A stretch of 64,000 nucleotides of DNA from Phycisphaerae bacterium (lineage in GTDB: Bacteria > Planctomycetota > Phycisphaerae > FEN-1346 > JAACEH01), in contig JAAYDY010000056.1 in assembly GCA_012729015.1 (NCBI GenBank), positions 1-64,000 of the forward strand, written 5' to 3'. Numbering within the stretch: the stretch's first letter is position 1; the number at the start of each line of letters is the position of its first letter. Shown piece after piece: positions 1-64,000 of the stretch. The position numbers and the translations under genes are program-made. Below the pieces are notes generated by a model that made no database searches, was not told the origin of the DNA, and saw nothing but the letters and a program-made list of their open reading frames with translations.

Positions 1-313
1 CCTACGCGCTGCGTGCAGGGGGAGGCGCCCCGAGCACAGCGAGGGGCGGTGAGGGTCGAACGCCAGAGTCCGCGTGGGTCCGGTGGACCCACCCTACGCG
101 CTGCGTGCAGGGGGAGGCGCCCCGAGCGCAGTCAAGGGGCGGGTGAGGGCCGAACGCCAGAGGCCGCGTGGGTCCGGGGAATCCGCCCTACGCGCCGTGT
201 GCATCAGCCACCCTCCCCGCAAGAGAGAGGGGTTCCCGGGAATCCCCGAAGAACCCCTTCTGTGCGTCCACACCGGTTGACCGGACGAGCACTGCGCTTC
301 GGGCGCCCCCGGC
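1..313. repeat. Tandem composite intergenic repeat (modules D and B)
   Basis: Two near-identical units of about 92 bp start at 1 and 93, and a third, degenerate unit starts near 187. Each unit holds a purine-rich module ending in GGGGCGGTGAGGGTCGAACG (module D) and a palindromic module with arms GTGGGTCC and GGACCCAC (module B). Units begin with CCTACGCG, the same terminus seen at repeat ends elsewhere in the window. No gene is visible before the amidohydrolase stop at 314. Confidence 0.8.
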
Positions 314-1144
314 TCAGCCGAGACCCAGAAGCTTGCGGGCGTTGCCTTCGGCGATGGCGGAGCGGACGGTTTCGTCCATCGGCGTCTGGCGCATCCACTC
401 GATGATCGGCAGCTTCTCGTTGCCGTAGCAGACGTCGGTGCCGAAGAGCAGCCGCCGCCACCGCCGCTCGATGAAGCCGGGCGTGAAGTCCGGGTCGCGC
501 GTCATGGCGTTGTAGCCCGACATGCCCGACAGGTCGGCGTAGAGGTTGTCGAACCGGTCCATCAGCCGGTCGATGGCGCCGCCGGGCGTGATCGTGCCTT
601 GCGGATACGGCCGCTGCTGCGTGCCGTCCTCGCCGCTGATGGCGCTCCAGAAGTGCGGCCCATGGCCCACCCACTTGATCCGCGGGAACTCGGCCAGGAG
701 CTTCTCCAGCCGCGGCAGGTGCGGCTCGTCGAAACAGATCCTCGGCCGCGCGATCTCGAACACCATCGGCAGACCCAGCTCGTTCACCTGCGCGTAGAGC
801 TGCTTGTTGAGCGGATCGTCCAGCGGCAGGCCGTTGACGTGCTCGCCGAAGCCCACGCAGCCGCAGTTGCGGACCATGTGGTCGATCATCTTCGACGCCA
901 GCGGATACCGCGGATCGGCGCAGGCGAACACGATGAACCGGTCGGGGTACTTGTCCCGGGCCGCCAGGCACTCTTCGTTCAGCAGGTAGCCGCCGCCCCA
1001 GTCGGGGCTTTCCAGCGGCAGGAGCACCGCCTGATCCAGGCCGCGCGCGTCCATCAGCGCCACCAGCCCGTCGGCGTTCAGGTTCGGCCGATCGGCCCGG
1101 CCCTCGCGGTTCAGGAAGCCCATGTGCGCGTGAAAATCGATCAT
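314..1144 (-). CDS. Amidohydrolase_2-family metal-dependent hydrolase
   Basis: This 276-residue protein has the TIM-barrel amidohydrolase_2 plan. A HxH metal motif lies at residues 5-7 (DFHAH), a short strand YADLSG near 202, and the catalytic-type Asp in LLFGTDVCY at D237. The family cleaves C-N or C-C bonds or decarboxylates small aromatic and carbonyl substrates; the substrate here is unknown. The usual mid-barrel His is not obvious (VFEIAR near 130), so the metal site may be reduced. The start is supported by a strong GGAGGAG ribosome site 8 nt upstream. A TACAAT -10-like box lies at 1190-1195, without a good -35. A second paralogue lies at 4149-4994. Confidence 0.8.
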   Translation of the reverse strand: MIDFHAHMGFLNREGRADRPNLNADGLVALMDARGLDQAVLLPLESPDWGGGYLLNEECLAARDKYPDRFIVFACADPRYPLASKMIDHMVRNCGCVGFGEHVNGLPLDDPLNKQLYAQVNELGLPMVFEIARPRICFDEPHLPRLEKLLAEFPRIKWVGHGPHFWSAISGEDGTQQRPYPQGTITPGGAIDRLMDRFDNLYADLSGMSGYNAMTRDPDFTPGFIERRWRRLLFGTDVCYGNEKLPIIEWMRQTPMDETVRSAIAEGNARKLLGLG

Positions 1145-1244
1145 CGCCTCTCCTCCAGTGTTACTGCGTGTGCGTCCTGTCGTCCAGGCATTGTACCGCG
1201 GCCACGGCCGCGGCGTGTCGCTGAAGCCTTGGGCGGCCCCGGGG

Positions 1245-2825
1245 TCACCGCACCTCGACCGGCATCTCCCGGTACTGGCCCTTGAGCGTCCACCGGATGC
1301 GGTAGCGTCCCGGCTTGACGTCGCCGGTGCTCCACGGGTGATTCACGATCAGCTTCAGCTCGGCCTCTTTCAGGGTGCGAAGCACTTTGCCGCCGTCGGC
1401 GGTTGCCAGTTCGATCTTCAGCGCGCCCGGCAGCCGGCCCTGGCAGGCCAGGACCGTGTCGCTGCCGCGCTGGACCACCGTCGGAATGACGGCCACCATG
1501 GTGATCGTGCAGCACGGGTGCAGCGGCGCCTTGAAGACGGCGGCCTCGGCGGGGGCCAGGCGTCGCTGGAAACTCGGCGGCTGCGCGGCCGTCACGTTGT
1601 GGTAGAACGCGTGCTGCCACGTGCCGGGTGCGAGCTGCGCCTCGTAGAGCTGCCGCGCCGTCGCGTCGAACGCCACCAGGGACGTCCAGAGCGTGCCGGC
1701 GTAGCGGTTGAACATGCCCTCGGGCTTGCTCGGCAGGCGGATTTCGCCGAAGGCGCCTTTCTGCACGCCGGCGTTGGAGTTGTTCCAGGCGACGTCGTCG
1801 CCCGTCTTGCCGTTCCACATGACGTGGAGGTTGGTGCGGACGAGGCGGCGCATGTCGGTCTCGTCGAACGTGATGCCGCGCTGGTAGGCCTCGACGAAGG
1901 CCCGCACCTCGCCGAGCTGGTAATCGCGGTAGGGGTGCGTGTTGATCCAGGTGACAAAGTCCTGCGGCCGGTCGGGCTTGATGTCCCACGGGCCGAAGGG
2001 CTCCCAGTAGTTCCAACTGTAATGGTCGTCGTAGAGGTTGAGGCGGCTTTTGGCGAAGTTGAAGATCTTCAGGGCCCGATCGCGCCAGGCCGGCTCGCCC
2101 GTGATCCTCCACAGCCGCAGGGCCGCCATGCCCCAGTGGACCTGCATGTTGATCGGCAGCGTGGAGGCGTGTGTCCCGGCGGGCGGCGGCTGCCAGTGGT
2201 CCGGCTCCTTCTCGGTGAAGGTCCACGGCCAGTCGGTGTAGACGCCGCAGGGCCCGTCCTCGTGCCAGATGCCGCGATGGTCCCACTTCTCGAAGATCAG
2301 TTGCCGGGCCAGGGCGACGTACGACGCGGCGGACTTGCCGTACGCGTCGGCCAGCGCGGGCTCGTCCTTCAGGACCAGCTCGCTGAACCGCAGCATGGGC
2401 TCCAGCAGCAGACAGTCGCCCAGCGGGTACTCCCCCAGCCGTCCGGGCATGCGGTACGCCGCACCGAGCCACCCCTTGCGACCGTCGGGGCCGGTGAGCA
2501 GTTGCTCGATGCACCAGTCGAAGTACTCGACGGCGGCATCGAGCCAGGCCCGGTCGCGCGTGGCCAGATACGACTCGATGAAACTGTCCATCGGGTAATT
2601 GGCGTGCCACGTCCACCCGTCGCCGGTGAACTTGCCGTCCATGCGGCCGCGGGCGTTGCTGAGGCACCCTCGCAGGTAGGCCTGCGGCGCGTCCTTGATG
2701 GTCGCCTTGACGGCCGTCGTCGCGGTCGCCGGAGTCGCGGCCTCGTCGCCCGCGGCGGCCGCCGCCGATGTTGCCACTGCCGCTACCAGAACCAGCGCCA
2801 CCCCTGTGCCGATAGACGCTCTCAT
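1245..2825 (-). CDS. Secreted protein, (alpha/alpha)-toroid glycosidase/lyase-like
   Basis: This is a 526-residue protein. The first about 22 residues are a signal peptide (MRASIGTGVALVLVAAVATS, then Ala-rich). The body is rich in Trp, Tyr, His and Asp in helical hairpins such as WTWHANYPMDSF and YFDWCIEQL, which resembles six-hairpin glycosidase or polysaccharide-lyase folds. No catalytic motif is recognised, so the enzymatic role is inferred. The chosen ATG has AGGGAGG 10 nt upstream; the longer frame beginning 78 nt earlier lacks a signal peptide at its N-terminus. It is divergent from an AraC-family regulator, which suggests sugar-responsive control. Confidence 0.7.
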   Translation of the reverse strand: MRASIGTGVALVLVAAVATSAAAAAGDEAATPATATTAVKATIKDAPQAYLRGCLSNARGRMDGKFTGDGWTWHANYPMDSFIESYLATRDRAWLDAAVEYFDWCIEQLLTGPDGRKGWLGAAYRMPGRLGEYPLGDCLLLEPMLRFSELVLKDEPALADAYGKSAASYVALARQLIFEKWDHRGIWHEDGPCGVYTDWPWTFTEKEPDHWQPPPAGTHASTLPINMQVHWGMAALRLWRITGEPAWRDRALKIFNFAKSRLNLYDDHYSWNYWEPFGPWDIKPDRPQDFVTWINTHPYRDYQLGEVRAFVEAYQRGITFDETDMRRLVRTNLHVMWNGKTGDDVAWNNSNAGVQKGAFGEIRLPSKPEGMFNRYAGTLWTSLVAFDATARQLYEAQLAPGTWQHAFYHNVTAAQPPSFQRRLAPAEAAVFKAPLHPCCTITMVAVIPTVVQRGSDTVLACQGRLPGALKIELATADGGKVLRTLKEAELKLIVNHPWSTGDVKPGRYRIRWTLKGQYREMPVEVR

Positions 2826-2941
2826 GTCCTCGCCTCCCTGCGCGCAGACAGCCGGTCGACACCGGCGGCCGGCTCCACGCGCCGGCCACAGTTGCACGAT
2901 CACAGCAGTCTATCCCATGAAACCGCGGCGGAACAGCTGGA

Positions 2942-2975
2942 ATTCTGTTGATTATCCGACAGAATATTACAGAAT
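2942..2975. promoter_or_regulatory. Candidate AraC operator in divergent promoter
   Basis: Three copies of a 7-mer lie in the AT-rich 156-bp gap between the toroid-like gene and the AraC gene. ACAGAAT occurs at 2959-2965 and 2969-2975 (one helical turn apart), and its inverse ATTCTGT at 2942-2948. Direct repeats spaced about 10 bp are typical of the two half-sites of an AraC-type DNA-binding domain. Function is inferred. Confidence 0.5.
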
Positions 2976-2981
2976 CTGGTC

Positions 2982-3860
2982 ATGCTCGACATCCCCGAAT
3001 CCGGATACAGCCCCTGGTCCCGTCTGACCGTGGCGCGCCGCCGGCCCCGCCCATGGGGCATGGGGCCCAACCTCTACACCATGGGCCCCAACCAGGACGA
3101 CGGCGACCACCTGTTCGCCGATTTCGACCTCTGGCTCGGCATCGAGGGCTCCTGCGACGTTCACCTCCTCGGCCGCACGCTCCACCTGCGGCCGGGACGG
3201 GCCATCCTGATCCCGCCGGGCATCCCGACGCGGCAATGCACTTCGGCCGCTCAGGAACTGGTCATGGTCTACGTCCACTTCGATTGCCTGATCGACGGCC
3301 GCCCCGTGCGCGACGCGCAGCCCTATGCCGACGGAGCGACCCTGCGTCTGTCGCTGCCGCACCTGCCGCCGCTGGCCCTGGTCGCCGAGGTGGACGAGGC
3401 CGTCGCCGACCGCCTGCGCGGCGCCCAGACCCGGCACGAGCACGACCTGGCCGACCTTCAGGTGACGGCCGCCCTGATGGACGTGATCGCGCGCCTGCGG
3501 CAGGCCGACCTCGGTCTTGTCGGATCGCCCGACGAAGAGCGACTCCACCTGGCCGTCGGCTTCATGCAGCAGCACCTTCACCGCGGCCTGTCTCTGGCCG
3601 AGGTCGCGCAGCACATTCACGTATCGCCGGCCACCCTCGGGCGGCTGTTCCGGACCCACTTCGCCGTCAGCCCGATCCAGTACCTGACCCGGCTGCGCAT
3701 CGCCCGGGCCCGCGAGATGCTCCAGGCCCGACGCCACAACGTCTCCGAGGTCGCCCGGGCGTGCGGCTACGCGACGCTCCAGTACTTCAGCCGCGCCTTC
3801 GCCGCCGAGTGCGGCATGCCGCCCACCGCCTACCGCCGCCGGCTGCCCCTGATTCCATAA
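2982..3860 (+). CDS. AraC-family transcriptional regulator
   Basis: The 292-residue protein has an N-terminal cupin-like sensor (GSCDVHLLGRTLHLRPGRAI, about residues 50-100) and a C-terminal double helix-turn-helix (about 185-288). Hallmarks are LAEVAQHIHVSPATLGRLF for the first helix pair, RLRIARAREML as linker and VARACGYATLQYFSRAF for the second pair. It probably binds a sugar-like ligand and controls the divergent secreted protein gene, itself or both. The ATG lies six bases after the last of three ACAGAAT-type sites, so autoregulation is plausible. Confidence 0.92.
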   Translation: MLDIPESGYSPWSRLTVARRRPRPWGMGPNLYTMGPNQDDGDHLFADFDLWLGIEGSCDVHLLGRTLHLRPGRAILIPPGIPTRQCTSAAQELVMVYVHFDCLIDGRPVRDAQPYADGATLRLSLPHLPPLALVAEVDEAVADRLRGAQTRHEHDLADLQVTAALMDVIARLRQADLGLVGSPDEERLHLAVGFMQQHLHRGLSLAEVAQHIHVSPATLGRLFRTHFAVSPIQYLTRLRIARAREMLQARRHNVSEVARACGYATLQYFSRAFAAECGMPPTAYRRRLPLIP

Positions 3861-4148
3861 CAGCCCGTTGAAGAAGTCGGGACCCGTGTGGCACGGACGC
3901 CAGATGAATGCCTCCGCGCGGGTGCGGAGGGCGCCGGGTGCCATGCCTGCCCCGTCAGGCATGGGCAAGTCTACGTGCCCTTCCGCGTGGCTGCTCCTCG
4001 ACAGGCTCGGAACCTGACGGCCCCTCGACGGTGCTCGGCAACTGCGTCAAGCAGCCACCCTACGCCCGTGGCGTCGCATCGCTATCTTTCACTGCGTGTG
4101 GCGCGCGGCGAATTGTCGGACAGCCTCACCGTGGGGAGGGAGGGCGCT
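3861..4148. repeat. Intergenic mosaic of repeat modules H, C and G
   Basis: This gap holds a palindrome ATGCCTGCCCCGTCAGGCAT (module H, 3941-3960). It is followed by an inverted copy of the 'GGTGGCTGC...GAGCCTGTCGA' module C (3987-4063) and a GAATTGTCGGACAG module (G, about 4111-4124). The same modules recur in the same order, with different spacers, at 28314-28450. No coding signal is seen. Confidence 0.7.
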
Positions 4149-4994
4149 CTACGTGTCGAGGCCTGCGAAACGTCGGGGGTTGTCCCACAGGGCGGCGCGC
4201 CGGGCGGCGTCGCTGAGGGGCAGGGCCTGGAACCGGGCGAGTTGCTCGGCCGGGTCGGCCCACGGGGCGTCGGTGCCGAACAGGAGCCGCTCCGCCGGGT
4301 GCCGCGACAGGATCGCCTCCAGCACCTGCGGCGGGCACTGTCCGAGGGTGTAGCTGGTCTCGAGGTAGATCGGCAGGCCGGCGACGTGGCGGAGCACCTC
4401 GTCCCACCGCTGCCAGCCGCCGAGGTGGCAGGCCAACAGGCGCAGGTGCGGCACGGCCTCGTGCAGGCGGCGCACTGCGGCCGGGGAACCCAGGTCGTCG
4501 CGGCCGTAGGAGAGGTCGTACCCGGCGTGGACTTCCATAGCCAGTCCCGCGTCGGCTGCCCGGCGGGCGATGCGCAGCGTACGCGGGTCGTCCAGGGGGC
4601 AGGCCATGTACTGCGGGTGGAACTTCAGGCCCTTGAGTCCGGCGGCCGCAATGCGATCGACCTGGGCCTCGATGTCGGGGCAATCGGGATGCACCGAGGC
4701 AAACGGAACGATGCGGTCGGACGCGACGGCGGCGGACCAGTCGGTGATCTTCGCCGTCTGCTCGGGTCGCGTGGCCACGGAGCACAGCAGCGCGCAGCCG
4801 ATGCCGGCGCGGTCCATGGCCGCCGTCAGGCCCGCCACGGTGCCGTCGAACACGGCGCGCACGGGCATCCAGCGTGCGCCGGCGGTCAGCTTCGCGATGG
4901 CCGCCGAGGCGATCCGGTCGGGGAAAGCGTGAGCGTGGGCGTCGATGATGTGCGGCAACTCCGCGGACGAACGAGCGTCTTTCTGTGGGGTCAC
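4149..4994 (-). CDS. Amidohydrolase_2-family metal-dependent hydrolase
   Basis: The 281-residue TIM-barrel hydrolase has a full canonical residue set: HxH at 20-22 (DAHAH), KFHPQY at 124-129, a His in EVHAG (156), a His in ACHLGG (190) and Asp in GTDAPW (242). Such enzymes act on small amide, lactone or carboxylate substrates in the cytosol; the substrate is not predictable. The GTG start has AAGGAGG upstream. It is a distant paralogue of the protein at 314-1144, and the two flank the AraC pair. It stands alone on the minus strand with its own promoter at 5027-5055. Confidence 0.85.
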   Translation of the reverse strand: MTPQKDARSSAELPHIIDAHAHAFPDRIASAAIAKLTAGARWMPVRAVFDGTVAGLTAAMDRAGIGCALLCSVATRPEQTAKITDWSAAVASDRIVPFASVHPDCPDIEAQVDRIAAAGLKGLKFHPQYMACPLDDPRTLRIARRAADAGLAMEVHAGYDLSYGRDDLGSPAAVRRLHEAVPHLRLLACHLGGWQRWDEVLRHVAGLPIYLETSYTLGQCPPQVLEAILSRHPAERLLFGTDAPWADPAEQLARFQALPLSDAARRAALWDNPRRFAGLDT

Positions 4995-5026
4995 GACTGT
5001 GGGCCTCCTTCCCGTGCGGCAGGAGC

Positions 5027-5055
5027 ATTGTGCGCTGCGGCGGGCGGGCCGTCAA
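5027..5055 (-). promoter_or_regulatory. Sigma-70-type promoter of the second amidohydrolase
   Basis: On the minus strand TTGACG (5055-5050), a 17-bp spacer and CACAAT (5032-5027) precede the GTG start at 4994 by about 25-30 nt after the expected start point. Confidence 0.55.
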
Positions 5056-5408
5056 CAGGCGGGAAGGTTCCTGGCATTTGACCCTCACCGCCCCGAGCGG
5101 TGCTCGGGGCACCTCTCCCTGCACGCAGGGGTGCAGGAGCGTGCTTCGCACGCGGCGATTGACGGGAGACGCGTGGCTGCGGAGCAGCCACCCTACGCGC
5201 CGCGGGGCGTTCGGCGCGTAGGTCCGGAGGACCCACCCTACGCGCCGCGGGGCGTTCGGCGCGTGGGTCCGGGGGACCCACCCTACGCGATGTCGGGTCT
5301 GTTGACCCGACCTACGCACTCAACGCCTGCGATTCTTTCACAACCTCTGTTGACCCGACCTACGCACTCGCTGCAAGCAGGGCGAGGGGTCGATGGAGCA
5401 GCATGGCC
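5056..5408. repeat. Intergenic repeat cluster (modules D, B, B, A, A)
   Basis: An inverted module D lies at about 5081-5145. Two module-B palindromes follow (about 5217-5245 and 5264-5290), each with arms GGTCC and GGACCCACC. Two module-A copies follow at about 5293-5317 and 5347-5370, reading GTCGGGTCTGTTGACCCGAC or part of it. Adjacent copies share CGCGTAGG/CCTACGCG ends. Confidence 0.75.
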
Positions 5409-5437
5409 TTGCGTGGGGTCGGGCGGCGGTTTAGGAT
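5409..5437 (+). promoter_or_regulatory. Sigma-70-type promoter of zwf
   Basis: TTGCGT (5409-5414), a 17-bp spacer and TAGGAT (5432-5437) lie about 55 nt upstream of the chosen zwf ATG. Confidence 0.5.
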
Positions 5438-5497
5438 GGCCGGCGGCGTCGCGGCGGTGACGTGTCGGAACGGGCGGGTGACGTGGGAGTGGTGGCT

Positions 5498-7087
5498 ATG
5501 TCGGATCGATCGTGTCGGATCACGGGGTGCAGAACAGGGGCCACGGCGGCGCCGGGGGCGCCGGCGTGTCCGCCGCCGTTTGTGCTCGCGATCTTCGGCG
5601 CCAGCGGCGACCTGGCGCGGCGAAAGCTCATGCCGGCCCTGTGGCGACTGGCCTGCCAGGGGCGGCTTCCCGAACGGTTCGCGATTCTCGGCTACGCGCG
5701 CAGCCCGATGAGCGACGAGGCATTCCGCCAGCGGATGCGCGAGGCCTGCCGCGAGGCCGACGGCGACGCCTTCGACGAGCGGACGTGGCCGCACTTTGCG
5801 TCGCGGCTGTTTTACGAGGCGGGAGCGTACGATTCGGCATCGGACTTCCAGCGGCTGGCGTCGCGGCTGGACGACCTGGACGGCGGCGGTCCGCGCGGGA
5901 TCGGGGCGTCGGGCCGGGTGGCCGGGACCGACCGGGCCGCGGTCCCCGCGCGTTTGTATTACCTGGCGACGCCCGCAGGCACCTACGAGTCGATCATCGA
6001 GGGCGTGGGCGCGCTGCCATGGCCGGGCCCGCGGCGCATCGTGGTCGAGAAGCCGCACGGCCGCAACCTGGCCGAGGCGCGGCGGCTGAACGAGCTGCTG
6101 GCGCGGCACTTCGCCGAGGACGACGTGTTCCGGATCGACCATTACCTGGGCAAGGAGACGGTGCAGAACATTCTGATTCTGCGTTTCGCCAACACGATCT
6201 TCGAGCCGCTGTGGAACCGCAAGTACATCGACTACGTGGAGATCACGGCGTCGGAGACGCTGGGCGTGGGCGGCCGCGGGGGCTTCTACGAACAGGCCGG
6301 TGCGCTGCGCGACATGATCCAGGGCCACCTGCTGCAACTGCTGGCCCTGGTGGCGATGGAGCAGCCGGCCTCGTTCGACGCGGCGGACGTTCGCGACGAG
6401 AAGGCCAAGGTGCTGCGCGCCCTGCGTCCGATGACGGGCGACCTGGCGGCGACGGAGGCGGTCCGCGGTCAGTACGGCCCCGGGCGGGTCGGCGGCCGGG
6501 ATGTGCCGGGGTACCGGCAGGAAGACGGCGTGCCGCGCGACAGCCGGGTCGAGACGTTCGCGGCGGTGACGGCGTGGATCGACACGTGGCGCTGGAAAGG
6601 CGTTCCGTTCTACCTGCGGACGGGCAAACGTCTGGACCGGCATGCGACGGAGATCGCGCTACACTTCGAGCGAGTGCCGACGTGCCTGTTCAGCCGGCCG
6701 GAGCTGTGCGCGCGGACGGAGCCGAACGTGCTGGTGCTGCGCGTGCAGCCGGACGAGGGCGTGCACCTGGAACTGAGCAGCAAGGTGCCGGCCGAGGGGC
6801 TGAACGTGGGTCGCGTGCAGATGGAGTTCAGTTACGCGAGCCTGTTCGGGCGACGGCCGCCGGAGGCGTACGAGACGCTCCTGGTGGACGTGATGCACGG
6901 AGACCCGGCGCTGTTTGCGCGTCGGGACCAGGTGGAACTGGCGTGGGCGTTCGTGGATCCGATTGTCGAAGCCTGGGCCGCGACGCCGGCGACGGACTTT
7001 CCGAACTATGCCGCCGGCGCCGCGGGGCCGAAGGAGGCCGACCGCCTCCTGTCGCGCCACGGGCGCCGCTGGCGCGCGACGACGTGA
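5498..7087 (+). CDS. zwf: Glucose-6-phosphate 1-dehydrogenase
   Basis: The 529-residue enzyme oxidises glucose 6-phosphate to 6-phosphogluconolactone with NADP(+), the entry step of the oxidative pentose phosphate pathway. The N-terminal Rossmann motif FGASGDLARRKLMPAL is present near residue 33. The active-site signature RIDHYLGKETVQNIL lies near 212, and the C-terminal domain includes PFYLRTGKRL. Length matches the family (about 490-530). An in-frame GTG at 5462 would add 12 residues, but the ATG at 5498 has GGGAG 8 nt upstream. No 6-phosphogluconolactonase or Gnd gene lies beside it. The next gene begins 43 bp downstream on the same strand. Confidence 0.95.
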   Translation: MSDRSCRITGCRTGATAAPGAPACPPPFVLAIFGASGDLARRKLMPALWRLACQGRLPERFAILGYARSPMSDEAFRQRMREACREADGDAFDERTWPHFASRLFYEAGAYDSASDFQRLASRLDDLDGGGPRGIGASGRVAGTDRAAVPARLYYLATPAGTYESIIEGVGALPWPGPRRIVVEKPHGRNLAEARRLNELLARHFAEDDVFRIDHYLGKETVQNILILRFANTIFEPLWNRKYIDYVEITASETLGVGGRGGFYEQAGALRDMIQGHLLQLLALVAMEQPASFDAADVRDEKAKVLRALRPMTGDLAATEAVRGQYGPGRVGGRDVPGYRQEDGVPRDSRVETFAAVTAWIDTWRWKGVPFYLRTGKRLDRHATEIALHFERVPTCLFSRPELCARTEPNVLVLRVQPDEGVHLELSSKVPAEGLNVGRVQMEFSYASLFGRRPPEAYETLLVDVMHGDPALFARRDQVELAWAFVDPIVEAWAATPATDFPNYAAGAAGPKEADRLLSRHGRRWRATT

Positions 7088-7130
7088 GGGCCGGGCCGCC
7101 CGACGCGGCGGCGCAGCACAGGGAGACGCC

Positions 7131-8267
7131 ATGGCGAGCCGAAGACGCCGGGTGAAGTCGCTTGCGGCGGTGCTGGTGCTGATGCCGTTCTGCGCGGTCT
7201 CGTGCAGCGGATGTCGGACGGCGTTCGAGTCGGCGACGTGGGACGCGCGCGCCGGACGGGTGCTGAACGGCCAGGCGGCCGTGGTCTACTCCAGCCGCTA
7301 CGAGATCGACCTGCTGGGCCTGGAGAAGTCGCACTCGTTCGACATTCACAAGTACCGCCGCATGGCCCAGGCCCTGGTGGCGGGCGGATACCTGGCGCCG
7401 TCGGACTTTTTCGTGCCCGAGGAGGCCGACGAGGCGCTGCTGCGGCTGGTCCACACGCCCGAGTACCTGGCGAACCTGCGACGGTCGTCGTACGTGGCGC
7501 GATGTCTGGAGCAGAAGGCCGTGGCGGGGCTACCGGGCGGCGTCGTGGACAGCCGCATGCTCCGGGCCTTCCGGGTGACCACCGGCGGCACGGTGCTGGC
7601 GGCCCGGCAGGCGATGCGTTGCGGCCTGGGGATCAACCTCGGCGGGGGCTACCACCATGCCCACGCCGACCGCGGCGAAGGGTTCTGCGTGTACGCCGAC
7701 GTGCCGATCGCGGTGCGGCGGCTTCAGCGCGACGGCCTGGTGCGGCGCGTCCTGCTGGTGGACTTGGACGTGCATCAGGGCAACGGCAACGCGGCCGTCT
7801 TTGCCGGGGACGCCGAGGTCTTCACGTTCAGCATCCACCAGGAGAACCTCTACCCGCACCCGAAGGCCGAGAGCGATCTGGATCGCGGCCTCTGGCCGCC
7901 CGTGGACGACGCGGCGTACATGAGCGTCCTGGCCGAAGAGCTGCCGCCGTTGCTGGACAGTCACCGGCCGGAGCTGGTGGTCCTGCTGGGCGGCGTGGAC
8001 ACGTATCGCGACGATCCGCTGGCGGGATTCGGCATGACGGCCGAGGGGATTGTCGCTCGCGACGAGTACGTTGTGGACCAGGCCCGCCGCCGCGGCATGG
8101 CCGTCCTGTACGTCGCCAGCGGCGGCTACAGCGAGCAGGCGTGGCGCATCCAGTACGCGTCGATCGGGAACCTGCTGAGGAAGTTCGCGGGTGTCGAGCC
8201 GTCCGCGAGCCGCGATGCTCCGTCGGCCAAGGCCGCCGCTCGCAAGACGCCGCCGGCGCAGCCGTAG
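7131..8267 (+). CDS. Histone deacetylase-superfamily protein (HDAC11/class IV-like)
   Basis: This 378-residue protein belongs to the arginase/deacetylase fold. Catalytic features visible are a His pair in GGGYHHAHADRGEGFC (about 170-185), the metal-binding DLDVHQGNG (about 211-219), the second Asp region GGVDTYRDDPLAGFG (about 288-302) and the active-site Tyr in SGGYSEQ. The 'HHAHADRGEGFC' form resembles class IV (HDAC11). Bacterial relatives deacetylate acetylpolyamines, acetoin-pathway substrates or acyl-lysine. The N-terminus MASRRRRVKSLAAVLVLMPF is signal-peptide-like and leads to AVSC, a possible lipobox. The start ATG has AGGGAG 5 nt upstream. The C-tail is Ala/Pro/Lys-rich. Confidence 0.85.
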   Translation: MASRRRRVKSLAAVLVLMPFCAVSCSGCRTAFESATWDARAGRVLNGQAAVVYSSRYEIDLLGLEKSHSFDIHKYRRMAQALVAGGYLAPSDFFVPEEADEALLRLVHTPEYLANLRRSSYVARCLEQKAVAGLPGGVVDSRMLRAFRVTTGGTVLAARQAMRCGLGINLGGGYHHAHADRGEGFCVYADVPIAVRRLQRDGLVRRVLLVDLDVHQGNGNAAVFAGDAEVFTFSIHQENLYPHPKAESDLDRGLWPPVDDAAYMSVLAEELPPLLDSHRPELVVLLGGVDTYRDDPLAGFGMTAEGIVARDEYVVDQARRRGMAVLYVASGGYSEQAWRIQYASIGNLLRKFAGVEPSASRDAPSAKAAARKTPPAQP

Positions 8268-8605
8268 CCGGTGGCTGCTTGACGCAGTTCCCGAGCACCG
8301 TCGAGGGGCAGCCACACAATAGAGGCCGGGGCATGGCCGCCAGCGGCCATGGCACCGGGCACAGGGCGCGTCGTCGGCATGCCTGACGGGGCGAGGGATG
8401 GCGCCCGGCCGGCAGGCGTCTTGGTCATCGCCGGCAGGGTTCGATGCCCATGCGACGCGATGCCCATCGCCACGCTGCGGTGCGGCGTTTTCAGTACTGG
8501 CAGATGCCGTCGCCGGGCGTGGAGGGGCAGAAAAGCGTTGACGTAACCCCATTGCATGTGTTAGGTTAATGCCTTCCTGAATCGCCGTCATGGGGGCATG
8601 CGAGC
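8268..8605. repeat. Intergenic region with modules C, F and H and a weak promoter
   Basis: A truncated module C lies at about 8269-8318. A perfect palindrome CATGGCCGC-CA-GCGGCCATG (module F) lies at 8332-8351, and half of module H near 8378-8395. A promoter-like TTGACG (8538-8543) is followed after 18 bp by TAGGTT (8562-8567), ahead of the small gene at 8606. Nothing else is recognised. Confidence 0.6.
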
Positions 8606-8902
8606 GTGAACGTCGCAGTGGATCGCAGTAGTGCCGCGGATTCCAACGAACTGGAAGCGTTCATCGACAGCCTCACGGACGAAGACAAGATGTTGTTGCG
8701 GCTCAGGGAAGAGCTCTACGAAGGGCGATGGGACGCGATGTTGGCCGACCTGAACGACCGGCTGGGCGGCAAGCCGTACATCTTCCGCCTGGCCAGCCGC
8801 ATTCAGGACGACATTGCCCGCGTGGAACGGCTGAGCCGGTTCGAACGCAAGAACGGGATCAACCTGGCCACGGCCCTGTGGCCGGACGAGTATGGCCGCT
8901 GA
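8606..8902 (+). CDS. Small conserved-looking hypothetical protein
   Basis: The 98-residue acidic protein reads as a soluble, mostly helical polypeptide (ELEAFIDSLTDEDKMLLRL, then a region with IFRLASRIQDDIARVERLSR). No known domain is recognised. The GTG start lies 14 nt after a TGGGGGC purine-rich stretch. It sits 63 bp before a BamB-like lipoprotein gene on the same strand, so the two may be cotranscribed from the weak promoter near 8538. Codon use looks like its neighbours, which argues for a real gene. Confidence 0.6.
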   Translation: MNVAVDRSSAADSNELEAFIDSLTDEDKMLLRLREELYEGRWDAMLADLNDRLGGKPYIFRLASRIQDDIARVERLSRFERKNGINLATALWPDEYGR

Positions 8903-8965
8903 GCCCGCGGCGCATCAGGCGGCCGGCGCAGTAGTCGGCCTCAGTCTATGGAAAGGTTCGAGACG

Positions 8966-10144
8966 ATGAAGAAGGCGACGGTCCTGACGTTGGTGTTTGT
9001 GGCGGCCTGCGGGCTGGGCGTAAGCGGTTGTCGCAAAGCCGCCGTCGAGACGCCGCCGCCCCTGCTGGCCGAGGAACTGGCCGGGGGCGACCTGGTCCAG
9101 TTCTGGAGCACGACGCTGCCCCTGGACGAGGGCGAAACGCTGGAGCATCTGTACTGCCGTCGCGGCAACCTCTACACCGTCAGCAGCACCAATCAGCTCC
9201 GCTGCATCGATTCGTTCTCCGGACACATCAAGTGGACGGTCAAGCTGTGCGACGCCGACGTGACGCCGTCGGACGTCGGCCAGCTCGGCGACGAGGTCGC
9301 CTATGTGGCTGTCATCGACAAGCTCTACGGGTTCCTGACCGATAACGGTCAGCCCTTGCCGCCGCGACACCTCAAGATGGCTCCGAGCACGCACCTCCTC
9401 GTGGCGCCGCCGTTCGTCTACTTCGGGTCGCACGAAGGCTGGATGCTGGCCGAGCATGCGACCCACCGCGGCCAGAGCTGGGACCGCCTGATGCATGCCA
9501 CGATTCTCAGCGCGCCGGTGGCGGCCGGCGGCCTGGTCTACTTCGCCAGCGAGGACGGCGAGGTCGTCGCCAGCGACGGCGGCCAGAGGCAGGTGCATTG
9601 GACGTTCAAGGCGCGCGACGCGTTCGAGGCGGACCTGAAGCTGTCCGGGACGCAGGGCTTTGTCCTGGCCGCGTGCCGCGACTACAGCCTCTATGCCCTT
9701 AACCCGATTGGCGGCCAGCCGGCCTGGATCTGTACCACCGGCGACCCGATTCTCCAGGCGCCGATGGCGTTCGGCAACCGCGTGTACGTCATCACCGAGC
9801 CGCACGTGATGCTGGCCCTGAACGAGCTGGACGGCGAGCGGCCGCTGTGGTCCACCGAGAACGTGGACCGGTTCCTGGCGGCCAGCCCGCGGGCACTGTA
9901 CGTGCTGAGAACGGACGGAATGATTGCGGCGCTGTCGCACCAGGACGGGTCGGTGCTGTTCACCTTGGACGCCCGACGTCTGGACGTGTTCTCGCTGAAT
10001 GAGATCGACGGACAGTTGTTCCTGGCGACCCGCGACGGCCTCGTGTTCGCCGTCCGCGAGATCAAGGGCAGGTACGACGACCAGGAAGCGGCCAAGGCCG
10101 CGCCGGATGAGAAGGCGGGCCAGGAGCCGGTGCTGATCCAATAG
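8966..10144 (+). CDS. BamB/PQQ-like beta-propeller lipoprotein
   Basis: A 392-residue lipoprotein. The signal MKKATVLTLVFVAACGLGVS ends in lipobox VSGC with Cys22 as the lipidated residue. The remainder is a series of WD/PQQ-like blades (LRCIDSFSGHIKWTVKL, VVASDGGQRQVHWTFKA, LYALNPIGGQPAWICTTGD, MLALNELDGERPLWS). This resembles BamB or other quinoprotein-type propellers without a PQQ dehydrogenase active site. It probably acts at the periplasmic face as a scaffold or assembly factor. The inner ATG was chosen because GGAAAGG lies 9 nt upstream; an ATG 18 nt earlier is also in frame. It is followed by a strong terminator. Confidence 0.8.
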   Translation: MKKATVLTLVFVAACGLGVSGCRKAAVETPPPLLAEELAGGDLVQFWSTTLPLDEGETLEHLYCRRGNLYTVSSTNQLRCIDSFSGHIKWTVKLCDADVTPSDVGQLGDEVAYVAVIDKLYGFLTDNGQPLPPRHLKMAPSTHLLVAPPFVYFGSHEGWMLAEHATHRGQSWDRLMHATILSAPVAAGGLVYFASEDGEVVASDGGQRQVHWTFKARDAFEADLKLSGTQGFVLAACRDYSLYALNPIGGQPAWICTTGDPILQAPMAFGNRVYVITEPHVMLALNELDGERPLWSTENVDRFLAASPRALYVLRTDGMIAALSHQDGSVLFTLDARRLDVFSLNEIDGQLFLATRDGLVFAVREIKGRYDDQEAAKAAPDEKAGQEPVLIQ

Positions 10145-10221
10145 ACGCGCCGCCGTCAGGGCACACACGAGCATCCCCGCGGGGTTGCCGGTTGGGCCGC
10201 GTGCGATGATCGAGAGGCCAA

Positions 10222-10257
10222 GGATGGCGGGATGCCAACGTCCCGCCATCCTTTTTT
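10222..10257 (+). terminator. Rho-independent terminator
   Basis: A perfect 11-bp stem GGATGGCGGGA / TCCCGCCATCC has an 8-nt loop and is followed by six T residues (10252-10257). It lies 77 bp after the BamB-like gene and ends that transcription unit just before the TIM-barrel gene at 10283. Confidence 0.9.
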
Positions 10258-10282
10258 CATGGACACCCCGGAGGCCGAGACC

Positions 10283-11188
10283 ATGCATGTAGGATTCCTG
10301 ACGGCGTGCCTGAGCGGCGTGAGTCTGCCGGAGGTGGCCCGGTGGGCGGCCGAGGCGGGGTTCGCGTCCCTGGAAGTGCCGTGCCATGGCGGCACCGGCA
10401 CAGGATGGTTCGACGGGCCGGCCCTGAATCCCGGCAAGGTGGACGACGCGGCGGCCTTCGAGATCGAGCAACTGCTGGCCGCCACGGGGCTTGCCGTCAG
10501 TTGCCTGACCACCAGCGACAACCTGCTGGAGCCCGACGATTCGCGGCGCGAGCGCCACTGGCAGTTTCTGACCGAGACGATTCGCGCCGCGGGGCGGCTG
10601 GGCGTGCGGACCGTGTCGTGCCGCGTCGGCCGGAATCCCTCGCTGCGGATCGGCGAGTGCATTGCGATCTGGGGCCGCCTGGCGGCCGGTGCGGTGGCCG
10701 CGGCCGAGGAGTGCGGCGTACGGATCGCCGTCGAGAACTCGCCCCTGGTCGGCTGGCAGGCCGAGGACGTGCCCGGCAACCTCGCCTTCTCGCCCGAACT
10801 CTGGGAGAAGATCTTCACCCACGCCCACAGCGACGCCGTGGGCCTGAACTTCGACCCGGCGCCGCTGGTGTGGCTCGAGGTGGACTACGTCGAGGCCGTC
10901 ACGGCCTACGCCGAGTCGATCTTCCACGTCCGGGCCAACGATGTCGAGGTTTTCGCCGACCGTCGCAGCGACTGTTCGGTGTTACGTCCTAACGGGGGCT
11001 GGTGGCGGCGGCGGTTGCCGGGCCACGGCCAGGTGGCCTGGCCGCGGCTGATCAGCCGCCTCCAGGAGAACCGCTACGACGGGGCCCTGTCGATTGCCTA
11101 CGACGACCCCGTGTTCAACGATTCGCCCGAGGCCGTCAAGCGCGGCCTGGCGTTCGGGCGGCGGTTCCTCGGACGGTACATCGTCTGA
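10283..11188 (+). CDS. Sugar phosphate isomerase/epimerase-like TIM barrel
   Basis: The 301-residue protein has the AP-endonuclease-2/xylose isomerase-like barrel. It begins MHVGFLTACLSGVSLPEVARWAAEAGF, then has GLAVSCLTTSDNLLEP, RIAVENSPL (a Glu metal-ligand position), VGLNFDPAPLVW and FHVRANDVEV. Family members isomerise or epimerise sugars and inositols using a divalent metal. The start is set by GGAGG 8 nt upstream of the ATG. The stop is followed 81 bp later by a corrinoid protein gene, possibly the same operon. The substrate is unknown. Confidence 0.82.
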   Translation: MHVGFLTACLSGVSLPEVARWAAEAGFASLEVPCHGGTGTGWFDGPALNPGKVDDAAAFEIEQLLAATGLAVSCLTTSDNLLEPDDSRRERHWQFLTETIRAAGRLGVRTVSCRVGRNPSLRIGECIAIWGRLAAGAVAAAEECGVRIAVENSPLVGWQAEDVPGNLAFSPELWEKIFTHAHSDAVGLNFDPAPLVWLEVDYVEAVTAYAESIFHVRANDVEVFADRRSDCSVLRPNGGWWRRRLPGHGQVAWPRLISRLQENRYDGALSIAYDDPVFNDSPEAVKRGLAFGRRFLGRYIV

Positions 11189-11269
11189 CCGGCCGGAAGC
11201 GTCGGCCCGGGCGCCTCGCTGGGAGACGCCGCAGGCCGCACCCGCGCGGCCGGCCAAGGAGCCCGTCTC

Positions 11270-11905
11270 GTGGCGGACATGCAGCAGATCAGTGCGTTGC
11301 TTCAGGCAGGCCGTGTGGCCGACCTGGTCGGCCGGGTCGAGGCGGCCCTGGCCGAGGGCGTCGAGGCCGAGCACCTCCTGACCCAGGGACTCATCGCCGG
11401 GATGAACGTCGTGGGCGAGAAGTTCCGCGTGAGCGAACTCTTCGTGCCCGACGTGATCTTCGCGGGCCGGGCGATGACGGCGGCCATGAAGGTGCTTCAG
11501 CCGCACCTCACGGCCAAGGGCGTCCCGTCCGCCGGCCGCGTGGTCCTCGGCACCGTCAAGGGCGACCTGCACGACATCGGCAAGAACCTCGTCGGCATGT
11601 TGCTCGAAGGCGCGGGCTTCACGGTGATCAACCTCGGCACCGACGTCTCGCCGGAGAAGTTCGTCGAGGCCGCCCGCGGCCATGCCCCGTGTCTGGTGGG
11701 CATGTCGGCCCTGCTGACGACGACGATGCCCGTCATGGCCAAGGTCGTCGAGCAGCTCCGGGCGGCCCGGCTGCCCGGCGTGCGGACGATGGTCGGCGGC
11801 GCGCCGCTGACCCAGAAGTTCGCCGACGAGATCGGGGCCGACGGCTACGCCCCCGACGCCGGTTCCGCCGCCGACCTGGCCCGCCGACTGGCCGCGGCCG
11901 GTTGA
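11270..11905 (+). CDS. Methyltransferase-type corrinoid (B12-binding) protein
   Basis: The 211-residue protein has the two-domain layout of MtaC/MtbC-type corrinoid proteins. A helical cap (residues 1-85, LLTQGLIAGMNVVGEKFR) is followed by a Rossmann-like cobalamin domain. DxHxxG is at 99-104 (GDLHDIGKN), His101 being the lower axial ligand, then VINLGTDVS and VGGAPL. Such proteins shuttle methyl groups between a substrate-specific methyltransferase and an acceptor such as tetrahydrofolate. No methyltransferase or corrinoid activase lies in the window. The GTG start has AAGGAG upstream. Its neighbours are a sugar isomerase-like protein and, convergent, an EamA transporter. Confidence 0.9.
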   Translation: MADMQQISALLQAGRVADLVGRVEAALAEGVEAEHLLTQGLIAGMNVVGEKFRVSELFVPDVIFAGRAMTAAMKVLQPHLTAKGVPSAGRVVLGTVKGDLHDIGKNLVGMLLEGAGFTVINLGTDVSPEKFVEAARGHAPCLVGMSALLTTTMPVMAKVVEQLRAARLPGVRTMVGGAPLTQKFADEIGADGYAPDAGSAADLARRLAAAG

Positions 11906-11930
11906 TCCGAGTCCGACGGCAACGTCGCCC

Positions 11931-12977
11931 TCAGGTCGGGTGGCCGAGCGGCTTGGGCGCGCCGTTGCGCCGGCGTTTGCGGTGCGTTTCCACCACGGCA
12001 ATCGCCCCGATGATCAGCGCCAGCCCCACCAGCGACGACCACGACGGATACTGACGGTGGAACACCGCCATGTACGTCAGGGCCAGCACGGGCGTGAGGT
12101 ACGACACCACGCCGGTCCTCCCCGCGCCGCCCAGTTCGATCGCGCGCAGCCACAGCACGTTGTTGACGCCGTTGTTCACGCAACCGATCGCGACGATGAC
12201 TGCCACGCACGACCACCGGGAGAAGACCACGGCCGGCCGCAGATCGTTCCAGTACCAGAGCGCCGACCCGACCAGGCCCACCAGGACAAACAGGAACATG
12301 CTCGACAGCGGCTCGAACCGGTGCTCGTTCGACCATTTGCGTCCGAGGGTGCTGAACAGGCCCCACGACACGGCCGCACCGAACGCCAGCAGGCACCCGG
12401 CCACGGTCGCGTCGCCGACCATCGCCCCGAAGAATTCGCGCAGGACCAGTCCGGGCGGCCCGCTGTCCCAGGCTGCGGTCACCCGCGGCGACTGGAGCCC
12501 CTGCGCCACCTGGATCAGCACGAAGCCGAGCAGCCCGCAGGCCCCGCCGACCCAGGTGTACACGTCGGTGCGCTCGCGCAGCACGACCACGCCGAACAGA
12601 ATCGTCATGAGCGGCCACATGTAGTTGATGACCACGTAGGGAATCACGTCGCTGGTGTTGCTGCCGTAGGCTTCCGACAGCAGGGCGTTGTAGAGCACCA
12701 CGCCAAGCATGCCGCTGGCGACAATGGCGGGCACGTGGCGGAGCCGATACTGCCGCAGGGCTTGCCTGGACTGCGGCCGCGACAGCGTGATGGCGGCCAA
12801 CGTGATGCTCGCGCACAGAATGTCGAAGACGACGACCTCGCCGGGCCGCAGGCCCTGCTGAAGCAGGTAGGTGGTCATGGTGGCCGTGCCCGCCCACGTC
12901 GTCAGCGTGATGCCGATGATCAGGGGAAAACTGTTCCAGAGTCGGTTCATGGCCGCGCGCCTCAGGGCACTTCCCAT
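11931..12977 (-). CDS. EamA/DMT-family transporter
   Basis: The up to 348-residue membrane protein has ten predicted helices in two EamA halves (for example WNSFPLIIGITLTTWAGTAT, YVVINYMWPLMTILFGVVVL, VVSYLTPVLALTYMAVFH). DMT permeases export or import amino acids, purines or other small metabolites. Its C-terminus is basic (RKRRRN). An alternative ATG at 12950 with TGAGGCG upstream would give 339 residues; both are plausible. It converges on the corrinoid gene with 25 bp between stops. Confidence 0.88.
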   Translation of the reverse strand: MGSALRRAAMNRLWNSFPLIIGITLTTWAGTATMTTYLLQQGLRPGEVVVFDILCASITLAAITLSRPQSRQALRQYRLRHVPAIVASGMLGVVLYNALLSEAYGSNTSDVIPYVVINYMWPLMTILFGVVVLRERTDVYTWVGGACGLLGFVLIQVAQGLQSPRVTAAWDSGPPGLVLREFFGAMVGDATVAGCLLAFGAAVSWGLFSTLGRKWSNEHRFEPLSSMFLFVLVGLVGSALWYWNDLRPAVVFSRWSCVAVIVAIGCVNNGVNNVLWLRAIELGGAGRTGVVSYLTPVLALTYMAVFHRQYPSWSSLVGLALIIGAIAVVETHRKRRRNGAPKPLGHPT

Positions 12978-12997
12978 TCCACGGATACGAAGCGGGC

Positions 12998-13026
12998 ACT
13001 CTACCCTCGCGGCTGTCGGCGGTCAA
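12998..13026 (-). promoter_or_regulatory. Sigma-70-type promoter of the EamA transporter
   Basis: On the minus strand TTGACC (13026-13021), a 17-bp spacer and TAGAGT (13003-12998) precede the start codon at 12977 by about 20 nt. Confidence 0.55.
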
Positions 13027-13249
13027 TACTGTCGAGCGCATGGGGCAAGCGGGGTGCCCTGCCTGCCACGTGGTCCGGCCCCGTCGCGGAGCAGCCACGC
13101 GGAGGGCTCAAACCAACGCCGTGATCCGCGGGGGCGCATTGACGCTCTGGGGGGCTGCACCGTGGCGTGGGCATCTTGTCCATGAGCGGCAGGGGCAGGA
13201 AAGCCCCTGCTTTCCCCAGAACGTTAATGCACCCGATCCGCGCCGAGGC
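13027..13249. repeat. Gap between EamA and ccmA with degenerate repeats and a GC stem-loop
   Basis: Fragments of modules H and C (about 13050-13105) are degraded here. A perfect 8-bp stem GCAGGGGC/GCCCCTGC with a 6-nt loop (13189-13210) is followed by TTTCCCC. It could act as a weak terminator insulating ccmA, but no gene on the plus strand ends just upstream. Confidence 0.5.
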
Positions 13250-13278
13250 TTGTTGCGGCGGTGGCGGCGCAGTACCAT
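13250..13278 (+). promoter_or_regulatory. Promoter placing the ccmA transcript start at its ATG
   Basis: TTGTTG (13250-13255), a 17-bp spacer and TACCAT (13273-13278) are followed by only 7 nt (AGCCCCC) before the ATG at 13286. No Shine-Dalgarno sequence fits, so the mRNA is predicted to be leaderless. Confidence 0.6.
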
Positions 13279-13285
13279 AGCCCCC

Positions 13286-13975
13286 ATGGAAACGGTGCTC
13301 GACATCCGCGGCGTGTGCCGCCGCTTCGGCGACCGTGCCGCCGTGACGGACGCGACGCTCGCGCTGGCGGCCGGCCGGTCGCTTTGCCTCGTCGGCCGCA
13401 ACGGCGCCGGCAAGAGCACCCTGCTGGCCCTGGCCGCCGGCGTTCTGACGCCCGACTCCGGCGCGGTGCTCGTCTGCGGACGCCCCGTGGCCCACGATCC
13501 CGAGGCCCGCCGGCCACTCGGCTACATGACCGACACGCCCCAGGTGTACGAGGCCCTCACCGGCCGCGAGAACCTGACGTTCTTCGGCCGCCTCTGCGGC
13601 GCATCCGACCTGGCGGCGCGCGTCGCGGCAATGCTCGACCAGGTGGGCCTGTCGGCGCGCGCCGACGAACCCGCCGGCGACTACTCCGCCGGCATGCGGC
13701 GGCGGCTCGACCTGGCCCGCGTCTGCCTGGGCCGCCCGCGGCTGCTGTTGCTCGACGAGCCGGCCGTGTCGCTCGACGGCGACGGTCGCGACGCACTCGC
13801 CCGCATTGTCGCCGAGGTGCGCCGCGAGGGCGGCGGCGTGCTGCTGACCGCCCACCAGGCCGACGATGCCGCCGGCCTGGCCGACCAGTGCCTGACGATC
13901 GAGGCCGGCCGCCTGGCCGACGACGCCGTCGCCACCTCGGACGATCCGGCCCGCCGGTCCGGAGGCCACGCATGA
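13286..13975 (+). CDS. ccmA: Heme exporter ABC ATPase CcmA
   Basis: The 229-residue ABC ATPase energises the CcmABC complex of system I cytochrome c biogenesis, which releases heme-bound CcmE. Walker A is GRNGAGKST (38-46), the signature YSAGMRRRLDLA (133-144), Walker B LLLLDEPAVSLD (153-164) and the switch His LLTAH (190). Identification as CcmA rests mainly on the following ccmB- and ccmC-like genes; the domain alone is generic. The stop overlaps the ccmB start (ATGA at 13972-13975). It appears to be translated from a leaderless message. Confidence 0.85.
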   Translation: METVLDIRGVCRRFGDRAAVTDATLALAAGRSLCLVGRNGAGKSTLLALAAGVLTPDSGAVLVCGRPVAHDPEARRPLGYMTDTPQVYEALTGRENLTFFGRLCGASDLAARVAAMLDQVGLSARADEPAGDYSAGMRRRLDLARVCLGRPRLLLLDEPAVSLDGDGRDALARIVAEVRREGGGVLLTAHQADDAAGLADQCLTIEAGRLADDAVATSDDPARRSGGHA

Positions 13976-14640
13976 GAGCCTTCTGGGCTATCGTCGCCAA
14001 GGATCTCCTGACCGAGCTGCGACTGCGGCAGGTGTTGCCGACGATGCTCGTCCTGGCGCTGGTCTTGACGACGGTCTTCGGCCTGGCGGCACAGGACGAG
14101 GTACGACGCTCGCCGCAGACGGCTGCCTCGGCCTTGTGGCTGGCGTTCGTCTTCGCCGGACTGTTGGCCGTGGAACGCGCGTTCGCCTCCGAGCGGGAGA
14201 GCCGCACCATGCCCGCCCTCATGGCGGCGCCGCTGTCGCGGCAGACGTTGCTGGCGGCCAAGTGCGTTTCGTCCGGGGCGATGCTTCTGGCGGTCCAGGC
14301 CGTGATGCTCCCGATCGCCCTGGGCGTGTTCGACTTCGCCGTGCGCGGACCCGTTCTGCCGCTGGCGGGCGTGTTGCTGGCCGGCGACGCCGCGCTGGTG
14401 GTTCTGGGCACGCTCACCGGCGCGATGGTGGCCCCGTCGCGCGTCCGCGGGCCACTGTTGTCGGTCCTCGTCCTCGCGCTGCTGGTGCCGATGATGATCT
14501 TCGCCGCACAGACGACCGCCGAGCTGGCCGCCGCCGGATGGACGCCGCGCGCCGCCTCGCTCCTGGCGGCCATGGCCGCCGCCGACGTGGTCTTCGCCGC
14601 CGCGGCGTACCTGCTCTGCCCCTGGGCCGTCGAAAGCTGA
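13972..14640 (+). CDS. ccmB: Heme exporter membrane subunit CcmB
   Basis: The 222-residue protein has six hydrophobic segments. It starts MRAFWAIVAKDLLTELR, typical of the cytosolic N-terminus of CcmB, and contains LAFVFAGLLAVERAFASERE, which matches the conserved region before the third helix. It forms the permease with CcmC and is driven by CcmA. A 4-bp overlap with ccmA indicates translational coupling, and ccmC follows after 10 bp. Confidence 0.88.
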   Translation: MRAFWAIVAKDLLTELRLRQVLPTMLVLALVLTTVFGLAAQDEVRRSPQTAASALWLAFVFAGLLAVERAFASERESRTMPALMAAPLSRQTLLAAKCVSSGAMLLAVQAVMLPIALGVFDFAVRGPVLPLAGVLLAGDAALVVLGTLTGAMVAPSRVRGPLLSVLVLALLVPMMIFAAQTTAELAAAGWTPRAASLLAAMAAADVVFAAAAYLLCPWAVES

Positions 14641-14650
14641 GGACACCCCC

Positions 14651-15280
14651 ATGCGATGGATCCTGGCGACAATCGGATGCGCGATCCTGACGGCGGCCGC
14701 CGTGTACGCCGGCGCCGTCTGGGCCCCCGCCAGCCAGGAAGGCGGCAACGCCTACCGCATGCTCTACGCCCACATCCCCCTGGCCGCCCACACCCTGCTG
14801 GCCTTCACGGTCGCCACCGCCGCCGGCGCCGTCTACCTCGCCCGACGCAACGACGCCGCCGACCGGCTCGCCCGCGCCGCCATGGCCTGCGGCGTCCTGC
14901 TCGGGGCCGCCATGATGCTCTCCGGCATGATCTGGGCCAGGCTCGCCTGGAACCAGTGGTGGGACTTCCGCAGCCAGAAGCTCCTGTTCGCCCTGCTGCT
15001 GTGGTTCCTCATGGTCGGCTACTTCCTCGTCCGGGCGGGCCGCCCAGGCGACGCGCGGCAGAAAACCATCGCCGCCGTCTACTGCCTCATCGCCTACCTC
15101 GACGTGCCCCTGGTCTACTTCTCGTCCCGCCTGGTCGCCGGCGACGCACACCCGGCGTCCGTCGCCCTGGACCACTGGCAGATGCGCGTCGCCCTGGCCG
15201 CGGCCTTCCTGGCCGCCACAGCCGTCCACGGCCTCATGCTGGCCGCCCTCCTGCGACGCCAACGCCACGGCGTGCTATGA
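14651..15280 (+). CDS. ccmC: Heme handling protein CcmC
   Basis: The 209-residue six-helix protein of the heme-handling family carries the tryptophan-rich periplasmic signature WARLAWNQWWDFRSQKLL (95-112). Flanking His residues fit the family's heme ligands: H41 in YAHIPLAAH and H167 in GDAHPAS. It presents heme to CcmE. No ccmD, ccmE, ccmF, ccmG or ccmH gene follows; the next gene is unrelated and has its own promoter. The remaining maturation genes must be elsewhere or a reduced system is used. Confidence 0.9.
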   Translation: MRWILATIGCAILTAAAVYAGAVWAPASQEGGNAYRMLYAHIPLAAHTLLAFTVATAAGAVYLARRNDAADRLARAAMACGVLLGAAMMLSGMIWARLAWNQWWDFRSQKLLFALLLWFLMVGYFLVRAGRPGDARQKTIAAVYCLIAYLDVPLVYFSSRLVAGDAHPASVALDHWQMRVALAAAFLAATAVHGLMLAALLRRQRHGVL

Positions 15281-15375
15281 GCGCCGACCCGCCCCGGCCG
15301 GATTTTCGGGAAGTTTTTTCGTGCCGAAATCGTCCTTTGTGTGTCTAATCTATAGCATCCGACCTGAGCGACATC

Positions 15376-15404
15376 TTGCATTGTGCGCCGATTTCGGCTA
15401 TCCT
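15376..15404 (+). promoter_or_regulatory. Sigma-70-type promoter
   Basis: TTGCAT (15376-15381), a 17-bp spacer and TATCCT (15399-15404) lie about 75 nt upstream of the ATG at 15480, in a locally AT-rich stretch after ccmC. Confidence 0.6.
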
Positions 15405-15479
15405 TGATAGTTGCATTGGTTGGGTGGACAACAACTCACGACTCATTTCCTGACAGGGCAGTGGTGGGAGGTAACGGCG

Positions 15480-16574
15480 ATGAAGACGCTATGGACAGCG
15501 GCCGTAGTGTGTATGGCGGTCACAGCATGGGCGGCGGACGTGAGGGCGGGCGCCGACGACTGGATGGAGCCGGACAAGCTCCTGCCGGCCCTGAAGAAGG
15601 CGGCCTCCGACGACGTGCCCGTGTGCATCCTCTATATGGACGCCGACTTCAGCTGGGTCGGCCAGGCGAAGTTCCTGAACATGCCGGGGCTCGACGGTTT
15701 CATCCGCGTCAAGCAGTATGACGGTCGGTACGCCGACGAGTACCGCGTGCTCCAGGACGAGATTCCCTACACGATCTGGATCCCCTCGCTCTGGCTGACC
15801 GACGGCGAGAACAACCTGATCGGCTACGTGCCCAACGACGGCAACAGCCGCCAGTGGCAGGCCGTCCTCAGCCAGGCCAAGTCGGTGATGAAGTGGAAGA
15901 GGTCGGCCCGCAAAAGCCTGGACAACGTCGAGAAGACGATCGAGGCCGGGCCGTTCGCGACGATTCTGAAGACCCTGGACGACGTGGAAGAGAAGGACAA
16001 GAAGTACACGGCCGCGATCCGCGCCTCGTACAAGGCCCAGCCGGTCGATCAACTGAAGAGCCGCCTGACGTCGCCTGACCTGTTCCCCGGCGAGAAAGAG
16101 CGCATCGAGCAGCGCGTCGCCAAGGCCACGCAGATGTTCTTCCACGACCGCGTGCGCGACCTGCGCAAACAGGCCCTCGACAACGTCGACAAGACCTACG
16201 CCCGCTGCGAGGAACTGCTCTACGGCGGCAGCTCGAAAGAGGCCCTCGACACCCTGAAGCCCCTGACCGGCGGCAAGATCAACCCCGTGGTCGACAAGAA
16301 GATCGCGGCACTGCGCGAGAAGATCCTCACGGCCATGCGCACCGGCGAGACGCCCAAACGTGAGGGCGCCGCCGAGACGCCGGCCGCCGATGCGCCCGCC
16401 GCCGGGACTGAGGCCGGCGGCGACACCAAGGCCGAACCCGAGACGAAGCCCGAAACCGCCACCGAGACCGAGGACAAACCCGAGACGGCTGCCGAGCCCG
16501 AGACCAAGTCCGACGACGATAAAGACAACAAGGATAAGGACGACCAGGAAAAGGGCGCCGACGAGACCCCGTAA
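15480..16574 (+). CDS. Secreted thioredoxin-fold-like protein with acidic repeat tail
   Basis: The 364-residue protein has a signal peptide (MKTLWTAAVVCMAVTAWAAD). A region reminiscent of thioredoxin folds follows at about 40-130 (DVPVCILYMDADFSWVGQ, YTIWIPSLWLTDGENNLIGY), but there is no CxxC pair. A long helical part (130-280) comes next. The last 80 residues are low-complexity Glu/Lys/Thr/Pro/Asp. It may bind other periplasmic proteins; redox activity is unlikely. GGGAGG lies 9 nt before the ATG. It stands alone after ccmABC, with its own promoter. Confidence 0.7.
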   Translation: MKTLWTAAVVCMAVTAWAADVRAGADDWMEPDKLLPALKKAASDDVPVCILYMDADFSWVGQAKFLNMPGLDGFIRVKQYDGRYADEYRVLQDEIPYTIWIPSLWLTDGENNLIGYVPNDGNSRQWQAVLSQAKSVMKWKRSARKSLDNVEKTIEAGPFATILKTLDDVEEKDKKYTAAIRASYKAQPVDQLKSRLTSPDLFPGEKERIEQRVAKATQMFFHDRVRDLRKQALDNVDKTYARCEELLYGGSSKEALDTLKPLTGGKINPVVDKKIAALREKILTAMRTGETPKREGAAETPAADAPAAGTEAGGDTKAEPETKPETATETEDKPETAAEPETKSDDDKDNKDKDDQEKGADETP

Positions 16575-16594
16575 GTGTGGTCGCTTGACACAGC

Positions 16595-16807
16595 AGCGCG
16601 TAGGTCGGGTCAACAGACCCCAAGCCAACCGGTAGGGTGGGTCCCCCGGACCCACGCGGACATGCGTCACCCGCGCGTGCGAAACACGCACCTCAACCCC
16701 TCCCCCTTTCAGGCCGCGAACCCCTCTCCCTGCTCGCAGGGAGAGGTGCCCCGAGCTTTCAGCGAGGGGCGGTGAGGGTGGAACGCCACCGGCCCCGATT
16801 CCCGCGT
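16595..16807. repeat. Intergenic repeat cluster (modules A, B, D)
   Basis: Module A (about 16600-16622), module B (about 16632-16660) and module D (about 16735-16788) follow one another between the acidic-tail gene and the convergent maturase gene. Confidence 0.75.
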
Positions 16808-18070
16808 TCATTTGCCGCAGCATCGCTTGTACTTGAGCCCCGACCCGCACGGGCACGGATCATTGCGGCCCACGGCCCCGCCGCCCGCGGCCGCAGCACG
16901 CACCTGCCGCGCCGCACGCGCCTGACGTTCGGCCATCGCCTGCCGCTCGCGACGAATCGCCTCGGCCAGCCCGTCCAGTTCGGCCCCGTGCCGGTCCAGG
17001 AACAGCCGATACCCCTCGCACAGGTACGACCGCCGACGGTCCTCGTCCCCCCCCGCGAACGGCGTCTGCCGATCTTTCGGGCACCCGCCGTAGCACAAGG
17101 CCAGGTGCCGACACTGCCTGCATTCCTGCGAGCAGGCCCCCTTGAGCCCGCCGAACCGCTCGCGCCGCACACGCTCGTGAACATCCGCCAGGTCGTCGCT
17201 CATGACGTTGCCCAGCCGCCACTGGGGCTCGAAGAAGAAGTCGCACGGGAACAGGCCGCCGTCGGGCTTCACCAGCAGATACCGCCCGCACCGCTCGTCC
17301 AGCGTACACAGCGTGCCCTGCCCGAGCACCTTCCGCGACAACCAGTGGTCGAACGTGCGGATGCCGATGTCGCGGCGGCCGCTCTCGCGATACGCCTGCC
17401 ACAGGTCGCACAGGAACCGGCCGTACCCGTCGGGCGTCACGCTGAAGTCGGTCGCGCGACCGTCGTCGCCGCGCTCCACGCACGGAATGTATTGCAGATG
17501 CCGCCACCCCTGGGACAGTTGCCAGCGGAAGATTTCAGCCGCACGCTCCTGGTTGCCCCGATGCACCACGGTCAGGATGTTGTACTCGACGCGATGCTCG
17601 TCGAACAGCGCCGCCGCACGCAGCGCGTTGGCCAGGCTGCCGCCGCCCCGGGCGTCCACGCGCTCGGCGTCGTGAATCGCCGACGGCCCGTCGATCGACA
17701 GGCCCACCAGAAACCGGTACTCCGCCAGAAAGGACGCCCACGACGCGTCGATCACCTGCCCGTTCGTCTGAAGCGCGTTGCTGACCACCTGCCCGTCGCC
17801 GCCGTGCCGCTTCTGAAGCTCGACCACCCGGCGGAAGAAGTCCAGCCCCGCCAGCGTCGGCTCGCCGCCCTGCCAGCAGAACACGCTCACCGGCAGCCGC
17901 AACGCCAGGTACTTCCGCACCATCGTCTCCAGCACGTCGTCCGGCATCCGCCCCGGCAACGACCGGTCCGGCTCCAGTCCGTGCGAGTAGAAACAGTACC
18001 GGCAGGCCAGGTTGCACCGCGGCCCGACGGGCTTGATGAGCAGTTGGAACGGTTCGATGGGAACAGCCAT
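16808..18070 (-). CDS. Anaerobic sulfatase maturase (radical SAM, SPASM) with SEC-C tail
   Basis: The 420-residue enzyme converts an active-site Cys or Ser of sulfatases to formylglycine. Its radical SAM motif CNLACRYC places Cys at 19, 23 and 26. Other signatures are FCWQGGEPTLAG, YRFLVGLSIDGP, the SPASM iron-sulfur ligands around CTLDERCGRY and PDGGLFPCDFFFEP, and the CSQECRQC...CYGGCPKD cluster. The C-terminus adds a SEC-C zinc motif (NDPCPCGSGLKYKRCC), common in SecA tails but accessory here. No sulfatase gene lies in the window, so it acts in trans. Promoter geometry predicts a leaderless mRNA. Confidence 0.92.
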   Translation of the reverse strand: MAVPIEPFQLLIKPVGPRCNLACRYCFYSHGLEPDRSLPGRMPDDVLETMVRKYLALRLPVSVFCWQGGEPTLAGLDFFRRVVELQKRHGGDGQVVSNALQTNGQVIDASWASFLAEYRFLVGLSIDGPSAIHDAERVDARGGGSLANALRAAALFDEHRVEYNILTVVHRGNQERAAEIFRWQLSQGWRHLQYIPCVERGDDGRATDFSVTPDGYGRFLCDLWQAYRESGRRDIGIRTFDHWLSRKVLGQGTLCTLDERCGRYLLVKPDGGLFPCDFFFEPQWRLGNVMSDDLADVHERVRRERFGGLKGACSQECRQCRHLALCYGGCPKDRQTPFAGGDEDRRRSYLCEGYRLFLDRHGAELDGLAEAIRRERQAMAERQARAARQVRAAAAGGGAVGRNDPCPCGSGLKYKRCCGK

Positions 18071-18076
18071 GCCGCT

Positions 18077-18105
18077 ATTATAGGCGCCCCGCCGCCGAGG
18101 GTCCA
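18077..18105 (-). promoter_or_regulatory. Promoter placing the maturase transcript start at its ATG
   Basis: On the minus strand TGGACC (18105-18100), a 17-bp spacer and a perfect TATAAT (18082-18077) are followed by 6 nt (AGCGGC) and the ATG at 18070. No ribosome site exists in the gap. Confidence 0.65.
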
Positions 18106-18129
18106 CCGCGCCGCCGTCGCACATAGGCA

Positions 18130-18948
18130 TTAACGCCCCGGCTGCCGGATCAGCCCCCGGGCCACCGTGCAGTGCGGGCACTCGGGGTTGTCGCACAGCA
18201 GCGCCGCCGGGTTGCGGCGAAGCAGCTCCACCGCCACCTCCAGCATCGCCAGGGCCGGAATCGCTCGTGCGCGGCAACTGCCGATCATCGTCTCGCGCTG
18301 GAGGCCGCGATCGCGCAGCAGCGGCTCGATGGCGACGAATCCCGACGAGCACCCCGGCCGCTCGCCGTTGACCATCGGCACCTGCTCCACGCGACCGTCC
18401 TCGGTCCGCATCAGCGCCACGTCGCCCCATTCCTTGCGGTACGGCACCTGGACGTACGGCACTTCGGCCAGCACCTCGGCCAGATGCAACGTGGTGTTGC
18501 TGCCGTGGCCCACGCCCAGTTGCAGAACCACCCCGCCCCACTGCGCCGCACGGTGCAGCGGCGAATCCACCCCGACCGGCCCGCGATGCAGATGATCCGC
18601 CAGAAGCGCCGCCGCCCGGTCGCCCCAGGCCGCGTCGCTGTGCGTCGGATGCAGGCTCCGAAGCACATCCGCCTGCTGCCAGAACACGTTGGGAATCTGT
18701 CCCGTGTACGCGACGCTGCGATGCACGTCGAACGGCTCGGCTCCGGGGCGGCCGATCATGCACAACGTGTGCGTCGGCATCACCACCAGCCCCGACCGCG
18801 TGACCGCCTCCTTCAACGCGGCGATCACCGTCTCGGCGCCGCCGTCCACGCGACCGAAGCTGCGCAGCGAACTGTGAACCACCATGATCGAGCCCGGGCC
18901 AATGCCCAGCCCGTGCAATCCTTCGACAATCATCGCGCGGGTGACCAC
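18130..18948 (-). CDS. AAC(3)-family N-acetyltransferase
   Basis: The 272-residue protein matches the aminoglycoside 3-N-acetyltransferase family in length and motifs: MVVHSSLRSFGRVDGGAETVI near the N-terminus, VVMPTHTL, the RSLHPTHSDAAWG region, and LGVGHGSNTTLHLAE. Most environmental members act on unknown amines rather than drugs, and resistance should not be assumed. A C-terminal CDNPECPHC segment adds Cys residues not typical of the family. The GTG start has AGGAGG 5 nt upstream. The longer open frame upstream only translates repeat modules A and H. Confidence 0.85.
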   Translation of the reverse strand: MVTRAMIVEGLHGLGIGPGSIMVVHSSLRSFGRVDGGAETVIAALKEAVTRSGLVVMPTHTLCMIGRPGAEPFDVHRSVAYTGQIPNVFWQQADVLRSLHPTHSDAAWGDRAAALLADHLHRGPVGVDSPLHRAAQWGGVVLQLGVGHGSNTTLHLAEVLAEVPYVQVPYRKEWGDVALMRTEDGRVEQVPMVNGERPGCSSGFVAIEPLLRDRGLQRETMIGSCRARAIPALAMLEVAVELLRRNPAALLCDNPECPHCTVARGLIRQPGR

Positions 18949-18968
18949 GCCTGCCTCCTGCCGATCCA

Positions 18969-19114
18969 GCACGTAGGTCGGGTCAACGGACCCGACAGAA
19001 TAGTCATCCGCCGCCGGGTGCCATGCCTGCCCCGTCAGGCATGCATATCTGAGCGCATAGGTCGGGCCACCAGGCCGCAGCGCGTAGGTCGGGTCAACAG
19101 ACCCGACAGAGTAG
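18969..19114. repeat. Intergenic repeats: two module A copies around module H
   Basis: Module A copies (GGTCGGGTCAACrGACCCGA) lie at about 18973-18996 and 19084-19107, each followed by CAGArTAGTCA. Between them is module H (19021-19041). Confidence 0.75.
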
Positions 19115-20860
19115 TCACCCCCCGGGCTCGCGGTAACCGCCGGGGTGGACGTCCAGGATATCCAGCTCCACCGATTCGCTGTTGCGGAACCGGTTGATCC
19201 GCGGACGGAAGGCCACGTCGAGCGACTCGGCCCGCGCCACCTGGGTTTCCATCTCCCCACCACGCCACCAGACGGCCCGACGGCTCACGCCGCCCTGGGT
19301 CAGTTGCAGCGACAGGTGCGCTCCGGTCTTGCCCATGCGCTGCGGGGCCGTCGCCGTCGCGCACGCGCGCACCGCGAACGTCGGCCGCGAGTTCCCCTGT
19401 CCGAACGGCGCCAGACGCTGCAACTCGCCCACCGACTCCACGGTCAGCGACGCCAGGGTCGCCTCGGCGTCAATCGCCAGCGACGGCACCAGGTCCGCCG
19501 GCCTCAGCGCCTCGCGGCCATACGTCTCCAGCAACTCCGTCAGGCGCCCCACCTGGTCTGCCTCCAGCCGCAGACCGGCCGCCATCGCGTGGCCGCCGAA
19601 CCGAAGCAGGGCCGCGCTGCAATGCTCCAGCGCCTCGAACAGGCTGAACCCGGGAATCGACCGCCCCGAGCCCTGCCCGCGACCGTTCTCCACGGCAATC
19701 AGGATCGTCGGCCGGTGATACTGCTCCACCAGGCGCGACGCCACGATGCCGATCACGCCGGCGTGCCACTCGGGCGACGCCAGCACAATCGTCCGCCGGT
19801 CGCCGAGGCCGCCCTGCCCGTCGATCATCGCCACGGCCTGCGCGAAGATCTCGCGCTCCACGTCCTGCCGGCGACGGTTCACCTGCTCCAGCTCGGCCGC
19901 AATCTCTGCCGCCTCGTCGGCCGTGGCCGACGTCAGCAGCCGCAGCGCCTTCTCGGCCGACCCCATGCGCCCCGCCGCATTCAGCCGCGGACCGATGATG
20001 AACGCCACGTCGTGCTCCCGGACGCGCTCGTCGCGCAGCCGCGCCGACTCGACAATCGCCTCCAGTCCCGCGTGGTACCGACGATGCGATAGCGCCTTCA
20101 GGCCCATCGACGCCAGCGCCCGATTCTCGCCCACCAGCGGCACCACGTCGGCAATCGTCCCCAGCGCCGCCAGGCTCGTTGCGTCCGTCAGAAACCTCTG
20201 GAACTCCGGCGAGCACGTCGTGCCGTCCGCCAGGGCCAGCCCCACCGCCCAGGCCAGCTTGAACGCGATGCCCACCCCGGCCAGGTCGCGGAACGGGTAC
20301 GTCGAGCCCGGCAGCTTCGGATCCACCACCGCATACGCCTCGGGCACGTGTGTCTCCGGCTCGTGGTGGTCCGTGATGATCAGGTCCACGCCCAGCTCGC
20401 GCGCCAGCAACGCCTCCGCCGGACTCGTCACGCCGCAATCCACCGTCACGATCAGCGTGTGCCCCTCGCCGGCCAGTTGACGGATCGCGTCGCAGTTCAG
20501 GCCGTACCCTTCCTCGATCCGGTGCGGCACATAGACCGTCGGCACGAGGCCGGCCAACGACAGGCACTGGTACAGCACCGACGACGCCGTCAGCCCGTCC
20601 ACGTCGTAGTCGCCGTAGATGGCCACCTTCTCCCCGGCCCGCACCGCGTGCACAATCCGCTCCGCGGCACGCACCAGCCCCGGCATCAGTTCCGGCCGGT
20701 GCAGCGCCTCGTAGCCGCAGTTCAGAAACGCGCGACACGCCTCCGCCGTAGCCAGACCGCGGTTCATCATCACCTGCACCACGAGCGGACCGGCCCCCAC
20801 CTGCCGGCTCAGTGCGGCCACGGTGTCCGACGGCGGATAGAATGTCCAGCGTTTAGGCAT
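19115..20860 (-). CDS. recJ: Single-stranded-DNA-specific exonuclease RecJ
   Basis: The 581-residue 5'-3' exonuclease acts in recombination and mismatch repair. DHH-family motifs are visible: VAIYGDYDVDGLTASS (79-94), LIVTVDCGVTS, IITDHHEPE and FIIGPRLNAAGRMG. The DHHA1 signature FGGHAMAAGL lies nearer the C-terminus. The OB-fold domain ends the protein. The chosen ATG has GAGGT 5 nt upstream; the 23-residue upstream extension is not family-like. Length fits the family (about 560-580). Confidence 0.95.
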   Translation of the reverse strand: MPKRWTFYPPSDTVAALSRQVGAGPLVVQVMMNRGLATAEACRAFLNCGYEALHRPELMPGLVRAAERIVHAVRAGEKVAIYGDYDVDGLTASSVLYQCLSLAGLVPTVYVPHRIEEGYGLNCDAIRQLAGEGHTLIVTVDCGVTSPAEALLARELGVDLIITDHHEPETHVPEAYAVVDPKLPGSTYPFRDLAGVGIAFKLAWAVGLALADGTTCSPEFQRFLTDATSLAALGTIADVVPLVGENRALASMGLKALSHRRYHAGLEAIVESARLRDERVREHDVAFIIGPRLNAAGRMGSAEKALRLLTSATADEAAEIAAELEQVNRRRQDVEREIFAQAVAMIDGQGGLGDRRTIVLASPEWHAGVIGIVASRLVEQYHRPTILIAVENGRGQGSGRSIPGFSLFEALEHCSAALLRFGGHAMAAGLRLEADQVGRLTELLETYGREALRPADLVPSLAIDAEATLASLTVESVGELQRLAPFGQGNSRPTFAVRACATATAPQRMGKTGAHLSLQLTQGGVSRRAVWWRGGEMETQVARAESLDVAFRPRINRFRNSESVELDILDVHPGGYREPGG

Positions 20861-20929
20861 CGACCTCGTACCTGAGATGGGACGGTCCAGCGCGGTGCTG
20901 CACGGCGATGCGACACGGCCCGCAGCCAT

Positions 20930-21017
20930 GGCCGCTCGACGAACCCCGTAGGTCGGGTCAACAGACCCGACGAGCCCGAAGCCCGCAGGGTGGGTCCCCC
21001 GGACCCACGCGGACGCC
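20930..21017. repeat. Intergenic repeats (modules A and B)
   Basis: Module A (about 20950-20972) and module B (about 20985-21011) separate recJ from purQ. Confidence 0.7.
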
Positions 21018-21803
21018 TCACGCGAAAAACTCGACCGCCCGCGTGAACACGCGCAGGCCGTCGCCCTCGTCCTTCGCGCCCAGCCGAGTCCATTGCGGAT
21101 GCTGGTAACCCGACAGGTGCCGCTCCGGGTGCGGCATCAGGCCGAACACGTGGCCCGTCGCGTCGGTCATGCCCGCGATGTCGCCGAGCGACCCGTTCGG
21201 GTTGCCCGGATAGCCGGGGGCGTCCTCGCCGTCGGGCCCGACGTACCGCAGCGCCACGCGGCCGAGACGCTCCAGCGCCTCCCGGTGCGCCTTGTCGCGA
21301 GGAATCACTTTGCCTTCTCCGTGAGCCACCGGCAGATACAGCAGCTCCCCCTTGCGGAGGAACACGCAGTGGTCCGTGTCGACGCGCAGGTGAACCCAGC
21401 GGTCCTCGAACTTCCCCGAATCGTTGTACGTCACCGTGGTGGTCTGCGCCATGGGCGACTCGCCCTCGGCCACCGGACCCGGCAGCAGCCCCGTCTTGAC
21501 CAGCACCTGGAACCCGTTGCAGATGCCGATGACCAGCTTGCCGCCGCCGATGAACGCCGCCAACCGATCGCGCAGGTGAACCACCAGTTGCGACGCCAGC
21601 ACGCGGCCCGCCCCCAGGTCGTCTCCGTAGCTGAACCCGCCCGGCAGACACAGAATCTGGTACCCGTCGAGCAATTGCGGCTCGGCGATCAGCCGATTGA
21701 CGTGAACGCGCTCGGCCACGGCCCCGGCCTTGCCGAACGCATACTCCGATTCCCGATCGCAATTCGTCCCGGCGGTGCGAAGCACTAATGCTTTAGGAGG
21801 CAT
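21018..21803 (-). CDS. purQ: Phosphoribosylformylglycinamidine synthase glutaminase subunit PurQ
   Basis: The 261-residue class I glutamine amidotransferase supplies ammonia to PurL in the fourth step of IMP synthesis. The nucleophile Cys95 lies in IGICNGFQV, and the His/Glu pair in MPHPERH near 228. The N-terminal GTNCDRE is family-typical. It lies 30 bp downstream of purL on the same strand with AGGAAA as ribosome site. Confidence 0.97.
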   Translation of the reverse strand: MPPKALVLRTAGTNCDRESEYAFGKAGAVAERVHVNRLIAEPQLLDGYQILCLPGGFSYGDDLGAGRVLASQLVVHLRDRLAAFIGGGKLVIGICNGFQVLVKTGLLPGPVAEGESPMAQTTTVTYNDSGKFEDRWVHLRVDTDHCVFLRKGELLYLPVAHGEGKVIPRDKAHREALERLGRVALRYVGPDGEDAPGYPGNPNGSLGDIAGMTDATGHVFGLMPHPERHLSGYQHPQWTRLGAKDEGDGLRVFTRAVEFFA

Positions 21804-21833
21804 GAACTCTGTTTCCTGTCTGTACTGACCTGT

Positions 21834-24716
21834 CTACCAATCCAGCGGACGCAGCCACGACTCGCGCAGCGCGTCGATCGACTCGTCGATCACCGCCTCG
21901 CCCTTCAGGCCGATCACCTTCAGGCGACCGGTGTCGTTCACCGTGCCGATCTGCGACCGCACGACGCCGTAGAGCGTCTTCTCGAACTCCGACGACTTCA
22001 GCCGATCCACCTCCACCAGGAACCGCGTCGTCGATTCACTGAACAGGATCTGCTCGTCGCGCGTCACGTCGCCGTCGCGCTGCACCTTCGACAACACGAT
22101 CTCCGCCCCGAGACGCCCCGCCAGCGCCATCTCGGCCGCCGCCACCGCCAGCCCGCCTTCCGACAGGTCGTGGCACGACCGCACCAGGCCGCCCCGGATC
22201 GCCGCGTGCATCGCCGCAAACACCTTCGGCGCCGTCGCCAGATCCGGCAGCGGCGCGCGGCGGCCGATCTTCCCCTTCTGGGCCCAGTAATGCGACCCGC
22301 CCAACTCGTCCTTCGTCACGCCCACCAGGTACAGCACGCTCCCGTCGCGCTTCAGGTCGCTCGTCGCCGTGCAACGAACGTCCGGCACGATCGCCATCGC
22401 CGAAACCAGCAGCGTCCCCGGAATCGCAATCGTCCCGCCGGCCGTCTGGTACTCGTTGTTCAGGCTGTCCTTGCCCGAGACGAACGGCGTGCCGTACGCC
22501 TTCGCCACGTCATAGCACGCCTTGGCCGCCCGCACCAGCCCGCCCAGGCGATCCGGCTTCTCGCAGTTGCCCCAGCAGAAGTTGTCCAGGATGCACGTCT
22601 GCGACGGGTCGCCGCCCACGGCCACCACGTTCCGCAACGCCTCGTCGATCCCGGCCGCCGCCATCGCGTACGGGTCGATGTCCGAGTACTTCGGATTCAT
22701 CCCGTTGCCCACGGCCAGCCCGCGCGTCGAGCCGTATACCGGCGCGATCACCGCCGCATCGCCCGGACCGTCTTCGCCCGGCCCCACCAGCGGCTTGATC
22801 ACGCTCGTCCCCTGCACCTCGTGGTCGTACTGCCGGATGATCCAGTGTTTCGAGCAGACGTTCCACGACTTCAGGATCGCGTGCAGGTCTTTGCCGAAAT
22901 TCTTCTTCCTCGACGCGCGCGGCTCGTCGTGGCTCGGCGCCGTCCACGTCGCCGTCCGACGCTGCCGCGGCACCCCGTTGTGCAGGAACCCCATGTCCAG
23001 CTCGCCCACCTTCTGGCCGCCGTAGAACAGCTCCAGCCGCCGCGTGTCGGTGAACTCGCCGATGACCGTCGCCTCCACGTCCTCCGAGGCGAACAGCGCC
23101 ATGATCTCGTCGAGACGCTCCGGCGGCACGCTGATCGTCATCCGCTCCTGGGCCTCGCTGATCCAGATTTCCGTGTAGCTCAGCCCCGCGTATTTCAGCG
23201 GCACGCGGTCCAGGTGAACCCGCGCTCCCAGCTCCGCGCCCATCTCGCCGACCGACGACGACAGCCCCCCCGCCCCGCAGTCGGTGATCGCCGAGTAGAG
23301 CCCACGGTCGCGCGCCTGGAGCAGCGCGTCGAGCATCCGCTTCTGCGTGATCGCGTCGCCGATCTGCACCGCGTGCGAGAACTCCGTGTCGCTCGTCTCC
23401 GTCAACTCCGCCGAGCTGAACGTCGCCCCGTGAATGCCGTCGCGGCCCGTGCGGCCGCCCACCACCACCGCCAGGTCGCCCGTCCGCGTCTGCTTGAACG
23501 ACTTGTCCTTCGGCATGATCCCCACCACGCCGCAGTAGACCAGCGGGTTGCCCAGGTACCGCTCGTCGAAGTACACCGACCCGTTCGCCGTCGGAATGCC
23601 CATCCGGTTCCCGTAGTCGCGCACCCCGCTCACCACGCCGCGCATCACACGCTTCGGGTGCAGCGCGCCCTGGGGCAACGTCTCCGGATCCGTGTCCGGC
23701 GGCGCAAAGCAGAACACGTCCGTGTTCAGAATCGGACGCGCCCCCAGACCCGTTCCCATCGGGTCGCGGATGCAGCCGCCGATGCCCGTCGCCGCGCCGC
23801 CGTAAGGCTCGATCGCCGACGGGTGGTTGTGCGTCTCCACCTTGAAGCACACGTTGTGCTCGTCGTCGAAACGAACCACGCCCGCGTTGTCCTCGAACAC
23901 CGACACGCACCACGGCCGGGCCAGCTCGCGCGTCGCTCGCGCGATCGTCGACTTCAGCAGGTTGTCGATCGTCTCCGTCCCGTTGTACTCGATGACCCCC
24001 TTCATCGTCTTGTGAACGCAGTGCTCCGACCACGTCTGTGCGAGAGTTTCCAGCTCGATGTCGCTCGGCTCGCGACCCAGGCCCCGGTAGTGGTCCCGGA
24101 TGGCCTGCATCTCCGCCAACGACAGAAACAGGTGACTCTGCCGCGACAGCCGCTCCAACTCCCCGTCCGACAGCTCGCGGATCGGCACCTGGCGCTGCTG
24201 GAACACGTACGGCCGGCCCTCGCGGAACTCGAACGGCTTGCCGTCGGCCACCACGTCCTCGATGCAGTCGTTCGCCAACACGCGCCAGGCCAGCCTCTCC
24301 AGCGCCCCCTCGTCCGGCGAGCCCTCGACGTAGTACCGCGTCCCCGTGTGCGCCGCCTCGATCGCCAGGCCCAGATCCTTCACCGCCGACACCAGCGACC
24401 CGGCCACCGGATCCATCACCCCGGCCTTCCGCGTCACCAGCATCGCCTTGCGGCCGGCCACGTGCTCGGGGGCCTCGCCCGACCACGCCCCGCCGTCGGC
24501 CCGCAGGCGGAACATCTCCGACACCGGGTCGGCCATCAGCGCCCGCGCCGCCCGCGCCGCCTCGGCCGCCGTCATGGCCGACTTCAGATAGTACACGCGC
24601 GACGACGCCACATCCCGGATGCCCTTCAGATGAAGATCGGCCGCCTGCGACACGGCCGCACGACCCACGGCGTCCTGCAACGGCGGACGCGGAAACACTT
24701 CAATCTCGTAGACCAA
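21834..24716 (-). CDS. purL: Phosphoribosylformylglycinamidine synthase PurL with N-terminal PurS-like tandem
   Basis: About 960 residues; the ATP-dependent synthase converting FGAR and glutamine to FGAM. Core motifs include TLAQTWSEHCVHKTMKG and ETHNHPSAIEPYGGAATG. Unlike stand-alone PurL (about 740), the N-terminus adds two PurS-like segments, YEIEVFPRPPLQDAVG (near 4) and GVMDPVAGSLVSAVKDLGL (near 100). This matches the PurS-dimer-like domain of large PurL, yet the glutaminase remains separate as purQ. The start is uncertain: a TTG at 24716 with GGGAG upstream is preferred, because no ATG fits and the upstream frame runs into repeats. The promoter is at 24780-24808. Confidence 0.93.
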   Translation of the reverse strand: MVYEIEVFPRPPLQDAVGRAAVSQAADLHLKGIRDVASSRVYYLKSAMTAAEAARAARALMADPVSEMFRLRADGGAWSGEAPEHVAGRKAMLVTRKAGVMDPVAGSLVSAVKDLGLAIEAAHTGTRYYVEGSPDEGALERLAWRVLANDCIEDVVADGKPFEFREGRPYVFQQRQVPIRELSDGELERLSRQSHLFLSLAEMQAIRDHYRGLGREPSDIELETLAQTWSEHCVHKTMKGVIEYNGTETIDNLLKSTIARATRELARPWCVSVFEDNAGVVRFDDEHNVCFKVETHNHPSAIEPYGGAATGIGGCIRDPMGTGLGARPILNTDVFCFAPPDTDPETLPQGALHPKRVMRGVVSGVRDYGNRMGIPTANGSVYFDERYLGNPLVYCGVVGIMPKDKSFKQTRTGDLAVVVGGRTGRDGIHGATFSSAELTETSDTEFSHAVQIGDAITQKRMLDALLQARDRGLYSAITDCGAGGLSSSVGEMGAELGARVHLDRVPLKYAGLSYTEIWISEAQERMTISVPPERLDEIMALFASEDVEATVIGEFTDTRRLELFYGGQKVGELDMGFLHNGVPRQRRTATWTAPSHDEPRASRKKNFGKDLHAILKSWNVCSKHWIIRQYDHEVQGTSVIKPLVGPGEDGPGDAAVIAPVYGSTRGLAVGNGMNPKYSDIDPYAMAAAGIDEALRNVVAVGGDPSQTCILDNFCWGNCEKPDRLGGLVRAAKACYDVAKAYGTPFVSGKDSLNNEYQTAGGTIAIPGTLLVSAMAIVPDVRCTATSDLKRDGSVLYLVGVTKDELGGSHYWAQKGKIGRRAPLPDLATAPKVFAAMHAAIRGGLVRSCHDLSEGGLAVAAAEMALAGRLGAEIVLSKVQRDGDVTRDEQILFSESTTRFLVEVDRLKSSEFEKTLYGVVRSQIGTVNDTGRLKVIGLKGEAVIDESIDALRESWLRPLDW

Positions 24717-24779
24717 CGGCGGGTTCTCCCATAGAAACCACTCCGCCGGACCCCAGGCCCGGCGCCTTCGCAAGCCGGG

Positions 24780-24808
24780 ATTATCACGGGAATCGCCTTC
24801 CGCTTCAA
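24780..24808 (-). promoter_or_regulatory. Sigma-70-type promoter of purL-purQ
   Basis: On the minus strand TTGAAG (24808-24803), a 17-bp spacer and GATAAT (24785-24780) precede the proposed TTG start by about 60 nt. An in-frame TTG also lies 6 nt after the -10 box. Confidence 0.55.
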
Positions 24809-25335
24809 GGGCAAAGCCGAATCCCGCCAACGTCAGGGACCAGGTGCAGAGGGTGGCATGGCCACGCTCGCGTGGCCATGATCTGCCGCAACCGATGCGT
24901 GCGAAGCACGCCCAGCCAAACGCGTAGGGTGGGTCCCCCGGACCCACGCGCGCTTTCTCAGCCCGTAGGGTGGCTGCTTGACGCAGTCCCCGAGCACCGT
25001 CGAGGGGCCGTCAGGTTCCGAGCCTGTCGAGGAGCAGCCACGCGTCCCCCGCCGACCCGCCGCGTGCGAAGCACGCCCCTTTCACCCCTCGCCCTGCTTG
25101 CAGGGAGAGGTGCCCCGAGCTTCAGCGAGGGGCGGTGAGGGTCGAGCAACAGAAACCCCTCCCGCCGCGCTCTCAGTGCAGCCCTGCGGGCAACCCTCCC
25201 CCGCCAATCGGCCGGCGACATCTCCCCCCGAAATTCGGAAGAACCCGAAATAAGCCCCCATGCACGGCCGTTGAAAGGTGCATGCTGCGCGCAGCGCAAG
25301 CGGTGTGTGTCGGGCACCTTGGGGAGAACGTCGAA
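24809..25335. repeat. Long intergenic repeat cluster (modules F, B, C, D)
   Basis: A perfect palindrome with arms CATGGCCACG and CGTGGCCATG (24857-24880) is followed by module B (about 24925-24951), module C (about 24967-25042) and module D (about 25085-25146). The rest, to the ATG at 25336, shows no recognised feature. Together they fill the gap between purL and a divergent secreted-protein gene. Confidence 0.75.
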
Positions 25336-26379
25336 ATGAGCTTCCTGCGAACACTGACCCTGACCACTGCCGCCTGGGCTGCACTGATGCTGCTTCCCGC
25401 CGGGACGTCGCCCTGGAACGATCCCGTCGGCGTCGCCGCCGCTCGGGGCGACGACCAGACCACCGACCCCGCAACCTCCCCCGCAGCGCAACCCAGGAAG
25501 AAGATCGACGACAGCCCCGGCGAACTCTTCCCCGGCGTCAAAGGCATCAGCGGCGCGGAACTCGCACGGCGGATTGCCGAGTCCGAGAAACGCAAGAACA
25601 CGCCCAAGCCCTCTGCCCCTGCCGCCCCGACTGCGCCCGCGCCGACGCCCCCGGCCACCTCCGTGCCACCAACGCCCGACACCCCGACGCCGTCACCGGC
25701 CCCCGCTGAGCCCGCCTCGGCCCCGACACCGGCCACCGCGGCTGCCCCCACGGCCCCCGAGGCCACCAACCCGACCCCGGCGCCCCCGGCCCAGCAGCCG
25801 CCCGAGCTGTCCTACGCCGCGCGAACCTTCCTCAAACAGTCCCAGGAACGCACGGACCGCATCGACGCGCTGATGCAGAAGGCCCGCAACTACCGCAGCC
25901 AGGCCGAGGCGGCCGCCGCGGCCGTCGGCAACGAGACCAAGATCCAGTACTACCTCCGCAACAAACCCGACACCGCCCTTACCGAGGTCCGCGACTACGC
26001 CAGCACCCTCATGGCCGCCGTTTCCGTCTACCGCTCCCTTTACGAGATGACGCGCGACGCGCTGACGTTCGCTGTCGACAAACGACCCGCCGACGACCTG
26101 GGCCGCGACGGATCGGCCGCCACCGACGCCAACGTCGCTCGACTCCAGAACAACCGACGCGAATGCCTCGTTGCCTCCGCCGAACTCTTCACGCGCCTGC
26201 GACGATTCGATGCCGCCGAGAAAATCTACGCCGTCCTCCTCGACAGTTACCCCAACCACGCCGACGTGCGGCTGTCGTACGACGCCATGTGCCGCACACG
26301 AGACATGCCCGAAATGTGGGGCCCCTTCTGGGAGAACGGCCCCGGCGGCGGTCGAGGCGGACGCGGCGGCGGACACTGA
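25336..26379 (+). CDS. Secreted protein with Pro/Ala-rich linker and TPR-like C-terminus
   Basis: The 347-residue protein has an N-terminal signal (MSFLRTLTLTTAAWAALMLLPAG). A Pro/Ala/Thr-rich linker covers about residues 90-150. A helical region follows, with a TPR-like pair near the C-terminus (ASAELFTRLRRFDAAEKIYA, LLDSYPNHADVRLSY). It ends in a Gly-rich GGRGGRGGGH. Function is unknown; localisation is probably periplasmic. GGGGAG precedes the ATG by 9 nt. The gene is followed by a B12 radical SAM gene 150 bp downstream. Confidence 0.65.
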   Translation: MSFLRTLTLTTAAWAALMLLPAGTSPWNDPVGVAAARGDDQTTDPATSPAAQPRKKIDDSPGELFPGVKGISGAELARRIAESEKRKNTPKPSAPAAPTAPAPTPPATSVPPTPDTPTPSPAPAEPASAPTPATAAAPTAPEATNPTPAPPAQQPPELSYAARTFLKQSQERTDRIDALMQKARNYRSQAEAAAAAVGNETKIQYYLRNKPDTALTEVRDYASTLMAAVSVYRSLYEMTRDALTFAVDKRPADDLGRDGSAATDANVARLQNNRRECLVASAELFTRLRRFDAAEKIYAVLLDSYPNHADVRLSYDAMCRTRDMPEMWGPFWENGPGGGRGGRGGGH

Positions 26380-26493
26380 CACGCTCCCCGAGATTCTCCC
26401 CGCTCCACCCCCTTTTCTCCCTCCGGAATCCGCCTCATCCCGGATTATTCCCCGGGGCGCCCATATTGAACGCCCCTTCTCCTGCCGCCGTGG

Positions 26494-26499
26494 TACAAT
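26494..26499 (+). promoter_or_regulatory. Extended -10 promoter (TGGTACAAT) before the B12 radical SAM gene
   Basis: TACAAT at 26494-26499 carries the extended TGn motif. The only nearby -35-like sequence (TTGAAC, 26466) is 22 bp away, so the extended -10 may be the main determinant. The ATG at 26498 lies inside this box and cannot be the start of translation if this promoter is used. Confidence 0.5.
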
Positions 26500-26530
26500 G
26501 CGGTTCTGGCCTCTACTGAAGGGAGTTCCG

Positions 26531-28033
26531 ATTAACGCTCTGTTGATTTATCCTGAGTGCCCCGACACGTTCTGGAGTTTCAAGCACGCCCTGAAGTTCC
26601 TCCGCAAACGCGCCGGCTCGCCTCCCGTGGGCCTCCTCACCGTGGCCGCCATGCTCCCCGAGCAGTGGTCCAAACGCCTGGTGGACCTCAACGTCACGAC
26701 ACTCCGCGACGACGACCTCGCCTGGGCCGACTACGCCTTCATCAGCGCCATGACCGTCCAGCGCGACGCCGCACGACAGATCATCGCCCGGTGCCGCGAA
26801 GCCGGCGTGAGAGTCGTCGCCGGCGGACCGCTGTTCACCATCGAGCACGAACAGTTCCAGGGGGTGGACCACTTCGTCCTGAACGAGGCCGAGGTCACCC
26901 TGCCTCCCTTCCTGGACGACCTCGCGCGCGGTCAGGCCAAATCCGTCTACACCAGCACGGAATTCCCCGACCTCCATCGTACGCCCGTGCCGCTGTGGCA
27001 ACTGGCCGACCTGCGACGCTACGGATGGATGAGCCTTCAGTTCTCCCGCGGATGCCCGTTCAACTGCGACTTCTGCAACGTCACGTCGCTCTTCGGCCAC
27101 AAGCCGCGAACCAAAACCTCCGCGCAGATCCTCGCCGAGCTCGACAGCCTCTACGCCCTCGGATGGCGGCGCGGCGTCTTCTTCGTCGACGACAACTTCA
27201 TCGGCAACAAGCGACTCCTGCGCGAGGACCTGCTCCCGGCCCTCATCCGATGGCGACGGACGCATCCCGGCATCCCCCTGAACACCGAAGTCTCGATGAA
27301 TCTGGCCGACGATCCGGAACTGATGGCCATGATGGTCGAGGCCGGCTTCGACACCGTCTTCGTCGGCCTGGAGACCCCCGAGGAGGCCGGGCTTGCCGAG
27401 TGCAGCAAGAAACAGAACCAGGGCCGCGACCTCGTCGCCGACATCAAACGCATGCAGCGCGCCGGCCTCCAGGTCCAGGGCGGATTCATCGTCGGATTCG
27501 ACAGCGACGGCCCGTCCATCTTTCAGCGGCAGATCGACTTCATCCAGTCCAGCGGCATCGTGACCGCCATGGTCGGCCTTCTCCAGGCGATTCCCGGCAC
27601 GCGGCTCTACGACCGTCTCAAAAGCCAGGGGCGCATCCTCGGCCTGACCTCCGGCGACAACGTGGACGGCACCACCAACATCCGCTCCACGATGAGCGCC
27701 CAGCAGCTCCGCGAGGGCTACCAGAGCATTCTCAGGCACATCTACGCCCCGCGACACTACTACCAGCGCGTCCGGACGTTCCTGCACGAGTACCGCGCCC
27801 CCACCGTCAAGGTGCGCATCCAGTTCGACGACCTCATGGCCTTCCTCCGCTCTGTGATCCGACTCGGCATCCTCGGACGCGGACGCTGGTACTACTGGCG
27901 ACTGCTCGTCTGGACGCGCCTGCACCGGCCGGAGCTGTTCTCCCTGGCCGTCCGCCTGGCCATCGCCGGATACCATTTCCAGAAGGTCTGCCGACAACAC
28001 GTCCTGAAACCCCTGCCCGGCGGCGCCGTCTGA
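26531..28033 (+). CDS. B12-binding-domain radical SAM protein (DUF4070-like)
   Basis: About 500 residues. An N-terminal cobalamin-binding-like domain (INALLIYPECPDTFWSFKHA, PPVGLLTVAAMLP, VRVVAGGPLF) is followed by a radical SAM core, FSRGCPFNCDFCNVTSLFG with Cys at 175, 179 and 182. The C-terminal part is helical (HIYAPRHYYQRVRTFL), typical of the DUF4070 group. Members resemble methylases of the HpnR/BchE class; the substrate is unknown. The best start is an ATT codon at 26531 with AAGGGAG 5 nt upstream, since family members begin with this 'NALLIYP' segment. An in-frame ATG at 26498 lies within the -10 box. Confidence 0.9.
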   Translation: MNALLIYPECPDTFWSFKHALKFLRKRAGSPPVGLLTVAAMLPEQWSKRLVDLNVTTLRDDDLAWADYAFISAMTVQRDAARQIIARCREAGVRVVAGGPLFTIEHEQFQGVDHFVLNEAEVTLPPFLDDLARGQAKSVYTSTEFPDLHRTPVPLWQLADLRRYGWMSLQFSRGCPFNCDFCNVTSLFGHKPRTKTSAQILAELDSLYALGWRRGVFFVDDNFIGNKRLLREDLLPALIRWRRTHPGIPLNTEVSMNLADDPELMAMMVEAGFDTVFVGLETPEEAGLAECSKKQNQGRDLVADIKRMQRAGLQVQGGFIVGFDSDGPSIFQRQIDFIQSSGIVTAMVGLLQAIPGTRLYDRLKSQGRILGLTSGDNVDGTTNIRSTMSAQQLREGYQSILRHIYAPRHYYQRVRTFLHEYRAPTVKVRIQFDDLMAFLRSVIRLGILGRGRWYYWRLLVWTRLHRPELFSLAVRLAIAGYHFQKVCRQHVLKPLPGGAV

Positions 28034-28599
28034 CAGGCGACAGGTCCACAAGGCCGGGCGCGGTAAGGGTCGAACGCCAGAAGCCCGCAGACGGCTGCTT
28101 GACGCAGCGCGTAGGGTGGGTCCCCCGGGACCCACGCGCCCCCCGTCAGCCCGCGCACGTAGATGGCTCCTTGACGCGGTTCCCGAGGACCGTCGAGGGG
28201 CCGTCGGGTTCCGAGCCTGTCGAGGGGCCGCCACGCGGAAGGTTCGCCGCATTCGGCATGCCTGACGGAGCGAGCCTGTCCGACAATTCGTTGCGTGGTT
28301 CGTTGTTCCTGGGTGCCATGCCTGCCCCGTCAGGCATGGGCGAGTTCCCTTACGCTTCCGCGTGGCTGCAAGCAGCCACCCTACGCCTGAGAAGTTTGTA
28401 ATGCCATGTTCCACAGCGTGTTGCGCGTGACGAATTGTCGGACAGCCTCGACGGAGCAGGCATGGCACCCGGCGAATTGTCGGACAGGCTCGACGAGGCA
28501 GGCATGGCACTCAACAGCAAGGACATTCGCCCCTTGCACCCAACAACAGGGACATTCGCCCATGTCTGGTGGCAGACAGGGCGACGGGCCGGCGGTCGT
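28034..28599. repeat. Long intergenic repeat mosaic (modules D, B, C, H, G)
   Basis: A module D tail (about 28050-28080) is followed by module B (about 28108-28137), module C (28159-28239), a half H (about 28255) and an inverted G. A full H (28317-28337) and the CAGCCACCCTACGCC end then follow. Two direct repeats each hold GAATTGTCGGACAG and GCAGGCATGGCAC (about 28431-28512). A short GACATTCGCCC tandem near 28523 and 28553 is also seen. No gene is detected. Confidence 0.7.
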
Positions 28600-30882
28600 C
28601 TATTGCCGCGCGGTGCGCGATGGGGTGATGATGCCGAGCCGGAGGGCGGCTTCGGCAATCTGGCGGGCCACAGGACCGGCGACCGTGCCGCCGCCGCCGC
28701 CGTTCTCGAACACGACGCTGAAGGCGATCTGCGGGTTCTCGGCCGGGGCGAAGCCGACGAACCAGGCGTGCGGCGGAACGCCGCGGCGCACCTGGGCCGT
28801 GCCGGTCTTGCCGGCGATGCGCACCAGGTCGCTATGGGCATGGCGGCGCCCGGTGCCGCCCTCCTCGTTCACAACGCCGGTCAGACCCGCGCGGATGACG
28901 GCCATGTGGGCCGGGGTCAGGTCCATGTTGACCCGGATAATCGGCCGGTCGGCCGGTCGCGGCGACTCGACCACGTGCACTTCGGTCATCCGTCCGTCGG
29001 CGGCGATCAGGGCCATGAACCGCGCCGCCTGGAGCGGCGTGACCATGATTCCGCCCTGGCCGATGGCCAGATTCTTCGGGTTCTCGGCGGCCGGGAGGTT
29101 GCCGGCCTTCTCGCCGGGAATCAGCAGGCCGCATCGCGTGCCGAAGCCAAACCGCCGGCCCCACAGACAGAGCTTCTCGGAGCCGACGGCCATGCCGGTG
29201 TGGTAGAAGTAGACGTTGCACGATTTGACGATGGCCTCGTGCAGACGGATGGGCCCGTGGACGCCGAGGCACTTGAAGTGGTCGGGGTCCCTGGCCGGAT
29301 CGAAGATGCCGTTGCAGACGAAGACGGTCGAAGGCGTGATTCTGCGTTCGTGCAGGGCGGCGGTCGCGGTGACGGCCTTGAAGATGGAGCCCTGGGAATA
29401 CTGGCCGCCGATGGCGCGATGGACCAGGGGCTTGCCCTCGGCGGTGCGCAGGTCGGGGAAGTCGTCGGCGAACGTATTGAGGTTGTATCGCGGCAGGGAG
29501 ACCAGGGCCAGCAGAGCGCCGGTGCGGATGTCGATCACCACGGCGGCGCCGCGAACGACGCCCGAGGACTCCGGCGGCGTGGGCGGCCGCGACATGAACG
29601 CCTCGATCTCGCTCTGAAGGGGCACGTCGAGCGTCAGCCGCACGTCCTGTCCCGGCTCGGGCGGCTCGTGCCGCAGGAGGACGTCGGCCTTGTCGCGATG
29701 CTCCATGCCGCGGCGTCCGCGCAGCTGCCGTTCCATGCCCAGTTCCACGCCCGTGACGCCAACCATGTCGTGCAGCCGATAGGCCCGTCGCGGGTCTTCG
29801 GCGGCGTCGCCGTTGCCGTCGGGGCTGGAGCCCAGAATCTGCTCGTCCACTTCCGTGACGCGGCCGACGACATGGGCGGCGCAATCGTTGTACGGGTACA
29901 CGCGCTTGGCGTGTTGCTCGAAGACGAGCCAGCCATAGTCGGTCTGCATGGCGGCGACGATGGCCTTGGTGACTTCGTTAACATCGACAAGGATCGGGTG
30001 AGCCAGCCCGCCGGGGCCGCCCACCTCCTCGCGGATCGGCACGGAGCGCCCGTGGCGCTGCTCGACGGCCCGCTTGCGGGCCCGGACCATCTGGAGGACG
30101 CCGATGCGCCGCTCGTCGAACACGGCGACATCGATGCCCGTCATGGAGGCCAGCCGCGGCCAGAACGCCGACAGGTCCTGGGCCAGCGCCGGCGACAGCT
30201 CGGGCCGGCCCGGGTTCAGGGCCGTGAACCGCGCCCCGTCGATCCAGAGGTCGGCCATGAGCTGCTCGACCTCCGCCTCCGACAACCGCGGCGCGCCGGA
30301 CGCCGAGTCCCGCAGGCGGTCGATGGCCGCATCGACGTCGTCGGCGGTCAGGCGTCCCTGCTCGGCCAGGAGCCGGGCCAGTTCGGCGTCGCGCGAGGCC
30401 AGCAGCTCGGACCATCGGCGGTCGGCGGCCGCGCGGCGGCAGAGCGAACTGTCCTGCCCGGCGGCGGCAATCAGCAGGTCGAGCCGCCGCCCGTCGGCGA
30501 ACGCCTGCCGCAGCACATCGTCCTGAAGCCGCGCGGAGAACAGGATCAGCGACAGGTCGCTGCGTGCGGCGATGCGGCGGACCAGCGCGGGGTCTTCCAC
30601 GGCCAGGTGCGGGTAGTAGACGCAGACGTCGAAACTGGCGGTGTCTTCGGCCAGGACCAGGCCGTTGCGGTCGCGGATGGATCCGCGGCGCGTTTCCAGC
30701 AGCGTCGGCGGTCGGATGAGGTTGGCCCGGGCCTCGCGCTCGTAGCCGGCCGCCCCGACCCACTGGAGTTGCCCGAGGCGCAGAGCCAGGGCCACCATGG
30801 CCAGCGCCACGACCCCCAGGAACAGTTTCAGGCGACTCCAGTACATGCGGCAGCGGCATCCACTCGTGCGGTGACGTTCCAA
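28600..30882 (-). CDS. mrdA: Penicillin-binding protein 2 (elongasome transpeptidase)
   Basis: The 760-residue inner-membrane transpeptidase cross-links side-wall peptidoglycan with MreBCD. One N-terminal helix (LKLFLGVVALAMVALALRLG) anchors it. Transpeptidase motifs are SIFK (Ser499-Lys502 in YSQGSIFKAVTA), SCN (about 552) and KTG (AGKTGTAQV, about 691). It is about 100-150 residues longer than usual, with an extra helical segment (about 120-240, RRWSELLASRDAELARLLAE) before the dimerisation domain. The TTG start has GAGG upstream; an ATG at 30846 is an alternative. It is last in the mre cluster; no rodA is in the window. Confidence 0.95.
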   Translation of the reverse strand: MERHRTSGCRCRMYWSRLKLFLGVVALAMVALALRLGQLQWVGAAGYEREARANLIRPPTLLETRRGSIRDRNGLVLAEDTASFDVCVYYPHLAVEDPALVRRIAARSDLSLILFSARLQDDVLRQAFADGRRLDLLIAAAGQDSSLCRRAAADRRWSELLASRDAELARLLAEQGRLTADDVDAAIDRLRDSASGAPRLSEAEVEQLMADLWIDGARFTALNPGRPELSPALAQDLSAFWPRLASMTGIDVAVFDERRIGVLQMVRARKRAVEQRHGRSVPIREEVGGPGGLAHPILVDVNEVTKAIVAAMQTDYGWLVFEQHAKRVYPYNDCAAHVVGRVTEVDEQILGSSPDGNGDAAEDPRRAYRLHDMVGVTGVELGMERQLRGRRGMEHRDKADVLLRHEPPEPGQDVRLTLDVPLQSEIEAFMSRPPTPPESSGVVRGAAVVIDIRTGALLALVSLPRYNLNTFADDFPDLRTAEGKPLVHRAIGGQYSQGSIFKAVTATAALHERRITPSTVFVCNGIFDPARDPDHFKCLGVHGPIRLHEAIVKSCNVYFYHTGMAVGSEKLCLWGRRFGFGTRCGLLIPGEKAGNLPAAENPKNLAIGQGGIMVTPLQAARFMALIAADGRMTEVHVVESPRPADRPIIRVNMDLTPAHMAVIRAGLTGVVNEEGGTGRRHAHSDLVRIAGKTGTAQVRRGVPPHAWFVGFAPAENPQIAFSVVFENGGGGGTVAGPVARQIAEAALRLGIITPSRTARQ

Positions 30883-30915
30883 CCGGCCTCACAGATACCC
30901 GATGCCGCCGCCCAT

Positions 30916-31049
30916 GGCAAGCAAGAACACACGCGACTCACGAGCGTTCGGTCAGCATGTAGGTCGGGTCAACAGACCCGACGCGACGACACAAGGACAA
31001 ACGCATGCCTGACGGGGCAGGCATGGCACCCGGCCGTTGCGTGGCCGAT
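30916..31049. repeat. Distal copy of the mreD 3'-end duplication, with modules A and H
   Basis: A 40-bp stretch (30916-30955) matches 31581-31618 except for a 2-bp insertion. It is followed by module A (about 30960-30982) and module H (31003-31025). It forms one edge of a 0.66 kb inserted segment. Confidence 0.85.
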
Positions 31050-31423
31050 TTGTGATTGTCCGCCTCATTACCCTCCGATACGGAGTCGACCGATAGGGAC
31101 TTGCGAAGGCGGAGAAGCCATGGCCTCCCACGAGGAAACACCCATAGGGCGAACAAGAAAAGCCCGGTCACGATGAGAGCGATTCCGCAAGATGCGACCC
31201 CCTCCGGAATACCCTCGTCGGGCGTTCCCTCGCGGAAGACCCTGAGGATAAAGGCTGCTGCAACCCAGGATCCAATGGCAACTCCACAGACCAAGGCAAG
31301 AGGCATCAGCTCGTGACGCAGACCCGCCCAATCGACGGTTACACCTCGAATCCGCTCCTCGCTCGTCGCCTTGCCTGGACGATCGCCACTGCAACCGCCT
31401 TCAGCATCCTTACTGGCAGGCAT
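30938..31423 (-). CDS. Small two-helix membrane protein in an inserted segment
   Basis: The 161-residue protein has two hydrophobic helices (LALVCGVAIGSWVAAAFILR and ASCGIALIVTGLFLFALWVF). Its start is backed by GGAGG 7 nt before the ATG. Base composition is visibly less GC-rich than its neighbours. The last about 40 residues translate repeat modules H and A and then the duplicated mreD end, so both genes finish in LTERS. The native C-terminus was probably lost. Function is unknown. It lies between mreD and mrdA but is likely not an original member of that operon. Confidence 0.6.
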   Translation of the reverse strand: MPASKDAEGGCSGDRPGKATSEERIRGVTVDWAGLRHELMPLALVCGVAIGSWVAAAFILRVFREGTPDEGIPEGVASCGIALIVTGLFLFALWVFPRGRPWLLRLRKSLSVDSVSEGNEADNHKSATQRPGAMPAPSGMRLSLCRRVGSVDPTYMLTERS

Positions 31424-31551
31424 ATGTCAGCCTCCATTCTCTTGGACCTCACGCCGCTCGCTTATCCGCCGCATCACCGCCGCCCCTTTCGAGCCAAGGC
31501 TGGCACCGATAGACCAGATACTGCGAACACACCGACAGCGCACTCCGCTCC

Positions 31552-31619
31552 CCATGCCTGACGGGGCAGGCATGGCACCGGGCAAGCAAGAACACGCGAC
31601 TCACGAGCGTTCGGTCAGG
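31552..31619. repeat. Module H next to the original mreD 3' end
   Basis: Module H (31552-31574) abuts the stretch 31581-31618, which includes the mreD stop codon (31601-31603) and is duplicated at 30916-30955. Together the two copies bracket the small membrane-protein gene. Confidence 0.8.
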
Positions 31620-32128
31620 CGGCCGCGGTGGGTGGCCAGGCGCGCCGTCACCCACAGGAACGGCCACGCCAGGACGGCCGTGTAGAGGGCGTCGCCCAGG
31701 GTTTGCTCCACCAGGAGCCCGAAGCCGACGCTTGCCGCCGAGGAATGCCACGAAACGATCATCAACTGCACCGGACGCACGGCCAGCACCATGGCGGCCG
31801 CCAGCACAATCTGCGTGGCGGGCCGCTCGTAGACCAGCACGGGTCGCATGCGGCAGATAGCGTAGCTGCACAGGGCGAGCATCAGGGCCATGGCCCCCAG
31901 GCGCTGGCTGCCCGGATCCGTGAGGTCGGCCACCATGCCGATGACCCAGCCGGCGATGAACGCTTCCTCGCCCCGGGCCACCAGGGCCACCAGCAGCGCC
32001 ATCAGAACGAACAGGTCGGGACGCAGGTCGGCATGGAACGGGCGCAGCGCCAGCAGCCGCGGCACAAACAGCATGGTCTGGAGCACGGTGCAGCACCAGC
32101 CCAGGATGATGAAGACGAACCATCGCAT
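31601..32128 (-). CDS. mreD: Rod shape-determining protein MreD
   Basis: The 175-residue inner-membrane protein has about five to six helices (FVFIILGWCCTVLQTMLFVP, LFVLMALLVALVARGEEAF, FIAGWVIGMVADLTDPGSQR). It links MreC to the rest of the elongasome. Length and the early PDLFVLMALLVAL motif fit MreD. It starts 55 bp after mreC. Its 3' end (RLTERS and stop) is duplicated 0.66 kb downstream. Confidence 0.88.
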   Translation of the reverse strand: MRWFVFIILGWCCTVLQTMLFVPRLLALRPFHADLRPDLFVLMALLVALVARGEEAFIAGWVIGMVADLTDPGSQRLGAMALMLALCSYAICRMRPVLVYERPATQIVLAAAMVLAVRPVQLMIVSWHSSAASVGFGLLVEQTLGDALYTAVLAWPFLWVTARLATHRGRLTERS

Positions 32129-32183
32129 CGCGGCGATTCCGATCGGAGATGCCCGCCGGCGGCCCGGGAGCCCCGGCGGCGGG

Positions 32184-33116
32184 TCACTTGGCCTGGCGGC
32201 CGCGCGGCGTCAGGACGTACACTTCGTCGAGCATGTTCCAGTCCACGCGCGGTCGGACGGTGATGCGGTGCGTCAGGCCGCCCTCGCCCGGCTCCACGGC
32301 CGTGACTTCGCCGAGGATCATCGAGTCGGCGATGCCGATGCCGGCCGAGTAGGTCACGACGTAGTCGCCCGGGGCCACGTCCACGTTGCTGCGGACCAGT
32401 TCCATGATCATGGCCTGCCCGTCGCCGGCGCCGGTGAGGCGTCCGACCTCGGGGGCGGCCACCCACTTGCCTTCGCCGCGGTCCCAGTGAACGATCCGCG
32501 CCGAGAGGCGGCACTCGGGACTCGTCACCAGGCGCACTTCGCTGAAGTCCGTGTCGGCGTGAGCCACCAGGCCGACCACGCCCATGCCCGTGACCACGGC
32601 CTGGCCGTCGCGCACCCCCGACGTGCGGCCGCGGGAGATGTAGCGGTACAGAACGTGCTGCCCTTCGCGGATGCCCTGGCTCTTGCCGGCGGCGACGCGG
32701 AATCCGCCGCCGGTGCCCACGTAGCTGTGCGAGAGGATGCGGGCCGGGAGCACCTGAATCGGGTACTCGGGCAACTGACCGAGAATCTGCTGCATGGCCT
32801 TCTGGGACCGTTCGAGGTCGGCGATGCGTGCAGCCTGCTGGGCGACGGTCGCGCGCGACTCGTGGAGCCAGAGCCGCATCTGTTCGAGCTGCTTCTGCTC
32901 GTCGGTGATCGGTCGCAGGTCGGGGGCTCGGTTGCGGACGGCGATCATGGCCTCGCGGGACCACTGCTGGCCGGGCGTGAAGACGTGCTGGGCGAGCCGC
33001 CGACACTGCGCCGCCACGGCACCGCTGCGGTCCAGCAGCAGCAGCGACATCGCCATGACCACCAGGAAGGCGATCACGAACCGGGTCATGCGGCTGGCCT
33101 GGCGGCGACGGAACAT
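32184..33116 (-). CDS. mreC: Rod shape-determining protein MreC
   Basis: A bitopic periplasmic scaffold of about 310 residues. One N-terminal helix (FVIAFLVVMAMSLLLLD) is followed by a coiled coil (LEQMRLWLHESRATVAQQAA). The MreC beta domain comes next (ARILSHSYVGTGGGFRVAAG, GMGVVGLVAHADTDFSEVRL). It positions PBP2 and MreD around MreB filaments. The start MFRRRQ is chosen over an ATG 60 nt upstream because it directly precedes the helix, with AGGG nearby. It lies 157 bp downstream of mreB. Confidence 0.9.
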   Translation of the reverse strand: MFRRRQASRMTRFVIAFLVVMAMSLLLLDRSGAVAAQCRRLAQHVFTPGQQWSREAMIAVRNRAPDLRPITDEQKQLEQMRLWLHESRATVAQQAARIADLERSQKAMQQILGQLPEYPIQVLPARILSHSYVGTGGGFRVAAGKSQGIREGQHVLYRYISRGRTSGVRDGQAVVTGMGVVGLVAHADTDFSEVRLVTSPECRLSARIVHWDRGEGKWVAAPEVGRLTGAGDGQAMIMELVRSNVDVAPGDYVVTYSAGIGIADSMILGEVTAVEPGEGGLTHRITVRPRVDWNMLDEVYVLTPRGRQAK

Positions 33117-33273
33117 GGACGGCCCTGCTTTCGCAGCGGATGGCGGACGTTGGACAATCGACAGTTGGTGCAACACACCACGGCCGCGCGGCGCCCGCTG
33201 GTGCGTCCAGGCGGGGTCCGAATCGGCCTCATGCGTATACTACACCGAATCGCTTCGGAAAAGCGCGCGAAAA

Positions 33274-34323
33274 TCACATATCGTCGCCGCCGTCGATCAG
33301 GCCGCCCAGCAGGTCGATGTTTTCCAGGTACACGGCCGTGCCGCGCGCCACGCACGTCAGCGGATCGTCCGACACCGACACCTTCAGCCCCGTGGCCTGG
33401 GCCAGCACCGTGTCGAGGCCGCGCAGCAGGCTGCCGCCGCCGGCCATCGTGATGCCGTTGTGCACCAGGTCGGCCGACAGTTCCGGCTCGCTGCGCTCGA
33501 GCGTCCGCTTGCAGGCCTCGACAATCGCCTGCACCGGCTCGCTCAGGGCCTCGCGGATTTCCTCGCTGGTCACGACGGCCTTGCGCGGCAGCCCCGCGAT
33601 CAGGTCGCGGCCCGAGACCTCCATCGTCAGTTCCTGCTCCAGCGGGTACGCCGACCCGATCTCGATCTTGATCCGCTCGGCCGTCTGCTCGCCGATCAGC
33701 AGGCTGTAGGTCTTCTTCATGTGGTTGATGATCGCCTCGTCCATGTCGTCGCCGGCCACGCGGACGCTCTCGGCACAGGCGATGTCGCCGAGGCTGATGA
33801 CGGCCACCTCGGTCGTGCCGCCGCCGATGTCCACGATCATGCTGCCAACGGGCTCCTCGACGGGCAGGCCGGCCCCGATGGCCGCGGCCATCGGCTCGCG
33901 GACCAGGTACACCTTGCGGGCTCCCGCGCGACGGGCCGACGACCGGACGGCCCGCGTCTCCACGGCGGTGATGCCCGAGGGAATCGCGATGACCACGCGC
34001 GGATGGAACAACCCGTTGCGGCGGTGGACTTTGCGGATGAAGTAGCTGAGCATGGCCTCGGTGATGTCGAAGTCGGCGATGACGCCGTCCTTCAGCGGCC
34101 GGATGGCCACGATCGAGCCGGGCGTCTTGCCGATCATCTTCTTGGCCACGTCGCCGACGGCGTTGCCGTCGAACAGGGGCTTGTTGGTGTCCTTGTAGAC
34201 GGCGACCACCGACGGTTCGCACAGGACGATGCCCTGGCCTCGCACACTGACCAGCGTGGTGGCCGTGCCGAGGTCGATGCCCATGTCCGTCGAGAACATG
34301 CCGATGATACGATCGACGATCAT
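33274..34323 (-). CDS. mreB: Actin-like rod shape protein MreB
   Basis: The 349-residue bacterial actin forms membrane-associated filaments guiding side-wall synthesis. Phosphate-binding loops are MGIDLGTATTLV and MIVDIGGGTTEVAVI. The adenosine motif is ITMAGGGSLLRGLD near the C-terminus. The true start is MIVDRIIGMF, with GGAG upstream; a longer frame reading further upstream is not family-like. It leads mreB-mreC-mreD-mrdA. An inverted repeat at 34438-34470 lies just upstream. Confidence 0.97.
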   Translation of the reverse strand: MIVDRIIGMFSTDMGIDLGTATTLVSVRGQGIVLCEPSVVAVYKDTNKPLFDGNAVGDVAKKMIGKTPGSIVAIRPLKDGVIADFDITEAMLSYFIRKVHRRNGLFHPRVVIAIPSGITAVETRAVRSSARRAGARKVYLVREPMAAAIGAGLPVEEPVGSMIVDIGGGTTEVAVISLGDIACAESVRVAGDDMDEAIINHMKKTYSLLIGEQTAERIKIEIGSAYPLEQELTMEVSGRDLIAGLPRKAVVTSEEIREALSEPVQAIVEACKRTLERSEPELSADLVHNGITMAGGGSLLRGLDTVLAQATGLKVSVSDDPLTCVARGTAVYLENIDLLGGLIDGGDDM

Positions 34324-34437
34324 GTGGGTAGCTCCGATAGCTTCGATGCGACCGCGTTCAGGAAGACCGCGTGGAGTTGACCGCCGGCGCCGCCTTGGCC
34401 CGCAACGGCCGCAACGACTGCCGCCGGATAAGCAAAC

Positions 34438-34470
34438 AGGGACGATCCAACCGGTCGTCAGATCGTCCCT
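34438..34470. promoter_or_regulatory. Perfect 10-bp inverted repeat upstream of mreB
   Basis: AGGGACGATC (34438-34447) and GATCGTCCCT (34461-34470) are separated by 13 bp. On the minus strand it follows the 106-residue membrane gene and is trailed by GTTTGCTTATCC. That makes it either a weak terminator before mreB or an operator for mreB. No longer run of T is present. Confidence 0.5.
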
Positions 34471-34657
34471 TAGCGAATAACTCCCGTTCGAGATGTCCAC
34501 CCGGCCCACAGCGTCGGGGCCGTGTGTCGCCGGACCGACTTTACGACCGCTTGCCTCCTGCCCGCTGCGGTACGTCCTGTTGCCTCATCGACACGGCACA
34601 CGACAACGCTGCGCGGGGCCCACACTCACCGAGGCCCGTCGCAGCGCGACTGCCCTG

Positions 34658-34978
34658 CTACTCCGTCATCGGGGCCACCGGCTGCGCCTCATCGGACTTC
34701 TCCACCGGCTTCAGGCTGACCTGCGACATGGCGTTCTTGGCGTTCTGAATCGCCTGATCGCCCTCTTTCATACGCTGCGTGTGCTCAGACTGCGACTGAT
34801 CGTACTTCTGGCCGAACGGAACGACCCAACCGAACCGCGAGTCGGCCTTCACCATCACGACGGCCACCGCCGCCACGAGAAACACCAGCGCGATGATCGT
34901 CAACAGCGTATAGATACTGCTGGACGGCTTCGCTGCCACCTGCGTTCCCGCACTACCTCCGGACGGTATACGTGACAT
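34658..34978 (-). CDS. Small single-helix membrane protein
   Basis: The 106-residue protein has one transmembrane helix (LLTIIALVFLVAAVAVVMVK) and a polar C-terminal half (YDQSQSEHTQRMKEGDQAIQ). No domain is recognised. It overlaps the end of the upstream coiled-coil gene by 26 bp, indicating translational coupling and a joint function. It lies upstream of mreB on the same strand, so a role near the cell envelope is possible but unproven. Confidence 0.75.
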   Translation of the reverse strand: MSRIPSGGSAGTQVAAKPSSSIYTLLTIIALVFLVAAVAVVMVKADSRFGWVVPFGQKYDQSQSEHTQRMKEGDQAIQNAKNAMSQVSLKPVEKSDEAQPVAPMTE

Positions 34979-35792
34979 TGTCGTCCCTCCGCACGTCGCT
35001 CTGCTTGTACTCCAACCGACCGACCGCCGTGTTCTCGTCCACCTTCGTAATCACCAAGTCCGCCAGGTAGTCGGAGCCGCGGTAGACCATGAACTTCATG
35101 TTCTCGACCACCTGGTCGCTCGACCCGAGGCTGATCTCGGCCACGTTCGTGCCGTTATCCACCTCGCGGACCACGCCGTGCAGATCCACGGTCGGCAGCG
35201 CCGGGACGACCTTCGGCAACTCGACCTTCGCGTTCTGCTTCAGGTAGTTGTTCTCTTTGCCGATCTCGGCCGCCTGAACTTCCAGGCCGCGGATGCGGGC
35301 CTTCAGGTCGATCACCATCTGCTTCAGGTCCTGGTTCTGGCTCGTCACGTCGCTGTTGACCTGGCGCAGCACCGTCGCCTCGGAGACCTGCTTGTCGTAA
35401 GCGGCCTGAAGGGCGTCCTTCTCGGCCTTGATCTTGTCCAGGCCGGTGTTGAGCCCCTGCACGGCGGTGCGGAGCTCGTTCAGCTCCTTCATCTGCTGGG
35501 CCTTGTCGCGATCCAGCGCCGAGTTCGTGTTGCGCAGCTGCTCGATCATCGCGGCCTTGTTGTCCAGCTCCAGGGTGTACAGGGAGGCGAGCTTGACGCG
35601 CTCCATGTTGCTTTCGCCGAGGCCCGCCTCGAAGGCCTTCCAGGCCTCAGTGGCCCGTGTGCGCCCGGTGGCGGCTTTCTCGTATTGCAGGTCCCGCTGT
35701 TCGCTGCTCTTGACATACGCCACAACGAGCATGCACAGGACGATCGCGGCGACCACATTCAGTACCGTAAAGATCTTGCCGAGAGTACTCAA
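34953..35792 (-). CDS. Membrane-anchored coiled-coil protein
   Basis: The 279-residue protein has an N-terminal helix (MSTLGKIFTVLNVVAAIVLCMLVVAYV). A long coiled coil follows (about 50-190, AALDRDKAQQMKELNEL-like heptads such as MIEQLRNTNSALDRDKAQQM). The C-terminal domain is a small beta fold (DLHGVVREVDNGTNVAEISL, FMVYRGSDYLADLVITKV). This layout resembles MreC-like or planctomycete envelope scaffolds, but no family is assigned. The TTG start is supported by AAGGGAGG 8 nt upstream. It overlaps the next gene by 26 bp. Confidence 0.8.
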   Translation of the reverse strand: MSTLGKIFTVLNVVAAIVLCMLVVAYVKSSEQRDLQYEKAATGRTRATEAWKAFEAGLGESNMERVKLASLYTLELDNKAAMIEQLRNTNSALDRDKAQQMKELNELRTAVQGLNTGLDKIKAEKDALQAAYDKQVSEATVLRQVNSDVTSQNQDLKQMVIDLKARIRGLEVQAAEIGKENNYLKQNAKVELPKVVPALPTVDLHGVVREVDNGTNVAEISLGSSDQVVENMKFMVYRGSDYLADLVITKVDENTAVGRLEYKQSDVRRDDNVTYTVRR

Positions 35793-36050
35793 GGAAAGGT
35801 CCTCCCTTAATCGAGCCGGCCCAGCCTCGCGGCAGACTCACCGGCCATGGTTCAAGCCTGCCCTTACGCGACGCACGCAGCAGAGTATGTTATGATGCCC
35901 ATTCCGCAACTTCCCCGCGGACCGGCCCCAAGGCTTCCTGATGCACGGCCTTAGTCCCGTTCCTGCGGGCAATTACGGAAATGCGATTCTAACGCCCACC
36001 ACAGGGTCGTCAAGAAAAAACTCAACCCCCCAGGACCGATTTTAACGCTG

Positions 36051-37289
36051 TTAACGCACTCGCGTGTCCTGTGGCCGAATCGGCTCGATCGGCCCCAGCG
36101 GCCCCGCGCGCGGCTCCCGCAGCAGCGGCGACGTTCCCGACGGTTTCCGCCCCGGCGACGCCCCCGAGGGCTTCGATTCCGGCGAGGTGCCCGGCCGCAG
36201 GATCTCCCCTTCCGTCAGGTGCTGCACCCCGCGCTCGGTCGCCGTGGACGCGTCGATCGTGTCGCGCAGCTTCTTGCCCTCGGCCGAATCGAACGCCAGG
36301 ATCGCCCACGCGGCACTCGCCCGGATCAGCGGGTCGCCGTCATCCAACGACGGCACCACCGACCGCCACGACGGCCCGTACGCCGACCGGGCCAGCAACT
36401 GGAGGATCATCGCCTTGTCCTGAACGTCAATCGGGTCGCGCCCGGGCCGCCCGGCCGCCATTTCCCCCAACCGCGCCGCCTGCGTGTAGTCGCCCAGCAT
36501 CGCCCGGGCCCCGTACGACGCCAGACGCGCCATCGCGCTGACCGGCTTCTCGTCGCTGAACCCCTCGCGCAGCAGCACCACGTCGCGCGGCACCAGGCCC
36601 ACCCGCCCCAGGGCGAGAATCGCGCCAATCTGCCGCGGAGAGCCCTGGCTCGTGGCCACCTGACGCAACAGATCCAGCCCGCGCGTGCTGCCGAGCCGCC
36701 CCATCGCCTCCGCGGCGTTCATCTGCACCGCCGCGTCGGCGTCCGACAGGTACGCCCCGAGCATCGGCGCCGCCGTCTTGTTGCCCAGCAACCCCAGCAG
36801 CATGGCCGCATTGCGCCGCGCCGCCGCATCGCCGCCGCGGGCGCCCAGCGCCTCGGCCAGCCGCTCCACGTGGCTCATGTCGCCCAGCAGCGCCATGCCG
36901 TACACCGCGGCCAGACGCACGCTCGGGTCCGTCTCCTTATTATAGAGCACGCGGAAATAGGACAGGTCCCGCCGCCGCTGCTTGCCGCGCTGGCTGGCCT
37001 GCTCGGCCTTGCACATCACCGCCAGAAAGCGGCTCGGGGCGAACGGGTCGCCCAGCAGCACCTCGAGTTCCTCGGCGGGAATGTCCCGCTCCAGTTCCCG
37101 GTAGGCCGTCATCGCCAGCATCCGCACCGTGGCCCGGTCGCTGCGAAGCGACTGGCGCAGGATCGTCTCGGACTTCTTGACATAGCTGTCGCCGCCCAGG
37201 TCGCAACCGCCGAGCGCCATCAGACCGGCTGCCGCACCCAGAACCCGCCACAGAGCCGAGAAACTCCGGCCGTTGCCGCATGCACTCAT
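36051..37289 (-). CDS. HEAT-repeat lipoprotein
   Basis: The 412-residue lipoprotein has lipobox LGGC with Cys29. HEAT-like helical pairs follow (VRLAAVYGMALLGDMSHVERLAEAL, AARRNAAMLLGLLGNKTAAP, VQMNAAEAMGRLGSTRGLDLLRQV). The C-tail is Pro/Ser-rich. It probably scaffolds protein contacts at the periplasmic side. It starts 75 bp after the end of lnt on the same strand, and GAGGG precedes the ATG. The gap 35793-36050 upstream of the coiled-coil gene holds no recognised feature beyond an A-run at about 36013. Confidence 0.8.
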   Translation of the reverse strand: MSACGNGRSFSALWRVLGAAAGLMALGGCDLGGDSYVKKSETILRQSLRSDRATVRMLAMTAYRELERDIPAEELEVLLGDPFAPSRFLAVMCKAEQASQRGKQRRRDLSYFRVLYNKETDPSVRLAAVYGMALLGDMSHVERLAEALGARGGDAAARRNAAMLLGLLGNKTAAPMLGAYLSDADAAVQMNAAEAMGRLGSTRGLDLLRQVATSQGSPRQIGAILALGRVGLVPRDVVLLREGFSDEKPVSAMARLASYGARAMLGDYTQAARLGEMAAGRPGRDPIDVQDKAMILQLLARSAYGPSWRSVVPSLDDGDPLIRASAAWAILAFDSAEGKKLRDTIDASTATERGVQHLTEGEILRPGTSPESKPSGASPGRKPSGTSPLLREPRAGPLGPIEPIRPQDTRVR

Positions 37290-37363
37290 CCTGTCGCCCT
37301 CAATCGCCCCACGCACGCTCGGCCTTGGCAAAGGTCCGCCGCGGCCGCGCCGCCCGTGCGGCC

Positions 37364-39187
37364 TCAAGCCGCCTCGCCGCGCCGACCCCTCACGGCCGCA
37401 ACCACCGCCGCTATCATAGCCGCACACGCCGCCAGACTCAAGGTCACAGCAAACACGTCGCCGTATCGCCCGTAGACACTTCGCCGCCCGTCCAGCTCCA
37501 GCCTTGCCGCCGCATACCCCTTCACCGACCGCACGTGCCCGGCCGCGTCGCTCACGCGGACCACCGTGCGGCCGCAGGAATCGATCACGCCGCTGATGCC
37601 CGTGTTCACGCTCCGGACCACCGGCACGCGGTTCTCCACGGCCCGCACCACCGACAGGTCCCAGTGCTGCTGGAGCTCCACCGTGCCGGGAAACCACCCG
37701 TCGTTGCTGATGTTGACGAGGAAATCCGCCGCCTTGTCGCCGCGGGGATCATACACCATCCGTCGGCACACGCCCGCGAAGGCGTCCTCGAAGCAGATCG
37801 GCGCGGCCAGCCGCCACGGACCCAACTCCATCCGCGTCAGGGCCTCGCCCGCGGTCAGATCGTACTCGTAGTCGTACGGCGTCAAGCCCATCAGCAGCCC
37901 GTAGAGCCACGGAGCAGACTCCTTGAATGGCACGTACTCGCCGAACGGCACCAGATGCACCTTATCGTAGGTGGCGGCGGTCGTGAACTCGCGGTCGTCG
38001 GGGGCGAACAGCAGGGCCCGGTTGAATCGCGGGCCGTAGCGGCCGCCGGCGTCGAGCTCGCGGACCTGGCTTCCGACAAGAAGCCGTCGTCGGCTGCCGG
38101 CCACGAGGTCATGGATCATCCGCCAGCAGGTCCGCATCTGGAGTTGCCATGCCCGGGCCTCGGCCTGGCTGGCCGAGGCGTCGAAGCGCAGCAGCGACTC
38201 GTTGACGGGCACAGGCGTCATCGTCTCGGGCCAGACCACCAGGTCGGCGTCGGGGTGCTCGGCCAGGGCCTGCGGCGTCAGGGCCATGAGATCGGCAAAC
38301 GCGGGGTCTTCCAGGAGCCGGGCCCGTGCGGCCTCGTCGGTCAGCGTCAGGGGCCGCTCCGGGGCGTCGGCGGCGATGAGGGCCTCCCGAATGTCTTGCG
38401 GCACATTGGGTTGCACTACCACCACCAGCGGCCCGTCGGCCATCGCCACCGGCCGCAGGCGATAGTGCCCGTAGACGACGACGAACGCCCAGGCCGCCGC
38501 CAGGGCCACCACCGACACCTTCAGCGAGAGCGACCACCGCATGCGCTGGCCGTATCGCAGGAACAGCGGCCGCGTGACGGTGTCCACGGCCAGTCCCGCG
38601 GTGGCGGCCGCCAGGGCGCTGAGGCCGTAGACGCCCGTCAGGTCCACGATCTGCAAGAGCGTCGGGCTGGCGGCCTGGCTGTGGCCGATCAGGAGCCACG
38701 GAAACCCGGTCAGCAGGTGCGACCGCAGCAATTCCAGCGGCACCCAGACCATCGGGGCCACCGCCGCCAGGGGCAGGCGCGTTTGCCGCACGAGGTACGC
38801 CGCCAGCAGGCCGAACGCGGGCCAGAACAGGGCGCAGAACAGGACCGCCCCGACGTAGCCGGGCACGGTGGGCATGGCCAGCCAGTGGAGTTCGCCGGCG
38901 TAGAACACGACGGCCGCCAGGAACGTGGAGATGGCGAGGACGCCCCTGGACGGGGCGCGGACCACGGCCACGAGCATCGGCGCCAGGGCCACGAAGGCCA
39001 CCGGCCACCAGCCCACGGGCGGAAACGCCAGGGCCAGGAGAATCGCCGTGGCCAGGCAGAGCCCGAGGTTCAGCGTGCGGTCGCGAATGGGCACGCGGTA
39101 GTCGGCCCCGGGCGCCGCGCCGCGAAGCGAGCCGCCCCGGGCGGCCTTCTCAGTAGTGGTAACGCGCTTGCGACTCTTCTTGCCCAT
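37364..39187 (-). CDS. lnt: Apolipoprotein N-acyltransferase
   Basis: The 607-residue inner-membrane enzyme adds the third acyl chain to lipoproteins. It has N-terminal helices (LCLATAILLALAFPPVGWWP onwards) and a nitrilase-like periplasmic domain. The catalytic triad is visible: Glu in VVWPETMTP, Lys in YDKVHLVPFGEYVPF and Cys in APICFEDAF. A C-terminal helix and basic tail close it. It is somewhat longer than usual (about 510), with extra residues around 320-400. Its presence supports a diderm envelope with lipoproteins such as those encoded nearby. Confidence 0.95.
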   Translation of the reverse strand: MGKKSRKRVTTTEKAARGGSLRGAAPGADYRVPIRDRTLNLGLCLATAILLALAFPPVGWWPVAFVALAPMLVAVVRAPSRGVLAISTFLAAVVFYAGELHWLAMPTVPGYVGAVLFCALFWPAFGLLAAYLVRQTRLPLAAVAPMVWVPLELLRSHLLTGFPWLLIGHSQAASPTLLQIVDLTGVYGLSALAAATAGLAVDTVTRPLFLRYGQRMRWSLSLKVSVVALAAAWAFVVVYGHYRLRPVAMADGPLVVVVQPNVPQDIREALIAADAPERPLTLTDEAARARLLEDPAFADLMALTPQALAEHPDADLVVWPETMTPVPVNESLLRFDASASQAEARAWQLQMRTCWRMIHDLVAGSRRRLLVGSQVRELDAGGRYGPRFNRALLFAPDDREFTTAATYDKVHLVPFGEYVPFKESAPWLYGLLMGLTPYDYEYDLTAGEALTRMELGPWRLAAPICFEDAFAGVCRRMVYDPRGDKAADFLVNISNDGWFPGTVELQQHWDLSVVRAVENRVPVVRSVNTGISGVIDSCGRTVVRVSDAAGHVRSVKGYAAARLELDGRRSVYGRYGDVFAVTLSLAACAAMIAAVVAAVRGRRGEAA

Positions 39188-39228
39188 GGGAGTCCCGTTC
39201 GCCCTATGCCGACCGACCGTGCCGGGCC

Positions 39229-39257
39229 ATTGTGTCGCCGCCGGCCCCGGCTGTCAA
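39229..39257 (-). promoter_or_regulatory. Sigma-70-type promoter of lnt
   Basis: On the minus strand a perfect TTGACA (39257-39252), a 17-bp spacer and CACAAT (39234-39229) lie about 42 nt upstream of the lnt ATG. It is back to back with the alaS promoter. Confidence 0.65.
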
Positions 39258-39276
39258 GGCGAACCGATGCTCGCGC

Positions 39277-39305
39277 TTGCAGATGGGGGGGCTTTGTGGT
39301 ACAAA
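39277..39305 (+). promoter_or_regulatory. Sigma-70-type promoter of alaS
   Basis: TTGCAG (39277-39282), a 17-bp spacer and extended -10 TGGTACAAA (39300-39305) lie about 120 nt upstream of the GTG start. Confidence 0.6.
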
Positions 39306-39431
39306 AGCGGGCTGTTCGTACAGTAGGGGGGCATGCGTCTGCCGTGGATTGTCCGTCGGCGGGCGTCGCCGCCGGGCGGCCTTGCGGCGGCAGGACACTG
39401 GGCTTCGGACAGCCGAAAAGGGCGTACTCAC

Positions 39432-42107
39432 GTGAAGACCGACGACATCAGGCAACGGTACCTGGACTTCTTCGCCGGGCGCGGGCACAAGCTCGTCGCC
39501 AGCGACAGCCTCGTTCCGACGAACGATCCGACCCTCCTGTTCACCGGGGCCGGCATGAACCAGTTCAAAGAGGAGTTCATGGGGCATGTGACGGACTTCA
39601 CCCGGGCCACGACGTGCCAGAAGTGCGTCCGCACGGGCGACATCGACAACGTGGGCGTCACGCCCTTCCACTTCACGTTCTTCGAGATGCTGGGCAACTT
39701 CTCGTTCGGCGACTACTTCAAGCGCGACGCCATCCGGTGGGCCTGGCAGTTCATCACCGAAGAGATGAAGTTCGACGCCAGCCGCCTGTATGTCACGATC
39801 TACAACGACGACGACGAGGCGTTCGACGTCTGGACCAAAGACGTGGGCCTGGCGGCCGACCGCGTGTACCGCTGCGGCGAGCACGACAACTTCTGGCCGG
39901 CCGACGCGCCGAGCCTCGGGCCCAACGGGGTATGCGGCCCGTGCAGCGAAATCTACGTGGACCGCAAGCCCGGCCCGCCCGTGCCGCCCGAGGGGCCCAG
40001 CAGCGACAACCGCCGGTTCGTCGAAATCTGGAACCTTGTCTTCACGCAGTTCGACCGCCGCGATGGCGGCAAGCTGGTCCCGCTGCCCCAGAAGAACATC
40101 GACACGGGCATGGGCCTGGAGCGCATGGCCGCGGTGATGCAGGACGTCCCGACCGGCTACGACATCGACCTGATGCTGCCGATCGTTCAGGCCGCCGCGA
40201 AGCTGACGGGCCAGACGTACACGGTCGGCGAGGCGGGCAAGGTGGGCCAGCGGCTGCGCCGCATCGCCGACCACACGCGGTGCGTGGCCATGTCAATCGC
40301 CGACGGGGCCCTGCCGGACCGTTACGGTCGCGGGTACGTGATTCGCCGCCTGATCCGGCGCGCGGCCCTCGACGGCCGCCACCTCGGCGTGGCCAAGCCG
40401 TTTCTGCACAAGCTTGTCGAAACGGTCGTGGCGCAGATGGCGCCGACGTACCCGGACCTGCGCGAGCGCGTCAAGACGATCACGAGCATTCTGCGCGGCG
40501 AGGAGCAGCGGTTCGCCGAGGCCCTGGACAACTCCAAGGGCATCCGCGAGTTCGAGGACGAGCTTCGCCGCGCCGCCGGCGGCGACAAGCGCATCGACGG
40601 CGAGCGCATCTTCTACTTCGTGGACACGCACGGCCTGCCGCTGGAGTTCATCGACGACCAGTTGGCGTCCGAGGATGTGACCTACGACCGCGAGGTGTTC
40701 GAGAAAGCCATGGAGGCCCGTCGCGAAGAGAGCCGCGCGGGCAGCAACATCAGCGACGAGACGATGATCTTCAAGGGCGTCGCGCTGACGCCGGAGACGT
40801 TGACGGCCCTGCGTCATCAGTCGCTGGCAAGCGAGTTCGTCGGCTACGAGGCCACGGAGGCCGAGGCGCGGATTCTCGCGCTGATCGGCCCTGAGTCGTT
40901 GCTGGAGCGCGCCGAGGCCGGGCAGGCCGTGACGGTCCTGCTGGACCGCACGCCGTTCTACGCCGAGGGCGGCGGCCAGGTGGGCGACGCCGGCGAACTG
41001 ATCGGCGCCGGCGGCCTGCGGCTCCGCGTGGGCAACGCGTTCAAGGACCACGAGTTCCACCTGCACGCCGCCGAGGTCGTGGCCGGCACGGCGCGACCCG
41101 GGGCCGGCGTCACGGCCCGCGTCGATGCCGCCCGCCGCATGGACATCGCCCGCAACCACACGGCCACGCACATGCTGCACTGGGCGCTGCGCAAGGTGCT
41201 TGGCGAGCACGTTCACCAGGCCGGCAGCGAGGTGACGCCGGCGCAACTGCGGTTCGATTTCACGCACACGGCGGCCATGACGGCCGACGAGCTGGCCGGC
41301 GTGGAGCGCCTGGTCAACGAGCGCATCTTCGAGGATGCCGCCGTGAGTTCGCAGGTGACCACGATCGACGAGGCCCGCCGTGCGGGGGCCATGGCCCTGT
41401 TCGGCGAGAAGTACGGCAACGAGGTCCGCATGGTCTCCGTGGGCGACTTCTCGCGTGAGTTGTGCGGCGGCACGCACCTGGAGCGCAGCAGCCAGGTCTG
41501 CTTCTTCAAGATCGCCGGCGAAGGGTCCGTGGCGGCGGGGGTGCGGCGCATCACGGCCCTGACCGGCCGCGGCGCGGCCGAGTACGTCACCCGCGAAGAG
41601 GACCTGCTGGACCAGCTCATGGCCCGCCTGAAGGCCAACAACGCCGAGTCGGCGATTCAGCGCGTCGAGGCCCTTCAGAACGAGGTCAAGACCTTGAAGC
41701 AGGATCTGCACAAGGCGCGCAGCGTGACCGCCCGCAACGGGGCGGCCGACCTGTTTGCCAACGTGCAGGACGCCGGGGGCGTGCCGCTGGTGGCGGCGGA
41801 GATTCCCGGCGGCGACGCGACGGCTCTGCGCGAGGCCGTGGACCTCGGCCGCAAGAAACTCGGCTCGGGCGTGCTCGTGTTCGGCTGCCGCGAGGGCGAC
41901 AAGGTGACCCTTGTCGTCGGCGTGACCAAGGACCTGGTCGAGAAAGGGCTGAAGGCCGGCTCGATCATCAAGGATCTGGCCGCGGTGGTCGGCGGCGGCG
42001 GCGGCGGACGGCCCGACATGGCCCAGGCCGGCGGCAAGCTGCCCGAGAAGCTCCCCGACGCCATCGCCCAGGCCGCCGAGGTCGTGGCGCGGCACGCCAA
42101 GGCGTGA
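39432..42107 (+). CDS. alaS: Alanyl-tRNA synthetase
   Basis: The 891-residue class II synthetase charges tRNA-Ala. Catalytic motifs are LLFTGAGMNQFK and HFTFFEMLGNFSFGDYF. The editing domain has NHTATHMLHWALRKVLG and the zinc-binding SRELCGGTHLE. The C-Ala domain (VVGGGGGGRPDMAQAGG) ends the protein. Length matches the family (about 870-900). The GTG start has AAAAGGG 9 nt upstream. The 120-nt leader shows no T-box features. Confidence 0.98.
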   Translation: MKTDDIRQRYLDFFAGRGHKLVASDSLVPTNDPTLLFTGAGMNQFKEEFMGHVTDFTRATTCQKCVRTGDIDNVGVTPFHFTFFEMLGNFSFGDYFKRDAIRWAWQFITEEMKFDASRLYVTIYNDDDEAFDVWTKDVGLAADRVYRCGEHDNFWPADAPSLGPNGVCGPCSEIYVDRKPGPPVPPEGPSSDNRRFVEIWNLVFTQFDRRDGGKLVPLPQKNIDTGMGLERMAAVMQDVPTGYDIDLMLPIVQAAAKLTGQTYTVGEAGKVGQRLRRIADHTRCVAMSIADGALPDRYGRGYVIRRLIRRAALDGRHLGVAKPFLHKLVETVVAQMAPTYPDLRERVKTITSILRGEEQRFAEALDNSKGIREFEDELRRAAGGDKRIDGERIFYFVDTHGLPLEFIDDQLASEDVTYDREVFEKAMEARREESRAGSNISDETMIFKGVALTPETLTALRHQSLASEFVGYEATEAEARILALIGPESLLERAEAGQAVTVLLDRTPFYAEGGGQVGDAGELIGAGGLRLRVGNAFKDHEFHLHAAEVVAGTARPGAGVTARVDAARRMDIARNHTATHMLHWALRKVLGEHVHQAGSEVTPAQLRFDFTHTAAMTADELAGVERLVNERIFEDAAVSSQVTTIDEARRAGAMALFGEKYGNEVRMVSVGDFSRELCGGTHLERSSQVCFFKIAGEGSVAAGVRRITALTGRGAAEYVTREEDLLDQLMARLKANNAESAIQRVEALQNEVKTLKQDLHKARSVTARNGAADLFANVQDAGGVPLVAAEIPGGDATALREAVDLGRKKLGSGVLVFGCREGDKVTLVVGVTKDLVEKGLKAGSIIKDLAAVVGGGGGGRPDMAQAGGKLPEKLPDAIAQAAEVVARHAKA

Positions 42108-42145
42108 GCGACGAACCCGTGTCCATTCCGGGAGTAGCGCTGACC

Positions 42146-42241
42146 GTAGGGGCGGCTCGCTGCAAGTCCCGAGCCTCGTCGAGGGGCAAGCCGCCCTCGC
42201 AGTGACCTGTCTCTGGCGGGTCGCTCGCGAGCGACCCCTAC
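42146..42241. repeat. Repeat element bounded by GTAGGGG and CCCCTAC
   Basis: The element starts GTAGGGG (42146-42152) and ends CCCCTAC (42235-42241). It contains a CCGAGCCTCGTCGAGG core like module C and a perfect 20-bp palindrome GGGTCGCTCGCGAGCGACCC (42218-42237). Confidence 0.7.
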
Positions 42242-42307
42242 AACGTTCCCCGCCACTGCCGACAGGCATGACGCGTCCCCCGACCTCGTTGCCCGGCTAC
42301 ATTGCGC

Positions 42308-42335
42308 TTGACCGGGTGGGCGGGGGCCATAGAAT
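42308..42335 (+). promoter_or_regulatory. Sigma-70-type promoter of the epimerase
   Basis: TTGACC (42308-42313), a 16-bp spacer and TAGAAT (42330-42335) lie about 65 nt upstream of the GTG start. Confidence 0.55.
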
Positions 42336-42401
42336 GCCGGGGCAGGCTCCGGGCGTCGTGCTGCGACGGCCGCGACCGACCGGACCACAGGGGAGCATCG
42401 C

Positions 42402-43424
42402 GTGAACACTGGCGGCAAGACTACCGTATTCGTCACGGGAGCCACGGGGCTGGTCGGATCGCACCTGGTGGAACGCCTGACGGCCGAGGGCGTCGAGGTG
42501 CGGTGCCTGGTTCGCTCGAGCAGCAGGACGGAGTTGCTGGAGCGGCTCGGCGTCCAGCGCGTCGTGGGCGACGTGACCGACGAGCCGGCCCGGCTCCGCG
42601 AACTGATCGGCGACGCGTCGCTGGTGTTTCACTGTGCGGCGATGGTGGACGACTGGGCCTCGCGCGAGGCCATGGTCCGCGTGAACGTCGAAGGGACGCG
42701 GAACCTGCTGGAGTCCTGCCGCGGGTTGCCGGGCCTGCGGCGGTTCGTCATGGTCGGCAGCATGGTGGTCCTGGGCATGGGACCGCAGATTCACTTCGAC
42801 GAAACCGCCCCGATGGTCCACACGGGCGACAACTACAACTACACAAAAATCCTGGCCACCGAGATGGCGATGAAGTACGCCCGGGAGCACGGCGTGCCGG
42901 TGGTCGTCTGCCAGCCGCCGTACATCTACGGTCCGCGGGACCAGCAGTTCTTCCCGCGCGTGTTCGAGGCGCTGAAGTCGGGGCGGTTCAAGTATCTCGG
43001 CGACGGCAACCAGCCGCTGACGCTCGTCTACGTCGCGAACCTGGTGGAGGCGCTGCTGCTGGCGGCGGCCAAGGACGGCGTCCAGGGGCAACTGTTCCTC
43101 GTGACCGACGGCGAATCGGTGACCCGGCGCGAACTGGTCGAGATGGTCTGCGAGGAAATGGGCTACCGCAAGCCGACGGTCTGCGTGCCGGTGGCGGTGG
43201 CCCGGGCGCTGCTGCCGCTGGTGGAGTGGCTGGGCAAGGTCCGCGGCAAGCGGCCGATCCTGAACCGGTTCCAGATGAAGTTCCTGAGCACTCCGCTGAC
43301 GTTTAACATCGCCAAGGCCCGGACCGTGCTGGGTTACGCCCCGGTCGAACCGCCGCGCGAGAGCCTGCGGAAGACCATCCGCTGGTACCGTGAACATCAC
43401 AAGGAGATGCTGCCGGGGGGCTGA
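42402..43424 (+). CDS. NAD-dependent epimerase/dehydratase (extended SDR)
   Basis: The 340-residue Rossmann protein has the cofactor motif FVTGATGLVGSHLVE (9-23). The active-site tyrosine lies in NYNYTKILATEMAMKYA, with YIYGPRDQQFFPR downstream. The C-terminal RTVLGYAPVEPPRESLRKTI is typical of the dihydroflavonol-reductase/3-beta-HSD-like group. It acts on a sugar nucleotide, sterol or polyketide-like substrate that cannot be told from sequence. GGGGAG precedes the GTG start. It stands alone. Confidence 0.88.
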   Translation: MNTGGKTTVFVTGATGLVGSHLVERLTAEGVEVRCLVRSSSRTELLERLGVQRVVGDVTDEPARLRELIGDASLVFHCAAMVDDWASREAMVRVNVEGTRNLLESCRGLPGLRRFVMVGSMVVLGMGPQIHFDETAPMVHTGDNYNYTKILATEMAMKYAREHGVPVVVCQPPYIYGPRDQQFFPRVFEALKSGRFKYLGDGNQPLTLVYVANLVEALLLAAAKDGVQGQLFLVTDGESVTRRELVEMVCEEMGYRKPTVCVPVAVARALLPLVEWLGKVRGKRPILNRFQMKFLSTPLTFNIAKARTVLGYAPVEPPRESLRKTIRWYREHHKEMLPGG

Positions 43425-43880
43425 TCCGCGCCGCCGCGTCTTGCCGCGCTTGCCGGGTCACGCGACGCGGGGAAGTCAAGAGGTTATTCACAATCGCTTG
43501 ACATTAGCGACGCGCTGCTGGGCAAGGAACCGCCCAGGCGGCCGACATGGCGAACCATGGCCCCCTTCGGTTTTTTTGGACGTCGCAATCCCATTATTGA
43601 GAACCACTTATAGCCTTGGCACAGCCAGCCCGGTGAAAGACCGGACAGGATTCGGCATTGGGTTTGCTTGTCTCCGGCCGGGTCAGTGCGGGCTTTTCCA
43701 CAGGTTATCCACGGAATCCGGGCGCGCCAAAAAAACCTGAAAACCACGGAGAAAACTGTCGGATCGTTGACCGGGACGGTCGCGATTCTGCTGGCGTTTC
43801 GGTGGCGGCCACGGTACCCTCTGGCCGCCGGCTGCGCGGGCCGGGCGACCCATTCTCAGGAGCAACCGCAGGTGAGGCGC
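43425..43880. other. Intergenic region with a DnaA-box cluster (candidate replication or DnaA-control site)
   Basis: Three sites fit or nearly fit TTATnCACA: TTATTCACA at 43484-43492 (perfect), TTTTCCACA at 43694-43702 and TTATCCACG at 43705-43713 (one mismatch each). The last two are 2 bp apart. AT-rich tracts (CCATTATTGAGAACCACTTA near 43590; runs of A and T near 43571 and 43731) lie between and beside them. No dnaA or dnaN gene is near, so an origin is only one possibility. Confidence 0.45.
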
Positions 43881-44474
43881 ATGAGCATCGGACAACGGAT
43901 TCTGGCGGTCGCCGCGGCCGCAGGCACAGTGTGGGCGACTGCGGCTCTGACGGGGTGTGAGCAGGCCCGCGGCAGGAAGCCCGCGACCGGCAGTCGCGCC
44001 CCGGCGCCATCTGCCAGCGGCACGGCCCGGGTCGAGCCGCCGCCGGCCGACCCGTACGTGCAGCCCATCCCCGATCCGTCGCTACGGAACACCGCGACGG
44101 CGCCGTCGTCGGACGCCGCGGGCGTGGCGGCCGAAGGCGGTCCGTTCGCCAGACACAGAACCGACGCGGCCAAGTACCCGATCCGGTTCGAAACCAACTG
44201 CAAGGCGGTCTTCCGGTGCGGCGACAGGACGGCCGACCTGCCCGGCACCCTGTGGCTCGACGACCAGTGGGCCCCCGGCGGCGAACCGTGTATCACGTTC
44301 CGACCGTGCATCGACGGATCGTTCCAGTTCTTCTACGGCGATCAGCAGCCGTGCGCGTTCACGGACCCGTCCGGCACGCCACTGAAGGTGCTCCGGTGCA
44401 GTCTCGAACTGGCGGCGGATGCCGGCGACGATGACACCCTCCTGACGGTCTACAAACTCCACCTGGCCCGCTGA
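43881..44474 (+). CDS. Hypothetical lipoprotein
   Basis: The 197-residue protein has a signal ending in lipobox LTGC with Cys26. A Pro/Ala/Ser-rich linker (about 30-75) precedes a compact domain with paired Cys (FETNCKAVFRCGDRTADLPG, FRPCIDGSFQFFYGDQQPC). No known family is recognised. GGTGAGG lies just before the ATG. It sits right after the DnaA-box region. Confidence 0.7.
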   Translation: MSIGQRILAVAAAAGTVWATAALTGCEQARGRKPATGSRAPAPSASGTARVEPPPADPYVQPIPDPSLRNTATAPSSDAAGVAAEGGPFARHRTDAAKYPIRFETNCKAVFRCGDRTADLPGTLWLDDQWAPGGEPCITFRPCIDGSFQFFYGDQQPCAFTDPSGTPLKVLRCSLELAADAGDDDTLLTVYKLHLAR

Positions 44475-44517
44475 CGCCCGGCGGATCGGGCATCGGGCCG
44501 CGCGGCGGCGATTTCGC

Positions 44518-44546
44518 TTGCGGCTGGGGGTGGCTTGGAGTATTGT
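44518..44546 (+). promoter_or_regulatory. Sigma-70-type promoter of the acetyltransferase
   Basis: TTGCGG (44518-44523), a 17-bp spacer and TATTGT (44541-44546) lie about 40 nt upstream of the TTG start. Confidence 0.55.
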
Positions 44547-44593
44547 ACCGGCCTTTTTGGTGACAGTGGCGACAGCCACAGGAGGCGCCTTCC

Positions 44594-45085
44594 TTGACAG
44601 ACGACCAGTTCGAGGTTCGCAAGGCCACGATCGCGGATGTGGAGCGGATTCACACGCTGATTTCGGTGGGTGCGGAACATCAGAAGATGCTGGCCCGCAG
44701 CCGCAGCGATCTGTACGAGTCGCTGCGCGACTTCATCGTGGCGGCGCGGCGATCGGACAACCTGGTTGTGGCCTGCGGCGCGCTGGCGATCACGTGGGCG
44801 GACCTGGCGGAAATCCGCAGCCTGGCAGTGGAACCGGAGTTTCAGCGACAGGGGCTGGGTCGGCGGATCGTGGCGTCGTGTCTGGCCGAGGCCAAGGGCC
44901 TGGGCATCCGCCGGGTATTCGTGCTGACGTACCAGAAGGAGTTCTTTGAGCGGCAGGGGTTCGCGGTCATCGCCAAGGAAGAGTTGCCGCACAAGATCTG
45001 GTCGGTCTGCCTGAAATGCCCGAAGTTTCCGGATTGCGACGAGATTGCGATGGCATTTGACGTGCCGGGGAATGGGGCGGCGTAG
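44594..45085 (+). CDS. GNAT N-acetyltransferase, short ArgA-like
   Basis: The 163-residue GNAT protein has the acetyl-CoA loop LAVEPEFQRQGLGRRIV and the pattern VFVLTYQKEFFERQGFAVI. The latter is typical of stand-alone N-acetylglutamate synthases that open arginine synthesis. The C-terminus CLKCPKFPDCDEIAM carries Cys residues also seen in that group. The TTG start is backed by AGGAGG 9 nt upstream. No other arginine genes are adjacent, so the assignment rests on motif similarity. Confidence 0.8.
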   Translation: MTDDQFEVRKATIADVERIHTLISVGAEHQKMLARSRSDLYESLRDFIVAARRSDNLVVACGALAITWADLAEIRSLAVEPEFQRQGLGRRIVASCLAEAKGLGIRRVFVLTYQKEFFERQGFAVIAKEELPHKIWSVCLKCPKFPDCDEIAMAFDVPGNGAA

Positions 45086-45259
45086 CCGTGAGTGCCGCAA
45101 CCCCGCATCGTGGCATTGGCGGGGAAGCCCACGAACACACGGCGTTTTGCAGGGCCAGGATGGCCCTGGGACGCACGGGCAAGATGCCCGTGCCACGGTG
45201 AAAAGGCCTTGTCGCGTTGAGGTGTTTGGGGCAAGGCAGCCGCCCCCGCGGGGGCGGGG

Positions 45260-45403
45260 TCACTTCTTCGGGTTGCTCTTCAGAGGCACGACGATCACCT
45301 GGCCGCACTGCTTGCAGCGGACCTTCTGGCCGCGCTGCCGTTCGTCCGCCTGGAGCATCGCCTTGCATTTCAGGTTGGGGCAGAAGAAGGTGATGATCGG
45401 CAT
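45260..45403 (-). CDS. 47-residue zinc-ribbon protein
   Basis: This short gene encodes a single zinc ribbon: CPNLKC (Cys 8 and 13) and CKQC (Cys 30 and 33), with basic residues between. It ends in SNPKK. The ATG lies 3 bp after the clpX stop with AAGGAG about 12 nt upstream, so it is cotranscribed and probably coupled with clpX. A substrate-adaptor or nucleic-acid-binding role is conceivable, but only the zinc site is supported by sequence. Confidence 0.75.
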   Translation of the reverse strand: MPIITFFCPNLKCKAMLQADERQRGQKVRCKQCGQVIVVPLKSNPKK

Positions 45404-45406
45404 GGT

Positions 45407-46720
45407 CTACGCGCTCTCCTTGAGCTTGGCGGCGGTGGCCAGGATGTCTTTGCGGCCGCGCACCACGTCCTCGTCCACCACATAACGGAAGCCGGGCCCG
45501 CGGGTGGGCAGCTCGTACATGACATCGAGCATGATCTCCTCGGTGACCGCGCGTAGAGCCCGGGCTCCGGTGTTGCGGCTCATGGCGCGGCGGGCGACCT
45601 CGCGCAGCGCGCCGTCGGTGAACTCCAGCTCGCAGTTCTCCATCGCCACGAACTTCTGATATTGCTTGACCAGGGCGTTGCGCGGCTCGGTGAGGATGCT
45701 CACCAGGGCTTCCTCGTCCAGCGGCATCAGCGGCGTGAACACCGGCAGGCGCCCGACGAACTCCGGAATCAGGCCGTACTCGATCAGGTCGTCGGGCGTC
45801 ACCTGGTTCAGCAGCTCCGACTCGCGGGCGGCGCGGCTCTGGGTCGAGCCGCTCTCGTGGAACCCGATGGTGCCCTTACCGACGCGCCGGGCGATGATCT
45901 CGCCGAGGTTGTCGAACGTGCCGCCGCAGATGAACAGAATCTGGCTCGTGTCGATCTGGATGTACTGCTGCTCGGGATGTTTGCGGCCGCCCTGGGGCGG
46001 CACGTTGGCCACCGTGCCTTCGAGCATCTTCAGCAGCGACTGCTGCACGCCCTCGCCCGAGACGTCGCGCGTGATTGAGACGTTCTGGCTGGTGCGGCCG
46101 ATCTTGTCGATCTCGTCGATGTAGATGATGCCTCGCTGGGCGGCCTCGACGTCGAAATCGGCCGCCTGAATGAGCCGCAGCAGGAGGTTCTCCACGTCTT
46201 CGCCGACGTAGCCGGCCTCGGTCAACGTCGTGGCGTCGCCGATGGCGAACGGCACGTGCAGGACGCGAGCCAGCGTGCGGGCCAGCAGCGTCTTGCCGCT
46301 GCCGGTCGGGCCGATCAGCAGGACGTTCGACTTCTCGAGCTCGACCGAGTCGTCGTTCTCCAGGGCGGCATTGAGCCGCTTGTAGTGATTGTGCACGGCC
46401 ACCGAGACGGTCTTCTTGGCCCGCTGCTGGCCGACGATGTACTGATCGAGGAATTCGCTGATCTCGCGCGGCGACGGCACCGAGCCAATGTGGGCCGGCA
46501 ACGTGCCGCTGCGGCGGCGCTCCTGCTGGATGATCGACTGGCACAGCTCGACGCACTGGGCGCAGATGAAGCAATCGTCGGGCCCCTCGATCAGCGGGCC
46601 GACCTCGCGATGGCTCTTGCCGCAGAAACTGCACACGGCGGCGCGGCGCGTACGGTCGCTCTTGCCCAGTTTGCGCCGTTCGTCGGTCGGTCCGCCGCCG
46701 TCGTTCTTGTGATTCGCCAT
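45407..46720 (-). CDS. clpX: ATP-dependent Clp protease ATP-binding subunit ClpX
   Basis: The 437-residue AAA+ unfoldase delivers substrates to ClpP. The zinc-binding domain has CSFC (30-33) and CFICAQC (50-56). Walker A is [14 protein letters not shown], Walker [13 protein letters not shown], and the [11 protein letters not shown] pore loop and [11 protein letters not shown] sensor-2 follow. Length matches the family. The ATG start has AAGGAG 10-11 nt upstream. No clpP lies beside it; gpsA is upstream and a tiny zinc ribbon is downstream. Confidence 0.97.
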
Positions 46721-46821
46721 GAACCCCTGACTCCTTCTACGCTTGATACGGCCCGGCTGCCGTTCGGCCGACAGCCACTTTCTGTTATCGACTACCGGAT
46801 ACCCACTTCTGCATGCGGCGT

Positions 46822-47841
46822 CTAGAGCGCCTCTTCCTCGCTCCGCCAGGGGCGCGTCATCAGGTCGCGCATGGCCTGCCGCGGGCTCTTGCCGGCGAAC
46901 AGCACCTCGTGGACCTCGCGCGTGATCGGCATGTCCACGCCGCAACGGTCCGCCAGGGCCACCACGCTGCGCGTCGTCGGCACGCCCTCGGCCACCTGCT
47001 GGTTCATCGCCTCGAGCACCTCGGCGAGGCTCTGGCCGCGGCCGATGCGTTCGCCGACAGTGCGATTGCGGCCGTGGGCGCTGACGCACGTCGTAATCAG
47101 GTCGCCGATGCCGGCCAGCCCCGCGAACGTCTCGCGCCGAGCCCCCAGGGTGACCCCGAGCCGCGTGATTTCGGCCAGCCCCCGCGTCAACAGCGCCGCC
47201 TTGGCGTTGACACCAAGCTCCAGGCCGTCGCAGATGCCGGCGGCCAGGGCGATGACGTTCTTCAGCGGCCCGCCCAGCTCCACGCCCACGACGTCCGAGT
47301 TGTAGTATACCCGAAAGTACGGATTGCCCATGGCGTCCTGCACGGTTTCGGCGAGATTCGGGTCCTCGGCGGCAACGACGACCGTGGCCGGCATCCGCCG
47401 CGCGACCTCGAAGGCGATGCACGGGCCGCTCAGGACCGCCAGAGTCGGCCCGCCGAGCACGTCGCGCAGGACTTCGCTGGGGCGGCACAGGGTGTCGTTC
47501 TCGATGCCCTTGGACACGCTGACGATGGGCGCCTCGGGCAGACGCCCCTGGAGGTCCCGAAACACCGCCCGCAGGTACGGCGTCGGGACGGCGCTGACGA
47601 GGAAATCCGCATCGCGCGGCACGTCGCCGACGTCGGCCGTGGGGCGAACCGACTCCGGCAGCGGCACACCCGGCAGAAACTGCCTGTTTTCGCGGTCGCG
47701 CGCCAGGGCGGCGGCGTGTTCGGCAAAGGCCGACCATAGCACGACCTCGGCCCCGCGCTCCGCCAGAAGGCACGCACACAAGGTGCCCATGCCGCCGTCG
47801 CCGATGACGGCGACCTGTCTCGTGGTGACACTCCTGCTCAT
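46822..47841 (-). CDS. gpsA: Glycerol-3-phosphate dehydrogenase [NAD(P)+]
   Basis: The 339-residue enzyme reduces dihydroxyacetone phosphate to glycerol 3-phosphate for phospholipid synthesis. The N-terminal motif [19 protein letters not shown] binds the cofactor, with Asp in place of one usual glycine. Conserved [22 protein letters not shown] and [19 protein letters not shown] are present, the last with the catalytic Lys. The promoter at 47849-47877 places the transcript start at the ATG. It ends 101 bp before clpX. Confidence 0.95.
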
Positions 47842-47848
47842 GGCCGGT

Positions 47849-47877
47849 AGATTACCCAAGAGCAGACGATTGGCCAA
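47849..47877 (-). promoter_or_regulatory. Promoter placing the gpsA transcript start at its ATG
   Basis: On the minus strand TTGGCC (47877-47872), a 17-bp spacer and TAATCT (47854-47849) are followed by 7 nt (ACCGGCC) and the ATG at 47841. No ribosome site fits in the gap. Confidence 0.6.
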
Positions 47878-47935
47878 GCACAAACCGCCCGAGGGCGCGT
47901 CAGAGGGACTGCGAGGACGGCCGAACGGAGCAGGC

Positions 47936-48340
47936 GGGTGTGCCCAAAGACTCTGGCATGTGCGGCAGTCGTTCGCCAAAGCACGCACGGTGATCGTTCG
48001 CGAGAGCACGCACGGAGGTCGTTCGGTGGAATGGACGGTCCTGGGCCTCAGGCCTTCTGGGTTGGCCCCTGGCACGCCGGCACCCGAGGCCCGAAGGGCC
48101 GACGAGAGTTAAGCCGGGGGCGAAGGCTCGACGGCCGTTTCGTCGAGCCGCCGCCCCCGGTAGCGGCCTCCTCAATAATCCCAAGCCCCGAAGGGGCGCG
48201 ACCTGTTCTGTGGCCCAACAGGTTGCGCCCTTTCAGGGCTTAGAGGAAAAGTCGGGGCTCGGGTACCGGAGGCTCGGTCCGGCCAACGACGGCCGGCCCA
48301 GCGCCTCCGGCTACACTCTTGCCGGCCCTGTCGGGCCTGG
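47936..48340. repeat. Composite palindromic element E, copy 1
   Basis: Parts in order: head TCTGGCATGTGCGGCAGTCG (about 47950); hairpin GGCCCGAAGGGCC (about 48088); a nested hairpin with arms CCGGGGGCG/CGCCCCCGG and GGCTCGACG/CGTCGAGCC (48114-48160); a 59-bp nested palindrome from AAGCCCC to GGGCTT (48183-48241); and a 75-bp tail (48264-48338) with arms CCGGAGGC/GCCTCCGG. It fills most of the gpsA-kinase gap. Confidence 0.8.
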
Positions 48341-48512
48341 GTTCTTGGTCCGTATGCAGAGTTCGGCAGAACGCAGGCGGTCCTCACGCCTGACCTCCGC
48401 CATTCCGCCCGTCACCTGCCGCAGCAAGACGACCTTTGTCGTGCGGCCAGAAGGATCGGGCACACCCGAGCCGACTCATCCGCCCCGTCGCAGGCGTTTG
48501 TCACACAGCATC

Positions 48513-48542
48513 TTGCCGAACGACCAGGGGTTATCGTACAAT
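48513..48542 (+). promoter_or_regulatory. Sigma-70-type promoter of the FHA-GAF kinase
   Basis: TTGCCG (48513-48518), an 18-bp spacer and TACAAT (48537-48542) lie about 170 nt upstream of the kinase start region. Confidence 0.5.
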
Positions 48543-48715
48543 ACATGTCCTGTTGCAGGTAAGGCTTGGGGCCGCTCATATCGAGGACTGCGGCGGATAG
48601 GGTCTGACGGCGGCAGCGCGACCCGGATCGGGTGGCGCGGGCCGCTCCCGGGGATCATGCAGCGGAAACGGCATGCGGTCGGCATCTGTCGTGGCCGGCG
48701 GCGTGATCGGCGTTG

Positions 48716-50509
48716 ATGTCGGTGGTCGGCAGGGAAGCGAGTGGTCCGCCCATGGCGAATCTGACGGTAATTCAGGGAGACGATCGCGGGAAGGTCTTCG
48801 ACCTGCGCGGATCGCGCATTGTCCTGGGCCGCGACCCGCAGTGCGAGGTGTCGCTGACGGACCACAGCGTGTCGCGGCACCACGCCGAGCTGCGCATCGA
48901 GGAGGGCAAGTTCCACCTGATCGACCACGCCAGCTCCAACGGCACGTTCGTCAACGGCGAGCGGATCGACGAGGCGGTGGTGCGTCCCGGAGACCAGATA
49001 CGCGTCGGCGCGGTGATCCTGACGCTGGGTCGGGTGGTGACGCAGCCGCGGTTGACCTCGGGCGGGCCGGTCTACATCGACGAGGCCGGCAACGTCGTGG
49101 ACGCGGCGATCCAGGCGACGGCCCGCAGCGAGTTCGATCCGCTGGTGGCGCTGACGGAGCGCGAGGACCAGGCGAGCCAGCGCCGGGCGGCCGAGAATCT
49201 GAAGGTCCTGTTCGAGTTCTCGACCACCCTGGGCGCCATCCTGAACACGCAGCAGTTGTGCGACGCGATCCTGGACATGGTGTTTGAGGTCGTCGACGCC
49301 GACCGGGCGTTCATCCTGCTTCACGACGAGGCCTCGGGAAGCATCGTGCCAAAGGCGGTGCGGTTCCGCGACGACCTGATCGGCGAGATCGAGGCCGAGC
49401 GCGGCAGCGGCCAGAAACAGGCCGAAGGCGAGCAGCCGAAGCAGCCGATCCTGGTGTCGCGGACCATCGTCAACTACTGCCTGGACCACGGCGAGGGCGT
49501 GCTGGCGACCAACGCCATGCAGGACCGCCGCTTCGAGCAGGGCGACTCGGTGCAGGACCTGGGCATCCGCAGCGCCATCTGCGTGCCGATCAAGGCCCGG
49601 GACCGGCGCCTGGGCGTGCTGCACGTGGACACCCAGATTCAGCAGCGCCCGTTCACCGAGGTGGACCTTCGCATGATGACGAGCGTGGGTTACCTGGCGG
49701 GCCTGGCGCTGGAGAACACGCAGCTGGTGGAATCGGCGTTGCGGAACGAGCGTCTGGCGGCCGTGGGCGAGGCCGTGGCCAGCCTGTCTCACTACATCAA
49801 GAACATCCTCCAGGGGCTCCAGGGCGGCGCGAGCGTCATCGAGACGGCCCTGAAGGCCGACGACCTGGGCCGCATCCGCCGCGGATGGGAAATCGTCCGC
49901 CGCAACCAGACGCGGATCAACGACCTGGTGCTCGACATGCTGCACTACAGCCGCAAACGCGAGCCGGTGCGACAGCAGCAGAACGTCAACGCCGTGCTGC
50001 GCGAGGTGATCGAGCTGGCGGCGCCCCGCGCGGCTGAGAAGCAGGCCGAGGTGGTGAGCCGCCTGGACCCGGGGCTGCCGGAAATCTGGATCGACCCGAA
50101 CGGGATTCATCACGCGTGCCTGAACATCGTGGCCAACGCGATCGACGCCGTGGAGCGGCGGACCGGGCGGGTGACGGTGAGCACGTCGGTGGAGGAGGCC
50201 GGATCGGGCCGCCGTCGGGACCGCCGACGGCAGTTCGTCATCACGGTGGCCGACAACGGCGTGGGCATTGCCGAGGAAGACCTTCAGCGCATCTTCCAGG
50301 CGTTCCATTCGACCAAGGGGCACCAGGGAACCGGTCTGGGCCTGGCGGTGTCGCAGAAGATCATCCACGAGCACGGCGGGACCATCGAGGTCGAGAGCCA
50401 CGTCGGCGGCGGCTCGACGTTTACGATCCGCCTGCCGATCGTCGAGCCGCCGGTCGCGGCCGCGGCCACGGGCCCGGAGGACGAGTCGGAGAAGACGCGG
50501 CTGGGCTGA
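48716..50509 (+). CDS. FHA-GAF sensor histidine kinase
   Basis: About 597 residues, no transmembrane helix. The N-terminal FHA domain (about 15-105) has IVLGRDPQCEVSLTDHSVSR and HASSNGTFVNGERI, so it binds phosphothreonine. A GAF domain follows (about 150-320; LCDAILDMVFEVVDADRAFI). The dimerisation helix carries the phosphorylated His in EAVASLSHYIKNILQG (about 362). The HATPase_c domain shows VADNGVGIAEEDL and GTGLGLAVSQKIIHEHGG. It suggests cross-talk between Ser/Thr phosphorylation and two-component signalling. No response regulator lies adjacent. A TTG at 48713 or an ATG at 48752 (MANLTVIQGD) are alternative starts. Confidence 0.9.
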   Translation: MSVVGREASGPPMANLTVIQGDDRGKVFDLRGSRIVLGRDPQCEVSLTDHSVSRHHAELRIEEGKFHLIDHASSNGTFVNGERIDEAVVRPGDQIRVGAVILTLGRVVTQPRLTSGGPVYIDEAGNVVDAAIQATARSEFDPLVALTEREDQASQRRAAENLKVLFEFSTTLGAILNTQQLCDAILDMVFEVVDADRAFILLHDEASGSIVPKAVRFRDDLIGEIEAERGSGQKQAEGEQPKQPILVSRTIVNYCLDHGEGVLATNAMQDRRFEQGDSVQDLGIRSAICVPIKARDRRLGVLHVDTQIQQRPFTEVDLRMMTSVGYLAGLALENTQLVESALRNERLAAVGEAVASLSHYIKNILQGLQGGASVIETALKADDLGRIRRGWEIVRRNQTRINDLVLDMLHYSRKREPVRQQQNVNAVLREVIELAAPRAAEKQAEVVSRLDPGLPEIWIDPNGIHHACLNIVANAIDAVERRTGRVTVSTSVEEAGSGRRRDRRRQFVITVADNGVGIAEEDLQRIFQAFHSTKGHQGTGLGLAVSQKIIHEHGGTIEVESHVGGGSTFTIRLPIVEPPVAAAATGPEDESEKTRLG

Positions 50510-50575
50510 CCGACCGTGGCGGCCTTGACCCCTGATTCCGCCCGACTTCAGGCCGCAGAGGCCCAAACCACCCCA

Positions 50576-50604
50576 TTGACACCGCCGCGGCAAACGACTA
50601 TCAC
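50576..50604 (+). promoter_or_regulatory. Promoter placing the nadD transcript start at its ATG
   Basis: A perfect TTGACA (50576-50581), a 17-bp spacer and TATCAC (50599-50604) are followed by 7 nt (CGTGGCC) and the ATG at 50612. There is no ribosome site in between. Confidence 0.7.
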
Positions 50605-50611
50605 CGTGGCC

Positions 50612-51223
50612 ATGGACTCGACCATCGCCCTGTTCGGCGGCAGCTTCAATCCGATCCACGTCGCGCACCTGGCGGTGGCCCGGGCGGCGATGGAGGCCCT
50701 TGGGCTGGAGCGACTCGTTCTGGTGCCCAGCGCCCGGCCCCCGCACAAGCCGTCGGCCGACCTGGCCGCCGACACCCATCGCCTGGCCATGTGCCGCCTG
50801 GCCGCGGCCGACGATCCGCGCTTCGAAGTCAGCGACGTGGAGCTGCGTCGCCAAGGACCCAGCTACACGGTGGACACCCTGGCCGACGTCCGTCGCCGTC
50901 GGCCCGAGGCGTCGCTGGTGCTGCTGGTGGGGGCCGACATGCTCCGCGACCTGCATCTGTGGCATCGGTTCGAGGAGATTGTGCGTCTGGCGCGCGTGGT
51001 GACGCTGCCGCGGCCGGGCGTCGAGCTGGGCCGCCTGGAGCCGCTTCGCCGCGCCCTGGGCGACGCAACCGCCGACGCGCTGCTGGCCGACGTGCTCCCG
51101 ACGCCGCGCGTGGACGTCTCGGCCACCGACATCCGCCGCCGCATCCGCCAGGGCCTGCCCATCGACGGGCTCGTGCCGCCGGCCGTGGCCGACTACATCC
51201 GCGAGCACCGGCTGTATCATTAG
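50612..51223 (+). CDS. nadD: Nicotinate-nucleotide adenylyltransferase
   Basis: The 203-residue enzyme joins ATP and nicotinate mononucleotide to form deamido-NAD. The nucleotidyltransferase motif LFGGSFNPIHVAHL lies at residues 7-20 and the C-terminal VSATDIRRRI follows near 170. Length fits the family. A 32-residue upstream extension in the same frame is not family-like, and promoter geometry also points to the inner ATG. It follows the FHA kinase by 102 bp. Confidence 0.95.
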   Translation: MDSTIALFGGSFNPIHVAHLAVARAAMEALGLERLVLVPSARPPHKPSADLAADTHRLAMCRLAAADDPRFEVSDVELRRQGPSYTVDTLADVRRRRPEASLVLLVGADMLRDLHLWHRFEEIVRLARVVTLPRPGVELGRLEPLRRALGDATADALLADVLPTPRVDVSATDIRRRIRQGLPIDGLVPPAVADYIREHRLYH

Positions 51224-51239
51224 TCGCCCCGCTCCAGTG

Positions 51240-51365
51240 CGTAGGTCGGGTCAACAGACCCGACGGCTGCTTCTGTTCGGCTCGCGCCGCGTCGGGTCTG
51301 TTGACCCGACCTGCGCCTCCAACAACGACGGCCGCACATGCCAGAATCTTTGGGCACACCCTCCC
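51240..51365. repeat. Intergenic repeats: inverted pair of module A and inverted element E head
   Basis: Module A occurs twice in opposite orientation (about 51241-51265 and 51290-51312). The inverse of the element E head lies at about 51330-51358 (CATGCCAGAATCTTTGGGCA). Confidence 0.7.
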
Positions 51366-51388
51366 CCGGAACACAGAGAACGATGGCC

Positions 51389-51417
51389 TTGACACGCTCG
51401 GCAGACGTCGGTATCCT
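51389..51417 (+). promoter_or_regulatory. Strong sigma-70-type promoter of the DHS-like/hldD operon
   Basis: A perfect TTGACA (51389-51394), a 17-bp spacer and TATCCT (51412-51417) place the transcript start near 51424, about 125 nt upstream of the ATG. Confidence 0.7.
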
Positions 51418-51419
51418 GT

Positions 51420-51454
51420 GGCGGTATTACGATCATGGGATTCGTAATACCGCC
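51420..51454. promoter_or_regulatory. Perfect 13-bp inverted repeat over the transcription start
   Basis: GGCGGTATTACGA (51420-51432) and TCGTAATACCGCC (51442-51454) are separated by 9 bp and begin 2 bp after the -10 box. The position fits a repressor operator; a 5'-UTR hairpin is also possible. Confidence 0.6.
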
Positions 51455-51550
51455 GCCGGTCGGGTGCGGGGCCGGGGCTCATGCGTTGGTGCGACCGCCC
51501 AGCCTTGCAGGTCGGGTCCACGGGCCCGCCGCTGTGACGAAGGAGCCACG

Positions 51551-52681
51551 ATGAACAACGAAACGTGCGGAGTCGGCGACGGTGGGCCGACGGCCGGGGC
51601 GTCGCTGACCGCCCACGCCCGCCGACGCAAGGAGGCCCTGCTGTCCAGGCCAGTCGCGCCGCTCAGGATCGACGCCGGCCTCACCGTTGCCGACATGGTC
51701 GAAGCCATGGCCGGCATGTCCATCCAGGCCCGCAACATCGGCCGCTGCGCCAGGGTGCTCGATCGCATGATGCGCGACCCCCAGCGTCCCACCGTGATGC
51801 TTGGCCTGGCCGGTCCGCTCATCGCCGCCGGACTCCGCGACGTCATCCGCTCTCTCGTCGCCGGCGGCTATGTCGATGTCGTCGTCTCCACCGGAGCCAT
51901 CCTCTACCAGGACGTCTACCAGGCGCGCGGCTTCCGCCACTATCACGGCCACCCCAACGCCGACGACGCCGCCCTGCGCGACCTCTACGTCGACCGCATC
52001 TACGACACCTACGTCGACGAAGAGCGGTTCTGGGAGACCGACCTCTGGTGCGGACGCGTCGCCGACGAACTGCCTCCGGGCAACTACTCCTCGCGCCAGT
52101 ACCTGGACCACCTGGCCTCGCGGCTCGACGACCCCCAGTCCATTCTCCGCACGTGCCATGACGCGGGCGTCCCCGTCTTCTGCCCCGCCATCAACGACAG
52201 TTCCATCGGCATCGGTCTCACCCACCACCGGCACCGTTGCCGACAGGAGGGCCGCGACGGCCTCGTCATCGACTCGATCCGCGACAACTACGAGCTCACC
52301 CAGATCGTCGTCGCGTCGCCCCAGACGGCCGCCGTCTACGTCGCCGGCGGCGTCCCCAAGAACTACATTAACGACAGCATCGTCATGGGCTATATCTTCG
52401 GACTCGACCGCGGGCACGCCTACGCCGTCCAGGTCACCACAGCCGTCACGGCCGATGGCGGCCTCTCGTCCAGCACCCTCGGCGAAGCTCAGAGCTGGGG
52501 CAAAATCCACCGCGAGGCCGACGTCGCCATGGCCTGGGTCGAGCCCAGCGTGGCCCTGCCGCTCCTGGCCGCGTACCTCGTGGACCGGCACCCGGCTCCC
52601 GCCCGGCCGCCGCTGGCACTCCAATGGCAGGGCGACCGCCTGGTGTCGCTGCGCGCGGACGACTCGCCCCGGTCACTCTGA
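51551..52681 (+). CDS. Deoxyhypusine synthase-family protein
   Basis: The 376-residue protein belongs to the NAD-dependent deoxyhypusine synthase fold: VSTGAILYQDVYQARGFRHY, VPVFCPAINDSSIGIG and EAQSWGKI with the catalytic Lys at 318. Bacteria lack eIF5A, and such homologues make polyamines (homospermidine-type) or have unknown roles. The residues aligning with the eukaryotic catalytic His pair read Asn-Tyr (VPKNYIND, near 271), so chemistry probably differs. AAGGAG precedes the ATG. hldD follows after 20 bp, forming an operon. The start region carries a strong promoter with an inverted-repeat operator. Confidence 0.88.
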   Translation: MNNETCGVGDGGPTAGASLTAHARRRKEALLSRPVAPLRIDAGLTVADMVEAMAGMSIQARNIGRCARVLDRMMRDPQRPTVMLGLAGPLIAAGLRDVIRSLVAGGYVDVVVSTGAILYQDVYQARGFRHYHGHPNADDAALRDLYVDRIYDTYVDEERFWETDLWCGRVADELPPGNYSSRQYLDHLASRLDDPQSILRTCHDAGVPVFCPAINDSSIGIGLTHHRHRCRQEGRDGLVIDSIRDNYELTQIVVASPQTAAVYVAGGVPKNYINDSIVMGYIFGLDRGHAYAVQVTTAVTADGGLSSSTLGEAQSWGKIHREADVAMAWVEPSVALPLLAAYLVDRHPAPARPPLALQWQGDRLVSLRADDSPRSL

Positions 52682-52701
52682 CCCACGAAAGGAGCGCCCC
52701 C

Positions 52702-53667
52702 GTGTACATCGTCACCGGAGGAGCGGGGTTCATCGGCGGCAATCTCGTCCGAGCCCTGGTCGCACGCGGCGAACAGGTGCTCGTCGTGGACGATCTGTCC
52801 GACCCGGCCCGCGTCGCGGCGGGCCTCGGCGACACCCACGTCGTCGATTGCCTCGACAAGGAAGCGTTTCGCGAGGCCGTCGCCGCCGGACGCACCTTCG
52901 GCGCCGTGCGCGGCCTGTTCCACCAGGGCGCCTGCGCCGACACCCTGTCCACCGACCGATGGAAACTCTGGTGGGACAACTACGAGTTCTCCACCCTCAT
53001 GCTCCGATGGGCCCTCGTTCAGGACATCCCGCTCGTCTACGCCTCCAGCGCCGCCGTGTACGGCCGCGGACACGCCTTCGCCGAACGACCCGAGAATGAA
53101 CGGCCCGCCAACTACTACGCCTGGTCCAAACTGCTCTTCGACCGGTACGTGCGGCTCCACGCAAGCGGCCCGGGCAGCACCGTCGTCGGCCTCCGGTACT
53201 TCAACGTCTACGGCCCCGGCGAGTCACACAAGGGACGCATGGCCTCCACCGCCTACCAGGCCTATCGGCAGGCCACCGGCGAAGGCCTCGTCCGCCTGTT
53301 CCAGGGCACCGACGGCTTCCCCCACGGTGGCCAGCAACGCGACTTCGTCTCCGTCGCCGACGTTATCGCCGTGAACCTCCACTTCATGATGTCGCCCGAG
53401 CCCCGCCGCGCCATCGTCAACGTCGGCACCGGCTGCGCCAGATCGTTCAACGACCTGGCCGGCGCCGTCACGCGCGAGGTCGGCGGCGGATCCATCGTGT
53501 ACGTCCCCATGCCCGCATCGCTGCGCGACCGCTACCAGAGCTTCACCCAGGCCGACCTCGCCGCCTTGCGACACGCCGGATACGAGGCCGAGTTCACTCC
53601 CCTGGAGACCGGCATCGCCCACGCCGTCGCTCACTGGAACGCCGAGGCCGACCCCTCCGCCGCATGA
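52702..53667 (+). CDS. hldD: ADP-glyceromanno-heptose 6-epimerase
   Basis: The 321-residue extended SDR makes ADP-L-glycero-beta-D-manno-heptose for lipopolysaccharide core. Family marks are IVTGGAGFIGGNLVRAL (3-19), LFHQGACADT, VYASSAAVYG with YYAWSKLLFD (active-site Tyr/Lys), and YFNVYGPGESHKGRMAS, followed by GTDGFPHGGQQRDFV. Length fits. AAAGGAG precedes the GTG start, 20 bp after the DHS-like stop. It indicates a heptose-containing envelope polymer. Confidence 0.93.
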   Translation: MYIVTGGAGFIGGNLVRALVARGEQVLVVDDLSDPARVAAGLGDTHVVDCLDKEAFREAVAAGRTFGAVRGLFHQGACADTLSTDRWKLWWDNYEFSTLMLRWALVQDIPLVYASSAAVYGRGHAFAERPENERPANYYAWSKLLFDRYVRLHASGPGSTVVGLRYFNVYGPGESHKGRMASTAYQAYRQATGEGLVRLFQGTDGFPHGGQQRDFVSVADVIAVNLHFMMSPEPRRAIVNVGTGCARSFNDLAGAVTREVGGGSIVYVPMPASLRDRYQSFTQADLAALRHAGYEAEFTPLETGIAHAVAHWNAEADPSAA

Positions 53668-53738
53668 CCGCCATCGTGCCGTGACACGGCACGGGCCTGG
53701 CGCCGGTGAACCGGCCGCGGGGATCGGCCGTGACGGCC

Positions 53739-54044
53739 TCACGGCGATGCCTGGAATCCGTCGAGGTACTGACGCACCTGGGGCAGGATGAACACTTCGT
53801 CCAGTCGGGGCGCGCCGGCGGCGCCGCCCCCGGTCGCAGAGGCCGCACGATCCGCTTCCACCAGCGCGGCCGCCACGACCTCCGCCTGCTGGTCGGCCGG
53901 CAGCGACGTGTCCACCAGCAGCACCAGGCGGCCTTTCAGCCGGCACAATCCGCCCGCGGCGCCGTCCAGCGGCTCACGGCGAATCGTCACCCCCAGCCCT
54001 TCGGCCACAGCGCACAGCTCATGGACCAGTTCCTTCTGGGTCAT
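53739..54044 (-). CDS. Hypothetical 101-residue protein
   Basis: A small soluble protein with pattern LVHELCAVAEGLGVTIRREP, GGLCRLKGRLVLLVDTSLPA and DQQAEVVAAALVEAD. It ends LPQVRQYLDGFQASP. No family is recognised. It is convergent with hldD and apart from pdxJ. A TACAAT box ends 6 nt before the ATG, again suggesting a leaderless start, although its -35 is poor. Confidence 0.65.
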   Translation of the reverse strand: MTQKELVHELCAVAEGLGVTIRREPLDGAAGGLCRLKGRLVLLVDTSLPADQQAEVVAAALVEADRAASATGGGAAGAPRLDEVFILPQVRQYLDGFQASP

Positions 54045-54050
54045 GGCGGC

Positions 54051-54056
54051 ATTGTA
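54051..54056 (-). promoter_or_regulatory. -10 box (TACAAT) 6 nt upstream of the 101-residue gene
   Basis: TACAAT on the minus strand (54056-54051) is followed by GCCGCC and the ATG at 54044. The expected -35 region reads GATGGC, a weak match, so this is the least certain of the leaderless-type promoters. Confidence 0.4.
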
Positions 54057-54114
54057 CCGCGCGCGGGCAACCGGCCATCCCGCTTTTCTCCGGGGTGTCG
54101 GTCCCTTGGGTGCA

Positions 54115-54180
54115 CACTCTGACGCAGCCCACGCGTGGGTCCGGGGGACCCACCCTACGTGGCGGCGGGCTCGTTGACCG
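54115..54180. repeat. Module B and a degenerate module A
   Basis: Module B (about 54131-54158) with arms GTGGGTCC/GGACCCAC and a degraded module A (about 54165-54180) lie between the 101-residue gene and pdxJ. Confidence 0.6.
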
Positions 54181-54213
54181 ACGTGCGCGCTGACGCACTG
54201 CGTCGGCCGGCCC

Positions 54214-54954
54214 TTACGGCAGGCACTTCAGGTACGCCTTGACGGTCTCGGGAAGGCCCATGCGCATCAGGGCATCCGACACCAGGGCATGGCCGATCGA
54301 CACTTCCAGCACGCCCGGTACGGTGCGGAGGAAATGGGCCAGGTTGTCGAGGTTGAGATCGTGGCCGGCATTGACGCCGAGGCCAAGATCCCGGGCACAT
54401 GCGGCTGCCGTGGCGTACTTGCCCGTTACGTCGTCGCGGTCGGCCGTCGGGTAGGCGCGGGCATAGTCTTCCGTGTACAGCTCGACCCGGTCGGCCTCGG
54501 TCCGCGGCACAGCCTCGATCTGCGTCAGGTCGGGGTCCATGAACAGGCTGACGCGGACGCCAAGGCCCTTCAGTTCGTCGATGATCGGCCGCAGGCGATC
54601 CATGTCGCGGCGGATGTTCCAGCCGTGGTCGCTGGTCAACTGGCCCGGATCGTCGGGAACGAGCGTGGCCTGGGCCGGACGCACGTCGCGCACGAGGTTC
54701 ATGAAGCCCGGGTACGACCCGTCCTTGCCGGCGAAGGGGTTGCCTTCGATGTTGAACTCCACGTGGAGCATCTCGGCCAGATCGTACACGTCGCGCGGGC
54801 GGATGTGCCGCTGATCGGGCCGCGGATGGACCGTGATGCCGTGGCAGCCGGCCTCGATGCAGAGCCGCGCGGCCTCGACGACGCTCGGAATCTCCCCGCC
54901 GCGCGAGTTGCGGACCAGGGCCACCTTGTTGACGTTCACGCTCAGTGCGGTCAT
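54214..54954 (-). CDS. pdxJ: Pyridoxine 5'-phosphate synthase
   Basis: The 246-residue TIM-barrel enzyme condenses 1-deoxyxylulose 5-phosphate with 3-amino-2-oxopropyl phosphate to form pyridoxine phosphate. Signatures are MTALSVNVNKVALVRNSRGG, GITVHPRPDQRHIRPRDV, EFNIEGNP and VNAGHDLNLDNL. Length fits. AAGGAG lies 9-10 nt before the ATG. Confidence 0.97.
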   Translation of the reverse strand: MTALSVNVNKVALVRNSRGGEIPSVVEAARLCIEAGCHGITVHPRPDQRHIRPRDVYDLAEMLHVEFNIEGNPFAGKDGSYPGFMNLVRDVRPAQATLVPDDPGQLTSDHGWNIRRDMDRLRPIIDELKGLGVRVSLFMDPDLTQIEAVPRTEADRVELYTEDYARAYPTADRDDVTGKYATAAACARDLGLGVNAGHDLNLDNLAHFLRTVPGVLEVSIGHALVSDALMRMGLPETVKAYLKCLP

Positions 54955-55630
54955 GGCGAAAGCTCCTTGAGTGTATGCCGCTCGCGGCAGGCGCGGGGGC
55001 GGGCAACGGTCTCCACCGCCGGCGCGCCGACACGCTCTCGCGTCGCGGCACCCTCATCATGCCAGCAAGGGCCGCACCGTGCAAGCGGATTTGGCGGGAG
55101 GACGGGAGCGTGAGCATGCCCACAGACTCTGGCATGTGCGGCAGTCGTTCGCCAGAGCACGCGTGGCGGTCGTTCGTTGGAGTAGACGGTCCTGGGCCTC
55201 AGGCTGTCGAGGCCCACTCCTGGTGCGTCTGCATCTGAGGCCCGAAGGGCCGACAGTCAATAGCCGGCGGCGTGAGCCGCCGGAACGTGCCCCCGCGACG
55301 CGAAGCGAGCCCCAACGGGGGCGGCAGTGCCTCTGCCTCTGCTGCGCACTGCCGCCCCTGGCCGGGGCTGGTGCTGGCGGAGAAGGCTTCCGGCGGCTCA
55401 CGCCGCCGGCTACTGACTACCGCCCTTTCAGGGCTTGGAAGGGACGATCCTCCTCCCTCGCTCCGCTACGATGTGAGTACCGGAGGCTCGGTCCGGCCAA
55501 CGGCGGCCGGCCCAGCGCCTCCGGCTACACTCTTGCCGGCCCTGTCGGGCCTCGGCTGTCGTTCATCGCGCGGTTTCCGGCACGAGCAGACGCTGCTACC
55601 CTCGACAACGACCTTTCCGCCGTTGCCGTT
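54955..55630. repeat. Composite palindromic element E, copy 2, with module F
   Basis: Head at about 55110-55160. Hairpin GGCCCGAAGGGCC (about 55238-55250). A 164-bp nested palindrome (55255-55418) has 31-bp outer arms matching at 30 positions and 13-bp perfect inner arms (GGGGCGGCAGTGC, 55318-55330; GCACTGCCGCCCC, 55346-55358). Hairpin GCCCTTTCAGGGC (about 55422) and the 75-bp tail (about 55478-55552) follow. A module F copy (55639-55657) lies just beyond, inside the kinase 3' end. No gene is seen in this gap. Confidence 0.85.
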
Positions 55631-58600
55631 CTACTGGTCATGGCTGCGAGCGGCCATGGCGCGGGGCTTCAGCGCGATGTTCCTGATCTCTCCGCTCGCC
55701 CAGGGCGTCCTCTCCAGAACATACTCCTTAACATCGGACGGCACGTACTCCTTGGGGTAGACGACCGCGAACCCCTTGGTCGGATTGCTCGCAAGAACGC
55801 CTGAATGCAGGGTCACTTCGTCGGACGTGCCGTCTTTCAGGCAGGCAATCAGACGGAGGGCGTATTTGTCGCGGTCAAGATTGTGCATGATATCGAATCG
55901 CCAAGCCTTGCTGTTGGGATCAAGGACGGGGGGACTGCAAGTGACCATGGTTCCGCTGATCAACTCGTTCGTCTTCAAACCGTCAAACACGGCAACTCTC
56001 TGCCATGGACCCGCGGCTGCATCGATGCGGTAGCTCAGCGTCTCGGGCACCACCACAAAACGCAGGACGTCCGCCGTCACTCGTTTGCCCGTCTTCAGGT
56101 CGGTCATGTTTGCCCATCCATGGGCCACTGGTTTGGGATCGATCGTCGGCCTGACCTGGCGTGCGCCGGAAGTCTCGGTCACGACAAGATATGCGTTAGC
56201 GGCTGGGGGTGTTGCGTCGCCGGGGTTGAGCATGTCCTCGATGTCCACCACGTCAAAGGGCTGCTGATCGATAGCGCTGCCGTCTGCCTTCCACCAGAGG
56301 GTCGGATTCTCGCGACGCGCGATGGCGACTATTCGAAAGGTGACTCCGTTTTCGAGCATTGCCGGCAACGTGGGATCGACGTCGTTCCCAGAAGCCGGCT
56401 GACTGGCCGGGCCTTTCTCAATCGTTTCGGCCGAGACGTACTTGCCCTCAGGCGTGAAGGTGAACCGCTGCTCGATAATCATCTGGTCCTTGTTCCAGAT
56501 CGTAGCCAGATACTTGTAGCGGATGGAGAGATTGCCGCCGGGCGTCGTTTCCGGCTGGCCCCATTCCATCGTCTTGCGGGCCGTGATGTCGCGATAGTTC
56601 TCGCTGAAGAAGTTCTCCACCCAGGTCTTGAGCTTGCCCTGAACGGCCTCGTCAGCCGACACACCATCGGCCGCCACGTTGATCTCCCTGGCCTGTTTGA
56701 CCAACTCTTCGGGCAGCGGGGTGGGCTTGCCGTCGGCCGAGCGAGTGGCGAAGAGAATCTGGTGCGGCCGGGCGGGCGTGCCGTCGGCGGACTTGAACTG
56801 CTGGTGCTGCGGGCTGTTGACGCCGACCCAGTACACCTTGCCCGGCTGAAGCTTGACCGGCATGGTGCAGGTGGTGCGGGCGGCGTCGAAGGAAATCTCG
56901 CCGGCTTGCCCTGAGCCTGTCGAAGGGCGCTCGGGGAACTGCGAGCCGGTCTTCTCGCTGAACGCCTCGTCCCCGGCCGTGAACGACCAGCTCTTGTCCA
57001 TCATCGGCCGATCAAACATGACGGTGATCTTGTCCAGCGACGGATCGACGTCGTTGGCGAAGGCCGTGGGCGTGGTGCGAACCACGCGCGGTGCTTGCTG
57101 CATGGACGGCGCGGCGGCACTCGCGGGCGTTTTGTTTGGCCCCGGCAGGATACCCAAATGCCTGCCCATGTTGTAGCCTGCGAGGTTCCACACAGAGTCA
57201 GGCCGGGAACCTGCCGTGATGCGGCACAGAGCCTCCATGGCCGACACTTTCTCCAGATGTGCTGGGGCGTCCAGCCATGGCATGGCTTCTGCCTGGCCTT
57301 CTGGAACGACGCGAGCGGTGGTTATCGCTATCCCGATATTCGACCCGGACGGTTGTTGATCCACGACCTTCTGGACCGCCTGCATTACAGTCAAGCCATC
57401 AGTCTTCAGGTCCACCGGGTACGCCAGCTTGGAGCCGGCTCTTGGCAGGATGACAAATGTCTCGCCGATCTGTCGCCAGATATACGGTGTGCCATCAGTG
57501 ATTTGCGCAAGGAGTCCGGCGAACGAATCTGCCTGGAAGTGTCCGCTGTACCACTCGCCGGCATCGAAGAGCATGGCTTTGGGCTTGCCTTCGTCCAGGA
57601 ACTTCTGAGCAAGCGTCAGACGTTCCTGTTCTCTCGCTGAAAGTGTGCGGGATGCAGCGAGTGTCTCCAGTCGCGCAATAGCCTGTTCGACGGTAATGCC
57701 GTCCTTGGCCATGTCGAAATCAAGATCCTCCAGGCACAACCGGACCGGATACTTCTGACGCAAGAAAGCGCAGATGTTCTGCATGGTTTCCGAGGTAACG
57801 TCGAGTGTGAAAGCATTGGCCGACTGATTGGCTGCATCGCTTTGGGACAGGCGGTTCCTGAACCGTCCTTCGCCCGCCCTGGATGCCGCCCACAACGCGA
57901 TGGGCGTCAGGATCGCGATAACGGCCAAGAGCAGCCACAGGGACATCCTTGATTTCCCCATGGTCTTGTTCCTTTCAGATAGCGTGAACGCTTCCACGAC
58001 CTCCCGCCGACGCAGGACCACCAGCGCCCAGATGCCCATCACAACACCCAACAGCGGTATCGGTGCGGCTGCCAGTCTGAGCAGCATCGCAGGAGTCAGG
58101 TGTACCAGGTAATGGGCGTAACCCAGGTTCAGCATGATCAATATGAGCGGCATGATCGCTGCTATCACCGCGAGTCGGAGCCACCGGAGTCGAAGCATTC
58201 CTATGGCACCCAGGATCACAATGCCAGAAACACAAGAGTTCCAGATCACGGGAATGACTTTGAGGCCCGGAAGCGTCAAATACTGGAGCGAGAGTACGCT
58301 GCCGACGATTGTTCCCCAAGCAGCGATGACCAGACCAAACGCGGGCAGAACCAGCATCAATGGAACCCTTGCAGCTTGCCGCGCAGCACCGAGGGCGGCT
58401 GAGGGTCGAAGTGGCTCGGATGCCTCAGCGGCTGGTTTCGCCGACAGATGAGGCTGCGTTCCAACAATCGTTTCCACCTGTGTCCTGACTTCGCTGACCT
58501 GCTGGTAGCGGCGGGCGGGTTCGCGCTCCAGGGCGCGGAGAACCACCTCGTCCAGCCGCACGTCAATGAGCACCTTGTGGCTGGGCGGTTCGAACTTGCC

Positions 58601-59581
58601 TTTGGGCAACTCGCCCGTGAGCATCTGGTAGAACACCACGCCCAGCGAGTAAATGTCGGCACGGTGGTCCACCTCGCGCGGCCGCGCGATCTGCTCGGGG
58701 GCCATGTACTGCGGCGTGCCGCAGACCTGCTCGCCGGCCTGCGTGACGACCGGCTCCGCCTCGCTGCGCCGCGTCGAGCCGGGAGCCCCCGCACTCCCGG
58801 CCTCCGCGCCAGTCGCGGTCGGCTCGGCCGCGCCGGCCGCCGTCAGCCCCACCAGCTTGGCCAGGCCGAAGTCGGCGATCTTCACCTGCCCGGCCCGATT
58901 CAGCAGGATGTTCTCCGGCTTGATGTCGCGGTGGACGATGCCCCGGTCGTGGGCGTACTGGAGGGCGTCGCAGATTTGCGGCACGATGGCCAAGGCTTCC
59001 TTCGGGCTGATGGTGCGACTTCGCTCGCCACCGGCCGTCCCCGCGTCCAGCAGTTGTCGCAACGACAAGCCGTCCACGTACTCCATGATGAAGAAGTACA
59101 GTTGTGGCGCAGCCGCCCGCGGCTGTGCTTGATCGTCCACGCCCGAGGGCGTGCGTGCCACATCTGCCATGTCACGCGAACCGAAGCTGTGGATCGTGAC
59201 GATGTTCGGATGGCCCAGCTTGGCCAAGGCCTGGGCTTCGCGGGCGAAACGCTGGGCGAAGGCCGGCTCGCGGCCGATCTCCGGCGGCAGGATCTTCAGC
59301 GCCACCAGGCGATCAAGCTGCTTCTCGCGGGCCTTGTACACCGCACCCATCCCGCCCCGGCCGATAAGTCCCAGGATGTCCAATTCGGGGAAGATCGGCG
59401 CGAGCTGCTCGACCGTCGGCGGCGTCCATCGCCGCCGGGCGGCCTCGGCCTGGTCCTCGTCGGTGAAACCGGCCGTGTGGGTCTCCAGCCCGCGTTTGAG
59501 CAGGCACGCCGGGCAAAGGCCCCCGCGCACGCTGTCCGGCAGTGACGTGCCGCAGGTGGAGCACTTGTTCTGTTCCGTCAT
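55631..59581 (-). CDS. Transmembrane Ser/Thr protein kinase with large C-terminal region
   Basis: The 1316-residue protein starts with a zinc ribbon (CSTC, CPAC; Cys 7, 10, 23, 26). The Hanks-type kinase follows (about 66-430): GRGGMGAVYKA, Lys96, HRDIKPENILL (Asp219), DFGLAKL (237-243). Several transmembrane helices (about 480-640) include LWLLLAVIAILTPIALWAAS. The remainder is probably extracytoplasmic, with a Big_5-like Ig domain (NDVDPSLDKITVMFDRPMMD). Repeat-derived stretches are embedded in frame at about residues 137-160 and within the Ig domain (RPSTGSGQAGE). The ECF sigma gene upstream is a typical planctomycete partner. The start has TGGAG 8 nt upstream. Confidence 0.92.
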   Translation of the reverse strand: MTEQNKCSTCGTSLPDSVRGGLCPACLLKRGLETHTAGFTDEDQAEAARRRWTPPTVEQLAPIFPELDILGLIGRGGMGAVYKAREKQLDRLVALKILPPEIGREPAFAQRFAREAQALAKLGHPNIVTIHSFGSRDMADVARTPSGVDDQAQPRAAAPQLYFFIMEYVDGLSLRQLLDAGTAGGERSRTISPKEALAIVPQICDALQYAHDRGIVHRDIKPENILLNRAGQVKIADFGLAKLVGLTAAGAAEPTATGAEAGSAGAPGSTRRSEAEPVVTQAGEQVCGTPQYMAPEQIARPREVDHRADIYSLGVVFYQMLTGELPKGKFEPPSHKVLIDVRLDEVVLRALEREPARRYQQVSEVRTQVETIVGTQPHLSAKPAAEASEPLRPSAALGAARQAARVPLMLVLPAFGLVIAAWGTIVGSVLSLQYLTLPGLKVIPVIWNSCVSGIVILGAIGMLRLRWLRLAVIAAIMPLILIMLNLGYAHYLVHLTPAMLLRLAAAPIPLLGVVMGIWALVVLRRREVVEAFTLSERNKTMGKSRMSLWLLLAVIAILTPIALWAASRAGEGRFRNRLSQSDAANQSANAFTLDVTSETMQNICAFLRQKYPVRLCLEDLDFDMAKDGITVEQAIARLETLAASRTLSAREQERLTLAQKFLDEGKPKAMLFDAGEWYSGHFQADSFAGLLAQITDGTPYIWRQIGETFVILPRAGSKLAYPVDLKTDGLTVMQAVQKVVDQQPSGSNIGIAITTARVVPEGQAEAMPWLDAPAHLEKVSAMEALCRITAGSRPDSVWNLAGYNMGRHLGILPGPNKTPASAAAPSMQQAPRVVRTTPTAFANDVDPSLDKITVMFDRPMMDKSWSFTAGDEAFSEKTGSQFPERPSTGSGQAGEISFDAARTTCTMPVKLQPGKVYWVGVNSPQHQQFKSADGTPARPHQILFATRSADGKPTPLPEELVKQAREINVAADGVSADEAVQGKLKTWVENFFSENYRDITARKTMEWGQPETTPGGNLSIRYKYLATIWNKDQMIIEQRFTFTPEGKYVSAETIEKGPASQPASGNDVDPTLPAMLENGVTFRIVAIARRENPTLWWKADGSAIDQQPFDVVDIEDMLNPGDATPPAANAYLVVTETSGARQVRPTIDPKPVAHGWANMTDLKTGKRVTADVLRFVVVPETLSYRIDAAAGPWQRVAVFDGLKTNELISGTMVTCSPPVLDPNSKAWRFDIMHNLDRDKYALRLIACLKDGTSDEVTLHSGVLASNPTKGFAVVYPKEYVPSDVKEYVLERTPWASGEIRNIALKPRAMAARSHDQ
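56908..56928. repeat. Repeat core inside the kinase gene
   Basis: A 21-bp imperfect palindrome with arms GCCCT/AGGGC encloses GAGCCTGTCGA, the core of intergenic module C. It is read in frame as part of RPSTGSGQAGE. Confidence 0.7.
59104..59160. repeat. Double-hairpin insertion inside the kinase domain
   Basis: Two perfect short palindromes, AGCCGC-CC-GCGGCT (59111-59124) and ACGCCC-GA-GGGCGT (59139-59152), lie in the kinase N-lobe coding region. They encode an extra stretch (ARTPSGVDDQAQPRAAAPQ) between two beta strands of the lobe. Confidence 0.7.
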
Positions 59582-59789
59582 GACGCGACTCCAGTGGATG
59601 TGCGATGCCCAGTGAATTCGGGAGCGCAAGGCGAGCAGCAGACCGCAGATGTGCAGCACCGTCACGTTGATGGGGAGACCCACCGCACCAGCGGCCTCCC
59701 GTCCACCCTGAATCTGCTCTGCTGCCCGCCGGCTCCCGTGCCGCAAGGCGGCGCTTGCCACCTGTTACTACGGCAACGCCGCGCCGCCG

Positions 59790-60623
59790 TTACAGGCAAC
59801 TCAGCAGATATCGCAACTCGTCGTCCACAAGTGACGGGTCCGCAACGATTTGCGCGATTTCCTCGCGTAGCAGATCGCGATACCGACGCCTGAGCCGATG
59901 GGCACGGACCCGCACCGCCGCCTCGGTCAGGCCCAGCGCCGCGGCCATCGCCGCATGGGATTGCCCCTCGGTCTGCCCGTCCAGGCAGTGCCGCAGCGCC
60001 GCGAACTCGGCGGCCTTGCCCTTGGCGGCGTACTGCCGCTCCAACCGCAGCACCACCTGGTTCAGCACCGCAATGGCCCAACTGCGCTCGAACACACGCT
60101 CCGGCGTCATCGTGTCGGCCAGCGCCCGGCTGTAGTGGGCCTCGGCCTCGGCGGTGTCCAGCGGGATCGCCCGCCGGCGGCCGCCGCGCTTGGCCGCGAG
60201 GGCTTTGTCCCGCTGGTCGGCCGCGTAGTGCTTCAGCCCCGCCAGCAGGAACGAGCGGAACCTGCCCCGCGAAGGATCGACGGTCGCCAGACCGGCGTTC
60301 TCCAGAAGGTGGGCGAAGAACCCCTGCGTCAGGTCTTCGGCCTGGTCCGGACGGTTGCCCTGGCGACGCAGGAAGGCGTAGAGCGGAAACCAGTACGCCC
60401 CGACCAACTCCTCCAGGGCCCGACGCGAGGCAGACGCAGCGCCGCCAGCCGGGCTGCGACCCGCGGCGTCGCGTCCGGCCGCGGTCAGCACGACGCTCCA
60501 CCGCGTGGCGGCGAACCGCGCCTCGGATGCACGAGGACCGACGGCGGATCGCCCCGGACGGTCCGTCGCCTCGCCGTCGCCGCTTGGCCCTGTGCCGGAA
60601 GATGTCTGCCCGGACGATGCCAT
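59790..60623 (-). CDS. ECF-type RNA polymerase sigma factor (kinase-associated)
   Basis: The 277-residue sigma factor has region 2 (FAATRWSVVLTAAGR, LEELVGAYWFPLYAFLRRQG, DQAEDLTQGFFAHLLE) and region 4 (SHAAMAAALGLTEAAVRVRAHRLRRRYRDLL). The ATRWSVV opening and a neighbouring Ser/Thr kinase mark a group widespread in planctomycetes. The ATG at 60623 is preferred over one at 60635, because the latter lies inside the -10 box TATGAT. The mRNA would be leaderless. The kinase gene follows on the same strand 208 bp downstream. Confidence 0.92.
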   Translation of the reverse strand: MASSGQTSSGTGPSGDGEATDRPGRSAVGPRASEARFAATRWSVVLTAAGRDAAGRSPAGGAASASRRALEELVGAYWFPLYAFLRRQGNRPDQAEDLTQGFFAHLLENAGLATVDPSRGRFRSFLLAGLKHYAADQRDKALAAKRGGRRRAIPLDTAEAEAHYSRALADTMTPERVFERSWAIAVLNQVVLRLERQYAAKGKAAEFAALRHCLDGQTEGQSHAAMAAALGLTEAAVRVRAHRLRRRYRDLLREEIAQIVADPSLVDDELRYLLSCL

Positions 60624-60630
60624 GGCAGAA

Positions 60631-60659
60631 ATCATAGCCCCAGCCGCCCGCTCCTTCAA
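60631..60659 (-). promoter_or_regulatory. Promoter placing the sigma-factor transcript start at its ATG
   Basis: On the minus strand TTGAAG (60659-60654), a 17-bp spacer and TATGAT (60636-60631) are followed by 7 nt (TTCTGCC) and the ATG at 60623. Confidence 0.65.
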
Positions 60660-60664
60660 GCATC

Positions 60665-61020
60665 CTGGTGGGGCGCCCGGCCGTTGGGGTGTGCCCAAAG
60701 ATTCTGGCATGTGCGGCAGTCGCTCGCCAGAGCATGCGTGGCGGTCGTTCGTTGGAGTGGCCAGCCCAGCGCCTCCGGCCTTCTGGGTTAGCTCCTGGCA
60801 CGTCTGCACCCGAGGCCCGAAGGGCCGACAGTCAATAGCCGGCGGCGTGAGCCGCCGGACCTTGCCCGGTGACGCGACGTGAGCCCCCAACGGGGGCGGC
60901 AGTTCGTTTGCCTGCGCCGCGCACTGCCGCCCCTGGCCGGGGCTGGTCTCCTTGGAAAAGCCGACTTCCGGCGGCTCACGCCGCCGGCTACTGACTTCCG
61001 CCCTTGCAGGGCTCATACGT
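60665..61020. repeat. Composite palindromic element E, copy 3
   Basis: Head at about 60693-60745. Hairpin GGCCCGAAGGGCC (about 60814). A nested palindrome at 60830-60996 has outer arms like copy 2 and inner arms GGGGCGGCAGT/ACTGCCGCCCC. The downstream hairpin is degenerate (CGCCCTTGCAGGGC). It lacks the 75-bp tail but has a fragment (CAGCCCAGCGCCTCCGG) near 60762. Confidence 0.85.
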
Positions 61021-61039
61021 CCGCCTATCGCGCGGTCAG

Positions 61040-61067
61040 TTGAATGCGGCCGCGAGGACGCTATAAT
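61040..61067 (+). promoter_or_regulatory. Near-consensus sigma-70 promoter of the SpoIIE phosphatase gene
   Basis: TTGAAT (61040-61045), a 16-bp spacer and a perfect TATAAT (61062-61067) lie about 27 nt upstream of the ATG at 61095. An in-frame ATG at 61044 lies within the -35 box and is excluded. Confidence 0.75.
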
Positions 61068-61094
61068 GGGGCCTTCTTTGAGGCTACACAGACG

Positions 61095-62975
61095 ATGTCG
61101 AAGAAACGCAGCAGAAAATCTCCAGCGTCCCAGCCGGCGGCGGCGCCCAAGAAGGGTTCGGTGCGGCTGCGCGGCGTCGCGCCGGCCGTGGGCGAACCGT
61201 GCACGCGATGGCGGCTGGTCGACCTTGTGGACATCGAGACGCTCCAGAAGCTCCAGGACGGTTTCTCGACCCTGTGCGGCGCGGCCGTGAGCATCCGCGA
61301 CCCCAGCGGCGTGCGCCTGACGCGGCCCAGCCAGCCGAACCGGTTCTGCACGGTGGTCAGCGAACATCCGGAGATCGAGCGTCGGTGCCGGCTGAGCAAC
61401 TCGGAATCCACGCGTCGCGCCACGCGCCAGGGCCGGCCGGTCAAATACGTCTGCCACGCGGGCCTGACGCAGTACGCCGCGACGATCGAGCTGGCCGGCC
61501 GCGTCCTGGGCACGATCGTCCTGGGCGACCGGCCCGAGCGACCATTCGAGCGGGGCGAAATCGATATCCTGGCCGCCGAGATGGGCGTGGACGCCGACGA
61601 GCTGTGGGCCATGGCCCGGGAAATCCAGCCCTGGTCCGACAACCAGATGCGCGCGGCCATCGATTTCCTGCAACTGACGGCCAACACGATCACGGCCATC
61701 TGCTACCAGCAGGTGATGCTGCGCCAGCGGCTCGAAGAGTTGCGCGTCATCGACGAGACCACCAAGCACCTCAACAGCGGCCTGGACCTGGACACGGTGC
61801 TGAACAAGATCGTGCGGACGATGGCCGAGATCATGAAGGTGAAGGCCTGCTCGGTGCGGCTGCTGGATCCGACGGGCCGCGAGCTGGTGATCAAGGCGGC
61901 GTACAACCTGAGCCGCGATTACCTGCGCAAGGGCCCCGTGCTGGTCGAAGAGAGCCACTGGGACCAGGCGATCCTGGCGGGGCAGATCATCCGCATCCGG
62001 AACATGGCGACGGACCCGAACGTGCGGTACCCGGAGGAGGCGCGCCGCGAGGGGCTGGTCAGTTCGCTGGGCGTGGGCCTCATCGCCGGCGGCAAGGCCG
62101 TCGGCACGCTCCACATCTACACGGGGCAGGAGCACGACTTCACGGAAGAGGAGGAGCGGCTGTTCCTGGCCGTGGCGGCCCAGGCCGCAGGCGTGATCGA
62201 GCGCTCCCGGCTGCTCCAGGAGAGCGTGGCAAAGATGCAGATGGAGCACGAGCTGCAACTGGCCCGCGAGGTCCAGAGCCGCATGCTCCCGAGCCGCCCG
62301 CCGCAGATTCCCGGGCTCGATATTCACGCGATCAACATCCCGAGCAAGCAGGTCAGCGGCGACTTCTACGATTACATCGTCATGCCGCAGGGGCGCACGG
62401 GCATCGCCATCGCCGACTCGGTCGGCAAGAGCATTCCGGCGGCCATTCTGACGGCCAGCGTCCGCAGCGCGCTGAAGGCCCAGGCCCAGAACATCTTCCG
62501 CATCGGCCAGGTCGTCGGCCGCGTCAACCGCATGCTCTGCGAGGACTCGCTGCCGAGCGAGTTCGTCACGCTGTTCTACGGCGTCATCGACTCCGTGACG
62601 CACCGCATGGCCTACTGCAACGCCGGGCACGATCCGCCGCTGCTGTTGCGCGACGGACAGATCACGCCCCTGACGGCCGGAGGGCCCCTGCTCGGCGTCA
62701 TCGAAGCGGCCGAGTTCACCCACGAGAGCATCCAGCTCCGCGCGGGCGACACCCTGGTGCTCTACACCGATGGCCTCGTGGACGCCATGACGTACAACAA
62801 CGAACGCTACGGCCGCCAGCGGCTGGTCGAGTCGCTGACCAAGCACGCCGCGACGCCCTATAGCGCCGAGGACCTGGCCCAGCAACTCCTCTGGGACGTC
62901 CGCCGCTTTGCCGGATTCCGCGCCCGCACCGACGACCTCACGCTCATGGTCATCCGCGTCATGTCGGATTCCTGA
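61095..62975 (+). CDS. PocR-GAF-SpoIIE serine phosphatase
   Basis: About 626 residues. After a basic N-terminus comes a PocR-like ligand domain (about 40-210; LQKLQDGFSTLCGAAVSIRD, KYVCHAGLTQYAATIEL). A GAF domain follows (about 235-385) and then a PP2C-type SpoIIE phosphatase. The phosphatase shows QVSGDFYDYI, AIADSVGKSIPAAIL, CNAGHDPPLLL, LVLYTDGLVDA and DDLTLMVI, with the metal Asp residues in place. The usual DVSGKG order is changed to DSVGKS. RsbU-like enzymes of this type dephosphorylate anti-anti-sigma factors. No partner-switch genes are adjacent; the next gene, 24 bp on, is a metal permease. Confidence 0.9.
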   Translation: MSKKRSRKSPASQPAAAPKKGSVRLRGVAPAVGEPCTRWRLVDLVDIETLQKLQDGFSTLCGAAVSIRDPSGVRLTRPSQPNRFCTVVSEHPEIERRCRLSNSESTRRATRQGRPVKYVCHAGLTQYAATIELAGRVLGTIVLGDRPERPFERGEIDILAAEMGVDADELWAMAREIQPWSDNQMRAAIDFLQLTANTITAICYQQVMLRQRLEELRVIDETTKHLNSGLDLDTVLNKIVRTMAEIMKVKACSVRLLDPTGRELVIKAAYNLSRDYLRKGPVLVEESHWDQAILAGQIIRIRNMATDPNVRYPEEARREGLVSSLGVGLIAGGKAVGTLHIYTGQEHDFTEEEERLFLAVAAQAAGVIERSRLLQESVAKMQMEHELQLAREVQSRMLPSRPPQIPGLDIHAINIPSKQVSGDFYDYIVMPQGRTGIAIADSVGKSIPAAILTASVRSALKAQAQNIFRIGQVVGRVNRMLCEDSLPSEFVTLFYGVIDSVTHRMAYCNAGHDPPLLLRDGQITPLTAGGPLLGVIEAAEFTHESIQLRAGDTLVLYTDGLVDAMTYNNERYGRQRLVESLTKHAATPYSAEDLAQQLLWDVRRFAGFRARTDDLTLMVIRVMSDS

Positions 62976-62999
62976 GCCGCAACACGGGAGAACCCCTGC

Positions 63000-64000
63000 G
63001 TGCACGATCCCAGGAACCACCACGATCCGAGCCGGACCGTCGGCCACAAGCTCAAGATCGCCGGCCTCGTCCTGCTCGGCGCCGCGGTGCCGACAGTCAT
63101 CGTGCTGGCGGTCCTGCGCAACGTCCTGCTGCCCGTGACGCTGAACCCGGCCGTCCAGGTCTTCAGCCTCTCGATGCTCAGCATCCTGTTCGAAGCCATG
63201 CCGTTCGTTCTGCTCGGGGCCCTGGTCAGCGGCATCATCGAAATGTTCGTTTCGCGGCAGACCCTGCTGCGGATCATCCCGCGGTCGGCCGTGGGCCAGT
63301 TGCTCGTCGGCGCGGTGGCCGGCGTGGCGCTGCCCGTGTGCGAGTGCGGCGTCATCGTCGTGCTGCGGCGCCTCCTGCGCAAGGGCATGCCCCTGAAGAT
63401 GGCCCTGGCCTACCTCCTGGCCGCGCCGATCGTCAACCCCGTCGTCATCGTCTCGACGTTCGCCGCCTTTCGCGGCAAACCCGAGCACCTCGCCATGCCC
63501 CTGTCGCGCCTCGGCCTGGGCGTCGCCGCCGCCGTCGCCATCGCCGCCCTGGTCACGGCCATCCTCCGCAAGCGGTCCGCCGAGTCGCTGCTGGCCGACG
63601 AGACGTCCCATGCCCATCACCACGCTCACCACGATCACGACGCGCCGCCGACCGTCTGGCGCAAGCTCTCCGCCGCCACCGACCACGCCGTCCTCGAATT
63701 CATGGAAGTGGCCCGGTACCTCGTCGCCGGGGCCGCCGTGGCCGCCCTCGCCCAGACGCTCATCCCGCGCGACGCCCTTGTCGGCTTCGGTCGCCACCCC
63801 GTCTTCGGCGTTCTCGGCATGATGGCCCTGGCCCTGATCCTCAACCTGTGCAGCGAAGCCGACGCCTTCGTCGCCGCCAGTTTCGCCACGACGTTCAGCT
63901 TCGCCGCCAAGCTGGCGTTCCTGGTCCTCGGGCCCATGCTCGACATGAAGCTCATCATCATGTACGGCATGGTCTTCCGCCGACGCCTGATCGTCGTCCT
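63000..64000 (+). CDS. Permease of the YraQ/DUF318 family, 3' end outside window
   Basis: About 333 residues are visible, open at the window end. It is a membrane protein with about seven to eight helices so far. It carries the family motif CECG (ALPVCECGVIVVLRR), a second conserved site LNLCSEADAFVAASF, and a cytoplasmic His-rich loop HAHHHAHHDHD. Related proteins export or handle divalent metals or arsenicals. The GTG start at 63000 has GGGAG about 8 nt upstream and lies 24 bp after the SpoIIE phosphatase stop, so they probably form one operon. Confidence 0.88.
   Translation, partial: MHDPRNHHDPSRTVGHKLKIAGLVLLGAAVPTVIVLAVLRNVLLPVTLNPAVQVFSLSMLSILFEAMPFVLLGALVSGIIEMFVSRQTLLRIIPRSAVGQLLVGAVAGVALPVCECGVIVVLRRLLRKGMPLKMALAYLLAAPIVNPVVIVSTFAAFRGKPEHLAMPLSRLGLGVAAAVAIAALVTAILRKRSAESLLADETSHAHHHAHHDHDAPPTVWRKLSAATDHAVLEFMEVARYLVAGAAVAALAQTLIPRDALVGFGRHPVFGVLGMMALALILNLCSEADAFVAASFATTFSFAAKLAFLVLGPMLDMKLIIMYGMVFRRRLIVV

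What the first reader, a model, noticed from the sequence alone, without database searches (positions are those of the whole stretch)
30916..31619. Insertion between mreD and mrdA bracketed by a duplicated mreD 3' end
The 38-bp stretch containing the last codons and stop of mreD (31581-31618) is repeated at 30916-30955 with a 2-bp indel. Between the copies lies a lower-GC gene for a two-helix membrane protein whose frame now ends in the same LTERS-stop as MreD. Repeat module H abuts both sides. This looks like a cassette insertion that duplicated its target, or a repeat-mediated rearrangement, inside an otherwise conserved cell-shape operon.
Basis: partly seen in the sequence, partly recalled or inferred. 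Interest (0 to 1): 0.65.

Follow-up and report, generated by a model that had tools for sequence, protein, structure and literature searches.

The report
Repeat element that duplicates gene ends
A small hairpin-rich repeat element, with a stray foreign gene attached, has inserted right behind a cell-shape gene and duplicated that gene's last 38 bases; at least five other genes in the same bacterium carry the same kind of scar, so this looks like a footprint of how such repeats spread.

Summary
The last 38 bp of mreD (31581-31618), stop codon included, recur at 30916-30955 with one GT slip. In seven relatives of the same order no 161-aa gene is found, and where the junction was read mreD leads straight to mrdA, so the 625 bp between the copies are an insertion. 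Its core is a 72-bp composite repeat: a GTAG-tagged REP hairpin plus palindrome H. H has 106 copies in this genome, and its exact main form none in 297 other genomes of the class. The genome has REP-associated tyrosine transposase genes flanked by these repeats. Behind the core lie a foreign-looking gene and a second H.

The duplication is not unique. Of 35 such composites in 2.16 Mb, four lie between exact or near-exact direct repeats (control 0). Copies of gene 3' ends containing the stop codon also bracket repeats at nagZ-like, xseA, hpnB-like and SMP-30-like genes and, diverged, focA. Lengths vary (about 23-191 bp). Known IS200/IS605-type movement leaves no such duplications, and a fixed-stagger transposase would give one length. 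Short overlaps at several junctions suggest replication-coupled template switching.

The parts
31601..32128 (-). mreD, with its native 3' end in copy B
   Evidence: Pfam MreD PF04093, E 3.9e-06; C-terminus aligns by eye with MreD of G001
31581..31618 (.). copy B of the 38-bp duplication (last codons and stop of mreD plus 20 bp)
30956..31580 (.). whole insertion, 625 bp, absent from the mreD-mrdA junctions read in relatives
30959..30982 (+). GTAG-tagged REP: GTAG plus an 8-bp stem and AACA loop (GTAGGTCGGGTCAACAGACCCGAC), the outer edge of the element on the copy-A side
   Evidence: folds with z = -4.1
30959..31030 (+). canonical GTAG-REP + spacer + H composite, 72 bp (19 of 35 units in 2.16 Mb are 70-79 bp)
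31004..31034 (+). palindrome H, first copy
30938..31423 (-). 161-aa ORF, two predicted membrane segments, foreign codon usage; its last ~30 residues are translated H, REP and the duplicated mreD end
   Evidence: no family found
31465..31548 (-). segment shared with three other places in the genome (C90, C82, C32), each just behind a low-GC3 small gene; at C90 (by alignment) and C32 (by eye) followed by an Rhs core fragment
31553..31583 (+). palindrome H, second copy, abutting copy B with a 3-bp (GGC) overlap
30916..30955 (.). copy A of the duplication (one extra AC)
28600..30882 (-). mrdA (PBP2); likely start at ATG 30837 (MYWSRLK), as in G001 (MYWTRLK)
   Evidence: Pfam Transpeptidase and PBP_dimer

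Best explanation
A short non-autonomous repeat element of REP type (GTAG-tagged hairpin, ~20-bp spacer, palindrome H; ~72 bp) inserted at the 3' end of mreD and duplicated 38 bp of target, stop codon included, so MreD kept its own end. The element now carries a 161-aa foreign-looking gene plus a second H, either picked up in the same event or added later by H-H recombination. The same element type has made similar insertions elsewhere in this genome, with duplications of about 23-191 bp. The likely origin of the long, variable duplications is replication-coupled: a nascent strand leaves the target at a short match to the element's edge (CAG at the GTAG side), copies the element, and returns at a short match (GGC at the H side) some bases upstream, copying that stretch twice. 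RAYT (TnpA_REP-type) single-strand cleavage may start it. Shown: the insertion, its derived state, the recurrence, the edges, the overlaps, the RAYT genes next to the repeats. Inferred: template switching, RAYT involvement, order of events.
For: Duplication and anatomy. Absence in relatives. H: 106 copies in this genome; its exact main form 104 here and 0 in 297 other genomes of the class. Composite unit: 35 units in 2.16 Mb, 19 of 70-79 bp; 4 of 35 with flanking direct repeats of alignment score at least 18, 0.0 expected from shuffled pairing. Two are clean single-unit insertions with 24- and 25-bp duplications (C78). Gene 3' ends duplicated around repeats: nagZ-like GH3 (C25, 191 bp, 2 mismatches), xseA (C74, 35 bp), hpnB-like glycosyltransferase (C26), SMP-30-like ORF (C24, ~92 bp), focA (C107, 23 bp then diverged); family names. 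A 24-mer scan of 1317 ORF-based genes found four duplicated ends within 1 kb, all four with repeats between the copies; control 1 of 1066. Junction overlaps: mreD CAG and GGC, focA CCCAG, C78a GCGT. RAYTs: C78 (NF047646, 186 bits) directly behind GTAG repeats, C17 (103 bits) between H copies. No Ku, which argues against end-joining capture. IS200/IS605 movement makes no larger target duplications (PMC2817692), and how TnpA_REP spreads REPs is called unresolved (PMC8266576).
Against: Most units (31 of 35) show no long flanking repeat, so most insertions are old, deletion-type, or follow another route. nagZ, C78b and C70 could be tandem duplication of repeat plus flank, as REP clusters are known to do (PMC3733652). 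Overlaps of 2-5 bp could be the element's own conserved ends: H is followed by GC in ~90% of copies, so target preference and microhomology cannot be told apart. No empty site from the same species was available, and no RAYT activity can be tested here. Only the mreD case carries a gene. Genes were called by ORF and GC3, not by a gene finder.
Confidence: 0.72

Rival explanations
1. Tandem duplication followed by repeat acquisition: the mreD end was first duplicated in tandem, or as [end + repeat], by slippage; repeats and the gene then moved into the space between.
For: The nagZ case looks like a tandem repeat of [gene end + REP array]. REP clusters are known to be reiterated with flanking DNA (PMC3733652). 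C78b lies beside a pre-existing degenerate repeat.
Against: In mreD, xseA and C78a the copies directly abut the two outer edges of the repeat block, and the second copy is not followed by a second repeat block, which a tandem [end+repeat] duplication predicts.
Confidence: 0.15
2. Recombination of H copies alone: the mreD-mrdA spacer already held an H element and the [gene-H] segment entered by homologous recombination between H repeats. Only the gene is the recent insertion.
For: H1 and H2 are near-identical direct repeats (30 of 31) flanking the gene. GTAG 30959 to H1 end 31030 is exactly one canonical 72-bp unit.
Against: It does not explain the 38-bp duplication, which still needs an insertion event. 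It is compatible with the best explanation as its second step.
Confidence: 0.45
3. Site-specific integration of a cassette (tyrosine integrase or integron type) at the mreD 3' end, with the end reconstituted as an attachment site.
For: The gene's 3' end is reconstituted and both sides carry the same short sequence.
Against: Each insertion in the genome duplicates a different sequence of a different length; no integrase or attC lies in the insert.
Confidence: 0.02
4. Insertion by a conventional (DDE) MITE transposase with a fixed-length target duplication.
For: Short, high-copy, non-autonomous palindromic element with recurrent edges.
Against: Duplications run from about 23 to 191 bp and the two ends of the element differ, with no terminal inverted repeat pair.
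Confidence: 0.03
5. Capture of filler DNA at a staggered double-strand break by end joining.
For: Would give variable target duplications with short overlaps, as seen.
Against: No Ku in the 94%-complete genome; inserts are always the same repeat type with recurrent edges rather than random fragments.
Confidence: 0.08

Closest known systems
GTAG-tagged REPs (PMC3733652)
   Same: GTAG at one foot of an 8-bp-stem hairpin, high copy, mostly extragenic; RAYT genes adjacent. GTAGGGTGGGTC... resembles the Haemophilus parasuis REP GTAGGGTGGGTCTTGACCCACC listed in PMC2817692.
   Different: Here the REP is coupled to a second, unrelated palindrome (H), and some copies lie between long direct duplications of the target, for which the papers searched give no description.
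REPINs (PMC3116915)
   Same: Two palindromes facing outward with a spacer as the unit, present in genomes that have RAYTs.
   Different: The REPIN is two copies of one REP in inverted order; here the ends belong to two different families, and target duplications of ~23-190 bp occur.
IS200/IS605 family and TnpA_REP/RAYT transposition (PMC2817692, PMC8266576)
   Same: RAYT genes are present next to the repeats (C78, C17).
   Different: IS200/IS605 elements do not make larger target duplications (PMC2817692).
Rhs / polymorphic-toxin orphan immunity regions
   Same: The passenger gene lies beside an 84-bp segment otherwise found directly behind low-GC3 small genes, at two of three places next to Rhs core fragments.
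   Different: No toxin or Rhs core is present in the insert, and the gene matches no known immunity family.

Membership tests
GTAG REP | GTAG tetranucleotide at the foot of a short hairpin | tested here: met
   GTAG + GTCGGGTC-AACA-GACCCGAC at 30959-30982; hairpin z = -4.1
GTAG REP | many copies in the genome | tested here: met
   243 GTAG-type edges in 1.5 Mb
GTAG REP | associated RAYT gene flanked by the repeats | tested here: met
   C78 ORF 74936-75490, NF047646 186 bits, directly behind GTAGGGTGGGTC repeats; C17 RAYT 103 bits between H copies
REPIN | two copies of the same REP in opposite orientation form the unit | tested here: not met
   The unit joins a GTAG REP to palindrome H, a different sequence
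IS200/IS605-type (RAYT) insertion | no larger target duplication | tested here: not met
   38 bp at mreD; 24, 25, ~35, ~58, ~92, 191 bp elsewhere; definition from PMC2817692
IS200/IS605-type (RAYT) insertion | cleavage and joining by the HuH/Y1 enzyme | not testable with these tools
   needs biochemistry
DDE MITE | terminal inverted repeats and fixed-length target duplication | tested here: not met
   different ends; variable lengths
Rhs orphan immunity gene | homology to a known immunity family or position directly behind a toxin tip | tested here: inconclusive
   no family hit; shares an 84-bp neighbour segment with such-looking loci

The most novel reading that the evidence does not exclude
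The GTAG-REP/H composite is a previously undescribed class of bacterial miniature element. It inserts by a replication-coupled, possibly RAYT-started route that duplicates tens to ~190 bp of target. Because the duplication often covers a stop codon, it can land inside the last codons of genes without breaking them and can carry foreign genes into conserved operons.
Probability: 0.35. Interest if true: 0.75.

Novelty: new variant of a known kind. Interest (0 to 1): 0.55.

Why it matters
How REP sequences spread through bacterial genomes is described as unresolved (PMC8266576). Insertions bracketed by long target duplications are footprints that record where each event began and ended, so they make insertion models testable by sequence alone. 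They also show a way in which repeats and passenger genes can enter tight operons such as mre/mrd while sparing the upstream gene, and how repeats create new protein C-termini (the PGAMPAPSGM tail appears in the 161-aa ORF and in an SDR gene).

Tried and rejected
Search of the 161-aa ORF in Pfam, NCBIfam, PHROGs and PADLOC gave nothing significant. IMG/VR gave no relative. Class-wide hits at E 0.001-0.1 are weak membrane-segment or compositional matches. A GTDB scan with mrdA gave only distant organisms and no name for this genome. NHEJ capture: no Ku found. Fixed-duplication transposon and integrase readings rejected on length and sequence variety. First block scan missed mreD and focA because their blocks are split; a wider merge (700 bp) did not help because neighbouring repeats fuse. 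The 24-mer gene-end scan misses mreD because only 18 nt of its coding end are duplicated. The Rhs ORFs on C15, C11 and C6 carry none of the repeats, so Rhs loci as such are not their usual home. Structure prediction was not used: the ORF has no homologues to align.

Full report
Observation. On the minus strand the order is mreB, mreC, mreD, insertion, mrdA. The last 38 bp of the mreD region (31581-31618) recur at 30916-30955 with one two-base slip in a GT run. The 625 bp between the copies hold, from the mrdA side: a GTAG-tagged REP hairpin (30959-30982), palindrome H (31004-31034), a 161-aa ORF on the minus strand (30938-31423) and a second H (31553-31583) abutting mreD's own end. The assembler's k was 127, seen from exact 127-bp shared contig termini, so these 31- and 38-bp repeats are resolved and a misjoin is unlikely.

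It is an insertion. A search of all eight genomes held for the order (own included) found mrdA with an N-terminal match in six besides the own one. Where the junction was read (G001, G003 and others), mreD runs into mrdA with 80-265 bp between and no repeat or small gene. G001, of the same family, ends MreD with ...RRGTLSARTG*, matching ...HRGRLTERS* of copy B, so copy B is native. No relative of the 161-aa ORF was found in 41 near genomes, above noise in 298 class genomes, or in IMG/VR. Its GC3 is 0.63 against 0.90 for its neighbours, below the first percentile of the codon score of long ORFs here, although its own frame scores best of six. It is best read as an acquired passenger. Its last ~30 residues, RPGAMPAPSGM...GSVDPTYMLTERS, are translated H, REP and duplicated mreD end. 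An SDR gene on C17 carries the same H-derived tail, KPGAMPAPSGM.

The repeats. H occurs 106 times in the genome; its exact main form occurs 104 times here and in none of 297 other genomes of the class. GTAG-type hairpins are also abundant. The two are coupled: on the inner side of H the nearest GTAG repeat faces outward in 23 of 32 cases, and 19 of 35 GTAG-H pairs measure 70-79 bp. In the mreD insertion GTAG to the end of the first H is exactly 72 bp, one canonical unit; the gene and second H lie beyond it. RAYT genes, the transposases tied to REPs, are present: on C78 (NCBIfam NF047646, 186 bits) directly behind GTAG repeats, and on C17 (103 bits) between H copies.

The duplication recurs. 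A pilot on 45 H copies led to a scan of 1.5 Mb and then 2.16 Mb. Of 35 GTAG-H units, four lie between direct repeats scoring at least 18, where shuffled pairing gives 0.0: C78 (24 and 25 bp, exact, each around a single unit), C70 and C26. Gene ends with their stop codons are duplicated around repeat blocks at a GH3/nagZ-like gene on C25 (191 bp, 2 mismatches), xseA on C74 (35 bp), an hpnB-like glycosyltransferase on C26 and an SMP-30-like ORF on C24 (~92 bp); focA on C107 shows 23 bp followed by diverged sequence. A separate scan of 1317 ORF-based genes for a second copy of the last 24 nt within 1 kb found exactly four, all with repeat blocks between the copies, although only 6-19% of equally long gene-downstream intervals hold as much repeat; the control 24-mer taken 300 bp inside genes gave 1 of 1066. 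Over all blocks the random-interval control gives about one long duplication, from coding repeats, so the gene-end and unit-based tests are the cleaner ones.

Mechanism. The lengths vary from about 23 to 191 bp and the sequences differ from site to site, which excludes a fixed-stagger transposase and a site-specific integrase. IS200/IS605 elements make no larger target duplication (PMC2817692), so plain RAYT cut-and-paste does not predict it either. At the mreD junctions the target shares CAG with the module edge on the GTAG side and GGC with the H edge; focA shares CCCAG and C78a GCGT. A nascent strand that leaves the target at such an overlap, copies the element and returns upstream at another overlap would produce exactly this picture, with the return distance setting the duplication length. 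Forward returns would leave deletions, which cannot be seen without an empty site; that may be why most units show no duplication. The conserved GC after H in ~90% of copies means a target preference cannot be excluded. Selection would keep insertions whose duplication covers the stop codon, because the upstream gene then keeps its end.

The passenger. The 84 bp upstream of the ORF (31465-31548) match three other places (C90, C82, C32), each directly behind a small gene of GC3 0.55-0.66. At C90 an Rhs core fragment follows (43% identity over 97 aa to the C11 Rhs ORF, E 2.6e-19, starting where the shared segment ends); at C32 an Rhs-like stretch follows by eye. This suggests, but does not show, that the 161-aa gene comes from an orphan toxin/immunity region.

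Limits. One draft metagenome-type assembly, half of it read; no same-species empty site; no enzyme test; genes called by ORF and GC3. The nagZ, C78b and C70 cases may be tandem duplications of repeat plus flank, which is known for REP clusters (PMC3733652).

Noticed in passing
G000 C67:48656-49484 (L109, L092): An IS200/IS605-type transposase ORF (48774-49217, minus; NF033573, 65 bits) lies between two 116-bp direct repeats of another repeat family; similar-looking repeats occur in the window near 47966-48350, 55117-55564 and 60692-61013.
   Followed up: partly
G000 C90:38688 (L029), C82:22087 (L030), C32:7551 (L087, L194): A shared ~60-84 bp segment sits directly behind low-GC3 small genes and, at C90 and C32, before Rhs-like core fragments; it may be a recombination joint of orphan toxin/immunity modules.
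   Followed up: partly
G000 C17, L089 ORF 558-1397: An SDR dehydrogenase whose C-terminus is translated H repeat (KPGAMPAPSGMRFGG), the same tail as in the 161-aa ORF; H repeats are shaping protein C-termini.
   Followed up: no
ends of contigs C17, C19, C25, C26, C45, C47, C51, C65, C66, C69, C73, C78, C82, C115: Many contigs of this assembly end within ~65 bp of an H copy inside a longer near-identical composite repeat (at least 127 bp).
   Followed up: partly
G000 C31:41724-41813 and 42356-42445: A 90-bp exact repeat encoding YINSPGGYLSSTMAIYDTMQFIE, looking like two adjacent ClpP-like genes.
   Followed up: no
window 5170-5372, 16594-16809, 18967-19124, 24911-25044, 28057-28500: Further arrays of GTAG-type REPs and H in intergenic spaces of the window.
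   Followed up: partly
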